Shown here: one piece after another, positions 1 to 64,000 of the stretch
Layout of the letters: each line of letters begins with the position of its first letter
Numbering within the stretch: the first letter of the stretch is position 1
DNA from: Verrucomicrobiales bacterium
GTDB taxonomy: Bacteria > Verrucomicrobiota > Verrucomicrobiia > Verrucomicrobiales > DEV007
Assembly (NCBI GenBank): GCA_029213065.1
Contig: JARGPH010000026.1
Coordinates: 1-64,000 of the forward strand
DNA: 64,000 nt
Reading direction: 5' to 3'
Position numbers and translations under genes: made by a program
The notes under the pieces: model-generated
What the model was told of the DNA's origin: nothing
What the model saw: the letters and a program-made list of their open reading frames with translations, nothing else
Database searches by the model: none

Positions 1-186
1 CAGCTCCGGTTTGTAATCGTAGGTATCGACCTGACTCGGCCCGCCCTGCATAAAGAGAAAGATGACCCGCTTCGCCCGGGGAACCCGAACCGGAGCCTGT
101 TCCGCAAAAGAAGAGAGCGCGAGCCCGCCGAAGCCGCAGGCGGTGGACTTGAGCAGGGAGCGTCGTGAAGGGTGAAGATTCATCAT
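1..186 (-). CDS. DUF1501 family secreted protein, N-terminal part (runs off window)
   Basis: Only the first 62 codons are present. The start is the first of two adjacent ATGs. The protein opens with a short basic stretch ([10 protein letters not shown]) and a hydrophobic segment, which resembles a Tat-type leader. It then has [20 protein letters not shown], the typical DUF1501 opening of a sulfatase-like fold. In Planctomycetota and Verrucomicrobiota, DUF1501 genes usually follow a PSD1 cytochrome gene; here one ends 24 bases upstream at base 211. Family membership is secure. The biochemical role of DUF1501 is not established, and a link to polysaccharide or sulfated-glycan use is inference. 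Confidence 0.85.
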
Positions 187-210
187 GGTTGGCGGGTCGG
201 GCGGAAAAGC

Positions 211-3055
211 TTATCTCAGGTAGCGAAAATCGATCGAGCCGAAAAGGCTGCAGCGCAGCCCACGCCGCGACGGGATCAGCCTCCCATTCGGGGTGTTCCT
301 CGATAAACTGCCGGGTGAGGGCGAGTTCCTCACCGGTCGGGTTTCGCGCGAGAGTGTTGAGAAAAACCCTCCGGATCCCGTCGTCGAGATCTACAGCCTC
401 GGTGGGAGCGAGGCGGGCCGCGGCTTTTCCGGCCCGTTCGTGCACGAAAGGACTGTTTGTCAGGAATAACGCCTGGGTCGGGATCGTGCTGTCAGCCCGT
501 TTCCCCACCGTGAAATTCGGGTTCGCAAAGTCGAAGACGGAGAACATCTCGTAACCGGAGTTCCGAAAAGCCGGTACGTAGACACTCCGTTTCAAGGTCA
601 CGAACTGATGGCCGAACTCGCTCCTGAAATTCTTCGGAAGCGACGGCCCACCTCCTTTGAGATCGAGTTCACCGGAAAGCGTCAGCATGGCATCGCGGAG
701 TGCCTCGGCGTTGAGGGGACGGAGGTGGGCACGCCAGTAGAGCTTGTTTTCGGGATCGGCTTTCGCCTGCGCCCCCTCTCCTGCCCGGCTGCATCGCGCG
801 TAGACATCTGACATCATGATTTCTCTCACGAGCGCCTTCGTTGACCAGCCTGAGTCGATCAGCCTGCCCGCCAGAAAATCGAGCAAATCGGGATGAGTCG
901 GCTTCTGTCCGGTGATACCGAAGTTGTCCGGCGTCCTCACGAGCCCCTCGCCCATAAGATGAAGCCAGATCCGGTTTGCGAGGACGCGGGCCGTCAGTGG
1001 GTTCTCCCGAGCGGTGACCCAGTTCGCCAATTCAAGTCGACCGCTTTGCTCTTGCGAAATTGCGTAGGCCTCCTCATCCATTCCGTCCCACTTGGCCGCC
1101 TGCAAAAATCCCCTAGGGACGATCGGTCCACGATTCGCCTCGACACCCCGGATCCTGATCTCGGTATCGCCCCTTTCCTCCGCCGCTCGATCGACCACAC
1201 TCATAGCCGTGGGAATACGCGGCGCTGACTTGATCAACGCTTTCAACGATGCTTCAGCCTGATTCAAGTCGGCCTCGAGCTGTCTCACGCGAGACTTCGC
1301 TACGAGCCCGTCGCCTGCAAGAGGAGTGCTATTTTCCCCGGAAAGACACTGAACCGCATCCGCCATAACATGCCCATCTCCACCCGGTGAGTTACGCACC
1401 GTCACCGACACCTTGCCGCCTTTCGTGAAGGTCCATTTTCCAAGGGTATGAAAGAGTCGGTCATGTTCCGGCTTGAGGCGTTGATTAACGATCACGGTTT
1501 CAGAAATGCCACCGCCCTCCACCGTCACCGGAACGGCGGTACTTCGGTTTGTGCTCGATGAATAGGACATCCGTATTTCAAAAAGACCCGGTCCGGGAAT
1601 CTCGAAGTCGAAACGAGCTGATTTGCGAACGGATCTTTCGTTGAGATCATGCAGATAACCGTCGCCCACCCATCGTGGCTCGGAAGTTGACGGCTTCCAT
1701 TCGCCTTCAACAATCGCATCCGTATTGTCGACTACAATCCCCCGCAGAGAACTCACCGCCACCGAAGCCACCCGACTCCCCGCACCGTGTCCCAAACTCG
1801 CGAGTTCGCTTTTTATCTCAGCAATGCGGCCCTGCAAAAGCCCTTTCGACTTCGCGTGCTCCTCAATTGCCTTTTTCGCCTCTTCCGTTGGTGGAATCGG
1901 CTCGGTGTGCCACTTGGAAACGTTGGCATGGGTCACGAAATCAGTGCTCTTGAAGATCCCCGCCATGGCGTAGTAGTCGCTTGTCGGGATCGGATCGAAT
2001 TTGTGATCATGGCATCGCGCGCAACCAATCGTCTGCCCCATGAAGGCCCGCCCCAACGTGTCGATTTGCTCATCGATGATTTCAAACTCGAGCTCGTCTT
2101 TGTTCTGGTTCTCGTAGTTGATTGGTCCCATGACAAGGAAGCCGGTCGCAATCAGATTCTCGACACGCTCCTCCGTGTTCGCCGAAGGAAGGAGATCGCC
2201 GGCGATGTGCGCTTTAATCAGATCATCGAGCGGTCGATCATCGGCGAAGGAATCAATGACATAGTCCCGCAAGCGCCAGGCATTGGGAAAAGGCGCGGCA
2301 CGCCCACCGCCACTGGAGTCCGCGTAGCGCACGATATCGAGCCAGTGGCGCCCCCAGCGCTCACCGAAGGCATGCGTCTCAAGCCAACCATCGACAAATG
2401 CCTCGTAGTTGCCCCGGTCAGGATTTCCGGCGAATGACTCAATTTCCCCGGGAGTCGGAATCAGCCCGGTCAGATCGATCTTGGCGCGGCGGAGCAGGGA
2501 TTCCGGCGTGGTTGCCGGAAGTGCTTCGAGGCCCTGACTCGAGAGGCCGGCATTGATGAAATCATCGATCGACCTCCGCTCTCCGAATTCGGTTTTCCGT
2601 GCCTGATAGGACCAGTATTGCTTCCGCTCCTCAAGGTCGAATCCCCCATCACCGGATTCGAGAACCTCGCCCCGGGGATCGGGGAGGCCTTTCTTCACCC
2701 ACTCTTCAAGAGCGAGGATATCGGACGGGGAAAGCTTCCCGTCAGGCGGCATTTCGAGATCGGGATCGGCGTAGCGGACCGTCTCAATGAGCAAGCTCCC
2801 CTCGACATCGTGAGGCTTCGCTGCCGGGCCTGAATCGCCACCGGTGAGCCAACCGGCGCGGCGATCAAGCCAGAGTCCGCCTTTGCTTTTACCGGCCTCC
2901 TCGGAATGACATTCGTAGCAGTGCTCGACGAGGATCGGTCGAATCCGGTTCTCAAAGAATCGCAGATCAGCATCTGAAATGTCGGCAGCCTGACATACTC
3001 CAACGCTTACTGCAGCGAGAAGCGTTATCGTCAGAGAGCCGGAAACGGAACGCAT
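211..3055 (-). CDS. PSD1/DUF1549-DUF1553 c-type cytochrome protein with 3'-end frameshift
   Basis: Secreted planctomycete-type protein of about 945 residues. It has a signal peptide (residues 1-24), a haem c site CYECH at residues 46-50 and a probable axial Met at MPPDG (102-106). Next comes a DUF1549 block (RRAKIDLTGLIP, RWGRHWLDIVRYADS), then the motif GCARCHDHKFDPI and a C-terminal DUF1553 block (ANRIWLHLMGEGLV, PTQALFLTNSPFV). One frame is open from the ATG at 3055 to about 250, where it reads DPVAAWAAL. The canonical family ending CSLFGSIDFRYLR, followed by TAA at 211-213, lies in the next frame. The span is therefore one base more than a multiple of three. Without a shift, the frame stays open to base 1. 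Either an indel at 248-257 or a sequencing error explains this. It probably acts in the periplasm; the substrate is unknown. Confidence 0.85.
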
Positions 3056-3146
3056 TGCCGGAGACTATACTCATCCCCTCAGTTTTAAGCACTTGCGTCA
3101 TCGCGCAAAATTCCAATGTCCAAACCGGTTCAGAGATGCCTGCGCG

Positions 3147-3845
3147 CTACCACCAATTGACCGGTCTGGCCAGTTCCGTGGCCGTTTTGCCTTTGTAAAT
3201 CCACGGATTGAGGGGCGCGAGCAGTTGCGCCGCGAGAATGAAAGTGAGACAGAACTCGCGCAGCTCGCCGCGCTTGCCGGTTCCCACGACGAACTCGGTC
3301 CAGAGAATCGTCAGGATCCAGATCGTCACATAGATGCCACTGGGAAGCGGAACGCCCATGCTGTCGATCCATCGGGCAAACTTCGGTTTAAAGCGATAGG
3401 TAATCGGAATGATGAGGAGGTAGAAAAGGAGGCAAACGCCCAGTATTTTACTGAAAATGAGCTTGTTCATGCTCACGTCGCCAATCACGAGATTGTGAAA
3501 ATTGGTTTCCTGCTGCTTGTTGTTTTCTTCGAGCCATTCCGGGGTCTCTATCCCGAAAATGCGCTGTCCCCAGGAGATTTCCTCTCCGGCGCCGAAGATA
3601 AAAATCAAAGCGGCAAAGCAGGTCACAAACAGGAAAAAGGCGCTGCGTTTCCCCTTCAAGCGCCAGGCCCGGCGAATCATCAGCCCCGCCGAAAACAAGA
3701 GAGCCACCACGGTCATCCATTCAACGAAACCGTCTTCCGGCACATAGGTTTCGACAAAGAAATCCGGACTGACCATGGAAACGATTGTCCCGACGAGGGC
3801 CACAATGCCGGCAAAGGACAGGATTGAGATTTCTGACTTACTCAT
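3147..3845 (-). CDS. Multi-pass membrane protein of unknown function
   Basis: Protein of 232 residues with about six hydrophobic segments. The first spans roughly residues 7-27 and others lie near 42-60, 70-92, 130-152, 167-185 and 198-215. A conserved-looking soluble loop, FGAGEEISWGQRIFGIETP, followed by NKQQETNFHN, carries many polar residues and recalls uncharacterised bacterial membrane proteins with a GEEISWGQR signature. I chose the ATG at 3845 because the protein starts MSKSEI just before a hydrophobic helix. The frame is open upstream to 3998, but that extension looks non-coding. The gene lies 91 bases upstream of the PSD1 gene on the same strand, so co-transcription is possible. No function is assigned. 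Confidence 0.75.
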   Translation of the reverse strand: MSKSEISILSFAGIVALVGTIVSMVSPDFFVETYVPEDGFVEWMTVVALLFSAGLMIRRAWRLKGKRSAFFLFVTCFAALIFIFGAGEEISWGQRIFGIETPEWLEENNKQQETNFHNLVIGDVSMNKLIFSKILGVCLLFYLLIIPITYRFKPKFARWIDSMGVPLPSGIYVTIWILTILWTEFVVGTGKRGELREFCLTFILAAQLLAPLNPWIYKGKTATELARPVNWW

Positions 3846-4014
3846 AATCGTATCGGGATCCTCGAGGGAATAGCAAAGCAACGGGATTGAAACTTGAAGA
3901 ATCCGGAAACGCACTAAAGCCATACTCGCGAAGATCACAAGATCGATTTCCCCCTTCTTGCGCAAAAGAAGATTTTCCCTTCCCTTGCCCTGACGCATCC
4001 ACTAAATCTTTTAG

Positions 4015-5496
4015 ATGGCAAAATACATTCTCGCGCTCGATCAGGGAACGACCAGCTCGCGCGCCATTGTCTTCAACGACGATGGCGATCTCGTCGCTAA
4101 ATCGCAGAAGGAGTTTGAGCAGATTTTTCCCAAACCCGGACTCGTCGAGCACAACGCCAACACGATTTGGAAAACTCAGCTCGAAGTTGCCCGTGCAGCC
4201 ATCGCTGACGCGAATCTGAAAGCCTCCGACATTGCCGGTATCGGAATCACGAACCAGCGTGAAACGGTCGTGCTTTGGGATCGCGAGACCGGGGAACCTG
4301 TCCACAACGCGATCGTATGGCAGGACAGGCGCACCGCTGAGGCTTGTCTCGCCCTCAAGGAAGCCGGTCACGCTGATCAGATTCAGGAAATCACCGGCCT
4401 CGTCATTGATGCCTATTTTTCGGGAACCAAATTGCGATGGTTGCTCGACAATGTTCCCGGAGCTAGAGAACGCGCCGAAAACGGAGAACTCGCCTTCGGA
4501 ACGATCGATTCCTGGTTGGTCTGGAATCTTACCGGAGGAGCTCTGCACATCACCGACGCGACGAACGCTTCCCGTACCATGCTCTGCGACATCGACAAAA
4601 TTGAGTGGAGCGACGAAATGCTGGAATTGCTCGAGATTCCCCGCTCCGTCCTCCCCGGGATTCGCGACTGCAGTGAGGTTTACGGCTCAACCACCCCGGA
4701 AATTTTCGACAGCGAGATTCCCATCGCCGGAATCGCCGGGGACCAGCACGCCGCCCTCTTCGGGCAGGCCTGTCACGAGAAGGGAATGGCTAAGAACACC
4801 TATGGGACCGGCTGCTTTCTCCTTCTGAATACCGGCACAAAACGCGTAAAATCCGAGAATCAGTTACTGACTACGATCGCCTGGCGCATCAACGGGAAAA
4901 CTGAATACGCGCTCGAAGGCAGTATCTTCATCGGAGGTGCCGTCGTGCAGTGGCTTCGCGATCAGTTGGGAATCATTCAGTCAGCAGAGGAGATCGAGGA
5001 TCTTGCCCGCGAAGTCGAGGATAATGGCGGCGTCTATTTCGTTCCCGCTTTTGCCGGACTGGGGGCCCCTCATTGGGATCCTTTTGCCCGTGGAGTCATC
5101 AGCGGACTCACCCGTGGATCGAACAAAGCCCACATCGCGCGAGCCGCACTCGAAGGGATCGTCTACCAGAGTTACGATGTACTCGAGGCGATGAAACACG
5201 ATTCAGGGATCGAACTCAGCGAAATGCGCGTCGATGGAGGAGCCTCGATGAACGATCTCCTCATGGAGATGCAGGCGGAGCTACTCCAGGTCCCCGTGCT
5301 CCGGTGCAAAATTGCCGAGACCACTGCTCTCGGTGCCGCATTTCTCGCGGGAATCGCTGTCGGGGTATGGAAAGACAAGGCTGAGATTGCGGAGAAGTGG
5401 GCGGCAGACGGGCGCTACGAACCCTCCCCCGATTCAAGCGACCTTCTTGACCGACTCCCTGAGTGGCAGGCAGCGGTGGAGCAGGCAAAATCGTAA
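4015..5496 (+). CDS. glpK: Glycerol kinase
   Basis: Cytoplasmic FGGY-family kinase of 493 residues (E. coli GlpK has about 500) that makes sn-glycerol 3-phosphate from glycerol and ATP. The N-terminal phosphate loop [13 protein letters not shown] is at residues 8-20. The glycerol-binding Arg-Glu pair sits in NQRETVVLW (R82, E83). The catalytic Asp region reads [14 protein letters not shown], the ATP-binding region has [10 protein letters not shown], and the C-terminal nucleotide site has [19 protein letters not shown]. All key motifs are intact. No glpF, glpD or glpR is adjacent; the next gene on this strand is panD, 105 bases on. The gene is divergent from the membrane protein starting at 3845. 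Confidence 0.97.
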
Positions 5497-5601
5497 TTCG
5501 AATCGGTGCCGGCTCATTCCGAGGCAGTATCCTGAGAACAGTTTCAGTGAGGCCTTGCAATTCACCGTTTTTTGCGAAACCATTGGACTCGCTTTTCAGC
5601 T

Positions 5602-5973
5602 ATGCGCAGTCTTCTCCGCTCCAAAATTCATCTCGCCACGGTCACCGAAGCCAACGTTGACTACATCGGCAGCATCACGATTGATAAAAATCTGATCGAG
5701 GCAATCGGCTTGTGGGTTGGTGAGAAGGTTCTCGTCGTCAGCGCCACCACCGGGGCGAGACTCGAAACCTACGTCATCGAAGGTGACGCCGGCTCGGGAA
5801 TCATCGGGATCAACGGGGCCGCCGCACACCTCATCAATGCCGGTGAAAAAGTCATCATCATGGGCTTTGAACTGACCGAGAAGCCGGTCAAGCCTCAGGT
5901 CATTCTCTGCGACAAAAACAACGGCATCGCCGAATTTCTTACCGAGCAGGCTGAAATGCTCGTGCCTGAGTAA
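5602..5973 (+). CDS. panD: Aspartate 1-decarboxylase (pyruvoyl enzyme)
   Basis: Converts L-aspartate to beta-alanine for pantothenate and coenzyme A synthesis. The 123-residue proenzyme starts MRSLLRSKIHLATVT. The self-cleavage site is Gly23-Ser24 in YIGSIT, which generates the N-terminal pyruvoyl group of the alpha chain. GINGAAAHLINAGEKVIIMGF matches the conserved active-site half, with the family's N72-type Asn in the first part. The frame is open upstream to an alternative start at 5572, but the ATG at 5602 gives the standard family length. coaD, another coenzyme A gene, lies about 10 kb away and is not part of an operon with it. It converges with the protease gene, leaving only 7 bases between stops. 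Confidence 0.96.
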   Translation: MRSLLRSKIHLATVTEANVDYIGSITIDKNLIEAIGLWVGEKVLVVSATTGARLETYVIEGDAGSGIIGINGAAAHLINAGEKVIIMGFELTEKPVKPQVILCDKNNGIAEFLTEQAEMLVPE

Positions 5974-5980
5974 TTGCTGC

Positions 5981-7738
5981 TCACTGAATCAGCTCTTCTT
6001 GAATCGCAGGATCGGAGGCAAGGGCGTTGTAAGCGGTCCTTACCTTATCCAGTTTCGATTTAAACTCGGCAAACATCTGATTGAATCGGGGACTGCTCGA
6101 ATTGAGCTTTGATTCGTCGAGAGCTTTCAGGATCTGAGAAAGGTCTTCGAGAGCATCGGCAGCATCCCGGGCACGCGGATCAAGTTTCGCGCGGATTCGT
6201 CGGAGTGCGAACATGGATGTGCTCAAACCATCCGCGGTGTTGTTGATCTCACCGGTTTCAAAAATGCGGAGAATGGGTCTCGTGACACGATCAATCTCGT
6301 CGAAAGAACCGCGTAGACTGAGGGTTCCGGAACCACCACCTGTGGAACTGAGAAGGAGAAGCCTCGCCGATTCGTGATTGGGAGCCGCGGCGAGCACTTC
6401 CTGGAGTCGTCCCCGAACATGACTGTTCGTCAATAAACTCATACCGTTCGGACGTTTCAGGACCTCTTGAACTTCAGCAAAGGTCGCGATCGCCCCCTTC
6501 AATTTCTCGTCCCGCAATTCGGCAGGACGAGCGAGAGCTTCGGCCTCATCGAACGTTCCAATGGAGAAAACCTGAATTTCGACCAGAGGTTTGAGGTCAC
6601 CGAGAATGATCCAATCATCGAGCTCCTGAGCATTCTTTCTCGGAATCGCGATATGAGTGCAGCTGCGATTGGAAGCGCCGCGTATTTTCCCTTCGATGCC
6701 GCCCACCGGCTGAACGGATCCATCTGCGTTCATATCGCCGGTCACCGCAAAATTCGGGTCGAGATCGGCACCGGTGATAAGCGAATCCAACATCAGTGAG
6801 CAGGCGACCGCTGCAGAAGGTCCGTCTTTGCTTGAGAATTGCTCCTCAAAAGCGATTTCAATGATCTTTCCGGTCGGAAAACCACCATGCCTCACGGTTA
6901 TGTATTTTTGAACCTCATTGAGTGCCGAGGCCATCGAACTCCCCACCTTCTGATTGAAGCGAAACTGCGAAGGAGCGGCCGAATCGCGACCGTCTTGAAC
7001 GGTTGCATTCATTTGAGAGGCCTGACCCGCGACCTCGGAAGCGCCGAGGTTTATGACGAGCAACCCTTTGATCAGGCTTTGATTCTTGGCAAACTTACTG
7101 CCATCGGACGAGGATCCGGCAGCAACCATCCCATTGGTTTTCCCGGGACTTTCGACGGAACGACCTTCTCCGGATATCACGTCATTCCAGTTAACGGCAA
7201 CAAATGTATGCCCTTCAAAATCAAGTAACTCATCCGGAAGGACTTTTGTATTTATTATCAGATCTTTGCAAAAGGATGCGTATACCTGACTCCCCTCCGA
7301 TTCACTCGCCGCGAGGACCTTTAACGATTTGACGACGAAGGCCGCAGCGGATTCGAGCGATTCACGGGAAGGAGCCCCCACAAAAAGCGGATCCCCTTTC
7401 GGATACTCGCCCATGCGGAGGTAAAAATCCGCTTTTATCACATCGGTGGCGGCCCCGTTCCCCCGGGCACCGGCCCACGCCAGCGCGACGGCCTTGGTCC
7501 GGTCAATCGAGGACTCCGGCAGATTGATCGCAAATTTAGCCAGCGCGGTTGCCATGGCTTCCGCCAATTGTGAATCCTCTTTGGTAAACCAGGTTGAATC
7601 GATGTGCTTATTCTTAAAATCAGGTGACAGATAGGAGCTGCCTGACGATGAAGCATCCTGAGTTAAAGCGCCCTTCGGAAGTACGAGCAGGAGGATGAGA
7701 AATGCGATTCCTGAAAAAGGACGGTAATACATTCGCAT
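5981..7738 (-). CDS. Secreted Lon-type (S16) serine protease
   Basis: Protein of 585 residues. An N-terminal signal peptide (about residues 1-27) precedes an uncharacterised region. A Lon proteolytic domain then lies at about residues 255-405. The catalytic Ser is in KDGPSAAVA (Ser308) and the Lys in GGIEGKIRGA (Lys351). They are 43 residues apart, the same spacing as the Ser679-Lys722 dyad of E. coli Lon. TGDMNADGSVQPVGG between them matches the family's TGE.TLRG.V.PVGG signature. There is no AAA+ ATPase domain, so it must act without ATP-driven unfolding, presumably in the periplasm. The C-terminal part is helical with no recognised domain. The start is the ATG at 7738; a TTG four codons upstream is possible. 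The substrate is unknown. Confidence 0.85.
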   Translation of the reverse strand: MRMYYRPFSGIAFLILLLVLPKGALTQDASSSGSSYLSPDFKNKHIDSTWFTKEDSQLAEAMATALAKFAINLPESSIDRTKAVALAWAGARGNGAATDVIKADFYLRMGEYPKGDPLFVGAPSRESLESAAAFVVKSLKVLAASESEGSQVYASFCKDLIINTKVLPDELLDFEGHTFVAVNWNDVISGEGRSVESPGKTNGMVAAGSSSDGSKFAKNQSLIKGLLVINLGASEVAGQASQMNATVQDGRDSAAPSQFRFNQKVGSSMASALNEVQKYITVRHGGFPTGKIIEIAFEEQFSSKDGPSAAVACSLMLDSLITGADLDPNFAVTGDMNADGSVQPVGGIEGKIRGASNRSCTHIAIPRKNAQELDDWIILGDLKPLVEIQVFSIGTFDEAEALARPAELRDEKLKGAIATFAEVQEVLKRPNGMSLLTNSHVRGRLQEVLAAAPNHESARLLLLSSTGGGSGTLSLRGSFDEIDRVTRPILRIFETGEINNTADGLSTSMFALRRIRAKLDPRARDAADALEDLSQILKALDESKLNSSSPRFNQMFAEFKSKLDKVRTAYNALASDPAIQEELIQ

Positions 7739-7819
7739 GGAATTACCCAATTAGCTGATTAGGTTCAACTACAAAACGAGTTATTCGCGCTCGACCAGTC
7801 TGAACTATACCTATATGCG

Positions 7820-8860
7820 CTACAAACCTGATGGGTTCGCCCAGACATTGACGACCTGCTTGAGGCCGCTAACGACATCCTCGAGTCTTTCGAGATCGAG
7901 GCGATCCACGGTGTCGGTTGGTTTGTGGTAATGCGAGTAGCGAAATGGTGCGGTGTCAGTCACCATGACAGCGGGAAACCCTTCCTGCCAGAATGACCAG
8001 TGATCAGACCAGCCGACACCTTGCGCGTCTGTGGGAAAAACACCGCCGAGCGCGGGAATCTCCGAGGCATTCGCGAAGGTCGCTTTAGCCGAATCCACGA
8101 TAAAGCGGGAATTGGGATCGCCCACAAAAGCAAGAAAATTGCCGGCATCGGGGAAACTGCCCTCGAGACCTTCCGGCACGCTCTGGCTCCCCGGTTCATC
8201 CGTGAAATACCCAATTGAATCGAGCGCAAGCATCGCAACGATCTTATCCCCGTCGATTTTGCACTTTTTAGCGTAGCGCACGCTACCCATGTCCTCTGTG
8301 TGAAAGTAAGGCGGCTCTTCGTTTACAAAGGCCACAAACCGAAGGGTGCGCTCCTGCTGCTCACCGGCAAAAGCACGCGCCAGCGCGAGCAGGCCGGCAA
8401 CACCGGTGCCGTTGTCATTCGCTCCCGGGCAATTGGGCACCGTATCGTAATGAGCTCCGATCACAACGATCTCCTCGCGCCTCGTTGTCCCCGGGAGTTC
8501 CGCAATGAGATTCCGGACCGTCTTGCCATTCACCTCGTAGATCTGACGCTTGATGGGATAGCCGATATTGCCGCTCCCCAGTGTCGACTCCAGCCAGATC
8601 GCGGTCTTCTCGAGTGCCTCCGGTGTTTTCAAATTCCTCTCACCGATCTTCACGCAAAGGGTATTGAGATACTGCTCCAGATCGTCCCGGTTAACCGGCT
8701 TCCGGTGAAGCGACGCTGCCTCGAGTCGGATTTTTTCGTTGGGATCGACTATGGATTCAGGGGAAGTCATCGTCGACATCACCATCGCACCAAAGCCGAG
8801 GATAAACAATCCCGCCGGCAGGGCGACGAGAAGTGTGCGAATGAGTTTTCCCTGTTTCAT
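7820..8860 (-). CDS. M28 family zinc peptidase, membrane-anchored
   Basis: Protein of 346 residues with an N-terminal hydrophobic helix (about 7-30) that is either an uncleaved anchor or a signal peptide. The M28 aminopeptidase-type zinc site is complete: GAHYDTVP (His137, Asp139), GANDNGTG (bridging Asp149), NEEPP (Glu181-Glu182), LALDSIGYF and a late His in HYHKPTDTVD. This predicts a di-zinc exopeptidase facing the periplasm. The gene follows lpxB on the same strand with 12 bases between, so it may share its transcript. Specificity cannot be read from sequence; glutaminyl cyclases share this fold but the motifs fit peptidases better. Confidence 0.9.
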   Translation of the reverse strand: MKQGKLIRTLLVALPAGLFILGFGAMVMSTMTSPESIVDPNEKIRLEAASLHRKPVNRDDLEQYLNTLCVKIGERNLKTPEALEKTAIWLESTLGSGNIGYPIKRQIYEVNGKTVRNLIAELPGTTRREEIVVIGAHYDTVPNCPGANDNGTGVAGLLALARAFAGEQQERTLRFVAFVNEEPPYFHTEDMGSVRYAKKCKIDGDKIVAMLALDSIGYFTDEPGSQSVPEGLEGSFPDAGNFLAFVGDPNSRFIVDSAKATFANASEIPALGGVFPTDAQGVGWSDHWSFWQEGFPAVMVTDTAPFRYSHYHKPTDTVDRLDLERLEDVVSGLKQVVNVWANPSGL

Positions 8861-8872
8861 ATCTCTGTCTGA

Positions 8873-10006
8873 TTACGATGCCGTTTTAAATGCCGATGCC
8901 ACGGCAGTTGCAGCGCCTTCGTGCGCGCCTCCGGCTCCCAGCATTGCGACGACATCACTGAGCTCCGATTTGAGCGCGTTTCTCGCTTCAGTATCGGTCA
9001 GGAGCCTGTTCAGTTCACGGTAGATCCCCTCTCCGGTCGCTTGCTGCTGCAAGAGCTCACGAACCACCTCCCGGTTCGCGAGCACATTCACGATGCCAAG
9101 GTAGTCGACCGACATGACGCGACGCGCCACCACTGCAGTGAGCCACGCCACTTTGTAGGTGAGACAATACGGAAGCCCGAGGCAGGCAGCTTCGAGCGTC
9201 GCCGTCCCCGAGGCAACAACGCCAACTCCCGCAGTCTGCATGATTTCGTAACTGCTCATTTCGCCGACACTGACTTTGTCAGCGAGTCCCGCCTCAACGG
9301 TCATTTCACGGAGCTTCGCGGTCAAAACAGCGGTGGCCCCTGTCGTCGTAAAACGAAGCCCGGGATGATCGTTCAGGAGTCGCTTCGCCGCCTCCAACAT
9401 GGGCGGAAACAAGGTCGCAATCTCCCGCTCCCGTGAACCGGGCAGGAGCGCCACGAGCGAATCGTCGCGCGCAATCGAAGGATCCCGAACCTCCTCCATC
9501 GAGTCGACGAGTGGATGACCCGAAAAAATGGTCGGCAAACCGGATTGCTCGTAGAGCTCTTTCTCAAAGGGAAAGATACAGATCATGACGTCGAGTAACT
9601 CCGCCATCGTCTTGATACGCCCCTTCTTCCACGCCCAGACCTGAGGGCTGATGTAGTAGATCAGCTTTCCTCCATAGCCGGAATCACGGAGCCGCTTCGC
9701 GAGTCGGAGATTGAAACCCGGATAGTCGATGAAAACGATGCCGTCGGGTTTCTGCGAGGCAATCGCATCGGCGGTCTCATCCATTTTGCCGGAAAAGTAG
9801 CTGTATTTCTTGAGGACTTCCCACAGGCCCAGCACCGCAGCATCCTCCAGCCAGTTTTCGACCTCGCCGGAAATTCTCATCATCTCCGGGCCACCGAGGC
9901 CCGAGAACTGCCAACCACCCTGAGCTTCCAGCGCCCGCATCAGCGCTGCACCATGGGTGTCCCCGCTGATTTCACCGGCAACGAGAAAAATGGATCGATC
10001 CTTCAT
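8873..10006 (-). CDS. lpxB: Lipid-A-disaccharide synthase
   Basis: Glycosyltransferase family 19 enzyme of 377 residues that joins UDP-2,3-diacylglucosamine and lipid X to give lipid A disaccharide 1-phosphate at the inner face of the cytoplasmic membrane. The start MKDRSIFLVAGEISGDTHGA carries the family's GE.SGD motif. FIDYPGFNLRLAKRLR, YYISPQVWAWKKGRI and FPFEKELYEQ are hallmark LpxB segments, and VASGTATLEAACLGLPYCLTY covers the nucleotide-sugar site. It shows that the organism makes lipid A. It sits 5 bases downstream of a sulfotransferase gene and 12 bases upstream of the M28 peptidase, suggesting one transcript. No other lpx genes are in the window. Confidence 0.97.
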   Translation of the reverse strand: MKDRSIFLVAGEISGDTHGAALMRALEAQGGWQFSGLGGPEMMRISGEVENWLEDAAVLGLWEVLKKYSYFSGKMDETADAIASQKPDGIVFIDYPGFNLRLAKRLRDSGYGGKLIYYISPQVWAWKKGRIKTMAELLDVMICIFPFEKELYEQSGLPTIFSGHPLVDSMEEVRDPSIARDDSLVALLPGSREREIATLFPPMLEAAKRLLNDHPGLRFTTTGATAVLTAKLREMTVEAGLADKVSVGEMSSYEIMQTAGVGVVASGTATLEAACLGLPYCLTYKVAWLTAVVARRVMSVDYLGIVNVLANREVVRELLQQQATGEGIYRELNRLLTDTEARNALKSELSDVVAMLGAGGAHEGAATAVASAFKTAS

Positions 10007-10011
10007 ACCTT

Positions 10012-11178
10012 TTATCTCACCGCAACACTCTCCGGAAGGTCCTTCTTATACCCCCACGCCTCGAAAGAGAAGCCCCAACGTTTCCGAATCTCTTCGGCTT
10101 CGCCCTCATCAACGTGGTGAACGTTCCGCTTGTAGTTACCGAGCCCCTTCAGATACTCGCTGATCGCGCTGAGACCGGATGCCTTACCGTCAATACCGAG
10201 CGCGTCGTAGATTCGTCCAATCTCTTTCTCCGGATTCTCCGTAATCGCCTCGTAGGTCGTCTCGACCAACTGACTTTCAGGCAACTGAAGCCGGTCGCGG
10301 TCCTCGAGGTAGCGACGCATCAGTTTTTCGTAAGTAGTGAGGGTGTATTGCCTGATATCGACCTTGCGGAAATCCTGCCAGGCGAAGGCGTTAAAAACGC
10401 GGCCGAAATGGCTTCTCGTTGAGCAATAGACCTCCCAGGGATTGCGCACGATATGGACAAACTTCGCATCCGGATACATCTCGAGAATCATCTCCATCCG
10501 CGTCGTTGAAGGCGGATTTTTCAGAAGAAGGCGCTTATCCCCTTTGGCATAGTTCAGTTTACGAATGAGGAGATCGTAATTTTTGCGAAAACGCGCTTTC
10601 TCCGCACCGGTGCAGCCATCAAAAAAGAGCGCCCGGTCGCGGTGATACTCCATCTGCGCGGGGAAGCAGTAAATGTTGTAATAGCCGATCGGATTCAGGT
10701 TTCCGAGTCCCATTTCCTCCTCCTGTGGCTCGTCGAGCGTGAGGCGGACTTTGTCAAAGCCCCGGTCTTCGGGAAGGGCGCGGTCAATAATCTTGCGGGC
10801 AATGCGCACCTTTGGCCCGAGCATATCGAGAGGCATCGCCGTCTCCGTGAATTTGATGAATCCGAACTGCGGATCGCGACTCATGAGATTGTGCAGGTGC
10901 GTAGTGCCGCTGCGCCAGTGACCGATCAGAAAGACAGGAGGACCGGAGAACTCCGCACGCTGAATGCGTCTGCCATATTTCACTTTTTCGATGATGACCA
11001 GAGGAAAGCGCAGCCCCTGAGCGACCCAGCCGATAAAGCGCTGATAGCGGGTCCGCGGATCCAACCCGCTTGTCAAAAGTGCGTGCTTCAAAAAGACCCT
11101 GAGTCGTGCTCCCGCAAAGGGATGTAACCCGGGTGCTTTCTCGTCGTAAGCTGATTCAAGCGTCCATTTCTGTCCCAT
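10012..11178 (-). CDS. PAPS-dependent sulfotransferase family protein
   Basis: Protein of 388 residues. The 5'-phosphosulfate-binding loop IGHWRSGTTHLHN is at residues 85-97. The 3'-phosphate site reads HIVRNPWEVYCSTRSHF at about residues 237-253, so it should bind 3'-phosphoadenosine-5'-phosphosulfate. The family (Sulfotransfer_3 type) transfers sulfate to glycans, lipids or small molecules. There is no signal peptide or transmembrane segment. Its stop is 5 bases from the lpxB start, a spacing that implies co-transcription and suggests, as inference only, that the acceptor is an envelope lipid or glycan. The ATG at 11178 is the natural start. Confidence 0.9.
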   Translation of the reverse strand: MGQKWTLESAYDEKAPGLHPFAGARLRVFLKHALLTSGLDPRTRYQRFIGWVAQGLRFPLVIIEKVKYGRRIQRAEFSGPPVFLIGHWRSGTTHLHNLMSRDPQFGFIKFTETAMPLDMLGPKVRIARKIIDRALPEDRGFDKVRLTLDEPQEEEMGLGNLNPIGYYNIYCFPAQMEYHRDRALFFDGCTGAEKARFRKNYDLLIRKLNYAKGDKRLLLKNPPSTTRMEMILEMYPDAKFVHIVRNPWEVYCSTRSHFGRVFNAFAWQDFRKVDIRQYTLTTYEKLMRRYLEDRDRLQLPESQLVETTYEAITENPEKEIGRIYDALGIDGKASGLSAISEYLKGLGNYKRNVHHVDEGEAEEIRKRWGFSFEAWGYKKDLPESVAVR

Positions 11179-11385
11179 GATTTCGGTGTCGCGAGTCTAG
11201 CCGGACATCCCTCAGACCGCTAATGGTTTTCTCAACTGCCGTCAAAGGCGCATAGGAATTGCAGGTCGGCTGCCTTTGCCGGGAGGCATTTGCTATTTGC
11301 GCAAATCAGAGGGCCCCGGCACACGCGCCACCCTTCCGAACGAAAATTTGACTGTTCATTTGTCCTGTATTACTAATGAAGCTCC

Positions 11386-12519
11386 ATGAACTCCACCGAC
11401 GCCTTCCTCGCTCTCAATCTCCTCCCCGGTATCGGGCCGATTCGGGTGCGGCGACTCCTCGAGCGATTCCGGGCACCGGAACGGATTCTCATGGCGGCTC
11501 CCGGCGAACTCACCCAAACGCCCGGAATTGGCCCCGAGATGGCCTCTCAAATCGCCCGTTGGGAGGAGGTTATTGATCTCCCCGAGGAAAAACGGCGTAT
11601 GGAAGATCACGGGATTTCCGCTCTCACCCTTGATGATGATGACTACCCCGCCGCTCTCAGAGAAATCCACGATCCTCCTTTCCTGCTTTTTATAAAGGGG
11701 ACAATTCTTCCACGCGATTCGGCCGCCCTCGGTGTCGTCGGTTCGCGGCGCATGACCCACTATGGCCGGGAGCAGGCTCGGAAGATGAGTTTCCAGCTCG
11801 CCGCCGCCGGTTTCACGATCGTGAGCGGGCTCGCACGGGGAATCGATACCGCGGCGCACGAGGCGGCCCTCGCAGCTGAGGGTCGGACCATTGCCGTCCT
11901 CGGATCGGGGATAGGAAATGTCTATCCTGCTGAAAATCAGGCCCTCGCGGATCGTATTTCCGAAAACGGTGCAGTCATCTCTGAGTTCCCCGTCCTCTAC
12001 GTGCCTGACAAACAATCCTTTCCACTCCGCAACCGCATCGTCTCAGGGCTTTCGCAGGGACTCCTCGTGGTTGAAGCACCGGTGCGCAGCGGCTCTCTCA
12101 TCACCGCAAACCAGGCCTTGGAACAGGGCCGGTCCGTCTTTGCCGTTCCCGGGCCGGTTGACCGTCCGAACTCGGAAGGCTGCCATCGCCTTATTCAACA
12201 GGGCGCGACGCTGGTCTGCTCAGCAGAGGACATCATTACCGAACTGGACAGCGGGATGAGCTCACTCAACCTCACTTTCGACGAGCCTGAGACCGCTCAA
12301 AAGAGGGAATCGACACCAAAATCGAACGCCCCCACCCCCGATGTGTCCGAATTGGAACAAAAGATTCTTGAAGAACTTGCCCTCGGCGAATCGACGATTG
12401 ATCACCTCGCGGAAACGACGGGATTCCCTGTTGGAGCGGTCAGTGCAGCGCTTCTCCAACTCGAAATGAAATGTCTTATTAAACAGCTTCCCGGCAAATA
12501 CTTCACGAAACTGATTTGA
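11386..12519 (+). CDS. dprA: DNA-processing protein DprA
   Basis: Protein of 377 residues that loads RecA on incoming single-stranded DNA during natural transformation. The N-terminal helix-hairpin-helix region (GIGPIRVRRLLERF, TPGIGPEMA) covers about residues 17-60. The Rossmann-like core has GVVGSRRMTHYGREQA, SGLARGIDTAAHEAAL, VLGSGIGNVYPAEN and PVRSGSLITANQALEQGR. A C-terminal winged-helix domain (about residues 315-377) follows a linker rich in Thr, Pro and Glu. The gene starts a plus-strand run with topoisomerase III, 53 bases downstream. About 200 bases without a gene precede it and hold no clear signal. Confidence 0.96.
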   Translation: MNSTDAFLALNLLPGIGPIRVRRLLERFRAPERILMAAPGELTQTPGIGPEMASQIARWEEVIDLPEEKRRMEDHGISALTLDDDDYPAALREIHDPPFLLFIKGTILPRDSAALGVVGSRRMTHYGREQARKMSFQLAAAGFTIVSGLARGIDTAAHEAALAAEGRTIAVLGSGIGNVYPAENQALADRISENGAVISEFPVLYVPDKQSFPLRNRIVSGLSQGLLVVEAPVRSGSLITANQALEQGRSVFAVPGPVDRPNSEGCHRLIQQGATLVCSAEDIITELDSGMSSLNLTFDEPETAQKRESTPKSNAPTPDVSELEQKILEELALGESTIDHLAETTGFPVGAVSAALLQLEMKCLIKQLPGKYFTKLI

Positions 12520-12572
12520 CCTTTCACTAAAATCAGGCAACACGGTGTCACCGTCCTTTGTCCCTTATCACA

Positions 12573-15260
12573 ATGTCGAAATCCTTAATTATTGCCGAGA
12601 AACCCAGTGTCATGAACGACCTGGCCCGAGTTCTTGGAAAAGATCCTGCTATTGGAAGCTTCGACAAAAAGGAGGATTTCTACGAAAACGACAAGTATGT
12701 GATCTCCTCCGCTGTCGGCCACCTCGTTCAGCAGGCGCTTCCTCGAACCGCCGATGGCAAGAACCTCCCCTGGAAGTTCGATTGCCTTCCCGTTCTCCCC
12801 GAGTTCTTCGAGCTTGAGCCCAGTGAGCAGAAGGGTTCGAAGTCACGACTCAACGTCCTCAAGCGTCTCATGAAGCGCAAGGATGTCACCGAACTCATTA
12901 ATGCCTGTGATGCCGGCCGCGAGGGTGAACTCATCTTTCGATACATCGTTCAGTTCGCGGGAATCGATAAGCCGGTGAAACGACTCTGGATGCAGTCGAT
13001 GACCGATGGAGCGATTAAAAGCGCCTTCAGCGAACTGAGATCCGGTGATGCGATGCAGCCGCTCGCCGATGCCGCCTACTGCCGATCCGAGTCGGACTGG
13101 CTCATCGGGATCAACTCGACCCGGGCAATGACCGCTTTCAACAGCAAGTTCGGCGGGTTTAACAAGACCCCGGTTGGCCGCGTTCAGACCCCGACCCTCG
13201 CCCTCCTCGCAGAGCGGGAGCAGGAGATCGAAGACTTCGTCAGCGAAGACTATTTCGAAGTTCACGGAACCTTTGCAGTTCAAGCGGGCAAGTATCCCGG
13301 TCGCTGGTTTGATCCCACCTACAAGAAGAGCGAGGAGAAGCCCCATGCCCGCGCCGAGCGAATCTGGGACAAAGAACAGGCCGAGGCGATCGTGGCCCGC
13401 TGTCAGGGAAAAGACGCGGTAGTCGAGGAAAAGAAGAAGCCCTCGAAACAGATTTCACCCCAGCTCTACGACCTCACGAGCCTCCAGCGTGAAGCGAACG
13501 GACGTTTTGGATTCTCGGCCCGGAGGACCCTTCAGCTGGCCCAGTCCCTTTACGAGCGCCACAAAGCACTCACTTACCCGAGAACGGACTCCCGCTATCT
13601 TCCTGAAGACTATGTTCCCACGACGATGGGAACCTTGAAGAAGATCGGCACTGCGACGGAGCGCTCCGTTTCCGACATGCCGAAGCACGCGACTAAGGTG
13701 CTCGATGAGAACTGGGTGAACGGCAACAACAAGCGAATCTTCAACGGTGCCAAGGTCAGCGATCACTTTGCGATTATCCCGACCGGTCAGGTCCCTAAGA
13801 ATCTCGATGAAGCGGAGCAGAAGCTCTACGACATGGTGACCCGCCGCTTCATTGCCGCGTTCTATCCTCAGGCGGAGTTCGAGAACACGACACGCATTTC
13901 CCGCATTGGAGACGATGCTTTCAAATCAGACGGAAAGATCCTCGTCGAACCGGGATGGCTCGCTGTCTACGGCAAGAAAATCGGCGGCGGCGATCAGGCA
14001 AGCCAGTCGGAGGAGGAATCCAAAAAAGCGAACGCCGACAAGCAGATCGTAGCGGTCACTGCCGGCGAAACCGCGAAGGCCGATCCGGTAGAGAAACTCG
14101 ATAAAGTGACCCGACCACCGGCTCGATTCAATGAAAGCACCCTTCTCTCCGCGATGGAAACCGCAGGGAAACGCGTCGACGACGAAGAGCTTCGCGATGC
14201 CATGTCAGAGCGTGGGCTCGGCACTCCGGCGACCCGTGCCTCGACGATTGAGGGCCTCATCAATGACAAATACATCACCCGTGACGGTCGTGACATTTTC
14301 GTGACGACACGCGGGATGCGCCTCATTGAGCAGCTCCGCAACATGGAGATCGGCATTCTCACCTCACCGGAAATGACCGGCGAATGGGAATACAAGCTCA
14401 AGCAAATGGAGCAGGGCAAAATGCAGCGCCCCAGCTTCATGGCCGAGATCAAAGGACTCACCGGAACGGTTGTTGAGACGGCCCGTGAATATGCCCGGAC
14501 CGCCCTCGAACGTGAGTGGCCGGATTTCCCCGCTCCCTGCCCTGTCTGTGGAGCCGAAACGATGGGTCAGGACGACGGTCGCTACAAATGTAAGCAGCCC
14601 GATTGCAAGTTCACCCTTTCCAAAGTGGTCGCGAGCCGTCCTCTCACCGATGCCGAGGCGAAGACACTGCTTACCACCAAAATGGTTGGACCTCTTACCG
14701 GGTTTATGAACCGTTTCAAGCAGCCCTTCGACGCCGCGATCGAACTTCAGGAAGACAAAAAGACCGGTCTCAAGGCCGGGTTCGTCTTTGAAAAGACCCC
14801 TGAGCAGGAGGAGGAAGCCGAGGCGATCAAGCCGGAGAACAAACTCTGCAAGTGCCCCCTCTGCGACGAAGGCGATATCTACGTCACGCCGACAAGTTAT
14901 GTCTGTGACCGCCGCATTTCCGGTGACGGGTGCAAAGCCCGGCTTTCCCGCGAAATGTGCAAATACGAGATCCCGCGCGAGCAGGCACTTAAGTATTTTA
15001 ATGACGGCAAGACCGACGTGATCGAAGCGTGGATCAGCAAGAAAGGCCGCCCTTTCAAGGCTGCGCTGACCTGCAACAAGACCGGCAAACGCATGCTTGG
15101 CTGGGAATTCCCTCCTCGCGAGCCCAAGAAAAAGGCTGCGACGAAGAAGAAAACAGCCACTAAAAAGACGACGACAAAGAAGGCCGCGACTAAAAAAGCG
15201 GCAACGAAGAAAGCCCCGTCGAAAAAGGCTCCGAAGAAAAAGGACGCCTCGAAAGAGTAG
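12573..15260 (+). CDS. topB: Type IA DNA topoisomerase III with Lys/Ala-rich tail
   Basis: Protein of 895 residues. The TOPRIM domain starts at SLIIAEKPS and has the acidic metal site [15 protein letters not shown]. The catalytic Tyr335 lies in [34 protein letters not shown] and [19 protein letters not shown] are typical of the TopB/TopA-like core. Two C-terminal Cys-rich domains follow (CPVCG...[15 protein letters not shown]...CDRR). The end is about 50 residues of KKAATKK-type repeats, resembling histone H1 or Hc1 tails and likely to add nonspecific DNA affinity. The ATG at 12573 is chosen because family members start right at [10 protein letters not shown]; a TTG at 12558 is also in frame. 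It relaxes negative supercoils and decatenates DNA. Confidence 0.95.
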
Positions 15261-15294
15261 GCCTTATTTCACCCGGCTTTTTGAACGGGCCTCA

Positions 15295-15324
15295 CTATGG
15301 CCTTTCTATGGCCTTTCTATGGCC
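15295..15324. repeat. 11-bp direct repeat downstream of topB
   Basis: CTATGGCCTTT occurs twice in direct succession, followed by a partial third copy ending in GGCCC. It lies in the 136-base gap between topB and the next gene. A weak CCCG/CGGG stem lies just upstream. No promoter or factor-independent terminator is evident. Confidence 0.6.
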
Positions 15325-15396
15325 CACTGCATCTCCAGCGCTTTCTTTGAGCTATTCGCTTGAGTCCTCTTTGAGGATTCGTTAGAGCTTTAGCCG

Positions 15397-16029
15397 ATGG
15401 GAGCTGCTTTTAACGACGAACCGAATTATTTCCTCCGTGGGGCACTTCTCATTGCGTTGGCGGCAGGCTTCTTTTTCGGGCTGAGCTGGCTTCAGGGTGC
15501 CGGGATCGAAGCGATCGATTCATCAAAGATCGCGGCGACACTCTTCCGCGTCCACCTCCCCTATTTTACCGGGGCGCTTTTTGTGCTGCTCGGCCTCGTC
15601 AGCTGGATACGGGGGCTCATGAGCGTGGCCGCGCACCTCAACTCCTGTCTTCTCACCGCCACTCTGGGCGCTCTTGTCCTCATCACGATCACGTGCGTGA
15701 TTCTCTTCTTCGAGTATCGACCGGATCTCGCCGCGAAGCGGGTCGCCGGGCGCCATGCTGCCGAACAGGCTGAACAGGCTGAACAAGCTGAACAAGCTGA
15801 ACAAGCTGAACAAGCTGAGTCAATGCCTCCTCGCGGACCCGACTCACGAACCTTTACCGCTTCCGACGGCAGAACGATGCAAGCGAGACTGATCGACTTC
15901 GATGGGAAAAGGGTCAAAATCCTCCGGGCGGACGGAATCAAATTCACGAATCGGATCGGATTGTATTCCGAAGCGGATCAGGCCTACATTCGCGAACAAT
16001 CCGGGGAGGTCGTTCCGCCTTCTGAATAA
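15397..16029 (+). CDS. Membrane protein with AEQ repeat and SHD1-like C-terminal domain
   Basis: Protein of 210 residues. Three hydrophobic segments (about 15-33, 55-72 and 82-103) are followed by a cytoplasmic or periplasmic linker with seven AEQ units, then a domain starting RTFTASDGRTMQARLIDFDG and ending LYSEADQAYIRE. That last part has the pattern of SHD1-type domains found in many secreted verrucomicrobial and planctomycete proteins: a small beta barrel with the S/T-DG-R, V-x-I/L and DQ-Y-I signatures. The AEQ tract is encoded by near-perfect 9-bp repeats, so its length can change without breaking the frame. Its function is unknown. It converges with coaD, with 4 bases between stops. 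Confidence 0.7.
   Translation: MGAAFNDEPNYFLRGALLIALAAGFFFGLSWLQGAGIEAIDSSKIAATLFRVHLPYFTGALFVLLGLVSWIRGLMSVAAHLNSCLLTATLGALVLITITCVILFFEYRPDLAAKRVAGRHAAEQAEQAEQAEQAEQAEQAESMPPRGPDSRTFTASDGRTMQARLIDFDGKRVKILRADGIKFTNRIGLYSEADQAYIREQSGEVVPPSE
15760..15819 (+). repeat. In-frame 9-bp tandem repeat (GCTGAACAA/G)
   Basis: Six to seven copies of a 9-base unit GCYGAACAR encode consecutive Ala-Glu-Gln. The first copies end in G and the later ones in A, so the inner copies are identical and look recently expanded. Expansion or contraction by slippage keeps the reading frame. Confidence 0.9.
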
Positions 16030-16033
16030 CCAC

Positions 16034-16519
16034 TTAGCGGGTTCCCGAAAGCTTCTTTTCCAAAGCCGCTTTAACGACTGGCGGGACAAATTTATCTATA
16101 TCTCCGTTCAAAGTAGCTACTTCTTTCACGATCCGGGAACTTAAATAGATATTTTCCTGACTTGGAACCAGAAAAATTGTCTCTAGTGTTTCCTCAAGGC
16201 TCCGGTTCATCAATGCCATCTGAAACTCGTATTCGAAGTCGGAAACCGCGCGCAGCCCCCTCACGACCGCATCAGCCCGTTCTGTTTCGAAAAAGTCAAC
16301 GAGGAGGCCGTTAAACGACTTTACCTCGACTCCGGGAATATGCGAAGCTGCCTGCTCTATGAGCGCGACTCGTTCCTCCATTGAGAATAAACCCGACTTC
16401 GAATGATTCACGGCCACGGCCACAACCATGCGATCACACAGTTTGGCGGCGCGCTCGATCACGTCCAAATGCCCATTGTGAACCGGATCAAAACTCCCGG
16501 GATAGATAACTGTTTTCAT
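16034..16519 (-). CDS. coaD: Phosphopantetheine adenylyltransferase
   Basis: Cytidylyltransferase-fold enzyme of 161 residues that makes dephospho-CoA from 4'-phosphopantetheine and ATP. The start YPGSFDPVHNGHLDVIERA carries the HxGH-type nucleotide motif (here NGHLD). FSMEERVALIEQAA, VRGLRAVSDFEYEFQMALMN and YLSSRIVKEVATLNGDIDKFVPP are all diagnostic of CoaD. The length is standard. It is divergent from the lipoprotein gene that starts 95 bases away. Confidence 0.98.
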   Translation of the reverse strand: MKTVIYPGSFDPVHNGHLDVIERAAKLCDRMVVAVAVNHSKSGLFSMEERVALIEQAASHIPGVEVKSFNGLLVDFFETERADAVVRGLRAVSDFEYEFQMALMNRSLEETLETIFLVPSQENIYLSSRIVKEVATLNGDIDKFVPPVVKAALEKKLSGTR

Positions 16520-16536
16520 AAAATTTGGCTGAAAAG

Positions 16537-16550
16537 CCCTCAGTTGAGGG
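16537..16550. promoter_or_regulatory. 14-bp palindrome between coaD and the lipoprotein gene
   Basis: CCCTCAGTTGAGGG is a 6-bp perfect inverted repeat with a 2-base centre, in the 95-base divergent gap. It could be an operator or a short RNA hairpin. No clear -35/-10 pair with normal spacing was found around it. Confidence 0.4.
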
Positions 16551-16614
16551 ATTATGTGCCTATATTCTAAAATTTTTCAAAGACATTCGTCAGGAAGTTG
16601 CTATTATTTATCCC

Positions 16615-17037
16615 ATGAAATTCGGCAAAACTTTGCTTTTAACCGCTAGTGTATTCATCCTCGGCTTCAACACTTCCTGTGAATCGACCGGAAAGAAAGA
16701 CGGAGGAACAAACGGCGGCTCGACTGAACAGGCTGCCGATATGGTTGGTCCCGGCTTCCTGAAGACCGATTACGAGCCTCTCGCGAAGTGGCTCGACGAG
16801 CGTTTTGAGATCGATTACAAGCACATGACACCTGCTCTGATTTTCGACCAGGTGCCTCTCAACGACATTTTCTACGAGACCTCGAACCTTCCGACCGACG
16901 CGCCTGCGTTCAATTTCTCAAGTGCAGCCATCTCCCGTCGAGACCTTCTCAAGAAGATTGCCCAGCACTGGAAGCTGAAGATGACCTTCTCAAACGATCA
17001 GTCAGGAACGCCGACTGCGGTTAAAGTTGAAGGCTGA
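16615..17037 (+). CDS. Small lipoprotein of unknown function, possibly secretin-N-like
   Basis: Protein of 140 residues. The leader MKFGKTLLLTASVFILGFN ends in a lipobox NTSC, so Cys22 should be lipidated. A Gly/Thr-rich linker precedes a globular part. The segment VPLNDIFYETSNLP followed by FNFSSAAISRRDLLKKIAQHW resembles short secretin/TonB N-terminal (STN-like) folds, but the match is weak and is inference. The ATG at 16615 is chosen because the signal peptide begins there; the frame is open upstream to 16525. A strong terminator follows 39 bases after the stop. Confidence 0.75.
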   Translation: MKFGKTLLLTASVFILGFNTSCESTGKKDGGTNGGSTEQAADMVGPGFLKTDYEPLAKWLDERFEIDYKHMTPALIFDQVPLNDIFYETSNLPTDAPAFNFSSAAISRRDLLKKIAQHWKLKMTFSNDQSGTPTAVKVEG

Positions 17038-17075
17038 GCCTCCCCGGCCTCCCCTCAATTCCAACCTTCAAAGCG

Positions 17076-17106
17076 ATGGCAGAGACTCGTTCTCTGCCAT
17101 TTTTTT
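17076..17106 (+). terminator. Rho-independent terminator after lipoprotein gene
   Basis: A perfect 10-bp stem (ATGGCAGAGA / TCTCTGCCAT) with a 5-base loop CTCGT is followed by seven T residues. It ends the plus-strand lipoprotein transcript and abuts the TAA of the converging aminotransferase gene. Confidence 0.92.
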
Positions 17107-18394
17107 ATGCCACGCTGTAAACCTCGCGCAAGACTTCCCCGAGAATCTTGAAGCCGGCTTCGACGATGGCCTCCGGCTGGGTAAAGCTCACGCGAATGCA
17201 CTGCGAGGCATGGGGCCAGTCTTCCGTCTCGAGTCCGAAAAAGAAATACTCTCCGGGCACGACAATGAGGTCGGCCGCTTTCAGCTTCTCATAGAGCTGC
17301 TTGCAGGTGATCGGAAGATCTTCGAACCAGAACCAGAAAAAGAACGCGCCTTCACTGACGTGAACTCTCCAGGGCACTTCCTCCGGGAGGTGCTCTAGAG
17401 CGAGTTTGTAGGCCCGCTCCGATCGTGTTTGGTAATACGGGCGAACCACCTCACGGGCGAGCATTTCGATTTCACCTGATTCAATCATGGGACGAGCCAT
17501 GACCTGACCGACATTGTTGTTCGCCAGGCCGACAATTGCTGTCATTGAGCGGATCTCACTGATGACCGACTCACGCGCAACGACGATTCCGGTCCGGGTG
17601 CCCGGGAGGCCCAGCTTACTCAGGCTCAGTGTTAAAATGATATTCTCATCCCAGACCGGAGTCGCTTCGCGAAAGACCACACCGGGGAAAGGCAGCCCGT
17701 AGGCGTTATCGATGATAAGAGGAATACCGCTATCCGCAGCAAGAACGCGGAGTTTGGCGATCTCTTCATCCGTGAGAACATTGCTGCTCGGATTCGTTGG
17801 TCGTGAAACCGCGATGGCCCCGTGCTCCGGTGTGATCTCCAGATTTTCAAAGTCGATGTGATACTTGAACTGCCGGTCACCCACCAACTCAATCTCAGGC
17901 CGTCGGCTGTCGAACATCGCCGCATCCGAGACACCCTGATCACTGTAACCAATGTATTCCGGGACGAGCGGCAACAGAATCTTGCGGTGGCTCTCGTCCG
18001 CCATGCGGCCGGCAAAACGATTGAGGAGGAAGAAGAAGGCGGTTTGACCACCATTCGTGATCGCAATGTTATCCCTCGTGAGATCCCATCCGTAATTTTT
18101 TGAGAGAAAACCGGCAACGGCGTCGCGAAAGGCGGGACTGCCGGCAGGCTGATCGTAGTCCGCCATGATGCGATCAAATTCATCGGGTGTCTCCACGACC
18201 AGCTCCCGCATCCGCTCCCGCCAGATCTGCTGCATTGCCGGGATGTGCGCGGGATTGCCTCCCCCCATCATCTTGACCCTTCCCCGGCCGGCGGTTAACG
18301 CTTCCCCGAGATCGTCCATCAACTCGGTGATGCCGGAATGATCTGTCAAATTGGCCGCAAAGCGGGACTTGGGATAATGAGAGTCAGAGTTCAC
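17105..18394 (-). CDS. avtA: Valine-pyruvate aminotransferase (AvtA-type)
   Basis: Fold-type I PLP aminotransferase that exchanges amino groups between valine or related amino acids and pyruvate/alanine. FAANLTDHSGITELMDDLG at the N-terminus and MMGGGNPAHIPAM match the AvtA opening. The PLP region has ITNGGQTAFFFLLNRF, DNAYGLPFPG and the Schiff-base Lys in SLSKLGLPGTRTG. The end keeps the carboxylate-binding Arg in CIRVSF. I chose the GTG at 18394, 429 residues, because it gives the short lead usual in this family. A TTG at 18445 would add 17 residues and leave only 14 bases to the divergent thiD. The start is therefore uncertain; the function is well supported. Confidence 0.9.
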   Translation of the reverse strand: MNSDSHYPKSRFAANLTDHSGITELMDDLGEALTAGRGRVKMMGGGNPAHIPAMQQIWRERMRELVVETPDEFDRIMADYDQPAGSPAFRDAVAGFLSKNYGWDLTRDNIAITNGGQTAFFFLLNRFAGRMADESHRKILLPLVPEYIGYSDQGVSDAAMFDSRRPEIELVGDRQFKYHIDFENLEITPEHGAIAVSRPTNPSSNVLTDEEIAKLRVLAADSGIPLIIDNAYGLPFPGVVFREATPVWDENIILTLSLSKLGLPGTRTGIVVARESVISEIRSMTAIVGLANNNVGQVMARPMIESGEIEMLAREVVRPYYQTRSERAYKLALEHLPEEVPWRVHVSEGAFFFWFWFEDLPITCKQLYEKLKAADLIVVPGEYFFFGLETEDWPHASQCIRVSFTQPEAIVEAGFKILGEVLREVYSVA

Positions 18395-18459
18395 GTCCCT
18401 ATTTGCACTCTTGGCGGCTTTCTGGCAAGCTTCTCTGACACTCAATTTACGCCACCACT

Positions 18460-19290
18460 GTGAAGAAACCGCTCATCGATACCCCTGTCGTCCTCACCAT
18501 CGCAGGATCCGATTCATCCGCCGGAGCCGGAATCCAGGCCGACCTGAAAACGTTCGCCGCCTGCGAGTGCTACGGAGTGAATGCCGTCACCGCCCTCGTG
18601 GCGGAATCCCCGGGCGAGGTAAACGGCATCATTTACACCGACCCAACCCTCTTAGGTCATCAACTCAACAGGGTTAAGTCGGCTTTTCCTGTTCTCGGGG
18701 CAAAAACAGGGATGCTGGGCAATGCCGCCACCGTTGAGGTCGTCGTTCAGTTTATGAAAGAGAATCCCGAGCTTGATCTCGTGATCGATCCGGTGATCCG
18801 GGCCTCCGCCGGGACCGAGCTTCTCGATAGCGATGGGCTCGACCTCCTTATCCGCGAATTAATTCCCCTCGCGACACTCATCACCCCCAATCTCCCTGAG
18901 GCTGAAATTTTACTCGGAAGAGAAATCAGCACGACAAAGGAAATCAAGACTGCCGCTCTGGAATTAAACAATCGCTTTGGCTGTTCGGTGCTCATCAAGG
19001 GAGGGCACTTCGAAGGGGAAGATTCAGAAAATGAGATGATCGACCGCGCTGCGATTCACGGAGCGATCTACGAGTATAAACATCCCCGCCTCGATCTTCC
19101 TGATCTTCACGGAACCGGCTGCACCCTCTCGGCTGCGATCACCGCACACCTTGCCCACGGCGACGAAATCGCATCGGCGATCGGAGCCTCAACTGACTAC
19201 CTTTCTCAATGCATCATTCAGCATCACTACTGGCCTGACGACGATCACGGAATCAGGGCATTGAACCATTTCCCGAATCAGGTAAAGTAA
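18460..19290 (+). CDS. thiD: Hydroxymethylpyrimidine/phosphomethylpyrimidine kinase
   Basis: Ribokinase-fold enzyme of 276 residues in thiamine synthesis that phosphorylates HMP and then HMP phosphate. [21 protein letters not shown] is the diagnostic N-terminal motif. [20 protein letters not shown] and the anion-hole/base motif [13 protein letters not shown] are present. The start is GTG. No other thi genes are adjacent. The next gene follows after 13 bases and may be co-transcribed. Confidence 0.96.
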
Positions 19291-19303
19291 CCCGACGATC
19301 CCT

Positions 19304-20428
19304 ATGATTTCCCGCGCTTTGCTAGCTTTCATTCTCGCCTGCTCAATCGCCGCTCCACTCGGGGCGATCGAAGATACTTCTCAGGTCGAAGGCGCCGAGC
19401 CCGGACCGACGACACCGGAAGCGGATGACCCGACTCGTTTGCGCGAACTGATCGATACACTCGATCAAAGCAGCCTCCAGGAATCCTTCCGCCTCCTCAC
19501 AAAGGACTATATCAATCACGAACAGCTCGACCCTCTTGCGATCAACCGCGCCGCTCTCCAGGGGATGCTGAGCCGGCTCGACTTCGGTGCCATGCTCCTG
19601 ACCGAGAAACAGAAATCGGAGCGTAACTCCCCCTTCCGTTTTCACGACACGCTCCTCACTCCGCGTATTGCCTACATCCGTTTCGGCACATTCAAAAAGG
19701 GAGACGTCGCAGCTCTCGACAAGGCATTGAAATCGTTCGCTTCGGAAAAGGAGATCGAACATCTCATTCTCGATTTGCGTTCGCCACAGGCACAGGCCGA
19801 GTTTTCAATTGCCTCGCAGATCCTGAGCCGCTTTCGCCCGCCGAATGAGCTCCTCTTTAAGATTCGTCGTCCCGGCGATGACAGACCCAGTCTCTTTATC
19901 TCTCAGGCGACCGACGAGAGCTGGTCGAAGAACCTCATCCTTCTCGTGGATCGCGAAACCGGCAATGTCGGTGAAATTATCGCCGCCGTCCTGAAGCGGG
20001 AAAGCAACTGCCTAATCATCGGGGAAAAGACACCCGGTCTCACCGTTGAGTATCGTGACGTTCCCGTCGGTGAAGATCGCATTCTCCGCTACGCCATCGC
20101 CGAAGTGGTTCTCGAAGACGGCACCTCCATTTTCCAGAAAGGGATTACCCCGGATCTGCAAACCGTTACTCCGGTTGATGTCAAAAAAGCCGTCTTTCGC
20201 GAGAACCAGAAAGGGACCGAACTTTCCGAAATCCTCTTCCAGAAGCAACGCCCCCGCATGAACGAGGCGGCACTCGTTGCCGGAACCGATCCCGAGATCG
20301 ACTACTACCTGCTGCGCAGTCAGAACAAAAAAACCCAGTGGGATAAAGCGCCGCTTCGGGACCGCTCGCTGATGCAGGCGCTCGATTTACTTCTCACCAG
20401 CGAGTTCCTCGACAAGGGAGCTAAATAG
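19304..20428 (+). CDS. Secreted S41 (C-terminal processing protease)-like protein, catalytic residues missing
   Basis: Protein of 374 residues with a signal peptide (about 1-21). IAYIRFGTFKKGDVAALDKALKSF... and LILDLRSPQ recall the S41/Ctp peptidase fold (I-x-Y-I-R-I-x-F; L-I-L-D-L-R). In Tsp/CtpA the nucleophile and general base lie 25 residues apart in S-A-S-E-I and T-F-G-K-G. Here the same places read N-V-G-E-I and T-P-G-L-T, so Ser is Asn and Lys is Leu. No PDZ domain is recognisable. It is most likely a non-catalytic binding or scaffold member of the family. It sits between thiD and bioF with short gaps. Confidence 0.75.
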   Translation: MISRALLAFILACSIAAPLGAIEDTSQVEGAEPGPTTPEADDPTRLRELIDTLDQSSLQESFRLLTKDYINHEQLDPLAINRAALQGMLSRLDFGAMLLTEKQKSERNSPFRFHDTLLTPRIAYIRFGTFKKGDVAALDKALKSFASEKEIEHLILDLRSPQAQAEFSIASQILSRFRPPNELLFKIRRPGDDRPSLFISQATDESWSKNLILLVDRETGNVGEIIAAVLKRESNCLIIGEKTPGLTVEYRDVPVGEDRILRYAIAEVVLEDGTSIFQKGITPDLQTVTPVDVKKAVFRENQKGTELSEILFQKQRPRMNEAALVAGTDPEIDYYLLRSQNKKTQWDKAPLRDRSLMQALDLLLTSEFLDKGAK

Positions 20429-20441
20429 CCAATTGGTCAGG

Positions 20442-21584
20442 ATGCGATCTCCCGGGGAAGAATTGGCGGACCTCGCGGGGAAAGGTCTCAAGCGCAGTCT
20501 CAGGCACCTCGATTCCCCGCAGGGCCGAAGCGTCGTTCTCCATGACGGCGCGGAACTCCTCAATTTTTCATCCAACGACTACCTCGGTCTCGCCAACGAC
20601 GACGAGCTGAAGACTTCGTTCGCCGAGAACATCCATCGGCACGGCGTTGGTTCAGGAGCGTCACGGCTCGTCTGCGGCACTCTCGACCCGCATCTGGAAC
20701 TGGAGGAGTCACTCGCTGCCCTCAAGAACACGGAGGCGGCTCTGACCTTCTCGACCGGCTTCGCGACAGCAACCGGCATCATCTCGGGGCTCTGCCGCAA
20801 AGGCGACGTCGTCATCGCTGACAAACTCTCACATGCCTCCCTCATCGACGGGTCGCGGCTCAGCGAAGCCACCTTGCGGGTCTTTGCTCACAACGATCTC
20901 AACCAACTCGAGCAACGCCTCAAATGGGCCCGGGAGAACACCGACGAGTCAGCGCGGATCCTTGTTGTCACCGAATCCGTTTTCAGCATGGATGGTGATC
21001 GAGCGCCGCTCGAAGGCATCATCGAACTGAAAGACCGCTACGACGCGCTTCTCCTCGTCGATGAGGCGCACGCCTTCGGCATCATCGGCCCTCAGGGGCG
21101 CGGCCTCGGATCGGAAGAAGGACTCGACCATCGTATCGACCTGCAAATGGGCACTTTCAGCAAAGCGGTGGGTTTGTCAGGCGGCTATGTTTGCGGCTCC
21201 CGTGTCTGGATCGATTTGCTCATCAACCGGGCAAGGAGCTTCATTTACTCGACAGCGCCCTCTCCCGCGCTCGCTGCTACAATCACTGATGCACTTGCAC
21301 TCATCGCAGGAAAGCGCGGTGACGAGCTCAGGAGCGCACTCTGGGCCAGGCTCGAGCAATTCAGTGACGAGACACCCGCCAGCGCGATCGTCCCACTCAT
21401 CATCGGGGAAAATGAAGCCGCACTCGCCGCGGCGGAGCGTTTGCAGGAGAAAGGATTCCTCGTCCCCGCAATTCGCTACCCGACCGTTCCACCGGGAACA
21501 GCGAGGCTTCGGCTTACTTTTTCTGCGGCGCATACGGAGGCGGATGTGGAGGCATTGAAAGCGGCGCTCGCGGATCTCACATGA
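20442..21584 (+). CDS. bioF: 8-amino-7-oxononanoate synthase-type PLP enzyme
   Basis: Alpha-oxoamine synthase family protein of 380 residues. BioF condenses pimeloyl-ACP/CoA with L-alanine in biotin synthesis. Landmarks are LNFSSNDYLGLAND, HGVGSGASRLVCGT, ALTFSTGFATATGI, DEAHAFGIIGPQGRG and the PLP-binding Lys241 in GTFSKAVGLSGGYV. The close relatives Kbl and SPT use glycine or serine; the short length and the SSNDYLGL...RLVCGT pattern favour BioF. The ATG at 20442 is used; a TTG at 20433 is in frame. No other bio genes are nearby. Its TGA overlaps the next gene's ATG (ATGA), which indicates translational coupling. Confidence 0.92.
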   Translation: MRSPGEELADLAGKGLKRSLRHLDSPQGRSVVLHDGAELLNFSSNDYLGLANDDELKTSFAENIHRHGVGSGASRLVCGTLDPHLELEESLAALKNTEAALTFSTGFATATGIISGLCRKGDVVIADKLSHASLIDGSRLSEATLRVFAHNDLNQLEQRLKWARENTDESARILVVTESVFSMDGDRAPLEGIIELKDRYDALLLVDEAHAFGIIGPQGRGLGSEEGLDHRIDLQMGTFSKAVGLSGGYVCGSRVWIDLLINRARSFIYSTAPSPALAATITDALALIAGKRGDELRSALWARLEQFSDETPASAIVPLIIGENEAALAAAERLQEKGFLVPAIRYPTVPPGTARLRLTFSAAHTEADVEALKAALADLT

Positions 21585-22963
21585 AACTGATCACCTGGTG
21601 GAAATCGCGGCTTTGGTGGGTTCGTTGGATTACCTACGCCATCATCGCTGTTGTCACATTCTACGGTATCGAAGACCTTCGTGGCCATCGCGCCCTTGAG
21701 CGGGCCAAAGCGGAATATTTAGCTACCGGGCTCCGGTTGGATCTCGATGAGATCCGCGGGCCGGAGATTCCTGACGAAGAGAATCTCGCGGCTTGCGAAA
21801 TTATTCGTAAGGCATACGCGGATCAAAGCTCAGGGAACCACTTTATCTGGCCTGGCGCATTTCCGAAAGACCCTTCAGATGCTACCGAAGTCGAATACCG
21901 TGGATACCGTGGGAAAGAGTGGCAATTTTCCGATCTCGAAGCGGAAGATGAATATAATCAGCGGTGTCGGGATGCGCTGATCGAGCACTACTCTCCGCAG
22001 CTGGAGCTCTACTGCAGATCCGCGATGCGACCGTCTTGCGATTGGTCGATAGTTCCTGACCCAACTGATTTCGAAGCTCACACGCCCTGCTTTCCTTTGA
22101 TCTTTAGTGCCGCGAGAGCCCTACTTATTTACCCTTCTGATCCGGATGTGGAAACGACCTTACCTGTACCAAAGCTTGAGATGATCATCGCGAATCTGGC
22201 GATGACAAAACATCTCAAAACGAACTCGCCCATTCTCAATCAGTTCCTTGGAGTGGCAATCGGTGAAATAACTTTACAAAGTCTTGCCGACGGAATTTAT
22301 CACGGTGACTTTACTGCCAAGGAACTGAATTCCATTTCCGATCGCCTTAAGTCGATTGAACCATCATCGAAAAAGGCTTTTATCGAATTCGAGACCGCTG
22401 TTGGATTCTCACGATATTCAAGTCCTCAGGAAGCCCGACGAATTTACCTGGAAAACCTAAGATTCAAATCAGGTGTTGCCCCAATTGTGGAATTTCCGGT
22501 GCTACCTATAGATATCAACCTTACGAACGTCGAGGATTTCCTCAATCGATTGATCGTTGCAATCATTCCACGAGGTTGGATTTGGCAAGGGCAAGCCCTG
22601 CGAGTTCGCACGCTGCTTGGTGCGACAAAGACGGCAAACCCAAACCCGCTGCATACTCTTCTCTGGAGTGAAGCAGAACAACACCTTAGCCCCATTATCA
22701 AGGGAGAGGACGAGTTCCAGGTATCCACCCGATTGGCCGTAGTCGCAGTCAAGGTGGAAATCTTCCGCCTCAAAACCGGTGAACTTCCCTCTGAAACTGA
22801 CTTCGATACCGGCTCTCCAAATATCGGTTACGGAATCGAAGCCAACGGGCAGCCGATGCTCTGGTATTCCGAAAACGCTCCAGTTGCCAGCCCTCCCACC
22901 GGAAAGACCCTTGAGGACTACGACGAAAAGCATCTTTGGCGCTACCCTCCTCCTGAAGGTTGA
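21581..22963 (+). CDS. Membrane-anchored protein of unknown function
   Basis: Protein of 460 residues that I do not recognise. It has a Trp-rich basic N-terminus (WWKSRLWWVRW) and one transmembrane helix at about residues 17-30; the rest would be periplasmic. The soluble part is mostly helical with no repeats or known motifs. The C-terminal segment KVEIFRLKTGELPSETDF resembles the end of several planctomycete/verrucomicrobial proteins in which a child-like K..G..P...... motif lies near the end. It shares the ATGA stop/start with bioF, so it is probably translated from the same mRNA. Its codon usage looks slightly more AT-rich than bioF's. Confidence 0.7.
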   Translation: MKLITWWKSRLWWVRWITYAIIAVVTFYGIEDLRGHRALERAKAEYLATGLRLDLDEIRGPEIPDEENLAACEIIRKAYADQSSGNHFIWPGAFPKDPSDATEVEYRGYRGKEWQFSDLEAEDEYNQRCRDALIEHYSPQLELYCRSAMRPSCDWSIVPDPTDFEAHTPCFPLIFSAARALLIYPSDPDVETTLPVPKLEMIIANLAMTKHLKTNSPILNQFLGVAIGEITLQSLADGIYHGDFTAKELNSISDRLKSIEPSSKKAFIEFETAVGFSRYSSPQEARRIYLENLRFKSGVAPIVEFPVLPIDINLTNVEDFLNRLIVAIIPRGWIWQGQALRVRTLLGATKTANPNPLHTLLWSEAEQHLSPIIKGEDEFQVSTRLAVVAVKVEIFRLKTGELPSETDFDTGSPNIGYGIEANGQPMLWYSENAPVASPPTGKTLEDYDEKHLWRYPPPEG

Positions 22964-23136
22964 ATCACCAACTCACAGGACTTCTGAATCATCACTCGGA
23001 GAGTGATGAGCACGTAGGCGTCTACTCTCCGAGAGACGCTTCACATGCCACGCCGTTGCGGGACACCGATCAATTGACTGTCGTCGTTCATTTCCTTAGA
23101 TTCCTACAAACCTTCCTAATATAACGTTTATCTAAA

Positions 23137-24012
23137 ATGAAACTGATTTACACGCTCATGCTTGCCGCCGCCTGCTCCGCCTCCACTGCACTTGCCGCTC
23201 CGCTCGAACCGATCAACCTTTGGCCGGAAGGCGTTCCGGGCGAAGCCAAGCCCCTCGCGGAGCCTGAATCGGTCGCGCTCAAAGGCGACTACGAGATCGA
23301 AATCATGTCGAATGTGAGCATACCGCAGCTCACGATGTATCCGGCGGAAAATCCCAACGGAACCGCCGTGATCGTCTGCCCCGGCGGTGGCTACAACATC
23401 CTCGCCTATTCCCACGAGGGAACTGAAGTCTGCGAGTGGCTCAACAGCATCGGGATTACCGCCGGCTTGCTCAAGTATCGAGTCCCCCGCCGTGATCAAC
23501 TGGCCAAGCATGAGGCACCGCTCCAGGACGTGCAACGTGCCATCGGAATGATGCGTGCCCGTGCCGACGAGTGGAAGATCAAGAGTGATAAAATCGGGGT
23601 CCTCGGTTTCTCCGCAGGAGGTCACCTCTCATCGATGGCTCTGACCTCGGACGGGTCCCGCACTTACAAGGCTGATCCCAAGTTTGACTCCGGTTCCTGC
23701 ATTCCCAATTTCGGCGTCCTCGTCTACCCCGCCTACCAGCTCGACGAGAAGAATCCTGACAAACTCTCACCCGAGATCAATGTCTCCGAAACCACCCCGC
23801 CCGCCTTCCTCGTTGTGGCCCACGGTGACAAGCAGTGGGCCGAAGGCAGCGCCCGTTTCTACATCGAAATGAAGCGAGCTGACCGCGATTGCGAACTCCA
23901 CATTTTCGGCAAAGGCGGCCACGGTTTCGGCTTCGCCAATACCGACGAGGAGATCAAGCAATGGCCCACTCTCGCAGCGAAATGGATGGAGGCGATGAAG
24001 CTGGTTGAGTAG
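23137..24012 (+). CDS. Secreted alpha/beta-hydrolase (acetyl-xylan-esterase-like)
   Basis: Protein of 291 residues with a signal peptide cleaved near residue 20 (ALAAPL). The oxyanion motif CPGGGYNILA is at 81-90. The nucleophile Ser159 lies in LGFSAGGHLSS, the acid Asp231 in VAHGDKQW, and the His262 in GKGGHGFGF. This arrangement is typical of the dienelactone-hydrolase/BD-FAE group often annotated as endo-1,4-beta-xylanase or acetylesterase. A role in removing acetyl groups from plant or algal polysaccharide is likely but inferred. It follows a 173-base gap with two small stems (ATCACTC/GAGTGAT; GCGTCT/AGACGC) and converges with the giant gene. Confidence 0.88.
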   Translation: MKLIYTLMLAAACSASTALAAPLEPINLWPEGVPGEAKPLAEPESVALKGDYEIEIMSNVSIPQLTMYPAENPNGTAVIVCPGGGYNILAYSHEGTEVCEWLNSIGITAGLLKYRVPRRDQLAKHEAPLQDVQRAIGMMRARADEWKIKSDKIGVLGFSAGGHLSSMALTSDGSRTYKADPKFDSGSCIPNFGVLVYPAYQLDEKNPDKLSPEINVSETTPPAFLVVAHGDKQWAEGSARFYIEMKRADRDCELHIFGKGGHGFGFANTDEEIKQWPTLAAKWMEAMKLVE

Positions 24013-24100
24013 AACTCCTTCGAGGTCCAGGCGATCTGTGTGGATCCGATTCCACCAGTGAAAGCGTAGCGAATCTGTGCTTGAATATCTCAGTTTCACA

Positions 24101-24124
24101 CATTCTCCGCCGGAGCGGAGAATG
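24101..24124. terminator. Hairpin between convergent genes
   Basis: A perfect 10-bp stem (CATTCTCCGC / GCGGAGAATG) with a CGGA loop lies in the 174-base gap between the esterase gene and the giant exoprotein gene. There is no T run on either side, so a factor-independent terminator role is plausible but not shown. It could instead be a 3'-end stabiliser. Confidence 0.5.
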
Positions 24125-24186
24125 CCCGGATTCTCCAGGCCAGCAGAACAAGACCACGCCCCTTCTACAAAAGAGGCGCGAGCCTA

Positions 24187-27100
24187 TCAGTTCCCGCCAT
24201 TCAGGGATCCCAAACCGTCCATGAACAAGACGTTGAAGATAATGTTCCCGCTGGAGTCGTATTGCTCGTAGCCCTCGTAGTACATCGAGTAGGGGTTGAA
24301 TCCGGTGTAGAGCTGCTCAGCTTCACGACGCTCATCATCGACGAGTCGGTCATTTGAAGGAAGGTAGTTCATCGCATCGAAGCGGAAACCTGAGCTCCCC
24401 CCGTCACCGTCACCACCGTCAGTCGTATCATCTTCCACTGGCGGCGCATCGACCAGCTCAATCGTGTCGAAGAAGAACCCGAAGTTTTGTGGAGTCGTTC
24501 CCGCGGTGTCGCGACTCGCCCCGATAAGATTGTCTCCTATATTTCCGGCAACGGTAGAACCATCCGGATTGATCACGTTCACCGCAAATTCTTCCGGAAG
24601 TTGATCAACAGTCGGGTCCTGACGCGCTCCTTCGTAGGCGACTCCGTTGAGCCTTGCCCCCGCAGCGATTTGGTTGTTCTCCCGCTGCGGCAGATAGAAT
24701 TCAAGACTGTCCGTGCCCTGGAACTCGCTTTCCACATCGGCGGTGAGAGTTCCGCCATTTTCATCCGCAGGATCCAACTGGCTGACGCCAATCTGGGTAA
24801 TCCCGCTGAGTGAAGTGACCTGAGCCGGATCAACTGCGCTGTTGATCTGCCCTATCATTCCACCGGTCAGGGTGATGTCAGTGGCTGAAGCAACCAAAAT
24901 GTCGCCGCTCCGGTCTCCTCTTCCGATCGATGAGTCAAGGTCATCGCCATGTCCGATTTTCGCGTAGGCACCGGTAGTGCTGGACCCATCAAGGGAGATA
25001 CTGCCGCCACTTGCTGTCACGCTGGTTGTGCCACTAATAGCGGCTCTAACCGAAGTGCCACCATTACCAATCTGGCTGAAGGCATCTGTGCCTCCGCCGA
25101 TTAGACTGATACTGTTGAACGCCGTCGCGGTTACATTGCCACTGAGGGTCGTCGCACTGAAGTCAGCGCCGCCATTTCCAATCAGAGTCGCAGCTCGAAC
25201 CCCTCCGCCGAGAAGGATAATATCATTTGCCGAGTCCACCGTGACCGATTGATCAACTACGTCGCCTGCGTAATTCTGTCCGCCGTTTCCGATCTGCGCT
25301 CCGCTGTTGGTGCCACCACCTTGAAGAGTGATGTCACCGGATGTGGAAGTCACACTGACCGCTCCGGTTAGATTGCCAGTGCCAACCGCGCCCCCGTTTC
25401 CGATGCGTGCCGAGGCAAGAAGACCCGAACCGCCAGTGAGAGCGACTTCGCTTGCGTTAATGTTGATGGCGCCGTCTTTGCTTCCGTTACTGTTGTTGCC
25501 ACCCTGTCCGACCTGAGCATAAGCATTCGTAGCGCCGCCATTCAGGCTCAGCGCCCCGCCGGCATTCACCGTCACGGGTCCGGAGATGTCGACATTAGTA
25601 AGATTTCCTCCATGTCCGATCTGGCTGGACGCCCCGAGACCAGCGCCCCCGTTAAGGGTGATTGCGCCCGCGGTGGTCGCAGTCAACTCTCCGGAGAGAG
25701 AGCCGAAATCAACGCTGTGACCGATCTGGCTTTCTGTATCAATACCGGCGCCACCGGTGAGAATGATATCATTCAAAGCACTCGTGGAAATATTTCCGCT
25801 TTGAGTTCCGGTGATCTCATCGCCCCCGTGTCCGATCCGGGCAGTGGCGTCCTCAATCGCGCCCGAATTGAGAAGAATACTTCCTCCGGCTGCATCGACT
25901 TGAATGTTCCCATAACTGTCAAACTGACCTTCAGCACCGTGATGGCCTATTGCTGCATAGCGGCGAATGGTCTCCGCATTGTCACCCGCACTTTGCCCGC
26001 CATCCAGCGTGATGCTGCCACCGGTGGAAGTCACTGTGATGTCGGCGGTATCTCCCGCCGTGCCGAAGCTGGCGTGATTTCCGATGGAACGATCCGTTCC
26101 ACCATGTCCAATCGTTGCGTAGGAATCGCTGTTAATTCCCGCGACGAGATTGATGTCGTCAACAGCTGTGACACTGATATCTCCGGTAACGCCACCGACA
26201 CCAGGTGCATCACGAGTGAGAGCGGGCCCTTCAGGACCGAATGCGGATGGCAGGCTTGTCAATTGAAGCACGAAGGAATCGACAGCGACACCGTCCTCCC
26301 TCGGGGTGATACGCACCGTGTAGGTTCCCGTGGTATTGAAATCAAAGATCGCTGCGGTATGACCGGAAGCGCTCCCATCGCTTTGCTCGGCTCCGCCAAC
26401 AGTGGTAAAGGGCACGCTGTTGAAGTTTCCTGTTCCACCCTGCACGAATTCGTAGTAGTCCGCGATAGCTCCACCCGCACCATCTTTCAACTCAACTACA
26501 TCGAAGAAAACGGAATCGCTCGCCCCATCGTAGCCAACCCATCGAGGCAGAAGTCGATAGGTGCCTGCTGTGGTGATGTCCAGTTCGTAGGTAACAGCTG
26601 ATCCGGTAAGAGGAGCGAGCCCGCCGGCACCGTTCGGAAGGTGCAGGTAGTCCCCATCAGTTGCGTTGCTGTAAACACCCGCCGGATTCGACGCTCCTTC
26701 GTTGGGAACCTCGATCCAGGAGGCGTGACGGGTCGTGTAATCGAGGGCATCGACAAAGAAGATCCCGTCTATCGTTTCAACAAAGAATCCCTGCACCGAA
26801 TGACCGATCTGCGCAAAGTTACGTGTCCCGTTAAAGGCGTCTCCTGCAGTTCCTCCACCGAGGACATCCACGCCGGCAGCAGAATTAACAATGATATCAC
26901 CATCGAGTTGCCCATCAGCAAAGGCCCCGCCGCTTCCGATCAATGAAAAGGCATTATCGCTGCCCCCGCCATTGAGAGCGATGCCGCCCACTGTTGTCGT
27001 GACTCGAATCGTCGACTCGACATCGCCACGGGTCATCAGTCCACCGCTGCCGATCTGGGTGTAGCTGTTCGCACCGCCCGAATGCATACTGAGGCTCGCC

Positions 27101-30100
27101 CCGGTCACAGTCACGTCACCGTCTTTGCTTGCATTTACGCCCGTGCCACCGTTTCCGATCTGAGCGTAGGCGCCTTCACCGATTCCTCCCGAAAGGGCAA
27201 CGGCACCGGTCGTAGTTGTAGTGATTGATGCGTCTATTGCCGAAGCGGCAGACCCGAGGCCTCCGTGACCGATCTGGCTGAAACTGCCGGATTGACCGCC
27301 GCCGTCGAGAACGACGCCGCCATCCCCTGCCTGAACCACTATTGATCCCGTTGCATCCCCGCGGAATCCGATTTGAGAATACCCATCCGCTGAAAGACTG
27401 CTTCCAGCTAGATTCACCGAGTCACCAATCACCGTGGTTGTTCCTGATTTTGAACCGAGGGAGATGCCAGTGGATTGATTGCTATTGCCAATGTTAAGAG
27501 CGGCACCGTTGAGCCCGAATTCCGCCCCATCCACTGTGCCGATGAGCGAAACAGGAGTGAATTCCGGCACACCCGTTCCCGAGAAATCCGGCGTGGTAAT
27601 CGCGGTGGATCCTGCGTTGGCCCATCCGGCGAGAACCCCGATATTCCCTGTTCCCAAGTTGTTGAGACTTCCTGTTATCGTGAGATCACCACCTGAGAGA
27701 ATCGTAAGATCTCCGCTCCCTGTGTAATTGACCGCCGTGCCGTCGCTTCCAATTTCAAAGGCCGACGTACCACCCGAAACAATTGTCACATCTCCGGAAC
27801 CGGTTGCTGCACCCAGGGTCTCGGCGAATGAAATGACATCACCAGCTCCTGTTTTCTGATCAGAATTGGAAGCCATGTTGATCCCTCCGAGCGCAACGAC
27901 CGAGTAACTGCTGTCATCTTCACCTAGAAGCCCGTAGTCGACAGCGGAGATACCGTCGCTGGTCTGGTGGGAAATAAGTGCACTGGTCTTCGAACTGTCA
28001 GTCAAACTGAGAGCGCCCGCTGTGAAAATATTCAATTCCCCGGAACGGCTTCCACTGCTGTTAACCGCACCGCTTCCATGTCCGATTTGAGCCGCTCCCG
28101 TGTTGCTCTCTGCAGCAAACAAGTCAATATCCCCAAGCGATAAGATCGAGATAGCACCACTGATATCACCATTCGCTGACTCTCCGCCATGGCCGATCTG
28201 GGTGTAGGCATCGCTGCCACCGGGGCCTGACAAACGGATACTGCCTGCTTCAATTTTGAGATTTCCGCTCTTCACTCCCAGCGATTGCTCGCCACCGTGT
28301 CCCACCTGAGCATAGCCATCTCCGGAGCTTCCCGCAGTGATTTGCAAGAGGCCATCGGTAGCAACGGAAATATTTCCCGAAAGGTCACCTGGAGTTTCGC
28401 CACTGGTTCCGTCGCTGCCACCGCCTTCACCACCGTGGCCGATTTGCGCATAAGCGTCGCCACCTGTTCCCGCCTCGACAGTGATGGAGGATGATTTCCC
28501 GATCATGATGTCTCCGGAATAAGTGGCGAAGTGGGAATTGTTGTCATTCCGTGCTCCGCCATGCCCGATCTGAGCATAGGCATTTGAACCTCCACCCGTG
28601 AGCGTGATCGCTCCCGTGCCATAGGCCTGATCGGAGCCGGTATTGATTAGAATATTGGAACTGAGTACGTCGGTATTCTCTGGATTCCTTCCCACATGCC
28701 CGATCTGTGCGTAATCAAATGTTCCCGCTCCGGCATTGAGATCGAGGAAAGATCGAACGTCGAGTTCGATATTGGAATTTGTCACCGAGGTAAGTCCTGC
28801 ATCGTCACCGCCATGCCCGATCTGAGTGTAGGCATCACCGCTCGTCATCGTGAGAGAACCGGCACCGTTGATGTCAATATTACCGGATACAGCACCGCCG
28901 GAAGAGGGACCGCCGTGACCGATCTGAGCGTAGGCTCCGTCACTGCCGCCTAACATTTCAATCGCCCCGGCAGGAGAATCAGCACAAAAGGTGATTGTAA
29001 TCGGAGCGTCGAGCAGCGCCCCGCTAATTGACCCGCTACCCCCATGGCCAATCTGAGCAAAAGAACCGTTCGTTCCACCATCGAGAAGAAGACCACCGTC
29101 CTTGGCGTAAACATTAATCGCTCCGCCGATATCGGTGGTGCCATCGGCGAAGAATCCCAACTGCGTTCCTGCATTGGCAACATCGTTGCTTCCGAGAACC
29201 CGAATCGCGGCACCCGCAAAGGTGCTAGTTCCGCCGGCGCTCCCCCCGCTGACGCGGCTCGTTTGATCGACGCTACCGATCGTGAGGACTTTCCCGTTGT
29301 TTCCGAATGTCTCACAATTGGTGAAATCCACCTCATAGCCACCCGCCTTAATAATCGGCTCGCAGAAATTAATCGGATCACCGTATTCAACGCTTCCATC
29401 CAACTGCGTTCCCGTTCCATTCCACCCCGCCAGGAGCGTCACATCACCGGCACCGGAGTTCTGGAACGATGTCTTCATCGTAATGTTGCCGCCGGTCATG
29501 ATGTAGAAATCCTCCGGAGTATCGACCATTCCGTTTCCAATATTGGAGGCATCAATCGTGTAGTCAGTCTGGCTGCTGTCGACGATCGTGATGGTTCCGT
29601 TGCCGAGATTGCCATTAATGATCGTGCTTTCGTCGACCGTCGCGGAAGCAGCGAGATTGATCCCGCCATTGGCAACTTTCTGATAGCCGTCGCCGCCTTC
29701 GTAATCAGCGGCAAGCAGGCCGTTCGCATTCTGATGAAAAATGAAAACATTGCTTTCCGTTCCGGCTCCATTCGCTCCAATTAACTGCCCGCTTGAAAAA
29801 AGGTGGACTCCACCTTCGCGCGTTCCGGTCGAGGTTTTTGATCCGTCACCATTTCCGATCATGGCAAAGGAAAGATCGGCGGAACCACCCTGGAGGACGG
29901 TATCCCCCGATCCGGCAACCACCGAAATGTTAGAACTCATACGGCCGTCCGAATAAAGACCGCCATGACCAATCTGAGCATATTGTCCCTCACTACCGGT
30001 GCCGGCAGCACTAACAGAAACCCCTCCGGTCGTGGAAACCACATTGATATCCCCGGTAAACTCGCCGTCGGTTTCCACGCCACCGTGACCAATCTGAGTG

Positions 30101-33100
30101 TAGGCCCGGTCACCTTCTTCGCTGGAACTGAGGCTGACACCGTTAATCGCAACCACGCAGATTTCCCCATCGCGATCGTAATCACCGGCCTGTGCACCTC
30201 CATGCCCGATCTGGGCGTAGCTGTAACTCGCGTTCAGTGGTGTTGTTGTATAAAAATCGCCGCCATCGGTTCCGGCATCAATTCCGCCTCCGTTGCGAAG
30301 CGCGATGGATCCGTTGAGTGCTTTGACATGGATGGAACCACCACCGGTCCCGTCGGCACGGAATCCTCCGTGTCCAATTTGTGCGAATGCAAGTTCGTGA
30401 TGCTCACTGGCATAAACAGAAATATCGCCATTTTGAGAGGTCACCTCGATGTTCCCCAGTTTGGCCCCGTCTGAGAGCGAGCCGCCGTTTCCGATCATCC
30501 CGTAGTTAAAGTCTCTACCTCCGCCATCGATGAGCACGCCCGTGGCGGCATTAACGGAAATGGAAGTGTCAATCGTATTCCCGATCACCCCATAGCTGAA
30601 GCCACCTGATCCGATTTGCGCATAGGCGCGGCGACCATCTGCATTATCCCCGTTGTAGGAACCACCTCTGATCATGATTCTCCCCGTCTGTGAAGTCACA
30701 TTCACACCCGATGTGTTTACCACATCGATGGCATCAGCATTGATGTTCCCTTCGCTGTCACTGCCCCCATGACCGATCTGTGCGGATGTAAGGTCATTTA
30801 CACCGCCGACCAGATCAATGTTCCCGTTCGCTGTGACATTGATTGCCCCGCTGAGTGCGGCGTTGGTTCCGGAACCACCGTGGCCGATTTGCTTGTAGTT
30901 TCCGTCGTGGTTCCCGTTGATGAGTCCAATACCAGCGGCAATTGAGAGAGTGATATCGCCGCTCTTGGCTCCGTGAGCGGAACGCCCCCCGTGACCAATC
31001 TGACCATAGGAATGAATATTCCAACCGTCGCCGCCATGCCCCCCTCTAAGATCGAGGGCTCCGGATGCTCCCGTCGTCGTGATTGAAATATCACCCGAAT
31101 CAGCACCGACGCTTTCCCCGGTTCCGCCATGCCCCAACTGCGCATACGCAAATTCCCCTGTCCCCGCGTAGATCTGAATTGCATCCACTGTGGTGACTTC
31201 GATATCACCACTCTTCCGACCATCGGCATCGTATCCGCCATGACCGATCTGTGAATAGGTTCGGTCCGGTTGATCGTTACCGCTGGCATCTCCACCGGCT
31301 TTCGCTGAAATACCCCCGGCGAGATTAATCCCGATCATACCGTCGGCATCTCCTGAGCTTCCTGAACCTCCGTGCCCGACCTGGGTGTAGGCATCGATTG
31401 CTCCACTGGTCTTTGCATTGGCTCCCTGCATATTGAGGCTCCCCCCCGCTGTAGTATCAAGACTGATAGAACCGGATTGCTCCAGCACAGCATCATCAAC
31501 TGTCCGGGTTGCATCGAACGCACCGTAGCCTCCATGCCCGATTTGAGAATAAGCCCGGGCTCCGGTGCCGCCAATCAGCTCAATGTCGCCAGCGGCATCA
31601 ATATCAATATTCCCCGTGTAGGAAGAATCAGCATTCGATCCACCGAGCCCGATCTGAGCGTAGGCTTCCGCTCCGGAACCGGCTTTAAGAATAATTGCAT
31701 CGCCGCTACCATCGGCTCCTCCTGCTCGAACCGTTATATCCCCACTCCGAGTGAAGCTTCCGGATTCACCGGTGGAATTCGTTCCCCCGTGCCCGATTTG
31801 TGCGTAACCACCATCGGCGGCTCCGGCTTCCAGTGATACAAAACTACCCATCTGAATATTGATTCGGTCATCTTCAGAAGCGCCATTGACCTGATCTTTC
31901 CCCCCGTGACCGATCTGACCATAGGCATCGATTCCGCCAGCGGTAATTTGTAGAGACCCGCTACCTGACAGATCAATATTTCCACCGTCGAATCCCGATC
32001 CCGAAAAGCCACCCAGACCGACTTGTGCATAAGCCTGAGCAGCATATCCCGCACTCATCGTAAAGTTGCGAAATCCGGTGATGAGAATATCACTGTCGAC
32101 ATTGCTTCCATTGCGAACGTTTTCATTCCCGCCGTGACCGATTTGTGTGTAGGCAGCGAGACCATCCCCACCCTCCATGAGAATGTCACCGGGTTCGCAG
32201 AAGCTGATTGTAATATCGGCGCTCACCGCATCCGTGCTCGTATTGTTGCCACCATGTCCTATTTGGGTGTAGGCCCCGTCGGCATTTCCCGAAGTCATCG
32301 TCAGTCCGCCGCTTCCCACTCCGATTGCAATCGCGCCGGAGGCGGCACCCGAGCCGTCGGTAAAAAATCCGATCTGTGAAAAAGCATCCAGATTATTTCC
32401 AGCGGTCAGGGTAATGGTATCGGCGCCGAGACTGGTCGCACCCGTTCGGGAACCCACCGCAAGCCCGGTGCCCTGAGTGGAACTTCCGATGGTAAGTCGG
32501 CTTCCATCAGCGGCACAATTATTAAAATCAGCCACGAGGCTGCCATTCATCGTCACTTCACAATTGGCAGCATTGAAAGAACCGGCACCTCCCATCGTCC
32601 CGTCGCCATTGTAACCGGCGAGAAGCATTACGTCTCCGGAACCGGCATTCTGAAAACTGGAAAGCAGCGTGATATCACCGCCAACCGCGATGACTCGATT
32701 CACGTCGTCGTTGAGTGTCGCCAACGATGCCGCATCAATCGTGACAGGGCCGTCATCATAACTCGTAGCAACAAAGACCGGACCGTTTGCGATGTTACCC
32801 GTAATCATCGCTGAAAGACCACCCATCGCCGAGTCAGGCAGAGTGACACCGTTGGCACCAATCAACTGAAACCCGTTTCCACCGAGATAGTTCCCGGGAA
32901 CGTTGAGCCCACCCGCTGTTTGGTGAAAGACAAAAGCGTTGTCTGAAGTGCCGTTCACGGCTGAGAGGACATCCCCTGCGAAAAGCTGGACACCACCGCC
33001 GCGCGTTCCCGCAGACGATGCGTCTCCGGCCCCGTGACCGAACATCGCGTAATTTGTGGCGTCATTACTTCCCGTCACCGTGAGGTCGCCGGCAACCGCG

Positions 33101-36100
33101 GCAACTTCAATATCACCGGAAAGAGCACCGTTTGCCCCACTGCCACCATGGCCGATCTGGGCATACTGAGCAACTCCAGTGCCTCCGTCCAGCGTCACAT
33201 CGCCACTTGATGCCACCACCGTGACAGCTCCGGAAAAATCACCTGTAAGATCATGTCCGCCATGACCGATTTGGGTGTAGCTGCGCTCCCCGGACCCGGA
33301 CGAACCGAGTGTGACACCATTAGCACCGACCACACAAATATCTCCATTTCGATCTGCTGACACATCGAGAAAATCACCCGCTCCTGAATGCCCGATCGCT
33401 GCAAAGCTATCGTTCGCGGAGCCTCCGTTCAGCGTTACCGAGCCACCGCCTGCGTGCACGTCAATATCACCGTAGGCATCAAAACCGGCATCGACACCGT
33501 GATGACCAATCACCGCGTAGCGACGAGCCACGTCCGCTGTCGAACCGGCAACCGCATTTCCATCAAGCAGGATACGGCCACCGGACGTTGTCACTGAAAT
33601 ATCAGCACCATCCGCTCCTGTTCCATACTGGACATTCGCACCCACTCCTGCGAAGGAGGAACCTCCATGCCCGATCGCAGCATATGAGTCGCTCTCAGCT
33701 CCACTGGTAATCAGGATATCACCACCAACGGTAATATCGATATCCGAAGCGCCGCTGACATCACTGCGATTCGCAAAGGTAGCTCCCGGCCCCATTCCCG
33801 TTAGAGTTGGCGATCCATCCAACTGCAGCGCCCAGGCATCAAGCCCCATTCCGGATTCACGCGGTGTCGCTCGCAACGTGTAGGTCGTTCCTGCGACAAG
33901 ATCCCACAAAGCAGGTTGATTGGAATCTCCCGCTGAATTTTGTTCAAACCCACCTCCCGATGTATCCCAATCAAAACTGGCGCTCCCTCGAGATGTAAAC
34001 TCATACCAATCGGCGACGGTATTGCCAGTTCCATCTTTCAGTTCAACGATATCATAGAACATCGAATCGCTATTGCCGTTGTAGCCGCTCCAACGGGGAG
34101 TTAATCGATAGCTTCCTGTTTGATCTACCGTAAATTCATACTCGATGTAGCTTCCGGTCGTCGCGCCGGTAGGACTCCCATAGGGAATCTGAGCGTATGC
34201 GCCACCGCGAACATTTGAAAAAATGTAGGTGGCATCCGTTTGCCCCGATGGCTGGGGAGCATACAGCAACTCGGTTCCCTCAGGCAGGACGATCCAATTA
34301 TCGGTATCGGTATAATACTCACCCTCTCCGATAACAATCCCGTCGACTCCCGCATAACCACCAAAGCCACCCACCGCTCCGGCGAGCGAGTGTCCGATCA
34401 TCGCAAAGTTGAAGTCGCCCTCTTCTCCGGCAGCAGCGCCGCTGCCTCCCGTAATCGTAAGGTCGCCTCCGATAACAGCGCTAATAGAGCCGTCAATATA
34501 GCCCTCCGAATTGACCCCACCGTGCCCCAGCAAAGCAAAAGCTTTGTTCGCCTCGCCAGCAAGAATCGAAAGGTTGCCATCAGTAGTGACATCCAGAAAC
34601 CCGGATTTATTCCCGACGACATCAAGTCCCCCGTGACCGATTTGAGCAAAAGCCTCCTCACCGGCAATCTGGGCAGTATTCTCTCCAGCGATGATATCAA
34701 CCCCTGTCGTTCCGATGATCGTAATATCCCCTCCGGTGTCGCCGTCAATTAACTGACCACCATGACCAATCTGGGCAAAGGCATTGATCTGCCGATCTGC
34801 CCCGAGGACGCTGACTCTTCCAGCCGTTGATTCAATGTGAATTTCACCGGATTTATCACCATCCGAATCATAGCCGCCATTTCCAATCTGAGCGTAGTTG
34901 TAATGTCGACCGCCACCTTTGACAATGATATCGCCCCTCGCGGTCACCGTGATCGGAGCGTCCATCGTCCCGTTCGCTTCCATCCCGCCCAGGCCAATCT
35001 GCGCAAATGCCCTTTTTCCATCACTGGTGGTTCCTCCGTTCGAATTCTGATTCCCTCCCCATACCCGAACTGAACCTTGATTCGAAGTTACGTTGATAAA
35101 CGCAGCGGTATAATCGCCATTGGATAAGCGCCCACCGTGCCCGACTCTGGCATAAGTATAATCATTTGTTCCCGCAGAGAGCGTGATGTCATTCTCAGCC
35201 GTTACCGAAATGGATCCGCTGAGGTCGCCGGTAGTCACATAACCACCGTGGCCTATCTGTCGCATATTTTCATCATTCAGACCACCCGCCATCGAAACGG
35301 CGTCTCCGACCGTTACCGAAATATCACCAGTGTGATTCCCGTTCGCAGCACGCCCACCGTGTCCGACCATGACACTTGAACGATACCCATTATGATAAGG
35401 GTTGGTTGTCACTGGACTCCCATTCATGTTCAACGAACCAGAGGTGGCAACCAGAGTGATAGCCCCTGAGTGCCCGACACCACCGCCGAGGCCACTGGCA
35501 GCCTCACCTCCATGACCGATCATGACGTAGTTTAGTTGATCTCGTCCCACTTGCATTGTGATGTCATCTGCCGCCGTCACGGTGACATCACCTCCATGGT
35601 CCCCCGTGGCACTGTACCCACCATTTCCGATTTGGGTGTAGGCATTGTCGTGAGAATCCGGGGCATCACCTTTGACGTTGCTCCCCGCGAGCATGACTGA
35701 TCCGAATCCGTCTGTTCCCGCTTCAACTGTGATATCTGCGATGCTCCCCGCATCGTCCGCTGAATCAGCATCAGCATCATAACCACCGTTTCCGATTTGG
35801 GCGTAGGCATGAGCATCGCCTCCGGAAAGAACCCTCACGTCATCGGCTGCTGTCACGGCAATCACTTCCCCTGCAGCTCCCTTGTCACCTTTCGAAGCAT
35901 AGCCACCATGACCAATCTGAGCATAGCTTTGAGCGCCACCACTACTCGAATCCACCAACACCTCGCCTCCGGTCGAAGTCACGGATATATTCCCCTGCAT
36001 CAAACCATTTGAGCTACGCCCGCCGTGCCCTATTTGTGCGGCAGTATCCGGTCCATCTCCGGCAATGAAAGAAATATTCCCGCCCGCAGTCACGTTGATA

Positions 36101-39009
36101 TCGCCAGCACGATCACCGGTCGCGTCGTTCCCGCCATTCCCGATCATGGCGTAGGCGTCATCGACAGATCCGGCAGTGAAAGTTATTGAGCCAACTGCAC
36201 TCACCTCAATATCTCCAACATGACTACCATCCGCGTCCCAACCACCGTGTCCTATTTGACCGTATTGACGATTTGCACTTTCCGAAAGAGAACCGTCGAA
36301 AGTAATATCACCCGCCGATTTCACGATGACCTTACTATTCAAAGCATCAGCCGTTGCACCGACCGTATCATAGCCATGGTTTCCGGTATTCGATCCACCA
36401 CCATGCCCAATCTGCGCACTGTTGCTTCGGGCCGTCCCGGTCTTAAACGTAATACCACCAGATGTCGTCTCGACATCAATTTCCCCGAACCAGCCGCCAA
36501 ACGAATAATCTGCGGTAGTCGAGCCCGTCGTAACATACTCGGCGTTGTAACCACCGTGACCAATTTGCACCTCGGCAAGGTGCCCTGCCCCGAGTCCTGC
36601 AGTCGCAGTGATCGTGCCGGCATCCACATCGATGTCCCCACCACTGGAGGCATTGACCCGCATATCGAGACCGCCGAGACCGATACGGGTAAACGAGTAT
36701 GTGCCTGGTCCTGCATCGAGTGAAAGCAGATTTCCAGCATCCACCGTAATCTTCCCGTTTAGAGATACCTCGGTAGCTGAGGAATTGGAAGCTCTCCCCC
36801 CGTGACCGATTTGAGCAAAATTCCATCGATCCAAACCACCGTTCAGATCCACATTATTCCCTGCTTCGACAGTGATATCACCCGACATTGCCTGCTGGGC
36901 AAGCGAACTAACACCCCCGTGTCCAATCATCGCGAAGCTGTTGTCCTCACTCGAACCGGTCAGCTGATTTGCCGTTAATACAACATCATTGAGAGCCTGT
37001 ACCCGAATGGCCCCTGATGGATCCATTCCAGGCGCCGAAGCCCTGTAACCGAACTGAGCGTAGCGGCTATCCGCCCCTGTAGAGGCAGTCAAATTTCCTC
37101 CGAAAAGAGAAAAGTCATAAGCGACAGCGTTCGAACTTCCCGCACGACTCCCAACGCTGACACCATCCGGAGCAGTTCCTCCTGCAATGTCTCTACCGAT
37201 CACAATTGATCCATTATTTTGCCCGTAAGTCCCCGTTGTATCGAAAAACAAGGTATCCATGTCAATGGCTCCAACACCCGTGGCTGGACTGGTAGGATTC
37301 GCTCCAACATCAAACCCGGTGGTCCCATCCCAGCCGGCAACCAGATTAAGATCCCCGCCCCCGGTGCTGTTGAGCCGAATATCGCGAACGATATAAATAT
37401 CCTGAGCGGCCAACAAAGTGAGAGAACCGTTATTTGCCGCATCAGTCCCTGTCTCGATATCATCAATCACCCGGATGTGCCCTGCGCCTGTTCCGCCCGT
37501 CCCCGGATCGGCGGGATTGGTGTAAATCACAACATTGGTTCCCGCATTGAGAGAGGTTTCAATCGCACCGCTGTTCGAGGCATCGACAACAAAATCATCA
37601 GGATCAAGCAAGAGCATCCCGTTGCCAAGGTCTACGCTACCCTCGAAGGTCAAATTCTGTTTTCCTGACACTTCAGCAAAACCACCGTTTCCAACAGCCC
37701 CGAGCGCCTGACCGCTGATCTCACCTTTGAAAAGTGTGTTCCTGTCTGCCCAGAAAATGGCAGAGCCGGCATCACCGTCACCTGTGACATCCACAATCGT
37801 CACGGATCCTTCAGCGACATCTAAATTTTCAGCATTGCGGACCTCCGCATCATTCCCCTGAAAACCGCCGCCGATCCGAACATTTCCGCCACCCGAGAAC
37901 CCACTGGCATCGATTTCACTCCCGGATGCCATATTGATCTCACGTCCCTCTGCAATGACACTCCCCCCGAGTCCGGTCTCACTGGAAACATCCACCTTGC
38001 CGCCAAGCGCAAGGTCTTCTGTAGCAGAAATACGGACATCTCCTCCGGAAGCCTTGATACTCCCGTCGACTTTCGCGTAAGCAGCCTCAATCAACACACT
38101 CGCGGAATTGCCCGCCCGTGGTGCCGTAGCCTTGATCGAACCGCTGTTTGAAGCACTGCCACCGGCACCATTCAAAAAGACACGACCACCGGAGTTTGAC
38201 GAACCGGTCGCGCGAATTGAACCCTTATTATTGATCGCGAGAGCATACATGTTGCCATGTGCTTTCAGTTCGACCGCAGCGCCCTCAATCGTTCCGTCGT
38301 TGAGAATTCCGGTGCCGCTCACACCGCTTCCGGCTGCACGGACAAAAATACGTTCACCACCCGCGTCAGCGGCAGCTTTGAGCAGAACTTCCTCGCCCGC
38401 AGCGAGCCCCACGGTTCCGCTCGCGGTAATTGATCCGCTGTTAGTCACCGTTTTTCCGATCAGAAACACATCTCCCCCGACGGCATTGATTCGTCCCATA
38501 TTGGTGACCCCTTCCCCGGCTCCATTGAACACCATATCACCACCGGCGAGGAACTCGCCATTGCTGATATCCAGAGTCGAAAGGGCAAGGCCATGAACGT
38601 CGATTGTGCCACCTGCACCGATCAAAATGCCATTAGGATTGATCACAAAGACGTTCCCGTTCGCCTGCAGAGCGCCGTGAATCGCTGTCGGATCTCCGCC
38701 CGTGACCCGGTTGAGAACCGCCGCATTCGAACCCGGTTGAATGAACTGCGTAAGCTCTCCGGCATCGATCGAAAAAGATGCCCAGTCAATAATCGCCTGA
38801 TTGGAAGCCTGATTGATCTGCAAATTGCCTCCCGCGCCTGTGCCGATTGCGACATCGCCATGAACGACAACCCCACCCGATGGATTCGCCAGGACCGGAC
38901 TCGTCATTGCCAGACCGGGGATGAGGAAGCCGGTGATGAGCATCTGGACCCGGCGAAGACGGTGAAAATGACCCGAGAGGCGGCTTTTTCCGTAATTTTG
39001 TTTTGTCAT
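24187..39009 (-). CDS. Giant filamentous-haemagglutinin-type (TpsA) exoprotein
   Basis: Uninterrupted 4,940-residue protein of roughly 480-500 kDa. An extended basic signal peptide (about 1-41) is followed by a two-partner-secretion domain (about 42-290). That domain carries LQINQASNQAIIDWASFSID, LNRVTGGDPTAIHG and VFVINPNGILIGAGGTIDVHG, including the NPNGI signature that TpsB transporters recognise. A beta-helix region follows. From about residue 690 to 4690 come some 75 imperfect 35-60-residue repeats built on [FY]-A-Q-I-G-H-G-G, with a GDI-x-V-x-A strand segment after each. Four related spacer modules and two 180-residue beta-sandwich-like inserts interrupt the array. The end (about 4840-4940) is non-repetitive, with Tyr-rich YTGFNPYSMYYEGYEQYD. 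It should be exported and form a very long surface fibre for adhesion or biofilm. No tpsB gene lies in the window. Confidence 0.93.
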   Translation of the reverse strand: MTKQNYGKSRLSGHFHRLRRVQMLITGFLIPGLAMTSPVLANPSGGVVVHGDVAIGTGAGGNLQINQASNQAIIDWASFSIDAGELTQFIQPGSNAAVLNRVTGGDPTAIHGALQANGNVFVINPNGILIGAGGTIDVHGLALSTLDISNGEFLAGGDMVFNGAGEGVTNMGRINAVGGDVFLIGKTVTNSGSITASGTVGLAAGEEVLLKAAADAGGERIFVRAAGSGVSGTGILNDGTIEGAAVELKAHGNMYALAINNKGSIRATGSSNSGGRVFLNGAGGSASNSGSIKATAPRAGNSASVLIEAAYAKVDGSIKASGGDVRISATEDLALGGKVDVSSETGLGGSVIAEGREINMASGSEIDASGFSGGGNVRIGGGFQGNDAEVRNAENLDVAEGSVTIVDVTGDGDAGSAIFWADRNTLFKGEISGQALGAVGNGGFAEVSGKQNLTFEGSVDLGNGMLLLDPDDFVVDASNSGAIETSLNAGTNVVIYTNPADPGTGGTGAGHIRVIDDIETGTDAANNGSLTLLAAQDIYIVRDIRLNSTGGGDLNLVAGWDGTTGFDVGANPTSPATGVGAIDMDTLFFDTTGTYGQNNGSIVIGRDIAGGTAPDGVSVGSRAGSSNAVAYDFSLFGGNLTASTGADSRYAQFGYRASAPGMDPSGAIRVQALNDVVLTANQLTGSSEDNSFAMIGHGGVSSLAQQAMSGDITVEAGNNVDLNGGLDRWNFAQIGHGGRASNSSATEVSLNGKITVDAGNLLSLDAGPGTYSFTRIGLGGLDMRVNASSGGDIDVDAGTITATAGLGAGHLAEVQIGHGGYNAEYVTTGSTTADYSFGGWFGEIDVETTSGGITFKTGTARSNSAQIGHGGGSNTGNHGYDTVGATADALNSKVIVKSAGDITFDGSLSESANRQYGQIGHGGWDADGSHVGDIEVSAVGSITFTAGSVDDAYAMIGNGGNDATGDRAGDINVTAGGNISFIAGDGPDTAAQIGHGGRSSNGLMQGNISVTSTGGEVLVDSSSGGAQSYAQIGHGGYASKGDKGAAGEVIAVTAADDVRVLSGGDAHAYAQIGNGGYDADADSADDAGSIADITVEAGTDGFGSVMLAGSNVKGDAPDSHDNAYTQIGNGGYSATGDHGGDVTVTAADDITMQVGRDQLNYVMIGHGGEAASGLGGGVGHSGAITLVATSGSLNMNGSPVTTNPYHNGYRSSVMVGHGGRAANGNHTGDISVTVGDAVSMAGGLNDENMRQIGHGGYVTTGDLSGSISVTAENDITLSAGTNDYTYARVGHGGRLSNGDYTAAFINVTSNQGSVRVWGGNQNSNGGTTSDGKRAFAQIGLGGMEANGTMDAPITVTARGDIIVKGGGRHYNYAQIGNGGYDSDGDKSGEIHIESTAGRVSVLGADRQINAFAQIGHGGQLIDGDTGGDITIIGTTGVDIIAGENTAQIAGEEAFAQIGHGGLDVVGNKSGFLDVTTDGNLSILAGEANKAFALLGHGGVNSEGYIDGSISAVIGGDLTITGGSGAAAGEEGDFNFAMIGHSLAGAVGGFGGYAGVDGIVIGEGEYYTDTDNWIVLPEGTELLYAPQPSGQTDATYIFSNVRGGAYAQIPYGSPTGATTGSYIEYEFTVDQTGSYRLTPRWSGYNGNSDSMFYDIVELKDGTGNTVADWYEFTSRGSASFDWDTSGGGFEQNSAGDSNQPALWDLVAGTTYTLRATPRESGMGLDAWALQLDGSPTLTGMGPGATFANRSDVSGASDIDITVGGDILITSGAESDSYAAIGHGGSSFAGVGANVQYGTGADGADISVTTSGGRILLDGNAVAGSTADVARRYAVIGHHGVDAGFDAYGDIDVHAGGGSVTLNGGSANDSFAAIGHSGAGDFLDVSADRNGDICVVGANGVTLGSSGSGERSYTQIGHGGHDLTGDFSGAVTVVASSGDVTLDGGTGVAQYAQIGHGGSGANGALSGDIEVAAVAGDLTVTGSNDATNYAMFGHGAGDASSAGTRGGGVQLFAGDVLSAVNGTSDNAFVFHQTAGGLNVPGNYLGGNGFQLIGANGVTLPDSAMGGLSAMITGNIANGPVFVATSYDDGPVTIDAASLATLNDDVNRVIAVGGDITLLSSFQNAGSGDVMLLAGYNGDGTMGGAGSFNAANCEVTMNGSLVADFNNCAADGSRLTIGSSTQGTGLAVGSRTGATSLGADTITLTAGNNLDAFSQIGFFTDGSGAASGAIAIGVGSGGLTMTSGNADGAYTQIGHGGNNTSTDAVSADITISFCEPGDILMEGGDGLAAYTQIGHGGNENVRNGSNVDSDILITGFRNFTMSAGYAAQAYAQVGLGGFSGSGFDGGNIDLSGSGSLQITAGGIDAYGQIGHGGKDQVNGASEDDRINIQMGSFVSLEAGAADGGYAQIGHGGTNSTGESGSFTRSGDITVRAGGADGSGDAIILKAGSGAEAYAQIGLGGSNADSSYTGNIDIDAAGDIELIGGTGARAYSQIGHGGYGAFDATRTVDDAVLEQSGSISLDTTAGGSLNMQGANAKTSGAIDAYTQVGHGGSGSSGDADGMIGINLAGGISAKAGGDASGNDQPDRTYSQIGHGGYDADGRKSGDIEVTTVDAIQIYAGTGEFAYAQLGHGGTGESVGADSGDISITTTGASGALDLRGGHGGDGWNIHSYGQIGHGGRSAHGAKSGDITLSIAAGIGLINGNHDGNYKQIGHGGSGTNAALSGAINVTANGNIDLVGGVNDLTSAQIGHGGSDSEGNINADAIDVVNTSGVNVTSQTGRIMIRGGSYNGDNADGRRAYAQIGSGGFSYGVIGNTIDTSISVNAATGVLIDGGGRDFNYGMIGNGGSLSDGAKLGNIEVTSQNGDISVYASEHHELAFAQIGHGGFRADGTGGGSIHVKALNGSIALRNGGGIDAGTDGGDFYTTTPLNASYSYAQIGHGGAQAGDYDRDGEICVVAINGVSLSSSEEGDRAYTQIGHGGVETDGEFTGDINVVSTTGGVSVSAAGTGSEGQYAQIGHGGLYSDGRMSSNISVVAGSGDTVLQGGSADLSFAMIGNGDGSKTSTGTREGGVHLFSSGQLIGANGAGTESNVFIFHQNANGLLAADYEGGDGYQKVANGGINLAASATVDESTIINGNLGNGTITIVDSSQTDYTIDASNIGNGMVDTPEDFYIMTGGNITMKTSFQNSGAGDVTLLAGWNGTGTQLDGSVEYGDPINFCEPIIKAGGYEVDFTNCETFGNNGKVLTIGSVDQTSRVSGGSAGGTSTFAGAAIRVLGSNDVANAGTQLGFFADGTTDIGGAINVYAKDGGLLLDGGTNGSFAQIGHGGSGSISGALLDAPITITFCADSPAGAIEMLGGSDGAYAQIGHGGPSSGGAVSGNIDINGAGSLTMTSGDAYTQIGHGGDDAGLTSVTNSNIELDVRSFLDLNAGAGTFDYAQIGHVGRNPENTDVLSSNILINTGSDQAYGTGAITLTGGGSNAYAQIGHGGARNDNNSHFATYSGDIMIGKSSSITVEAGTGGDAYAQIGHGGEGGGSDGTSGETPGDLSGNISVATDGLLQITAGSSGDGYAQVGHGGEQSLGVKSGNLKIEAGSIRLSGPGGSDAYTQIGHGGESANGDISGAISILSLGDIDLFAAESNTGAAQIGHGSGAVNSSGSRSGELNIFTAGALSLTDSSKTSALISHQTSDGISAVDYGLLGEDDSSYSVVALGGINMASNSDQKTGAGDVISFAETLGAATGSGDVTIVSGGTSAFEIGSDGTAVNYTGSGDLTILSGGDLTITGSLNNLGTGNIGVLAGWANAGSTAITTPDFSGTGVPEFTPVSLIGTVDGAEFGLNGAALNIGNSNQSTGISLGSKSGTTTVIGDSVNLAGSSLSADGYSQIGFRGDATGSIVVQAGDGGVVLDGGGQSGSFSQIGHGGLGSAASAIDASITTTTTGAVALSGGIGEGAYAQIGNGGTGVNASKDGDVTVTGASLSMHSGGANSYTQIGSGGLMTRGDVESTIRVTTTVGGIALNGGGSDNAFSLIGSGGAFADGQLDGDIIVNSAAGVDVLGGGTAGDAFNGTRNFAQIGHSVQGFFVETIDGIFFVDALDYTTRHASWIEVPNEGASNPAGVYSNATDGDYLHLPNGAGGLAPLTGSAVTYELDITTAGTYRLLPRWVGYDGASDSVFFDVVELKDGAGGAIADYYEFVQGGTGNFNSVPFTTVGGAEQSDGSASGHTAAIFDFNTTGTYTVRITPREDGVAVDSFVLQLTSLPSAFGPEGPALTRDAPGVGGVTGDISVTAVDDINLVAGINSDSYATIGHGGTDRSIGNHASFGTAGDTADITVTSTGGSITLDGGQSAGDNAETIRRYAAIGHHGAEGQFDSYGNIQVDAAGGSILLNSGAIEDATARIGHGGDEITGTQSGNISTSALNDIILTGGAGIDTESQIGHSVDFGSLSGELTATTAGAITLNGGAGLGASSQIGHGGNLTNVDISGPVTVNAGGALSLNGGATNAYAQVGQGGNNSNGSKDGAININASEVALTGGSGLLASARIGNGGAVGTGNLTGAVSVTSTSGDITLQGGGTNSGAQIGNGGQNYAGDVVDQSVTVDSANDIILLGGGVRAATLIGNGGADFSATTLSGNVTATAFNSISLIGGGTDAFSQIGNGGTSVRAAISGTTSVTASGGSISLDGSSTTGAYAKIGHGDDLDSSIGRGDRSGDILVASATDITLTGGMIGQINSAVDPAQVTSLSGITQIGVSQLDPADENGGTLTADVESEFQGTDSLEFYLPQRENNQIAAGARLNGVAYEGARQDPTVDQLPEEFAVNVINPDGSTVAGNIGDNLIGASRDTAGTTPQNFGFFFDTIELVDAPPVEDDTTDGGDGDGGSSGFRFDAMNYLPSNDRLVDDERREAEQLYTGFNPYSMYYEGYEQYDSSGNIIFNVLFMDGLGSLNGGN
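26230..26790 (-). other. Second beta-sandwich-like insert, paralogous to the first
   Basis: Residues about 4074-4260. It matches the first insert in order and sequence: VTYELDITTAGTYRLLPRW, SDSVFFDVVELKDG and VRITPREDGVAVDSFVLQL. The repeats that follow both inserts are also matched (RRYAVIGHHG versus RRYAAIGHHG), so a block of about 1 kb was duplicated. Confidence 0.75.
33795..34335 (-). other. First beta-sandwich-like insert in the giant protein
   Basis: Residues about 1559-1738 depart from the repeat. Landmarks are IEYEFTVDQTGSYRLTPRW, DSMFYDIVELKDG and TLRATPRESGMGLDAW. The alternation of Y/F-rich strands and the ending in a 'Pro-Arg-Glu-x-Gly...D-x-x-x-L-Q-L' element resembles carbohydrate-binding or PA14/CBM6-like jelly rolls. 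The domain identity is inference. Confidence 0.7.
38140..38886 (-). other. TPS (haemagglutination activity) secretion domain of the giant protein
   Basis: Residues about 42-290. The pattern N-x-x-I-I-D-W-x-S-F-x-I, the NPNGI box and repeated G-x-I-x-A-x-G strands match the right-handed beta-helix TPS domain of FHA and HMW1. This is established as the region engaging the POTRA domains of the partner transporter. Confidence 0.9.
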
Positions 39010-39356
39010 GGTCCGGGCAAAGAAGAAATGTGATATAACACTTGCCCGGCTGGATACAGGGCAAACGTTTACTATGTGTAACTTCGAAGCCTCGTCACTA
39101 GCAGAATAATATTAATCGCGCCATTTTTTCTTTGAAACAAAGCTACAATTTCGAAAACGGTCAGGGCGCCAAACATGAGGATTTCCAACACGCCGTCGCT
39201 CCTGGGGACCGCGGGAAAAGGGACGTATTTACGCCGGTCCAGCGACTAAATCCAGCGCACGTTTTGTTCCCGATCGGTCACTTTTCACCTCTCTCACATA
39301 ACTCCATGAAAGGTTGACTACCTGAAATCCTCCTTGCAGGTAGGTCCGACTATGTA
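39010..39356 (-). promoter_or_regulatory. 347-base leader/intergenic region of the giant gene with stems
   Basis: There is no gene here. On either strand 39194-39246 folds as a two-tier stem: outer GTCGCT/AGCGAC and inner GGACCG/CGGTCC, with a 5-base bulge on one side only and a 22-23-base loop. A second stem CTACCTG/CAGGTAG spans 39318-39343; its loop reads AAGGAGG on the minus strand. A third TTGCCC/GGGCAA stem at about 39042-39065 lies close to the giant gene's start. No confident -35/-10 pair was found. These features suggest a structured 5' leader but match no riboswitch class I know. Confidence 0.45.
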
Positions 39357-42035
39357 TTATCGGGATAAAAAGTAGTCACTTAAGACCACTTCGTGAATCA
39401 TGGTGCGAAGGCCGTATTTATCTACTTTGGTCGCCTTGACGATTTGCTCAACCGCAGGTCGGTCCAGTGCTTCGACGCGACGGCCGGTGCCATAGGTGAG
39501 AAGACGCTCTGCGAGATGCCGGGTGAAGACGTCCTTACGTTTCATGAGGTAGCCCTTGAACTCCCCTATCCCCGCGAATGCCGTCCCGTCAGTGGCTTCC
39601 CCCGAAGCATCAATCACGGGACCTTTCCCGGGTTTTCCGTTCTTGTCGGGATACTTCGTTCTCCAGCGGCCGATGGGATCGAAGTTCTCCAATGCGAATC
39701 CCGGAGGATCAATGCTGACATGGCACGCGGCGCAGGTCTTCATTTCGCGGTGTTTGAGGAGCTGATCGCGAATCGAGGTGGCCCCTCGCGTATCCGGCTC
39801 GAGCTCGGGCACTTCGTCCGGTGGTTTTGGCGGAGGAGAACCCAGGATGTTTTCGAGGATGTAGATTCCCCTCACCACAGGCGAAGTCTCAATTCCGTTC
39901 GCACTCACGGTATGAATCGCGGCCATTCCCAACAATCCTCCCCGGTTTGATTGTCTCAGGCCTACTTTTTGAAAGGTATACCGATCAGCGTCAGGGAATT
40001 GCTCCTCAATCCCGTAAAGTTCCGCGAGAGGGTAATTGACCCAGGTGTAGTCACTGCGGAGGTAATTGGTGATGGGCCCGTTATGGTCGATAAGATCGCG
40101 GGTGAAATGCTTCACTTCCTCCTGCATTGCCGTTTCAAGATCATCGTAAAAATACTCCGCTGACAATTGACGGTCAGGTGGTTGATCACCGAGAGCACGC
40201 AAATTCAACCAGCTATCGAGAAAGCCGTCGAGGAAGGCATCCGAGCGTTTGTCATCGAGGAGGCGATCGACTTGTTTGAGCAACACATCCTTTTGAAGAA
40301 TCGCCCCGCTGGTTGCCAGCTCCATCAGTTTCGGATCAGGCATTGTTCCCGTGAGAAAATAGGAAAGACGACTCGCGAGGTCATGCGAGCTGAGAGCGCC
40401 CCCTTTTTCAGCCCCCGCTTCGCCGAGATAGAGAAATGACGGCGAACAGAGAATCCCCTTGATCGCATCGAGCGTTGCCTGCCTCGGTGAATGCCCCGCT
40501 GCGATCCGCGCATCGACGAGATCGGTGAACTGTTTCATTTCACGGGATTCAACCGGACGCCGAAAGGCCCGCCTCGCAAAATCACTGAGAATCCTATCGG
40601 TTTTCTCCTCCTTAAATCCCTCCTCACCGAACACGATTTTCTGAGATTCCGGCGGCCATGACTCGAAGTGAGGCCCGCTCAATTTCACCTCACTGATACG
40701 AATGTGTGGCATCTTCCCGTGCTGCAGGACGATCCGCCGTGCCTCGACGATGCTGCCGCCGTGCTTGTCATCGTCCGGCCAGTCGTCGTTGTACTCGCGG
40801 GCAATCCGGCTGAACGCGGTTCGGCAGTTCGCCATCCCGTTGGGAAAGGTGAAACGTGGTTGCTGCCCTTTCTCCAGCCAGATCTTCATCGTGTACCACT
40901 GCGGTTCGCCGTCCTTCAGCGTTACCTCGTCGAGTTGCGGCTCAATTGGCTGCGGGTGATGCAGCTCTCCGACGCTTCCGGTTCCTGTCACGATACCAAG
41001 GCGGTAGGGCTCTGACAGATCCATCTTCAGGATCTTCTTATCGTAGTGGGAGTCACGATGCATGGCCTGAGCGAGCACTTTCACTTCGTAAACACCATCG
41101 GCGTGAACACCTTCTTTGAACTCGTTGATACCGCCATAACCACCTTCGTGATTCGCGGAATTCATCACTTCGTAAAGGCAGAGAAAGCGATTATTAAAGA
41201 CCTTTTTGTGTGAGTAACTCATCTCTGCCCCGGGGCGGAAAGAGCCATTAAAGGTCCACTCTTTCACTTCGGGTTGAGAGACTTGCCCCAGCGCCTTTTC
41301 CACGACCTGATCGGCTGCATGAAAGTAGTTATCGAGGAGAAAACCGGAGGTGACGAGAACATCCCCGAGCGTGTCGATATGCTCGGCGGTCTGATCGGTG
41401 GGAAAAGTGCTCGTCGGGGCAAACGTGTCGACGCGACGGGCAAACAGATCCTCCAACGTGTTCAAATACTCGCGCTCGTTGAGGCGACGCAGCACAGTCT
41501 GGCCACCGGTGCTCTTCAGACTCGCATAGACATCGGCAACCTGGTCTGACAAAGCAGCGACCGCTGCGGCCCGTTCAGACTCATCAGGCTGCTCCGCCTT
41601 TTTCGGCGGCATGTCACCGAGGTTGAGTGCATCAATGATTTCCTGTACAGCGATGAGCCCTTTCTCATCGGTGATCGGAAACTCGAGATCGTAAAAATTG
41701 CGTTCCCCTTCCTGAGTCAAATCATCGTGACACTCGAGGCAATAGGTCGCAAGAAAGTCTGTTGCGACCTTCGCCTTGTCTTCGGCCTGAGCATTGATGG
41801 AAGATGCGAGAAGCGCGGCAACTAAAAGCACTCCCCATGCAGCGAGCCCTCTTTGGGTGGGGAGAGGCGTCCCTGCCGATCCGCGTGGTCCTACCGGAGT
41901 CCCGCAATCACCCCAAAGCTTCGCAGCGAAGCGATTTGGAAGCATCCTATTGAATCGGACAAGGCGGCTCATCGGGGACGATTCGCCCCACCTTGAACCA
42001 CTTTTTGCGATCAGATCCAGGCATTGGAGCTTCAT
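39357..42035 (-). CDS. DUF1587/DUF1592/DUF1588/DUF1585 planctomycete-type cytochrome protein
   Basis: Protein of 892 residues from the ATG at 42035. It has a hydrophobic leader (VLLVAALLASSINAQA, about 69-84), a haem c site CLECH at 99-103 and a possible axial Met in GDMPPKKAEQP. Then come DUF1587 (VLRRLNEREYLNTLEDLF), a carbohydrate-binding-like middle part, DUF1592 (FARRAFRRPVE...ILCSPSFLYLGEAG...LASRLSYFLTGTMPD), DUF1588 (NRGGLLGMAAIHTVSANGIE, CAACHVSIDPPGFALENFDP) and DUF1585 (RHLAERLLTYGTGRRV) at the end. It is exported and probably acts in the periplasm with the upstream DUF1552 protein; the catalytic role is unknown. The first about 65 residues before the leader look atypical, so the true start may be later, for example at a GTG beginning the leader. 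Confidence 0.85.
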   Translation of the reverse strand: MKLQCLDLIAKSGSRWGESSPMSRLVRFNRMLPNRFAAKLWGDCGTPVGPRGSAGTPLPTQRGLAAWGVLLVAALLASSINAQAEDKAKVATDFLATYCLECHDDLTQEGERNFYDLEFPITDEKGLIAVQEIIDALNLGDMPPKKAEQPDESERAAAVAALSDQVADVYASLKSTGGQTVLRRLNEREYLNTLEDLFARRVDTFAPTSTFPTDQTAEHIDTLGDVLVTSGFLLDNYFHAADQVVEKALGQVSQPEVKEWTFNGSFRPGAEMSYSHKKVFNNRFLCLYEVMNSANHEGGYGGINEFKEGVHADGVYEVKVLAQAMHRDSHYDKKILKMDLSEPYRLGIVTGTGSVGELHHPQPIEPQLDEVTLKDGEPQWYTMKIWLEKGQQPRFTFPNGMANCRTAFSRIAREYNDDWPDDDKHGGSIVEARRIVLQHGKMPHIRISEVKLSGPHFESWPPESQKIVFGEEGFKEEKTDRILSDFARRAFRRPVESREMKQFTDLVDARIAAGHSPRQATLDAIKGILCSPSFLYLGEAGAEKGGALSSHDLASRLSYFLTGTMPDPKLMELATSGAILQKDVLLKQVDRLLDDKRSDAFLDGFLDSWLNLRALGDQPPDRQLSAEYFYDDLETAMQEEVKHFTRDLIDHNGPITNYLRSDYTWVNYPLAELYGIEEQFPDADRYTFQKVGLRQSNRGGLLGMAAIHTVSANGIETSPVVRGIYILENILGSPPPKPPDEVPELEPDTRGATSIRDQLLKHREMKTCAACHVSIDPPGFALENFDPIGRWRTKYPDKNGKPGKGPVIDASGEATDGTAFAGIGEFKGYLMKRKDVFTRHLAERLLTYGTGRRVEALDRPAVEQIVKATKVDKYGLRTMIHEVVLSDYFLSR

Positions 42036-42049
42036 TTCAAAATTTCTGA

Positions 42050-43336
42050 TCAGGCGAACGTTCCCGTGCTCGTTCCGAAACTGTCGCGCTCGACTCCAAA
42101 GCGATTCAGCACACTCAGGTACAGATTGCACAACGGAACCTTGTGATGATCCATGGGAACGTCCTTGTATTCACCGTGCTCGAAGCCGCCGCCTGCGAGA
42201 ATCACCGGAAGATTGGAATTTGAGTGCGAGTTTGCATTGCTCATCCCGCTTCCGAAAAGAACCGAGGTGTGATCCAGTAAAGAGCCGTCTCCATCCTCTA
42301 TGCCCTTCAACTTTCCGAGGAACCGTGCGAACTGCTCGAACTGATACTCCTCGAGAACGAGAAGCTGATCGATATTCTCCTGCTTCTTCCCGTGATGAGA
42401 CAAGGTGTGATAGCCATTCGTAATCCCGAGGTGCTTAGGCTCAAAATCGCCACCGACTTCGAGGGTCGCGATGCGGGTTGAATCTGTCTGGAGAGCCAAC
42501 ACCATGAGATCATATAACAGCGGAAGATCTTCCACCATGTTCCGGTTCTCCGGCTGTTCGAACGGGGCCTCCGGCTTCGGGACCTCGACCCACTGCTCCT
42601 TGAGCTGGAGTTGTTTCTCGACTTCGCGAACCGAGGTCAAATACTCATCCAGCTTGTCTCGATCCTCCTGATCGATACGTTTCTGCAGCGTTTTCGCATT
42701 GCCGCTCATGGCATCGAGAATCGAGCCCTGCAAGGCGTGCTTGTCCTTCACCTTTGCCAACTGAGAGGCCGGCTCACCGATGAAAAGTCGCTCGAAGAGT
42801 TCCTTCGGTCCGGGGATTGGAGGAACCCGAACGCCGCTTCGCGTCCACGAAAGCTGACAGCCGCCGTGAATCCCCGACTCGGACCCAACCGTGAGGGATG
42901 GAAACCGGGTTCGACCCGCGACCGATTCCGCCGCCAGCTGATCGAGGCTGATGTTACCATCTGGACGTCCCTTCGCATCCATCGTGAGAACCCCCGTCAT
43001 GAACGAATGCACCGCAAAGTGCCCGCCTTTGACACCGTGATCCAGCCCGCTGTAGAGCGTGAAATCATCGCGGAGTTCCTCCAGTGGTTTCAGGAGTCTC
43101 GTCGATTGGTAATTTTTACCGGGCTTCTCCGGGAAAAGATAAGGCAGCTGGTAGCCAAGAAGATTGCCAATCGCAACCATGCGATTCGGAGCCGCCGTCT
43201 CTGAGGCCGTAGCCCCCAGTGCCGAACTGCCCCCGAGCGCGTTTGGAAGAAGCGAGTGCAGCGTCGGCAGCGCCAGAGCGGCGCCCACTGATCGCAGGAA
43301 GTATCGCCGCGAAGGAGATGCGAAGGGGGCTTTCAT
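42050..43336 (-). CDS. DUF1552 family secreted protein
   Basis: Protein of 428 residues starting MKAPFASPSRRYFLRSVGAA, a Tat-like leader with an SRRYFLR motif followed by a hydrophobic stretch. The body has GLDHGVKGGHFAVHSFMTG, SLDQLAAESV, FPSLTVGSES and, near the end, LLDHTSVLFGSGMSNANSHSNSNLPVILAGGGF, all typical of DUF1552. The ATG at 43336 is chosen because the leader begins there; the frame is open up to 43405. The DUF1592 protein starts 14 bases downstream, the usual pairing of these families in Planctomycetota and Verrucomicrobiota. Its function is not established. Confidence 0.9.
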   Translation of the reverse strand: MKAPFASPSRRYFLRSVGAALALPTLHSLLPNALGGSSALGATASETAAPNRMVAIGNLLGYQLPYLFPEKPGKNYQSTRLLKPLEELRDDFTLYSGLDHGVKGGHFAVHSFMTGVLTMDAKGRPDGNISLDQLAAESVAGRTRFPSLTVGSESGIHGGCQLSWTRSGVRVPPIPGPKELFERLFIGEPASQLAKVKDKHALQGSILDAMSGNAKTLQKRIDQEDRDKLDEYLTSVREVEKQLQLKEQWVEVPKPEAPFEQPENRNMVEDLPLLYDLMVLALQTDSTRIATLEVGGDFEPKHLGITNGYHTLSHHGKKQENIDQLLVLEEYQFEQFARFLGKLKGIEDGDGSLLDHTSVLFGSGMSNANSHSNSNLPVILAGGGFEHGEYKDVPMDHHKVPLCNLYLSVLNRFGVERDSFGTSTGTFA

Positions 43337-43478
43337 ACCCCATCTATCGCCCCGTTTTCGGAGCCTTGCAACGGCCCCGATGACGCCTCCGACGACGCGG
43401 AACACCCCGGGGATTTGTGGCGGAGCCCCGCTTTAAAACCAAGTTCTCAGCGGGAGTCCGTTCCGCATCGAGCGCCGA

Positions 43479-45530
43479 TCACTCGGCCACCACTTCGATC
43501 GTTTTCCTGGCGAGGATATTATTCAGTTGGTCCGTCACATAGCGAATCTCATACGTGCCGGCTTCCTCAGGCGCCTTGAGATCCTGATCTTGACCGTTCT
43601 TGGCATAGATGTAGGAAATAGAACTCCTGTTTTCGTCGTCCGGCCGCGCCACCGAGATGTAGTCCCCTTTAAAATTCGAGGCATCCCACTTCACGCGGAA
43701 CGTCTCTCCCGCAGCCACTTTTTCCGGCACCTCGAGAAAACCGGCTTTCGCCGGAAGAATCGTGATCGGATGCGTCGCAAGGGTGAGACTGCGAACCTTC
43801 GTGACGAACCGAATTTCAGCCTCCCCGGGCGTTTCGGGTGCCTTCAAGCGGGTCGGAGACTTCTCATTGGAAGTGTAGAAATAGTTCTCATACGTCCCCT
43901 CAGGAGAACCCTTTGGAACGATTGTGATATAATAGAGTCTAAAAGCCGGTCCTTTCCAGTCAATCTCCACCGATTCGCCGGCTAGACAGGTTTCGGGAGC
44001 CGAAAGCGAAGCCGAAACTGGTCGGATGATGAGCGGAGCGGCAGCGAGCGTCTTTCCGTCCTGACCTTCCACGTAACGTATTTCATAGTCATCCCCCGCG
44101 ATCTCGTCGGCGAGCACCTTGACCTTGCCGTCTTTCGAATTTTTAGCGTAGGCATACGATTTGTAAGCGTTCGGAGGAGAATCGGCTTTCACCACCGTGA
44201 TAAAATCTCCCTGATTCCCCGGCCCCTTCCAGGAGACTTCGATTTCCTCTCCTGCCTCGGCCGCTTCGGGACCGGAGACCAGCACGTTGGCTTCGCTGAT
44301 CGTGATTGGCGCACTGGCAAGAATTCTCGCGTCCTGGCCACTGATATATCGAATCTCCGCATCCCCTGCCTCGGGCAGAGCTCTCACCGAGGCAGGCTGT
44401 CCATTCCGCGTATAAGCATAAGATGTGTATTCACCGGCCTCCGCTCCTTTGGGAACAATCGTGACGTAGTCGCCTTTGTAATCGGGCCCCGTCCACTTCA
44501 CTTCCACCTGAGATCCGGCAACGACCTCGGCGGGGCCTTCCACGCTCGCTTCCACAGGTGTCACTTCGATCGTCACTTTTCCGAGAACCTGCCCCTTCCC
44601 TCCCGTGATGTAGCGCACTTCATAATTTCCGGGATCGATTGGAGCACGTAAGGTCGTAGGCGAACCGCCACGGGTGTAGGCATAGTTCCCGTAACGATGA
44701 GATTCAGCGTCCGGTTCGATCACGGTGATATAGTCCCGCTTATTTCCGGGGCCTTCCCACTTCACTTCAAAATTCGAGCCGGCCGGAACAGACGCAGGTG
44801 CTTCAAGGGTTGCAGGATCCAGCTTTTCCTCCGGCATCGGTGCGGGTTGTCCGGCGGGAGCGACCGGTTCAGCAGCGGCTTCCACCGCCATCTCGAGAGC
44901 GTCGGTCAGAGTCCCGGCATCCTGCGCCTCGAGGAAGGCGCCACCGGTTTCGTCAGCGAGGCAGCGGAAACTGTCCGATTCCTCTGCGGTCAGATCAAAA
45001 GCGACGATGTGGGCCCGAAACCCGATTCCATTTTTTGCGAGACGTGAGGCAAGCTCGCAGGGATCTCGGTCACAGGTTTCCAGTCCGTCACTGACCAGAA
45101 TGACGTTGGCGGTCTCCTCTTCGTAGCGAAGAAAATTCGCAGCCTGCTCTACGGCATCCGTCAAAGGCGTCTTTCCTTTCGGAATGATGGAGTTCACGAC
45201 TTCACTGAACGCGTTGCGGTCCACTTTTTGCGGTGTGATGAGCAACTCAATATCCTCGCAGTCCCCTTTCTGCCGATGCCCGTAAGCCATGAGTCCAAGC
45301 TCGATAGAGGGATCGAGCGACCCGAGAAGCTCCCCTATCGCTTCCCTGGCGATTTCGATTTTAGGCTTTCCGTCGATCTGACCCCACATCGACCCTGACG
45401 CATCAAGAATAATAATCGTCTTGCCTGAAGAGTCAGATGATTGAGCAAAAGAAGACGGCGTGAAGGCGGCGATTGCGAATGCAGCAGCGGCCACGGCGAG
45501 GGCATTGAGCCGGGTGAATTGAAGTTTCAT
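43479..45530 (-). CDS. Secreted vWA-domain protein with five Ig-like repeats
   Basis: Protein of 683 residues with a signal peptide (about 1-30, cleaved after SSFA). A von Willebrand factor A domain (about 38-215) has a complete metal site: DASGSMWG, then T in GKTPLTDAV, then D in LVSDGLETC. Five tandem repeats of about 90 residues follow. Each starts like V-x-A/G-P-x-x-x-x-A-G-x-x-x-x-V-x-W-x-G-P and contains D-Y/F-I-T-V, a Y-A-Y-T/A-x-N/G element and Y-E-I-R-Y-V/I-T/S. These predict stacked beta-sandwich modules. Such proteins are seen in several Gram-negative phyla as periplasmic or surface binding proteins. Ligands are unknown. The gene stands alone on its strand between 140-base gaps. 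Confidence 0.85.
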   Translation of the reverse strand: MKLQFTRLNALAVAAAAFAIAAFTPSSFAQSSDSSGKTIIILDASGSMWGQIDGKPKIEIAREAIGELLGSLDPSIELGLMAYGHRQKGDCEDIELLITPQKVDRNAFSEVVNSIIPKGKTPLTDAVEQAANFLRYEEETANVILVSDGLETCDRDPCELASRLAKNGIGFRAHIVAFDLTAEESDSFRCLADETGGAFLEAQDAGTLTDALEMAVEAAAEPVAPAGQPAPMPEEKLDPATLEAPASVPAGSNFEVKWEGPGNKRDYITVIEPDAESHRYGNYAYTRGGSPTTLRAPIDPGNYEVRYITGGKGQVLGKVTIEVTPVEASVEGPAEVVAGSQVEVKWTGPDYKGDYVTIVPKGAEAGEYTSYAYTRNGQPASVRALPEAGDAEIRYISGQDARILASAPITISEANVLVSGPEAAEAGEEIEVSWKGPGNQGDFITVVKADSPPNAYKSYAYAKNSKDGKVKVLADEIAGDDYEIRYVEGQDGKTLAAAPLIIRPVSASLSAPETCLAGESVEIDWKGPAFRLYYITIVPKGSPEGTYENYFYTSNEKSPTRLKAPETPGEAEIRFVTKVRSLTLATHPITILPAKAGFLEVPEKVAAGETFRVKWDASNFKGDYISVARPDDENRSSISYIYAKNGQDQDLKAPEEAGTYEIRYVTDQLNNILARKTIEVVAE

Positions 45531-45669
45531 AGCGGTAAACAAGGGTTGTTCCGCACAGAGACGAACCGCCTCCCCGCTTTATGCGGAAAAACGCCAACAA
45601 TTCAGCGAACGGAAATTTCCCGCCCTCACACGCATACACTCGGTGGCACCTGAAGCGGGAAACTGTCCG

Positions 45670-47220
45670 CTATTGGCTCACCGCCCGGAGAATCCTCTGC
45701 CCCGTGTGAACGCGGCCGTATGCATCAGTCGCTTCGATCATCAGGAGGTGGGATCCCGGCTTCAGATCGGCCGGCAAATTTGCTTTCCAGAGATGACCTG
45801 AAGGAACCGGCTCATTGAGATTCGCCTGCGGATCAGCTGCCATTTCCCGCTGACGCATCGACACGTAGTAGGGATCCGCCTCGAGCACCTTATCCATTTC
45901 GACCCACCCACCGCGGTCCTTGACCTTCAACTTCACGACGGACTTTTCCGAGCCGTTGAACAAATTTACATAAACGGGTGTTTTTTCCGATTGGCCGGAA
46001 GTCACCTCATCCGGCGCAAAAATCGTCATCTGGTAGTCGTCGGGGTGTCCCGATGCCTTGAAATCGAGGGTGTGCTTTGCACCATCAAAAGTGATGATGG
46101 AATACCCGTTTGGTGCACCGTCCCGCATCGTCGCGTGCGGGACCCCGACCTCGTTCTTACGCCCTTTCCACCACGAACCTGACACCGTCACATTCACGAT
46201 GTGATGATGAGGCTTCTCACCCTGCCACCCGTCTCTTTCATCAATATAGAGATGAGCATGCCAATGGGTATGACCCGAAATCGACATCGTGTAAGGACGG
46301 TTCTCAATAAGTCGATACAGCTCGGCCCGATTCCCCACATTTATCAGCGGAATGTGCATCATGAGGCAGACGAGCTTTTCCTCCGGCACGAGGGCGAGGT
46401 CATTCTTCACGAACTCAATCTGATCGGCGTCAAGCCCGCCCGTGTAGGTCTTCTTCTCTTTCCCGGGATGAAGCCCCCAGTCCACGTCATCGAGGACGAT
46501 GAAATGGACAGCACCATAGTCAAAGCTGTAATACTGCGGCCCGAAGTAGCGGTGAAACGTCTCGTCTGATTCCGAATCCGCCTCAGCTTCAAAATTCAGA
46601 TCATGATTCCCGATCACGTTGTACCAGGGAATCCCGACCAGCGCGATGTTCGCATTCGACGGTTCGAGGAGACTCAAGTTATCAAACATGATATCACCCA
46701 GGGTCACCCCGAACTTCGCCTCTGTTCCGACCAGTTCCGTGAGGACATCATGAGCAATGTAGTCCACCTGATCCTGGTTTCGCGGCTGCGGGTCCCCGAA
46801 AAAGATCGCCTGAAATTTTTCCGGCTCGTCGGCCACTTTCACTAGCGGAAAATCGATCGACTCCGGCAGCGGTCCTGTCGGAGCCACCCCGGCGTAGCGA
46901 GTGTCAGTCGCGGATCCCGCCGGCTTGTGGATGTAGTAGAACTGTGGCAGCTGCACCTCATTCACCGGAGTCGCGTAGCCCTGAGGCTTAATCACGAAGA
47001 AAATCGTGTCGTCATCATGATCCAGAGTCCAGCGCCCTTCCGCATCTGTCTGCACGACCTCTCTCCGGTTCGAAACCCCGACTCCGGCCAGCCCCGGTTC
47101 GCCGGCATCCCGGGCTCCGTTCCCGTTGAGATCTTCGAAAACAGTTCCCGTCGCCGAATACCCCGCAAGCGGAGCTAAAGAGACAGACATGAGCAGTGCA
47201 GCGGACAAGTGGGCTTTCAT
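45670..47220 (-). CDS. Secreted calcineurin-like phosphoesterase
   Basis: Protein of 516 residues with a signal peptide (about 1-22). An N-terminal SdrD-B-like/MetallophosN module (GTVFEDLNGNGARDAGEPGL) covers about 25-110. The metallophosphatase core has FFGDPQPRNQDQVDY, VTLGDIMFDN, IPWYNVIGNHDLNF, MMHIPLI and SISGHTHWH, which supply the metal-binding Asp, Asn and His residues. A beta-rich C-terminal domain (MetallophosC, about 385-516) follows. It should hydrolyse phosphoesters in the periplasm or outside; the substrate is unknown. The ATG at 47220 starts the signal peptide; the frame is open upstream to 47277. Confidence 0.9.
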   Translation of the reverse strand: MKAHLSAALLMSVSLAPLAGYSATGTVFEDLNGNGARDAGEPGLAGVGVSNRREVVQTDAEGRWTLDHDDDTIFFVIKPQGYATPVNEVQLPQFYYIHKPAGSATDTRYAGVAPTGPLPESIDFPLVKVADEPEKFQAIFFGDPQPRNQDQVDYIAHDVLTELVGTEAKFGVTLGDIMFDNLSLLEPSNANIALVGIPWYNVIGNHDLNFEAEADSESDETFHRYFGPQYYSFDYGAVHFIVLDDVDWGLHPGKEKKTYTGGLDADQIEFVKNDLALVPEEKLVCLMMHIPLINVGNRAELYRLIENRPYTMSISGHTHWHAHLYIDERDGWQGEKPHHHIVNVTVSGSWWKGRKNEVGVPHATMRDGAPNGYSIITFDGAKHTLDFKASGHPDDYQMTIFAPDEVTSGQSEKTPVYVNLFNGSEKSVVKLKVKDRGGWVEMDKVLEADPYYVSMRQREMAADPQANLNEPVPSGHLWKANLPADLKPGSHLLMIEATDAYGRVHTGQRILRAVSQ

Positions 47221-47437
47221 AAACAGGCTTACATGCTCAGTGAACAGGCATAGCAGGGAAATCAAAAAATCTGCCACATTCGAGTGCCCCTCATTGCCCG
47301 CGGAAGTTTACTACTAATTGTGTGTAAGGGGTGTATGAGCCGCATTCACTCCTGCCTCAAAAGCCGCTCGCGGTTCCCCACAAAAAAATCCCCATTTTTC
47401 GGTGGACCACCCTTCCCGCTGTCGTAACGAAGAGTAT

Positions 47438-48283
47438 ATGACTCTTGGAAACTTTGACCTCTCGCAGCTGGATCTTGAGAAAATATTCGTGACCTATGCC
47501 ATCCCGTGGGGAACAAAAGTGATTTTAGCGATCCTTGTGTATCTGATAGGAAGCTTCATCGCAAGATGGCTCCTCCGATTGATTGAAAAAGGGTTGGGAC
47601 GCTCACGGCTCGACGGGATGCTCGTAAATTTCGTGTCGAACATTCTCCGGTGGGTTTTTACACTGCTGGTCATCATTGTCGCGCTGGAACAGCTCGGAAT
47701 TCCAACGACTTCGCTGATCACCCTGCTCGGTGCCGCGGGATTGGCGGTGGGCCTGGCGCTGAAGGACTCACTCCAGAATTTTGCCTCGGGTGTGCTTCTG
47801 ATTCTCTTCCGCCCTTTCCGGACCGGTGACTTCATCGAGGCGGGCGGAAAAGAAGGTGTCGTTGAGGAAATCAGGATTTTCAGCACGCAACTTCGGACTC
47901 CCGACAATCGGGAAGTGACGCTGCCTAATGGAGAAGTCTACAGCAATGCGATCATCAACTACACCGCGAAAGACCAGCGGAGAATCGATCTCGTCATTGG
48001 AATCGGATACGACGACGACCTCCGCAAGGCGAAGGAGGTCCTCGAGGGAATTCTCGCGGAGGAGGAACGGGTTTTAAAAGATCCCGCAGCCCTCGTGGCA
48101 GTTGGAGAGCTGGGAGCCTCCAGTGTCGATATCCTCGTGAGACCCTGGGTAAAAACGCCTGACTATTTTGCGACGAAGTGTGCCCTCACTGAGAAAATCA
48201 AGTTGGGGCTCGATGCTGCTGAGATTTCGTTTCCGTATCCTCAAATGGATGTCCATCTCGACGGTGGTGGCGGCGAGGCGTGA
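47438..48283 (+). CDS. mscS: Small-conductance mechanosensitive channel (MscS)
   Basis: Inner-membrane channel of 281 residues that opens on hypo-osmotic shock. Three transmembrane helices lie at about 20-43, 60-82 and 86-118. The pore-lining TM3 has the Gly/Ala-rich pattern LGAAGLAVGLALKDSLQNFASGVLLILFRPFR. The beta domain has GDFIEAGGKEGVVEEI and TPDNREVTLPNGEVYSNAIINY. The C-terminal cytoplasmic vestibule ends FPYPQMDVHL. Length and motifs match MscS of E. coli (286 residues). The ATG at 47438 follows a GAAGAG-like ribosome site. It converges with holB, 30 bases away. Confidence 0.95.
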   Translation: MTLGNFDLSQLDLEKIFVTYAIPWGTKVILAILVYLIGSFIARWLLRLIEKGLGRSRLDGMLVNFVSNILRWVFTLLVIIVALEQLGIPTTSLITLLGAAGLAVGLALKDSLQNFASGVLLILFRPFRTGDFIEAGGKEGVVEEIRIFSTQLRTPDNREVTLPNGEVYSNAIINYTAKDQRRIDLVIGIGYDDDLRKAKEVLEGILAEEERVLKDPAALVAVGELGASSVDILVRPWVKTPDYFATKCALTEKIKLGLDAAEISFPYPQMDVHLDGGGGEA

Positions 48284-48313
48284 GGCTCTTGGTCCAACAT
48301 CCAACATCCCCAG

Positions 48314-49315
48314 TCACGCGAAGGCGCGAATGAACCCGACCTCGAGAGCGAGGGCCTCGAAGACGTTGGTGCTGAGATTGGAACGGAGCTCTTCGACGGC
48401 GTTGATGCGCTCGGTGAGCTGATCGATTGAGTAGTTCGCAGCGAGTTTTCCGGTCGCATCGGAGTAGGCAGGCAGATCGAGGCTCTGAGTCGCCTGTTCG
48501 CCATTTGGCAGGGCGTGGAGACGCAGGGCGTCGCCAAACCACATCACGAGATATTCAATGAGGCGGTTACGGCTTTCGAGATACTCGGCCTCGGTAATCG
48601 CTTTAAAATACTCCTCTCTCCGCTTGAGATAATCACCTTCGGTGGTCTGACGATACATCGCGGCCTCAGCCTTTTGCTCGTCTTCGAAATGCTTCGCGAT
48701 GAGAGCTTTCTCCTCTTTGAGGATACCTGAGAAACGAGCCATCAAGCCGAGGGCTCCGGAAACGCCGCCCTTACCGGAAAGGGTGTGCTTCCTCAGTGAC
48801 TCTAGAAATGCTGCCGTGGTATCGCTCACTTTGGCGGGGCCTGAATGCCCAGTCAGGGCGACGCGGATACAGCGGGACAAAATCGTATCAAGGAGCATCT
48901 CGGGGCGACTCGTGAGGAGAAGAAGCCGACTCGAGGCCGGTGGTTCTTCGAGCGTTTTGAGAAAAGCATTCTCGGCCTCCTGCCCCATGCAATCGGCATC
49001 TTTGATCACCGCAAACTTGGTTACGCCCTCCGGGGCCGCCATCTGGAGGGTGTGCTCGATCGCCCGGATCGCCTCGACTTTGATCCGCCGGGATTTAGAT
49101 TCGGGTCCTATCACGGCAGTGGTGCTCGATCTAAACTCATTCAACGAGGTCGCGGGAACGCCATTGGCGGGCGGGTTTGCCATTTCCATCATCCGCATCG
49201 CGAGCGCTTCCTTCCCGCTCCCGGGAGGGCCGATGATGAGGTAGGCATGCGCGAACCTGGAGTTGGCATGCGCCTGCTCCATCAATCCGAGGGCTTTGTC
49301 GTAGGAAAAACTCAT
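48314..49315 (-). CDS. holB: DNA polymerase III delta' subunit
   Basis: Clamp-loader subunit of 333 residues. FAHAYLIIGPPGSGKEALAM (21-40) is the AAA+ P-loop region, with Glu after the Lys where active ATPases have Thr/Ser, in line with a non-hydrolysing delta'. KVEAIRAIEHTLQMAAPEG, FAVIKDADCMGQEAENAFLKTLEEPP and ILSRCIRV (the sensor-1 SRC motif) are diagnostic. The ATG overlaps the tmk stop (ATGA), the common tmk-holB arrangement, so translation is coupled. The N-terminal zinc module of E. coli delta' is not obvious. Confidence 0.92.
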   Translation of the reverse strand: MSFSYDKALGLMEQAHANSRFAHAYLIIGPPGSGKEALAMRMMEMANPPANGVPATSLNEFRSSTTAVIGPESKSRRIKVEAIRAIEHTLQMAAPEGVTKFAVIKDADCMGQEAENAFLKTLEEPPASSRLLLLTSRPEMLLDTILSRCIRVALTGHSGPAKVSDTTAAFLESLRKHTLSGKGGVSGALGLMARFSGILKEEKALIAKHFEDEQKAEAAMYRQTTEGDYLKRREEYFKAITEAEYLESRNRLIEYLVMWFGDALRLHALPNGEQATQSLDLPAYSDATGKLAANYSIDQLTERINAVEELRSNLSTNVFEALALEVGFIRAFA

Positions 49316-49962
49316 TTCGTAGCGTCAAAGTCGGGGAACTTCGTTTCAAAGACTTCCCGGATCTGTGCGGCGACCCCTTCGATGGAATCCGAAGCGTCGA
49401 TCACGGAAATGCGCTCCGGTTCGGAGGCCGCAAGATCGAGATACCCTTGTCGCACTTTCTCGAAAAAGGCAATCGGCTGGGACTCCATGCGATCAGGCTT
49501 GTCGCCGGTCGCAGCGACGGCACGTGTGTGCCCGGTCGCGGCATCAAGGTCGAGAAGAATGGTGAGATCCGGCATCGTATCGCCGACGGCAAAGGCGTTG
49601 ATCTGCTGGACGGATTCGATATTGAGCCCGCGGCCGCCGCCCTGGTAAACAGTCGTCGAATCGAGGAATCGGTCAGCAATGACCCAGGTCCCCCGCTCCA
49701 GTGCCGGAGTTATCACTTCGCGGACCAGTTGAGCACGGCTCGCGGCGAAGAGTAAGAGCTCACTTTCATCAGTAAGTTGGCTACCGGCGTCATCGTGCTG
49801 AAGTAAATCGCGAATGCGTTCCCCCACAGCGGTCCCGCCGGGCTCGCGGGTTTGAATCGTCTCAAACCCCCGATCCGTTAGCATTTCCACGAATCTTTTG
49901 ATTTGAGTAGACTTCCCACAACCTTCAGATCCCTCGAATGTGATAAATTTACCGCGTTGCAT
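49312..49962 (-). CDS. tmk: Thymidylate kinase
   Basis: Phosphorylates dTMP to dTDP. The protein starts MQRGKFITFEGSEGCGKSTQ, with the P-loop GSEGCGKST. TREPGGTAVGERIRDLL, LLLFAASRAQLVREVI and the DR-x motif VIADRFLDSTTVYQGGGRG are all diagnostic, and PDLTILLDLDA precedes the lid. It has 216 residues from the ATG at 49962; an upstream ATG at 49977 would add five residues (MQPSL) and cannot be excluded. It overlaps holB by 4 bases. Confidence 0.97.
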   Translation of the reverse strand: MQRGKFITFEGSEGCGKSTQIKRFVEMLTDRGFETIQTREPGGTAVGERIRDLLQHDDAGSQLTDESELLLFAASRAQLVREVITPALERGTWVIADRFLDSTTVYQGGGRGLNIESVQQINAFAVGDTMPDLTILLDLDAATGHTRAVAATGDKPDRMESQPIAFFEKVRQGYLDLAASEPERISVIDASDSIEGVAAQIREVFETKFPDFDATK

Positions 49963-50048
49963 CAGAGATGGTTGCATCTATGAATGGCATAACGAAGAAT
50001 GTCTAACCGAAAACACTTCGATAACCGATCTTTTCATCCACCTAACTT

Positions 50049-50501
50049 ATGTCTACTTCAACAGAAATCACCTTTGGAAACCGTGACGACCGCAAAGCGG
50101 TGGAGATCGGCCATACTTTTTCCCCTAAATACGACAGCGACGGCCTCATCGTTGCGATCGCTCAGGACGCCGACACGAACGAAGTTCTCATGGTCGCCTA
50201 CATGAACGAGACCTCTCTCAAACAGACAATCGAGATTGGTGAAGCGGTTTACTTTTCACGCAGTCGTCAGCAACTCTGGCACAAAGGGGCAACCTCCGGT
50301 CACACCCAGACAGTCGAGTCCATTCTCACTGACTGCGATCAGGACGCGCTCGTGCTCAAGGTACGCCAACATGGCCCCGGTTGCTGCCACGCAGGATATA
50401 GAAGTTGCTTCTATAGAAATATACAGGGCGCCGGTGACCCTGTAGCCTTGGGGCAGGAAATTGAGGAACAGTCCTACAATCCTGACGAGGTTTACAAGTA
50501 A
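50049..50501 (+). CDS. hisI: Phosphoribosyl-AMP cyclohydrolase
   Basis: Histidine-pathway enzyme of 150 residues that opens the ring of phosphoribosyl-AMP. VLMVAYMNETSLKQTIEIGEAVYFSRSRQQLWHKG is the family core (split here by normal family variation). It is followed by the metal-binding DCDQDALVLKV and QHGPGCCHAGYRSCFYR, which supply the Zn/Mg ligands (Asp and Cys residues). There is no HisE (phosphoribosyl-ATP pyrophosphohydrolase) fusion. Other his genes are absent from the window. The gene is divergent from tmk, with about 86 bases between starts. Confidence 0.96.
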   Translation: MSTSTEITFGNRDDRKAVEIGHTFSPKYDSDGLIVAIAQDADTNEVLMVAYMNETSLKQTIEIGEAVYFSRSRQQLWHKGATSGHTQTVESILTDCDQDALVLKVRQHGPGCCHAGYRSCFYRNIQGAGDPVALGQEIEEQSYNPDEVYK

Positions 50502-50565
50502 GCCCTTTTACTGTAAAACCCGTCCCGCACAGCAAAACCCCCGAACTTTTTTTTCCGATCCCACC

Positions 50566-52539
50566 ATGAAATCTCTCTGGAACAACAGCGAAGCCCGCAA
50601 ATACAAAGGCGACTTAGGAAAGCGCGTCTACACGTCACGCCTTCTCGGTGCCAATCCTGAACTGGTTCTTCACGGTGGCGGAAATACTTCCGTAAAAGTG
50701 ACGGAGAAAGATTTCTTCGGGGACTCCACCGAGGTGCTGTATGTGAAAGGTTCCGGTTGGGATCTCGGCACGATCGAAGCAGAGGGGTTTGCCCCCGTGC
50801 GGATGGACGCACTGCTCAAGCTTTCCAAACTCGACACGCTCAGTGATGCCGAGATGGTGAAGCAGCAACGCGCCGCGATGTTGAACCCTTCCGCTCCGAA
50901 CGCGAGCATCGAGGCGATTCTCCACGCGGTGATTCCCCAGAAGTTTGTCGATCACACCCACGCGAACGCGGTTGTCGCCCTGACAAACCACAAAGGTGGA
51001 CGCCAGACGATTGAAGAAGTCTATGGCGACCGCGTCGTCGTGATCCCCTACGTCATGCCGGGATTCGATCTCGCGAAAGCGGTCGTGAAGGCGCTCGAGA
51101 ACGTCGATCCTTTCAAACTGGAAGGTATTATCCTGATGAATCACGGCATCTTCACGATGCACGATGATCCCCGTGAGAGCTACGAGCTCATGATCAAGCT
51201 CGTAACCGAAGCCGAGATTCACCTTTCAACAAAGCTCGGCAAGAGCTTCGCCTACCCCACTGCCAAGGCGGAGGAGGATCTTCTTGAACTCTCCTCAATC
51301 CGGAAGCAGGTCTCGGATCTTCGCGGCACCGCCGTGATCGCGACACTCGATCAGTCCCCTGAAGCGGCCGGTTTCGCGAGTCGCCCCGATGTTGCCAAAC
51401 TCGCGACACGCGGCCCACTCACTCCCGATCACACGATCCGCACGAAGCGTGTTCCCGTCGTCATCGGAAAGGACTCGAACAAATCGATCTCTAAATTTGC
51501 AGCCGACTACACCAAGTATTTCGACAAATACAACAAGGGAGAAACGATCCTTCCCGCCGATCCCCGCTGGGCGGTCTGGCAGGAAAAAGGAGTGATCAGC
51601 TTTGGCGCGACCGAGAAGGAAGCCGGGGTGCTGTCAGATATCTCCAATCACACCTGGCACACCATTCAGCAGGCTGAGGCCGCTTTCGACGGAGGCTGGA
51701 AAGCACTCCCTGCCGGAAAACTTTTCGAAATCGAATACTGGGAACTCGAACAGGCCAAGCTCGCCAAAGGTGGAAGTGCTCCGCGTCATCAGGGAAAAGT
51801 GGCGATCGTGACAGGCTCCGCTGCCGGGATCGGATTTGCCTGCGCGGCCTCCCTCGCTGAACAGGGAGCGAAGGTGATCGGTATCGATCTCAGCCCCGAA
51901 ATCGAAGCGCAAATGGAGAGCATCGGCGGAATCGGTATCGTTGCGAACCTGACTCAGGATGACAAAGTCATCGCCGCAGTTGAGCGGGCCGTTCGAGAGT
52001 TCGGCGGTATCGACATCGTTGTGAGCAATGCCGGTATTTTCACCGCAGGTGCCTACCTCGAGAATCTTGAGGAGAAAAACTGGGACCTTTCCATGGCCGT
52101 GAATCTCACGAGCCACCAGAAGCTTCTCAAATACACGATCCCCTTCCTCAAAAACGGAATCGATCCCGCAATCGTCCTCGTTGGTTCGCGAAATGTGAAT
52201 GCTCCGGGTGCCGGTGCCGCGAGTTACTCATGCGCGAAGGCAGGACTTACTCAGCTTTGCCGCGTCGCCGCTCTCGAGCTCGCGCCTTTCGGGGTGCGTT
52301 GCAACATCATCCACCCGGACGCGGTGTTCGATACGAAGCTCTGGACTGAAGAGAACCTGAAGCGTTCCGCAGAGCGCTACAACATGACGGTTGAGGAATA
52401 CAAGACCCGCAACCTTCTCAAAACCGAGATCAAATCGAAAGACGTCGGTGACATGGTCGCCGCGATGTCGAGCCCCCTCTTCGGCAAAACCACCGGAGCA
52501 CAGGTTCCGGTTGACGGTGGCAACGATCGAGTGATCTAA
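50566..52539 (+). CDS. Bifunctional class II aldolase / short-chain dehydrogenase (rhamnose-type)
   Basis: Fusion of 657 residues. The N-terminal class II aldolase (about 1-400) has LVLHGGGNTSVKV, metal ligands in VDHTHANAVVAL and a later His in ILMNHGIF. The C-terminal SDR (about 405-657) has the NAD site VTGSAAGIGFACAASLA, SNAGIF, and the catalytic Ser and Tyr-x3-Lys in LVGSRN and SYSCAKAG. In relatives such as YuxG/RhaEW the two halves cleave rhamnulose 1-phosphate and oxidise lactaldehyde to lactate. An AraC regulator lies 2.7 kb downstream, but rhaA/rhaB/transport genes are not in view, so rhamnose is inferred. The ATG at 50566 follows the hisI stop by 64 bases; an in-frame earlier start would overlap hisI and is unlikely. 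Confidence 0.9.
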   Translation: MKSLWNNSEARKYKGDLGKRVYTSRLLGANPELVLHGGGNTSVKVTEKDFFGDSTEVLYVKGSGWDLGTIEAEGFAPVRMDALLKLSKLDTLSDAEMVKQQRAAMLNPSAPNASIEAILHAVIPQKFVDHTHANAVVALTNHKGGRQTIEEVYGDRVVVIPYVMPGFDLAKAVVKALENVDPFKLEGIILMNHGIFTMHDDPRESYELMIKLVTEAEIHLSTKLGKSFAYPTAKAEEDLLELSSIRKQVSDLRGTAVIATLDQSPEAAGFASRPDVAKLATRGPLTPDHTIRTKRVPVVIGKDSNKSISKFAADYTKYFDKYNKGETILPADPRWAVWQEKGVISFGATEKEAGVLSDISNHTWHTIQQAEAAFDGGWKALPAGKLFEIEYWELEQAKLAKGGSAPRHQGKVAIVTGSAAGIGFACAASLAEQGAKVIGIDLSPEIEAQMESIGGIGIVANLTQDDKVIAAVERAVREFGGIDIVVSNAGIFTAGAYLENLEEKNWDLSMAVNLTSHQKLLKYTIPFLKNGIDPAIVLVGSRNVNAPGAGAASYSCAKAGLTQLCRVAALELAPFGVRCNIIHPDAVFDTKLWTEENLKRSAERYNMTVEEYKTRNLLKTEIKSKDVGDMVAAMSSPLFGKTTGAQVPVDGGNDRVI

Positions 52540-52560
52540 CAACGGGTTTTCCCCGACTAA

Positions 52561-52703
52561 GCCGGTGGTTCGCCACCGGCAATCACATCAACGGTAGATG
52601 CGCCTCTACCGGCGGGCAGATCGCCCGGATCTCCGACGGTATCCTCTTCGAAGGCCGCCGTGATAGCAGAACACCGTCGGCTATGCCTTTTGGCACAAGG
52701 CAT
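52561..52703. repeat. Cluster of five consecutive hairpins downstream of the aldolase gene
   Basis: Stems in order: GCCGGTGG-TTCG-CCACCGGC (52561-52580); CGGTAGA/TCTACCG (52592-52611); CGGGC/GCCCG (about 52612-52626); CCGACGGT/ACCGTCGG (52633-52640 with 52673-52680); ATGCCTT/AAGGCAT (52683-52703). All are perfect. The first is a stable UUCG-loop hairpin placed 21 bases after the stop. Most of the 285-base gap is thus structured. It could be a 3'-end stabiliser, a degenerate palindromic (REP-like) element or a structured RNA. Confidence 0.7.
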
Positions 52704-52824
52704 CTACCTGGAAACGGAGACAGCCGAAAGAAGCGGAAGAACCCAATCGTATTTTGCGAGAGCTAATACTAAGGTTGGCCATGGCTTGAACGTGATTTAA
52801 GCTTAGCGCCCCCCGCCACATTTT

Positions 52825-55116
52825 ATGAGCGACTCTTCTTCTGACCTTCCTGAAAAACCCGGACCGTTCGCCTCGCTCTCTGCGAACACGGGCAATCCGG
52901 CATCCAAATCGCCGAAAAAGAAGAAGAAGAAAAGCAAACGAAGCGGATTGTGGCGCCTCTTTCGCTGGATCGTAATCCTTGGTTTCATCAGCGGAGCTGC
53001 CACAGGCATTGGCGGTTGCGTTTACTACAACGGCAAGGCGCTCACTTTCGATATGAAGGAGCTGAAGCAGGTTCCGCAGCGCACACTCGTCTTCGATCGA
53101 AACGGCGAACAGATGGGCCACGTTTCCGGTCATGGAGAGAACCGACTCGTCGTGCCCGCTTCCGAGGTCTCAGAACACTTTATCAAGGCATTGCTCGCTC
53201 GCGAGGACAGTCGATTCTACGATCACGACGGTGTTGACTACCGCGGTCTCGCACGCGCCGTAGTCGCGAACTTCAAAGCCCGGGGCATGGAACAGGGAGC
53301 CTCCACCCTGACGATGCAGCTCGCCCGAAACACCTTCGGGATGAGAGAGAAGAGTCTCAACCGGAAATTCATGGAGGTGGCTTTGGCGAAACGGATTGAG
53401 CGCAAATACACCAAAGAGGAAATCCTCGGATTCTACATGAACCGGGTCTATTTCGGATCCGGACTCTACGGGATCGAACGGGCCTCGCAGGGCTATTTTA
53501 TGAAACCGGCCTCCGACCTGAGCCCGGGCGAAGGCGCCATGTTGGCCGGGGTGATCCGGGGGCCGAGTCTTTTGAATCCTTTCCGAAGCATGGAGAATGC
53601 AACGGACATCCGCGATGAGGTTCTCACCCGGCTCGTAGCCGAAGGCACGATTACCGAAGCGCAATCGACCGCAGCGAAGAACGAGAAAATCACACTCCGC
53701 CCGCCTGAACAACGCCTCGCCACGGGGAGCTACGTTTTGCAAAGCATCTTCGATCTTATCGAGGGTTTCAAAGAGCGTTCGAATTTGTCTGATGAAGATA
53801 TCCAGCGAGGCGGCCTCAAAATCTACACGACGATCGACGCGACAATGCAGGCCGCTGCCGAGAAGGCGCTCGATGGGCATCTCACCTCAATCGAGAAACA
53901 ATCAGGATTCAAACATCCTCCACGCAGCGCACACAGGAAAGGCGAGGCCACTGACTACCTCCAGGGAAGCGTCGTCTCAATCGACAACCGCGACGGCGCC
54001 ATACGCGCTTTGGTTGGCGGGCGGAGCTTCGCTGAAAGCTCTTACAATCGAGCTTTTCAGTCCGCCCGGCAGGTGGGATCGACCTTTAAACCCTTTGTTT
54101 ACGCAGTCGCTTTTGATCGTGGCGGACTCCTCCCCGGCGCCTACGTCAGCGATGACGCCCTCCGAATCGATATGGGAGGCGGGGCTCCAATCTGGTCTCC
54201 GAAAAACAGTGACGGCACATTCACGGGGCTTCAGCCCGCCGCGATCGGACTGATCAGATCACGCAACACGATGTCCGTAAGAGTCGGCCAGATCGCCGGA
54301 CTCGATAACGTGCGCAGCCTCGCCAATGCTCTCCAGCTGGGTGAGCTCCCAAACTCGCCGGTATCCTACCTCGGCGCCTTCGAGACCAGCAACTACGCCC
54401 TTACAAGTGCCTACTCCGTTCTAGCCGCGAGAGGAACAAAAATGATTCCCTACATGATCGAACGCATCGAGCTGCCGAACGGTGATACGATCCAGCAGCA
54501 TCAGGTCACGGGGATCAGGATCTTTCCGGAATCCGTCGCCTACATCACTTCCGAAATCATGGGGGAAACGATGGACAACGGAACTGGAGCGGGAGCCCGC
54601 CGACAGGGTTTTAAAGCACCGGCTTACGGAAAAACCGGAACGACGAACGATTATCGCGATGCCTGGTTTGTAGGGTTTACTGACAAAATCACAACGGGTG
54701 TCTGGGTCGGACTGGACCAACCTAAGACGATCATGAATCGCGGCTATGGAAGCACCCTTGCACTGCCCGTTTGGACTGAAGTCATGAAAGCCGCCGAATC
54801 GGCAGGTTTTCCCGGCGAGAAAATCCCCGCTCCGGAGGGGACCGAGCCACGATTGATTTGCCGGGAATGCGGCCTCAACGCATCCAACCGAACCCAACAT
54901 GTTTATCAGATGGACCTCCCCAACGACTTGCGCCCCCGCTCAACCTGCCGGGGCCATGGCATGGGAATTTTCTCGAGGAATAACGGTGACCCTCAGGCCT
55001 TTCCTTTCGGTGAAGATCCCAATGCGATGCCTCAAGACCGGCGTCCGCCGAACGATGACGGTATCGGCAAGGCATTGCGGGGACTCGGCAGGTTCATTTT
55101 CGGCGGAGGCAGATAA
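52825..55116 (+). CDS. Class A penicillin-binding protein (PBP1A-like)
   Basis: Bifunctional peptidoglycan synthase of 763 residues. A Lys-rich cytoplasmic tail (KKKKKKSKRS) precedes one transmembrane helix (about 44-66). The glycosyltransferase domain has its catalytic Glu127 in LAREDSRFYDHDG and then GASTLTMQLARNTF and KRIERKYTKEEILGFYMNRVYFG (split motif, family-typical). The transpeptidase domain has S419-x-x-K in GSTFKPFVYA, SRNTM as the S-x-N motif and K603-T-G in YGKTGTTNDYRDAWFVGFT. The tail beyond about 690 carries two Cys pairs (CREC, then C further on) and a low-complexity Pro/Arg end. All catalytic residues are intact. Confidence 0.95.
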   Translation: MSDSSSDLPEKPGPFASLSANTGNPASKSPKKKKKKSKRSGLWRLFRWIVILGFISGAATGIGGCVYYNGKALTFDMKELKQVPQRTLVFDRNGEQMGHVSGHGENRLVVPASEVSEHFIKALLAREDSRFYDHDGVDYRGLARAVVANFKARGMEQGASTLTMQLARNTFGMREKSLNRKFMEVALAKRIERKYTKEEILGFYMNRVYFGSGLYGIERASQGYFMKPASDLSPGEGAMLAGVIRGPSLLNPFRSMENATDIRDEVLTRLVAEGTITEAQSTAAKNEKITLRPPEQRLATGSYVLQSIFDLIEGFKERSNLSDEDIQRGGLKIYTTIDATMQAAAEKALDGHLTSIEKQSGFKHPPRSAHRKGEATDYLQGSVVSIDNRDGAIRALVGGRSFAESSYNRAFQSARQVGSTFKPFVYAVAFDRGGLLPGAYVSDDALRIDMGGGAPIWSPKNSDGTFTGLQPAAIGLIRSRNTMSVRVGQIAGLDNVRSLANALQLGELPNSPVSYLGAFETSNYALTSAYSVLAARGTKMIPYMIERIELPNGDTIQQHQVTGIRIFPESVAYITSEIMGETMDNGTGAGARRQGFKAPAYGKTGTTNDYRDAWFVGFTDKITTGVWVGLDQPKTIMNRGYGSTLALPVWTEVMKAAESAGFPGEKIPAPEGTEPRLICRECGLNASNRTQHVYQMDLPNDLRPRSTCRGHGMGIFSRNNGDPQAFPFGEDPNAMPQDRRPPNDDGIGKALRGLGRFIFGGGR

Positions 55117-55154
55117 AATCAAGACAAGTTAAAGGATATTCCTATTTTGTGTCA

Positions 55155-55239
55155 ATTTTAGCACACATTGGCCACAACCCGCTAATTTAAAGGTAGACGC
55201 CAACATGCAGATGTGTCATACGTAGCCAATTGCTAAAAT
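55155..55239 (+). promoter_or_regulatory. Inverted repeat flanking the AraC-family gene start
   Basis: ATTTTAGCA (55155-55163) is repeated in inverted form as TGCTAAAAT (55231-55239). The second copy includes the A and T of the start codon at 55238. The 121-base upstream gap is AT-rich compared with the rest. The arrangement would suit an autoregulatory site or an RNA stem hiding the start. It is only 9 bp per arm, so chance is possible. Confidence 0.4.
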
Positions 55240-56062
55240 GAGCACAAAAAAAGACACTTTCTTCAGCCTCGTCCCCGAAGAATCCCCCCATCAGGTGGAA
55301 GGAGAGCGCGAAGTCATGCTTCCCGGCATGTCGCTGGAGATTCTGGCGACCCGGAAGATCAATCTGACGAAGTGGAATCTTGAAAAGCTCAACGACCCCT
55401 ACTGGCGCCTCTACTGCCCCGTTGAGGGCCGCGCCGTTGTCACCATCAATGAGATCGACCAGGAGCTCGTCCCTGGAAATCTTTACCTGATCCCTCCCCG
55501 CACCACGATCAGCTCTCACAATCCTGAGGCTTTTTCGAAGTGGTATGTGCACTTTATCCTGGGCAGATCGGATCTTCTTTCCGTTCCGGGAATCTACGCG
55601 CATCCGCTCGATGCCGTAGCGGAAGCGCTTCTCGAAACGCTCGCCAACGCCAAGGGAGAACCCTACAACTGGGAATCGGCATCGCTAGTGATTCACGCCC
55701 TCGGAACCCTTCCGGCGGAAGCCTGGTCTGACCAGAAACTCGATCATCGCGTCGAGAAAGCGATGGAGTTCCTCCACAGCAACCTCGCCCGGAAGGTAAA
55801 CGCCGAGGACGCGGCCCGTTCCGCCGGGGTAAGCGTTCGTAATTTGAATCACCTTTTCCGCTCTCAGGTGAGAATGGCTCCCATGAGTGTCCTTCTTAAC
55901 TACCGGCTCGATCGCTCCTGCCATTTGCTGCGTCACACCGATCAGTCCATCGAGCAAGTCGCTGAGAACTGCGGCTTTCCGAATCGTTATTACTTCAGTC
56001 GTATGTTAAAGCAGCATCGCGGGATTTCGCCTGCTGCCTACCGTAAGGGGCAGCTGTATTAG
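55238..56062 (+). CDS. AraC-family transcriptional regulator
   Basis: Protein of 274 residues. The N-terminal part (about 30-110) has a cupin-like pattern, WRLYCPVEGRAVVTINEIDQ and LIPPRTTISSHN, expected to sense a sugar or other small molecule. The C-terminal double helix-turn-helix (about 172-270) has AEDAARSAGVSVRNLNHLFR in the first motif and SIEQVAENCGFPNRYYFSRM plus GISPAAYRK in the second, the AraC/XylS signature. It could regulate the upstream aldolase/dehydrogenase gene or targets outside the window; neither is shown. Its own promoter region has an inverted repeat. Confidence 0.93.
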   Translation: MSTKKDTFFSLVPEESPHQVEGEREVMLPGMSLEILATRKINLTKWNLEKLNDPYWRLYCPVEGRAVVTINEIDQELVPGNLYLIPPRTTISSHNPEAFSKWYVHFILGRSDLLSVPGIYAHPLDAVAEALLETLANAKGEPYNWESASLVIHALGTLPAEAWSDQKLDHRVEKAMEFLHSNLARKVNAEDAARSAGVSVRNLNHLFRSQVRMAPMSVLLNYRLDRSCHLLRHTDQSIEQVAENCGFPNRYYFSRMLKQHRGISPAAYRKGQLY

Positions 56063-56168
56063 AGAAAGAAGCAGAGAATGGAAGGAGTAGAGGAGTAGAG
56101 AATCTTCTGCTGCGGAGACTCCTGCGGCCAGCGCGGCAAAAACGTGTCGAGAATCCGTCAATTCAGGC

Positions 56169-56190
56169 GACGTTTCATTCATGAAACGTC
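56169..56190 (+). promoter_or_regulatory. Perfect 10-bp palindrome including the DUF2071 start codon
   Basis: GACGTTTCAT-TC-ATGAAACGTC is a flawless inverted repeat with a 2-base centre. The ATG at 56181 is the first triplet of the right arm. In RNA the start codon would be paired. As DNA it could be an operator. No Shine-Dalgarno sequence is visible immediately upstream, since the left arm occupies that place. Confidence 0.6.
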
Positions 56191-56930
56191 CCACCCTTGA
56201 GGATCGCTTTGCGGCAACGCAGCGCCCGAATGCGTCGCCGGTGATGTATCAGCGCTGGAGCGAGCTTTTGTTCCTGCATTGGGAAGTGAGCGTTGAGTCG
56301 ATCACCGCGACACTTCCGGATGGCCTTTACCCCGACCTCCACAAAGGACGCGCCTGGATCGGGCTCGTTCCTTTCTACATGCAGAATATCCGCCCGCGTT
56401 TCCTGCCCGCAGTGCCGGGTATTTCAAACTTCCTCGAGATGAATGTCAGGACCTACGTCCACGACGAACACGGCCGCCCCGGAGTGTGGTTTTACTCCCT
56501 CGATGCCAACCAGTCACTCGCCGTCTCCGTGGCGAAACGATTCTTTCACCTCCCCTACCATCGCGCCGATATGACGGCGGAAAACCGCGAGGGCAAAATC
56601 CACTACTCCTGCACTCGCCGAACCCGCCCTGACGAAACGACCGGCTTCATCTACTCGGGAGGCGCCCCTCTGCCTTCTCCTGCCCCCGGATCCTTCGAGT
56701 ATTTTTTGGTGGAACGATACTATCTCTTTGCTCATCATGGGAAGGAAATGAAGAACAGCATCGGTCAGGTCCACCATACCCCCTACTCGCTCGTGCAAGC
56801 CCATGTGGAGGAGTGGAGCGGCGAGGCGATCCAGCAGGCGGGTTTCGACATTGGAGATCGTGAACCCGATCACTCGGTGATATCCCATCGTGTCGATGTT
56901 TCCGTCTTTGCGATTGAGCCGGTGTCATGA
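56181..56930 (+). CDS. DUF2071 (YqjF-like) protein
   Basis: Protein of 249 residues with the DUF2071 pattern. MYQRWSELLFLHWEVSVESI and LPDGLYPDLHKGRAWIGLVPFYM lie near the start, then NFLEMNVRTYVHDEHGRPGVWFYSLDA, and a C-terminal YYLFAHHGKEMKNSIGQVHHTPYSL. Bacillus YqjF belongs here; the function is unknown, and the fold is related to acetoacetate decarboxylase. There is no signal peptide. The start ATG lies inside a perfect palindrome. Its TGA overlaps the ATG of the next gene, so the two are translationally coupled. Confidence 0.9.
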   Translation: MKRPTLEDRFAATQRPNASPVMYQRWSELLFLHWEVSVESITATLPDGLYPDLHKGRAWIGLVPFYMQNIRPRFLPAVPGISNFLEMNVRTYVHDEHGRPGVWFYSLDANQSLAVSVAKRFFHLPYHRADMTAENREGKIHYSCTRRTRPDETTGFIYSGGAPLPSPAPGSFEYFLVERYYLFAHHGKEMKNSIGQVHHTPYSLVQAHVEEWSGEAIQQAGFDIGDREPDHSVISHRVDVSVFAIEPVS

Positions 56931-57625
56931 GCGAAGTGTTTCACGTCGGATCGACGACTCATCTCCTCACACTCCTGATATGCGGGTTACTCGGGGCCGC
57001 GATCACCTGGAAGGGCAAAGCGCTTGCTGCCAACGCGCAGCGACAGCTGGCGCTCCGACACGCCATTGCCCTCGGCTGTCTCGCCGCGTGGGTCCTCAAT
57101 ACCGGTTTCTGGCTCGTACCTTCGCGTTTCAGCTGGGATCAGGCGCTCCCGCTACAGTTTTGCAACCTCGCCAATCTGGTCAGTGCATTGGCCCTGTGGA
57201 AGAAACCGCGCTGGGCGCAGTCGCTGCTCTACTTCTGGGCGCTGGGACTTTCGACATGGGCTTTTCTGACGCCCTCTCTGGCAGCCGGGCCCGCTCTCGT
57301 CGAATTCTGGATTTTCTGGATCTATCACATCTTCATCCTCTTCGCGGTTCTCTGGTGTCTCGTCATTGATCGCTTCCGCCCGACTTGGAGGGACTTCAGG
57401 CTGAGCCTTGCGATCACGCTGGGTTATCTCGCGATCCTCTTCATTCTCGATCGCATCACGGGATGGAATTACGGTTTCGCCGGTGAAGCCAAACCGCTCC
57501 AACCCAGCCCCATCGACGGACTGGGCCCCTACCCGATTCGCGTTCTCTGGCTGGCATTAATCGGAACGGCAGTGTTTGCCCTCCTCATGCTGCCCTTTAG
57601 CCGGAAAGAGAAGGCGGATTCGTAA
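56927..57625 (+). CDS. TIGR02206/YwaF-like integral membrane protein
   Basis: Protein of 232 residues with about six to seven hydrophobic helices. Motifs LPLQFCNLANLVSALALW and FWIFWIYHIFILFAVLW, then RITGWNYGF and GPYPIRVLWL, match the TIGR02206 (YwaF) family of bacterial membrane proteins. The role is unknown. The ATG overlaps the stop of the DUF2071 gene by 4 bases (ATGA), so the pair is likely a functional unit. Confidence 0.85.
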   Translation: MSEVFHVGSTTHLLTLLICGLLGAAITWKGKALAANAQRQLALRHAIALGCLAAWVLNTGFWLVPSRFSWDQALPLQFCNLANLVSALALWKKPRWAQSLLYFWALGLSTWAFLTPSLAAGPALVEFWIFWIYHIFILFAVLWCLVIDRFRPTWRDFRLSLAITLGYLAILFILDRITGWNYGFAGEAKPLQPSPIDGLGPYPIRVLWLALIGTAVFALLMLPFSRKEKADS

Positions 57626-57712
57626 GAATCTTGTCAGAGCGCGTCTCAATTGAGTAGCTTTACTTCGGGATCTCTCACGAAACAAACCTCTAACACCTTT
57701 CTATTTCCTTCA

Positions 57713-59059
57713 ATGACTTCAGCAGAACAAAAAGAACTCGATCATTTCATGACCGGCCTCAAGAAGAGGAACCCTTACGAAATTGAATTTCAACAAGCGG
57801 TTCACGAGGTGGCGGCATCCGTGATGCCCTGGTATCTGCAACAGGATGACTTGCATCGCTCGCAGATTCTCGAGCGAATCACCGAACCGGATCGCATCAT
57901 TACCTTTCGCGTTACCTGGGAAACAGACGCGGGTGAGATTCGAGCGAACCGCGCCTGGAGGGTGCAGTTCAACCACGCTCTCGGCCCCTACAAAGGCGGG
58001 CTCAGGTTTCATCCCTCGGTAACACAGAGCATTCTGAAATTTCTCGGCTTCGAACAGATTTTCAAAAACAGCCTCACCGGCCTGCCCATGGGCGGTGCCA
58101 AGGGAGGATCGAACTTCAATCCCAAGGGAAAGAGCAGGCGGGAAGTGATGCGTTTCTGCCATTCAATGATGACGGAACTTCACCGTCATATCGGGGAGGA
58201 CATCGATGTTCCCGCCGGCGACATCGGCGTGGGAGCACGGGAAGTGAGCTTCCTCTTCGGTCAGTACATGCGCTTGGAGAATCGATGGAGTGGCGTTCTC
58301 ACCGGCAAGGGGCTCTCATTCGGCGGAAGTGCGGTGCGGACCGAGGCGACAGGTTGGGGCTGTGTCTATTTCTGCGAGAATATGCTCCATCATCACGATT
58401 TCGAACTCGAAGGGAAACGCGTTGCCGTAAGCGGCAGCGGCAATGTCGCTCTCTATGGAGCCCAGAAATTAATCGAGAAGCGGGCAAAGGTCGTTACGAT
58501 GAGTGACTCAAAAGGATTTATCCACGCCCCTGAGGGCCTCACCATGGAACAATGGGAAACCATTCAGGAGTTGAAGGAGAAAAAACGCGGGCGCCTTTCC
58601 GAGCTGGATGAAGCCGGGATCACTTACCACGCCGGCAAACGCCCCTGGGGAGTCGAGTGCGATATCGCGATGCCCTGTGCCACTCAAAACGAGCTGGAAG
58701 CTGAGGGTGCAAAAGAACTCGTTAAGAACGGGGTTGTCGCGGTATGCGAGGGCGCTAACATGCCCACCTCAGTCGAGGCAGTGGAGATTTTGCGTGAAGC
58801 CGGGGTTCTTCTTGCCCCCGGCAAGGCGTCAAACGCGGGCGGGGTTGCTGTGAGCGGGCTTGAGCAGAGTCAGAACGCGATGCGTATCAGCTGGGAGCCC
58901 GAGGAAGTCGACCGGCGCCTCCAGCGTATCATGTCGGAGATCCACGCCCGATGCGTCAGGGAAGGTCAGGGCGAAGAGCGCGTCGATTACATCGACGGTT
59001 CCAACATCGCCGGATTCAAAAAAGTCGCCGAGGCGATGCACGCCTACGGCGCGGTCTAG
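57713..59059 (+). CDS. gdhA: NADP-specific glutamate dehydrogenase
   Basis: Hexameric-type GDH of 448 residues, near the 447 of E. coli GdhA, which forms glutamate from 2-oxoglutarate, ammonium and NADPH. GPYKGGLRFHPSVTQSILKFLGFEQIFKNSL (the family block, given here in full order but normal) contains the substrate Lys. MGGAKGGSNFNPKGKS holds the catalytic Lys, PAGDIGVGAREVSFLFGQY follows, and the nucleotide site reads GKRVAVSGSGNVALYGA. NAGGVAVSGLEQSQN lies near the end. The ATG at 57713 gives the standard N-terminus; the frame is open back to 57650. It is an ammonium-assimilation gene with no adjacent regulator. Confidence 0.97.
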   Translation: MTSAEQKELDHFMTGLKKRNPYEIEFQQAVHEVAASVMPWYLQQDDLHRSQILERITEPDRIITFRVTWETDAGEIRANRAWRVQFNHALGPYKGGLRFHPSVTQSILKFLGFEQIFKNSLTGLPMGGAKGGSNFNPKGKSRREVMRFCHSMMTELHRHIGEDIDVPAGDIGVGAREVSFLFGQYMRLENRWSGVLTGKGLSFGGSAVRTEATGWGCVYFCENMLHHHDFELEGKRVAVSGSGNVALYGAQKLIEKRAKVVTMSDSKGFIHAPEGLTMEQWETIQELKEKKRGRLSELDEAGITYHAGKRPWGVECDIAMPCATQNELEAEGAKELVKNGVVAVCEGANMPTSVEAVEILREAGVLLAPGKASNAGGVAVSGLEQSQNAMRISWEPEEVDRRLQRIMSEIHARCVREGQGEERVDYIDGSNIAGFKKVAEAMHAYGAV

Positions 59060-59421
59060 CGGTTAGCCGTTAGCTCCTCGGATCGCATTCGCAGGATAGA
59101 GCCGGAGGCTCATCAGAAATTAGCGCGGTGTGGAGCGCCGCGGAACGCCGGGACCTTCCGCATCAACGCCAGCCCGGCCCTGAATGGGCCGCAGAAAGGC
59201 TACGTCGCGTTCTGCGGCACCTCCGGCGCCGATCCGTTGGCGTTCTCAAATCCGGTGGTTTCACTTCGTTCCACCACCGGCTGATTTCTATCGAACCTCC
59301 GGTTCTACCCCACCTCCGGTTCTGCCCCAAATCCCTCCACGCCTCAGAAGAATCTTCAATTCTAACGAAACTGTCATCTTAGCGTTCATTTTATTGTCAG
59401 GTTGAAAGTCTTATTTGGGGT
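59060..59421. repeat. 362-base gap rich in palindromes and a 17-bp tandem repeat
   Basis: No coding region is supported. Stems: GGCCC/GGGCC (59176-59190); GCCGCAGAA/TTCTGCGGC (59188-59196 with 59210-59218, 9 bp); CCGGTGGT/ACCACCGG (59252-59259 with 59273-59280). A 17-bp unit ACCTCCGGTTCTRCCCC occurs twice in tandem (59295-59311, 59312-59328). The CCGGTGG...CCACCGG core also occurs at 52561-52580 after the aldolase gene. The last 90 bases before the peroxidase gene are AT-rich and probably hold its promoter, though no clear boxes can be assigned. Confidence 0.7.
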
Positions 59422-61242
59422 ATGGAAGTGAAAAGTCCCTCTCAAACCGCCCTGAACCCATCTCGCAGCACCGGCCGAGTCGCCCTTGTGGCACTCATCC
59501 TCGTCTCCCTTTCCGGCAACCTCTTCGCTCAGGAGAGAAAACGCCGATCGCCGAACGACCTTCCAAAACGCGATAAACGAGGTGCCGAAGTTCAGCCGCC
59601 GAACATGAAGAAACCGGGGACGGTTAAAATGGGACAACGAACGCTCGTTTTCCCCGATGAATACCGGACCATCGACGGAACGAACAACAATATTGCCAAT
59701 CCTGAATGGGGCGCCGCTGACATTCCCTTTCTTCGCCGGGCCGCCGCTGACTACGCCGACGGCATCAGCGAACCTTCCGGCGATGATCGACCGAATCCCC
59801 GCACGATCAGCAACGAGATTTGCGCACAGGAAGGAACGATTCTGAATCGCTACCGTGCCTCGGATTTCCTCTGGCAGTGGGGCCAGTTTCTCGACCACGA
59901 TATTACCGAGACTCCGACCGCAGAGCCGGTTGAAGAGTTCAATGTCGCAGTTCCCGCCGGCGATGCCTTTTTCGATCCTCAATCCACCGGCACCGCCGAG
60001 ATCACTCTCGACCGTTCCTACAGCGAAGTGGTCAAAGACGTTCGCGAGCAATTCAACGAGATCACCGCCTACATCGATGCCTCCAATGTCTATGGCTCAA
60101 ACCAGGAGAGAGCCGACGACCTCCGGGCCCACGACGGAACCGGAATGCTCAGGACAAGCGAGGGAAACCTCCTTCCCTTTAACGTCAACGCTCTCCCCAA
60201 CGCCCCTTCCCCACTCGCTTCAGATTTCTTCATTGCCGGTGACTTCCGGGCAAATGAGCAGGTTGCTCTGACCGCTCTGCACACCGTCTTTCTCCGTGAG
60301 CACAACTACTGGGCGAAAGGAATCGCCAGGGCCAACCCGGGGCTGAGCGGTGATCAGATCTATGAAGCTGCCCGCGCCATTGTCGGAGCGGAAATGCAGG
60401 TCATCACGTATGAAGAATTCCTCCCCCGCCTCCTCGGAGAGAGAGCGCTTCCCCGCTACCGCGGCTACAATAAGGGTGCCAACGCGGGAATCACCAACGC
60501 ATTCGCGACCGCTTCATACCGTTTCGGACACACCATGCTTTCGAGCCAGTTGCTGCGCCTCGACCGCCGCCTCAACGAAGTCGATGAAGGTCACCTTGAT
60601 CTCGCCTCGGCTTTCTTTGATCCCACTAAAATTATCGACGAAGGCGGAATCGAACCACTCCTGAGAGGGCTCGCTCACCAGCCTGCGCAGGAAATCGATA
60701 CCCACGTGGTCGACGATGTTCGCAATTTCCTCTTTGGACCTCCCGGAGCGGGCGGCTTCGACCTTGCGACGCTCAACATCCAGCGGGGCAGAGATCACGG
60801 GCTCCCCGGCTTCAACGTCGTCCGTGAAGCCTATGGACTCGACGCCGTCGATGACTTCGACGAGATCACTCCCAATGACGATCTTCAGGAGAAGCTCGAA
60901 GAGCTCTACGGCAGCGTAGACCTGATGGATCTCTGGGTCGGTGGCCTTGCCGAAAAGCCGGTCCGCGGAGCAATGGTGGGAGCGACGATCCATGCGGTTC
61001 TTGTCGACCAATTCAGACGTTTGCGTGATGGCGACCGGTTCTGGTATCAGAACCATCTTCCACGGGAACTTCAACGCCTCGTTGAAGCACAGACTCTCGC
61101 CCGCATCATCAAGCGAAACACAGAAATAGACCGTGAATTGCCCGAAGATCTTTGGCAGGTTGAGAGAATGCTGGAAGCGGTTCAGGGCGGCGTTCCCGGT
61201 GGCGGCCCCAAAGGTCAACGACCTCCTCCCCGGAGACGTTAA
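59422..61242 (+). CDS. Secreted animal-type haem peroxidase (peroxidasin-like)
   Basis: Protein of 606 residues with a signal peptide (about 1-36, cleaved after LFAQ). The peroxidase-cyclooxygenase signatures are complete: distal His159 in WQWGQFLDHDITE, catalytic Arg276 in FRANEQVALTALHTVFLREHN and proximal His370 in ASYRFGHTMLSSQ. FDLATLNIQRGRDHGLPGFN is another hallmark. It would oxidise halides or organic donors with H2O2 outside the cytoplasm. The end is a Gly/Pro/Arg-rich tail. The upstream basic segment after the signal (KRRSPNDLPKRDKRG) is disordered. A strong terminator follows, so it is not in one transcript with the two-component genes. Confidence 0.93.
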   Translation: MEVKSPSQTALNPSRSTGRVALVALILVSLSGNLFAQERKRRSPNDLPKRDKRGAEVQPPNMKKPGTVKMGQRTLVFPDEYRTIDGTNNNIANPEWGAADIPFLRRAAADYADGISEPSGDDRPNPRTISNEICAQEGTILNRYRASDFLWQWGQFLDHDITETPTAEPVEEFNVAVPAGDAFFDPQSTGTAEITLDRSYSEVVKDVREQFNEITAYIDASNVYGSNQERADDLRAHDGTGMLRTSEGNLLPFNVNALPNAPSPLASDFFIAGDFRANEQVALTALHTVFLREHNYWAKGIARANPGLSGDQIYEAARAIVGAEMQVITYEEFLPRLLGERALPRYRGYNKGANAGITNAFATASYRFGHTMLSSQLLRLDRRLNEVDEGHLDLASAFFDPTKIIDEGGIEPLLRGLAHQPAQEIDTHVVDDVRNFLFGPPGAGGFDLATLNIQRGRDHGLPGFNVVREAYGLDAVDDFDEITPNDDLQEKLEELYGSVDLMDLWVGGLAEKPVRGAMVGATIHAVLVDQFRRLRDGDRFWYQNHLPRELQRLVEAQTLARIIKRNTEIDRELPEDLWQVERMLEAVQGGVPGGGPKGQRPPPRRR

Positions 61243-61263
61243 ATCTCAACCTGCCATTTACAG

Positions 61264-61305
61264 TGGGGCACAGCAGATTTTTTCTTGCTGTGCCCCATCT
61301 TTATT
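61264..61305 (+). terminator. Rho-independent terminator after peroxidase gene
   Basis: A 12-bp perfect stem TGGGGCACAGCA/TGCTGTGCCCCA (61264-61275 with 61286-61297), with a loop that contains six T residues, is followed by TCTTTATT. It lies 21 bases after the peroxidase stop and 24 bases before the response regulator start. Confidence 0.88.
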
Positions 61306-61328
61306 CCCATGTTCCAGAAGTCATTTCT

Positions 61329-62003
61329 ATGAGAGTCCTCGTCGTTGAAGATCAAGAGCGAATCAATTCGTTCATTTGCAAAGGGCTCAAAGAGCAGGGT
61401 TTTGTCGTCGATACGACGGATAACGGTGACGACGGCTACGCCCTCGCCATCACCGAACCATACGATGCCATCGTCCTCGATATCATGCTTCCCGGCCGTG
61501 ACGGCTTAAGCATTCTGAAAAACCTGCGAAAGCGGGACAGCGCGGTCCCCGTGATTCTACTCACCGCGAGAGCGGAACTCGACGAGCGCCTTGAAGGGCT
61601 CAACCTCGGAGCCGACGACTACCTGACAAAACCTTTTTACATCGAGGAACTCATTGCCCGGCTCCACACCGTGGTGCGACGGGCCAGCGGCGAACCGTCC
61701 CACCTTTTGAAGGCCGACGATCTCATCATGGACCTTGTCCAACACACCGTCCGCCGCGGCGGCGAGGAGATTAACCTTTCGATGAGAGAATTTTCACTCC
61801 TGGAGTTCCTCATGCGAAGCCCCGGCCGCGTCCTCAGCCGCATGCAGATTTGCGAGCACGTCTGGAACTACAATTTTGATCCTGACACAAACCTCGTTGA
61901 CGTCTACATCCAGAGAATCCGGAAGAAGATCGACAAGGACTTCGAAACCAAACTTGTCGAGACCGTCCGCGGAGTCGGCTACCGAATCAAAGAGCAAACC
62001 TGA
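61329..62003 (+). CDS. OmpR/PhoB-family response regulator
   Basis: Protein of 224 residues. The receiver domain (1-120) has the acidic pair in VVEDQE, phospho-acceptor Asp51 in IVLDIMLPGRDG, Thr in LLTARAELDER and Lys101 in DDYLTKPF. The winged-helix DNA-binding domain (about 125-222) has EINLSMREFSLLEFLMRSPG and VDVYIQRIRKKID...VRGVGYRI. The ATG at 61329 is the natural start MRVLVVEDQ; the frame is open further back, but that part encodes the terminator. It is 3 bases upstream of its histidine kinase, so the two form a cognate pair. Confidence 0.95.
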   Translation: MRVLVVEDQERINSFICKGLKEQGFVVDTTDNGDDGYALAITEPYDAIVLDIMLPGRDGLSILKNLRKRDSAVPVILLTARAELDERLEGLNLGADDYLTKPFYIEELIARLHTVVRRASGEPSHLLKADDLIMDLVQHTVRRGGEEINLSMREFSLLEFLMRSPGRVLSRMQICEHVWNYNFDPDTNLVDVYIQRIRKKIDKDFETKLVETVRGVGYRIKEQT

Positions 62004-62006
62004 TCG

Positions 62007-63587
62007 ATGCACTCGCTCCGGTTAAAACTCGTGCTTTTGTCGACGGTGCTGTCGGGAATCATTCTCGTCGCCTTGTCAGTCGTAACCTGGCGACTGATTG
62101 AGAACACCCGGCACGACCGGGCTGATCTCGAGATCATGAAGCGCTTTTCGAGGGTGGTGAGGGATCTGCACCCCAGAGCTGATTTTGATCAAGTCAGCGA
62201 GGACCTCGAGGCAACGTTTGGAGCGGAAATTGAGGAGGGAACCCTTCTCCTCTTTGTGGAAGACCGCATCGAGGATGAGTCGATCTTTTTCGCACCCTCG
62301 ACGGAGTGGCAACGCGCTCTTCCGGGCGATTTTACTTTGTCGGAGGCAATACCGCCCCGTCGCCCCGATTGGGCTTTTCATCAAAAAGGCCCGCCGCCCC
62401 ACCCTGACGATCTCCCCAAAGGCCCGAAAGATGGTTCTTCCAAAGGCCAGGCCAAGGGGGCCAAAGGGGGCAAGGAAGGCCGCCCGCCGCATCGTGAGTC
62501 GCGCCCTCCGGAGCCGCGCGGCAGTGAGGGTCCCGGACGCGAGACCACCGAACTGACGACCTTTCATTGGGAAAATAAGACATGGCGGGCCATCAAAATT
62601 GACGGCCGCGGATACCGCCTCGTAGGGGCCGTCGATCAAACGCCTGCGCTGGCGGAACTTCGTGGATTCCGAACCCTCTTTCTTCTCGGTATTCCGATCT
62701 CGCTCGCACTCATCGCCATCGGCGCCTGGATTGTGGTGGACCGTGCTCTGCGTCCTATTCGCACGATATCCAACGCTGCGAGCAAGATAACGGCAGCGGA
62801 TCTCAGCGAGAGAATTCCGGAAAGTCCGCACACCGATTCAGAAATCACTGATCTGATTGAAGTGCTCAATCACATGATCAAGCGGCTCGAAGGGAGCTTT
62901 CGGCACGCCAACCGCTTCAGCGCCGATGTCTCCCACGAACTGAAAACGCCCATCGCGATCATGCAGGGCGAAATCGAATCGGCGATCCGCGAGTGCGACC
63001 CCGATTCGGGAGCTCACGACAAATTTGTGATCGCCCGCGAGGAAGTTCAGCGACTCAAAGAAATAATTGAATCACTGATGCTTCTCGCGAAAGCGGACGT
63101 CGGCCAGCTCGTTCATCGCCACGAGACAATCGATCTCAGTGAAGAGCTCGAAGGACTCGTTGAAGACGCCGAAATCCTCGCCCTGCCCAAGTCGATCACG
63201 ATCTCAGCAGATATCTCCTCCGGGATCAGTTTTGAAGGGGATGTTGTTCTCCTGCGTCAGGCTTTTCTCAATTTGATCACCAACGCGGTGCGCTACAACT
63301 TCGACGACGGCTCCATCAAAATCGCGATGAAAGCGAGCGATCGCAAAGGCCAAATCCGGATGCGGGTCGCGAATACCGGACCGCCAATCCCGGAGGATGA
63401 GCAAAGTCTCGTCTTCGATCGCTTCCATCGCGTTGACAAATCGCGCTCGCGAAATACCGAGGGCTTCGGCCTCGGGCTCAGTCTCGTTCAGGAAATCATC
63501 GAAGGACACGGAGGTCGCATCTGGCTCGTCGAATCGACCCTCGAGCAGACTCTCTTTGAAATCACCCTGCCACTCGCACCGTCATAG
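62007..63587 (+). CDS. Membrane sensor histidine kinase
   Basis: Protein of 526 residues. TM1 is at about 8-30 and TM2 at about 222-245. The periplasmic sensor between them has an unusual low-complexity stretch (about 126-180) of Pro, Gly, Lys, Arg and Glu. A HAMP domain (about 243-297) leads to the dimerisation domain with His310 in FSADVSHELKTPIAIMQGE. The ATPase domain has the N box NLITNAVRYN, G1 around VANTGPPIPEDE, and G2 GFGLGLSLVQEIIEGHGG. It should phosphorylate the adjacent response regulator. The basic, disordered periplasmic stretch could bind polyanions or metals; the signal is unknown. Confidence 0.95.
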   Translation: MHSLRLKLVLLSTVLSGIILVALSVVTWRLIENTRHDRADLEIMKRFSRVVRDLHPRADFDQVSEDLEATFGAEIEEGTLLLFVEDRIEDESIFFAPSTEWQRALPGDFTLSEAIPPRRPDWAFHQKGPPPHPDDLPKGPKDGSSKGQAKGAKGGKEGRPPHRESRPPEPRGSEGPGRETTELTTFHWENKTWRAIKIDGRGYRLVGAVDQTPALAELRGFRTLFLLGIPISLALIAIGAWIVVDRALRPIRTISNAASKITAADLSERIPESPHTDSEITDLIEVLNHMIKRLEGSFRHANRFSADVSHELKTPIAIMQGEIESAIRECDPDSGAHDKFVIAREEVQRLKEIIESLMLLAKADVGQLVHRHETIDLSEELEGLVEDAEILALPKSITISADISSGISFEGDVVLLRQAFLNLITNAVRYNFDDGSIKIAMKASDRKGQIRMRVANTGPPIPEDEQSLVFDRFHRVDKSRSRNTEGFGLGLSLVQEIIEGHGGRIWLVESTLEQTLFEITLPLAPS

Positions 63588-63652
63588 GCCCGCAAACTCG
63601 ACTTCGTCATAGCGGGGAGATCGGATTCAATCGTGATTCGACGGGGCCGCCT

Positions 63653-64000
63653 CTACGCGAAAATATCGCTGACGACGTGGCCGTAGACATCGGTTAGTCG
63701 AAAATCCCGGCCGGCATAAGGGTAGGTAAGCTTGAGATGGTCGATCCCCAGTAAATGCAGAATCGTGGCATGGAGATCGTGCATGTGAACCTTATCCTTC
63801 ACCGCGTAATAGCCGAACTCGTCCGTTTCCCCATAGGCCAGCCCGCCTTTGACCCCGCCACCGGCGAGCCACATGCAAAAGCCCTGCGGATTGTGATCGC
63901 GTCCGTTCGCGCCCTGTACGATCGGAGTGCGTCCGAATTCCCCGCCCCAGACAACGAGAGTGTCTTCGAGCAAACCGCGCTGCTTGAGATCTGTGAGCAG
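63653..64000 (-). CDS. DUF1501 family secreted protein, C-terminal part (runs off window)
   Basis: The last 115 residues are present. [33 protein letters not shown] and the ending [32 protein letters not shown] (in that order) are hallmark DUF1501 features near the alkaline-phosphatase-like active site. It is a second DUF1501 gene, distinct from the one at the start of the window. Its upstream partner, expected to be a PSD1 cytochrome gene, would lie beyond base 64000. It converges with the histidine kinase gene, 65 bases away. Confidence 0.9.

Follow-up and report, generated by a model that had tools for sequence, protein, structure and literature searches.

What is a run of perfect hairpins between two co-directional genes of a Verrucomicrobiales bacterium: a structured RNA, a mobile palindromic element, or separate things lying side by side? 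The run is found in a window of 64,000 nucleotides (contig JARGPH010000026.1, positions 1 to 64,000), in the gap between an aldolase ORF (50461-52539, plus strand) and a penicillin-binding protein (PBP) ORF (52825-55116, plus strand). Its hairpins are unequal units, with four contained in one bounded element at 52593-52708 and the first standing outside it. The bounded element is very probably a GTAG-tagged REP heterodimer, in which REP1 on the minus strand and REP2 on the plus strand are set in inverted orientation, with GGTAG at each outer foot.

Five stems in the aldolase-PBP gap

The initial annotation reported five perfect hairpins in 143 bases, and all five were found again by inspection of the sequence, by an inverted-repeat listing and by a stem script, although the script, whose loop limit is 30 nt, lists four of the five and omits stem 4 with its loop of 32 nt. 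The stems are as follows:

52561-52568/52573-52580: stem 1, 8 bp, loop TTCG
52592-52598/52605-52611: stem 2, 7 bp
52618-52622/52628-52632: stem 3, 5 bp
52633-52640/52673-52680: stem 4, the spacer stem of the dimer (element on the minus strand), 8 bp, CCGACGGT/ACCGTCGG, 32-nt loop
52683-52689/52697-52703: stem 5, 7 bp

The five stems are real and beyond chance; none of 1359 stepped 143-nt windows of the 64 kb has three or more non-overlapping perfect stems of at least 7 bp (loop of at most 30 nt). Folded as RNA, the region 52540-52720 beats its shuffles on both strands, with a minimum free energy z of -4.7 on the minus strand (0 of 200 shuffles equally good) and a less extreme -2.9 on the plus strand (3 of 200). 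The ends of the element, GGTAGATGC and GCATCTACC, are additionally able to pair together, in competition with two local hairpins.

Better-than-shuffled folding on both strands, a position after a gene stop where the element would be transcribed, and the general view that REPs act as RNA too (PMC3733652) all speak for a structured 3'-UTR or intergenic RNA of this gap, whether as terminator-like or exonuclease-blocking hairpins or as a small RNA. On the plus strand of the gap, however, there is no terminator-like site (GC hairpin plus T run), and an intrinsic terminator was rejected on that ground. Moreover, a search of the whole window against Rfam 15 at gathering thresholds gave no match to a known structured RNA.

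A dispersed repeat at the right end

The right end of the run carries the first of the two repeats:

52683..52708, minus strand: REP1, a GGTAG tag plus the imperfect hairpin ATGCCTTGTGCCAAAAGGCAT

A genome search with 52540-52720 as query returned ten matches; apart from the window's own, all nine are confined to the right end. Read on the minus strand, this end follows the pattern GGTAGATGCCTTxTGCCAAAAGGCAT, which has 16 genome matches with at most three mismatches (two being opposite-strand readings of copies already counted), and the reversed pattern has none in the same search. A covariance model (R1), with 150 of 3959 first-look candidates scored, detects at least 14 copies at E < 1e-8 on 12 contigs. 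R1 was built on an alignment (A2) of 13 of the 14 sequences, omitting the copy on contig C69, which has one inserted base and is still detected by the model. When aligned, the copies share 26 conserved nucleotides and then diverge abruptly. GTAG stands at the foot of the palindrome, and GGTAG is invariant in all 14 aligned copies, an invariance to be read with the fact that the copies were partly gathered by a pattern starting with GTAG (up to three mismatches). The repeat measures 26 nt including its tag, with a 9-bp stem in most copies, which places it in the range of about 20-50 nt for a REP palindrome. Covariation in the stem is slight, with two-sided change in one of nine pairs and a covariation score reached by 44 of 500 shuffles. 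The initial annotation had advised a genome search and had held that a lack of both other copies and covariation would count against it; other copies do exist, and the covariation is weak.

Based on heuristic ORFs picked by length alone, 8 of the 14 copies lie between convergent genes, six between co-directional genes and none between divergent genes. No copy lies within an ORF of more than 130 aa, barring 5-nt end overlaps, and two ORFs use the TAG of the GGTAG tag as their end. By the same ORFs, REP1 is dispersed over its 12 contigs and mainly intergenic, among co-directional or convergent genes. GTAG REP families (GTAG-17, -19 and -20) have been reported from the verrucomicrobium O. terrae, and GTAG REPs are described as sitting between co-directional or convergent genes and supplying TAG stop codons through GTAG (Di Nocera et al. 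2013, PMC3733652). The copy number of REP1, at 14 strong copies, is low against the hundreds common among REPs and the more than 100 per genome given as usual in PMC2817692, although a high number is customary for GTAG REPs rather than a strict requirement.

GTAG before hairpins is a genome-wide pattern. In a 1.26-Mb sample, made up of the window and 60 genome stretches, the four letters immediately before a perfect hairpin are GTAG in 86 cases where 15.5 were expected for 6-bp stems, in 56 (4.8 expected) for 7-bp stems and in 28 (1.7 expected) for 8-bp stems; some hairpins are counted twice (two loop lengths at one place), and the expectation uses the same total. This enrichment is second only to that of AAAA, and GGAG is not enriched. 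A stricter, earlier test on stems of at least 9 bp placed GTAG on 2 of 126 hairpins. Among 35 GTAG-tagged hairpins of the sample (stem at least 7 bp, loop 3-26 nt), four are of the ATGCC type, the REP1 kind. A more abundant REP family, GTAG-CGGAA..TTCCG, accounts for 20 of the 35 (loci L087, L095, L109, L117, L124, L125, L130 and L143), and its repeats often form inverted or tandem groups.

Distribution among relatives

In the closest relative, G023, the PBP is 86% identical and the same two genes flank the gap. For the orthologous gap, 19 relatives were compared, seven displayed and G023 alone aligned. The G023 gap (L064 3781-4326, ~546 nt) is mostly unrelated to that of the window, and the 116-nt element is absent from it in the alignment; because the gap sequence is non-homologous, it does not represent a clean empty site. 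Resemblance to the window is limited to the last part of the G023 gap, just ahead of the PBP start codon, where the promoter of that gene may lie. Elsewhere, G023 has one REP1-like match, part of a short inverted pair bounded by GGTAG. Two genomes carry REP1, its own and G023, both among the 33 genomes of the genus and, under stricter filters, among the 74 of the family. The exact REP1 pattern gave no match in the other named genomes, a set to which its own genome possibly does not belong. The REP1 family is nearly confined to its own genome.

Because the orthologous gap in G023 is mostly unrelated sequence, an RNA conserved at this locus was rejected. The structured RNA that the initial annotation offered as one of its two interpretations has against it the lack of an Rfam match and of a plus-strand terminator-like site, the non-conservation of the gap in G023, the little covariation in REP1 and the occurrence of copies in unrelated gene contexts, and despite the favourable folding it is very unlikely to account for the run.

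A partner repeat and the 116-nt dimer

The remaining parts of the bounded element are the following:

52593..52708, minus strand: REP dimer (REPIN / BIME unit, GTAG tags outside), 116 nt, with inverted GGTAGATGC ends
52593..52623, plus strand: REP2, a degenerate partner repeat, GGTAGATGCG plus a bulged hairpin, found with model R2

On the plus strand GGTAGATGC occupies 52593-52601, and on the minus strand it recurs at 52708-52700, with GTAGATGC at 52594-52601 (plus) and 52707-52700 (minus). Because GGTAGATGC stands inverted at both ends, 52593-52708 is taken as a bounded element of 116 nt. Two REPs lie inverted and close together in it with their tags outside, which is the arrangement of a REPIN or HH dimer.

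The REP2 palindrome, GGTAGATGCGTCCCGCCGGGACGC, has three copies genome-wide with at most three mismatches, all of which adjoin REP1 copies, and the reversed pattern has none under the same terms. Model R2 was trained on six sequences, three obtained by the whole-genome pattern, two from beside REP1-like sites and one from the window; it finds six strong copies genome-wide (E < 1e-4), all six being the training sequences, and scores the window copy, itself in the training set, at E=3.3e-5. Each of the six has a REP1 or REP1-like site within ~230 nt, and they make up four strong HH pairs (GTAG outside) and two TT pairs (GTAG inside), these counts leaving out weak REP1/REP2 pairs on contigs C75 and C45 (E 0.03 to 1.5). 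The pairing of six out of six is partly by construction, because the training copies included ones picked beside REP1-like sites. Less biased evidence comes from the three pattern-found copies, all beside REP1, and from R2 having yielded no further strong copy. When the left arm of the window is aligned beyond the shared 10 nt with the REP2 copies of C8, C8 and C49, its score is equalled or beaten by 29, 0 and 3, respectively, of 1000 dinucleotide-shuffled sequences. Judged by its sequence, the left arm is a degenerate REP2, a related GTAG palindrome.

The window dimer can be aligned end to end with three full-length units, one on contig C49 and two, longer in the spacer, on C8; such units span 112-256 nt. 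An 8-bp stem at the spacer position is seen in three of 14 copies, those of the window, C69 and C57 (a different stem in C57), and a spacer stem conserved across the family was rejected on that count. At L029 1501-2036 (G000 contig C8:83981-84516), two REP1/REP2 dimers of ~256 nt stand in tandem, and TATCTTTTTC-like tracts run both ways in the spacer. Singlets make up the majority of REP1 copies.

Inverted 9-nt ends and full-length copies alignable from end to end would also fit a MITE derived from a double-strand DNA transposon, in which GGTAGATGC would form the terminal inverted repeats and a target-site duplication would lie around the element. By eye, however, no target-site duplication accompanies the window copy or the two full-length C8 copies; the majority of copies are REP1 alone, and GTAG before hairpins is common to other families across the genome. 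A MITE is accordingly highly improbable, and the REP heterodimer is retained.

Compared with the GTAG REPs of PMC3733652, the heterodimer and its relatives share the GTAG foot with a short palindrome, dispersal, location at gene 3' ends and TAG stops, as well as HH dimers and heterodimers whose spacer ends are in some cases complementary; they differ in their small number (14 strong copies) and in that the repeat was found on the flanks of none of the transposase genes. With REPINs (Bertels and Rainey 2011, PMC3116915) the window dimer has in common an inverted REP doublet able to fold into a single long hairpin in single-stranded DNA, but its two REPs differ in their hairpins and most copies are singlets. 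REP1 and REP2 appear to be a new small family of the ordinary kind, beside the 24 families of PMC3733652.

The UUCG hairpin

Outside the heterodimer lies the hairpin with which, in the initial annotation, the cluster began:

52561..52580, plus strand: separate 8-bp UUCG hairpin, starting 22 nt past the aldolase stop codon

The hairpin is present as described but does not clearly belong with the other four, and it ends 12 nt outside the REP dimer. In its 27-nt form it is single-copy in the genome. Its core, AGCCGGTGG..CCACCGG, occurs at 14 places in the genome, including 52560-52579 and one place adjoining the Y1 gene of contig C57, and the reversed control has no genome match. Another of these 14 core matches falls in the window itself, at 59252-59282 on the minus strand, in a copy of a palindrome family, AGCCGGTGGT..ACCACCGG, that has GAACCGGAGGTTC..AGAA and GCAGAA-type hairpins at its flanks. 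The UUCG hairpin may be a degenerate relative of that palindrome family or an ordinary gene-end hairpin. Were it a degenerate AGCCGGTGG..CCACCGG member, all five hairpins would be of REP origin, which is compatible with the dimer reading of the rest and is favoured by the 14 places, the empty control and the copy beside the transposase gene. By eye, however, the hairpin mostly lacks the flanking hairpins of the 13 other copies, a UUCG loop could equally mean a plain 3'-end hairpin, and there is the 12-nt separation from the dimer; a common REP origin of all five is thus possible but doubtful.

Y1 transposases and a proposed route of spread

The genome has four Y1 transposase genes, three above the cut-off of the IS200 model and a fourth that scores 75.3 bits with the REP transposase model, just under the 80 bits required there. 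All four have palindromic repeats nearby, as judged by eye, but the ATGCC (REP1) repeat was not found beside any of them in flanks of up to 1.5 kb, in an assembly that is 96.2% complete. The C57 Y1 gene has GGTAG-CGC palindromes on both sides. In a survey of this gene and eight relatives (9 of 26 loci), GTAGCCGGTG GTAG palindromes stand on both sides at five of the nine loci, all five in other genomes. Such flanks are laid out as in a REPtron, though with a repeat other than the ATGCC one. The RAYT-like gene (236 aa) at L012 has near-identical long palindromes, GGACATCCCTGTCCGT..ACGGACAGGGATGTCC, on both sides (991-1116 and 1828-1985). Set beside REPtrons, that is TnpA-REP and IS200/IS605 Y1 enzymes (PMC8266576), the genome is alike in having four Y1 genes, one with relatives flanked by GTAG palindromes, and unlike in that none of the four is flanked by the REP1 family, three being IS200-model proteins and the fourth falling short at 75.3 versus 80 bits.

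Of the two interpretations in the initial annotation, the mobile palindromic element is upheld in its anatomy, namely the sharp-ended dispersed copies, the GTAG tag, the absence from the G023 gap and the location at gene 3' ends, but not in respect of a cognate transposase, which was not found among the four Y1 genes. The family has probably spread through the genome by means of a transposase. Next to the anatomy, copies, sharp ends, tag, placement, distribution and G023 absence observed, we infer the following mechanism of transposition from sequence comparison. The REP dimers would be miniature non-autonomous elements, the palindromes of which may fold in single-stranded DNA, e.g. the lagging-strand template. 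An HUH/Y1 transposase of the RAYT (TnpA-REP) kind would then recognize GTAG and the hairpin, and cut and rejoin the strand. The dimer would thereby be copied or moved, and would mostly settle at gene 3' ends, being harmless there. Because no transposase flanked by the REP1 family was found, mobilization is proposed to occur in trans, and the enzyme might be a Y1 transposase acting in that manner, one since lost, or one missed by the assembly. In a narrower version, REP2 would be an obligate partner of REP1 without a dedicated transposase, the pair being moved in trans by an IS200-type Y1 enzyme whose own palindromes share only GGTAG with it; this is unlikely. As a secondary effect, the hairpins may act on the 3' end of the aldolase transcript.

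Significance

The heterodimer adds a further verrucomicrobial lineage to the known range of GTAG REP dimers. Since the genome combines several GTAG palindrome families with few Y1 transposases, it raises the question of whether one transposase can serve different repeats with nothing but the tag in common. Taken alone, the dimer is an ordinary repeat, and it counsels caution against calling such hairpin clusters riboswitches or small RNAs.
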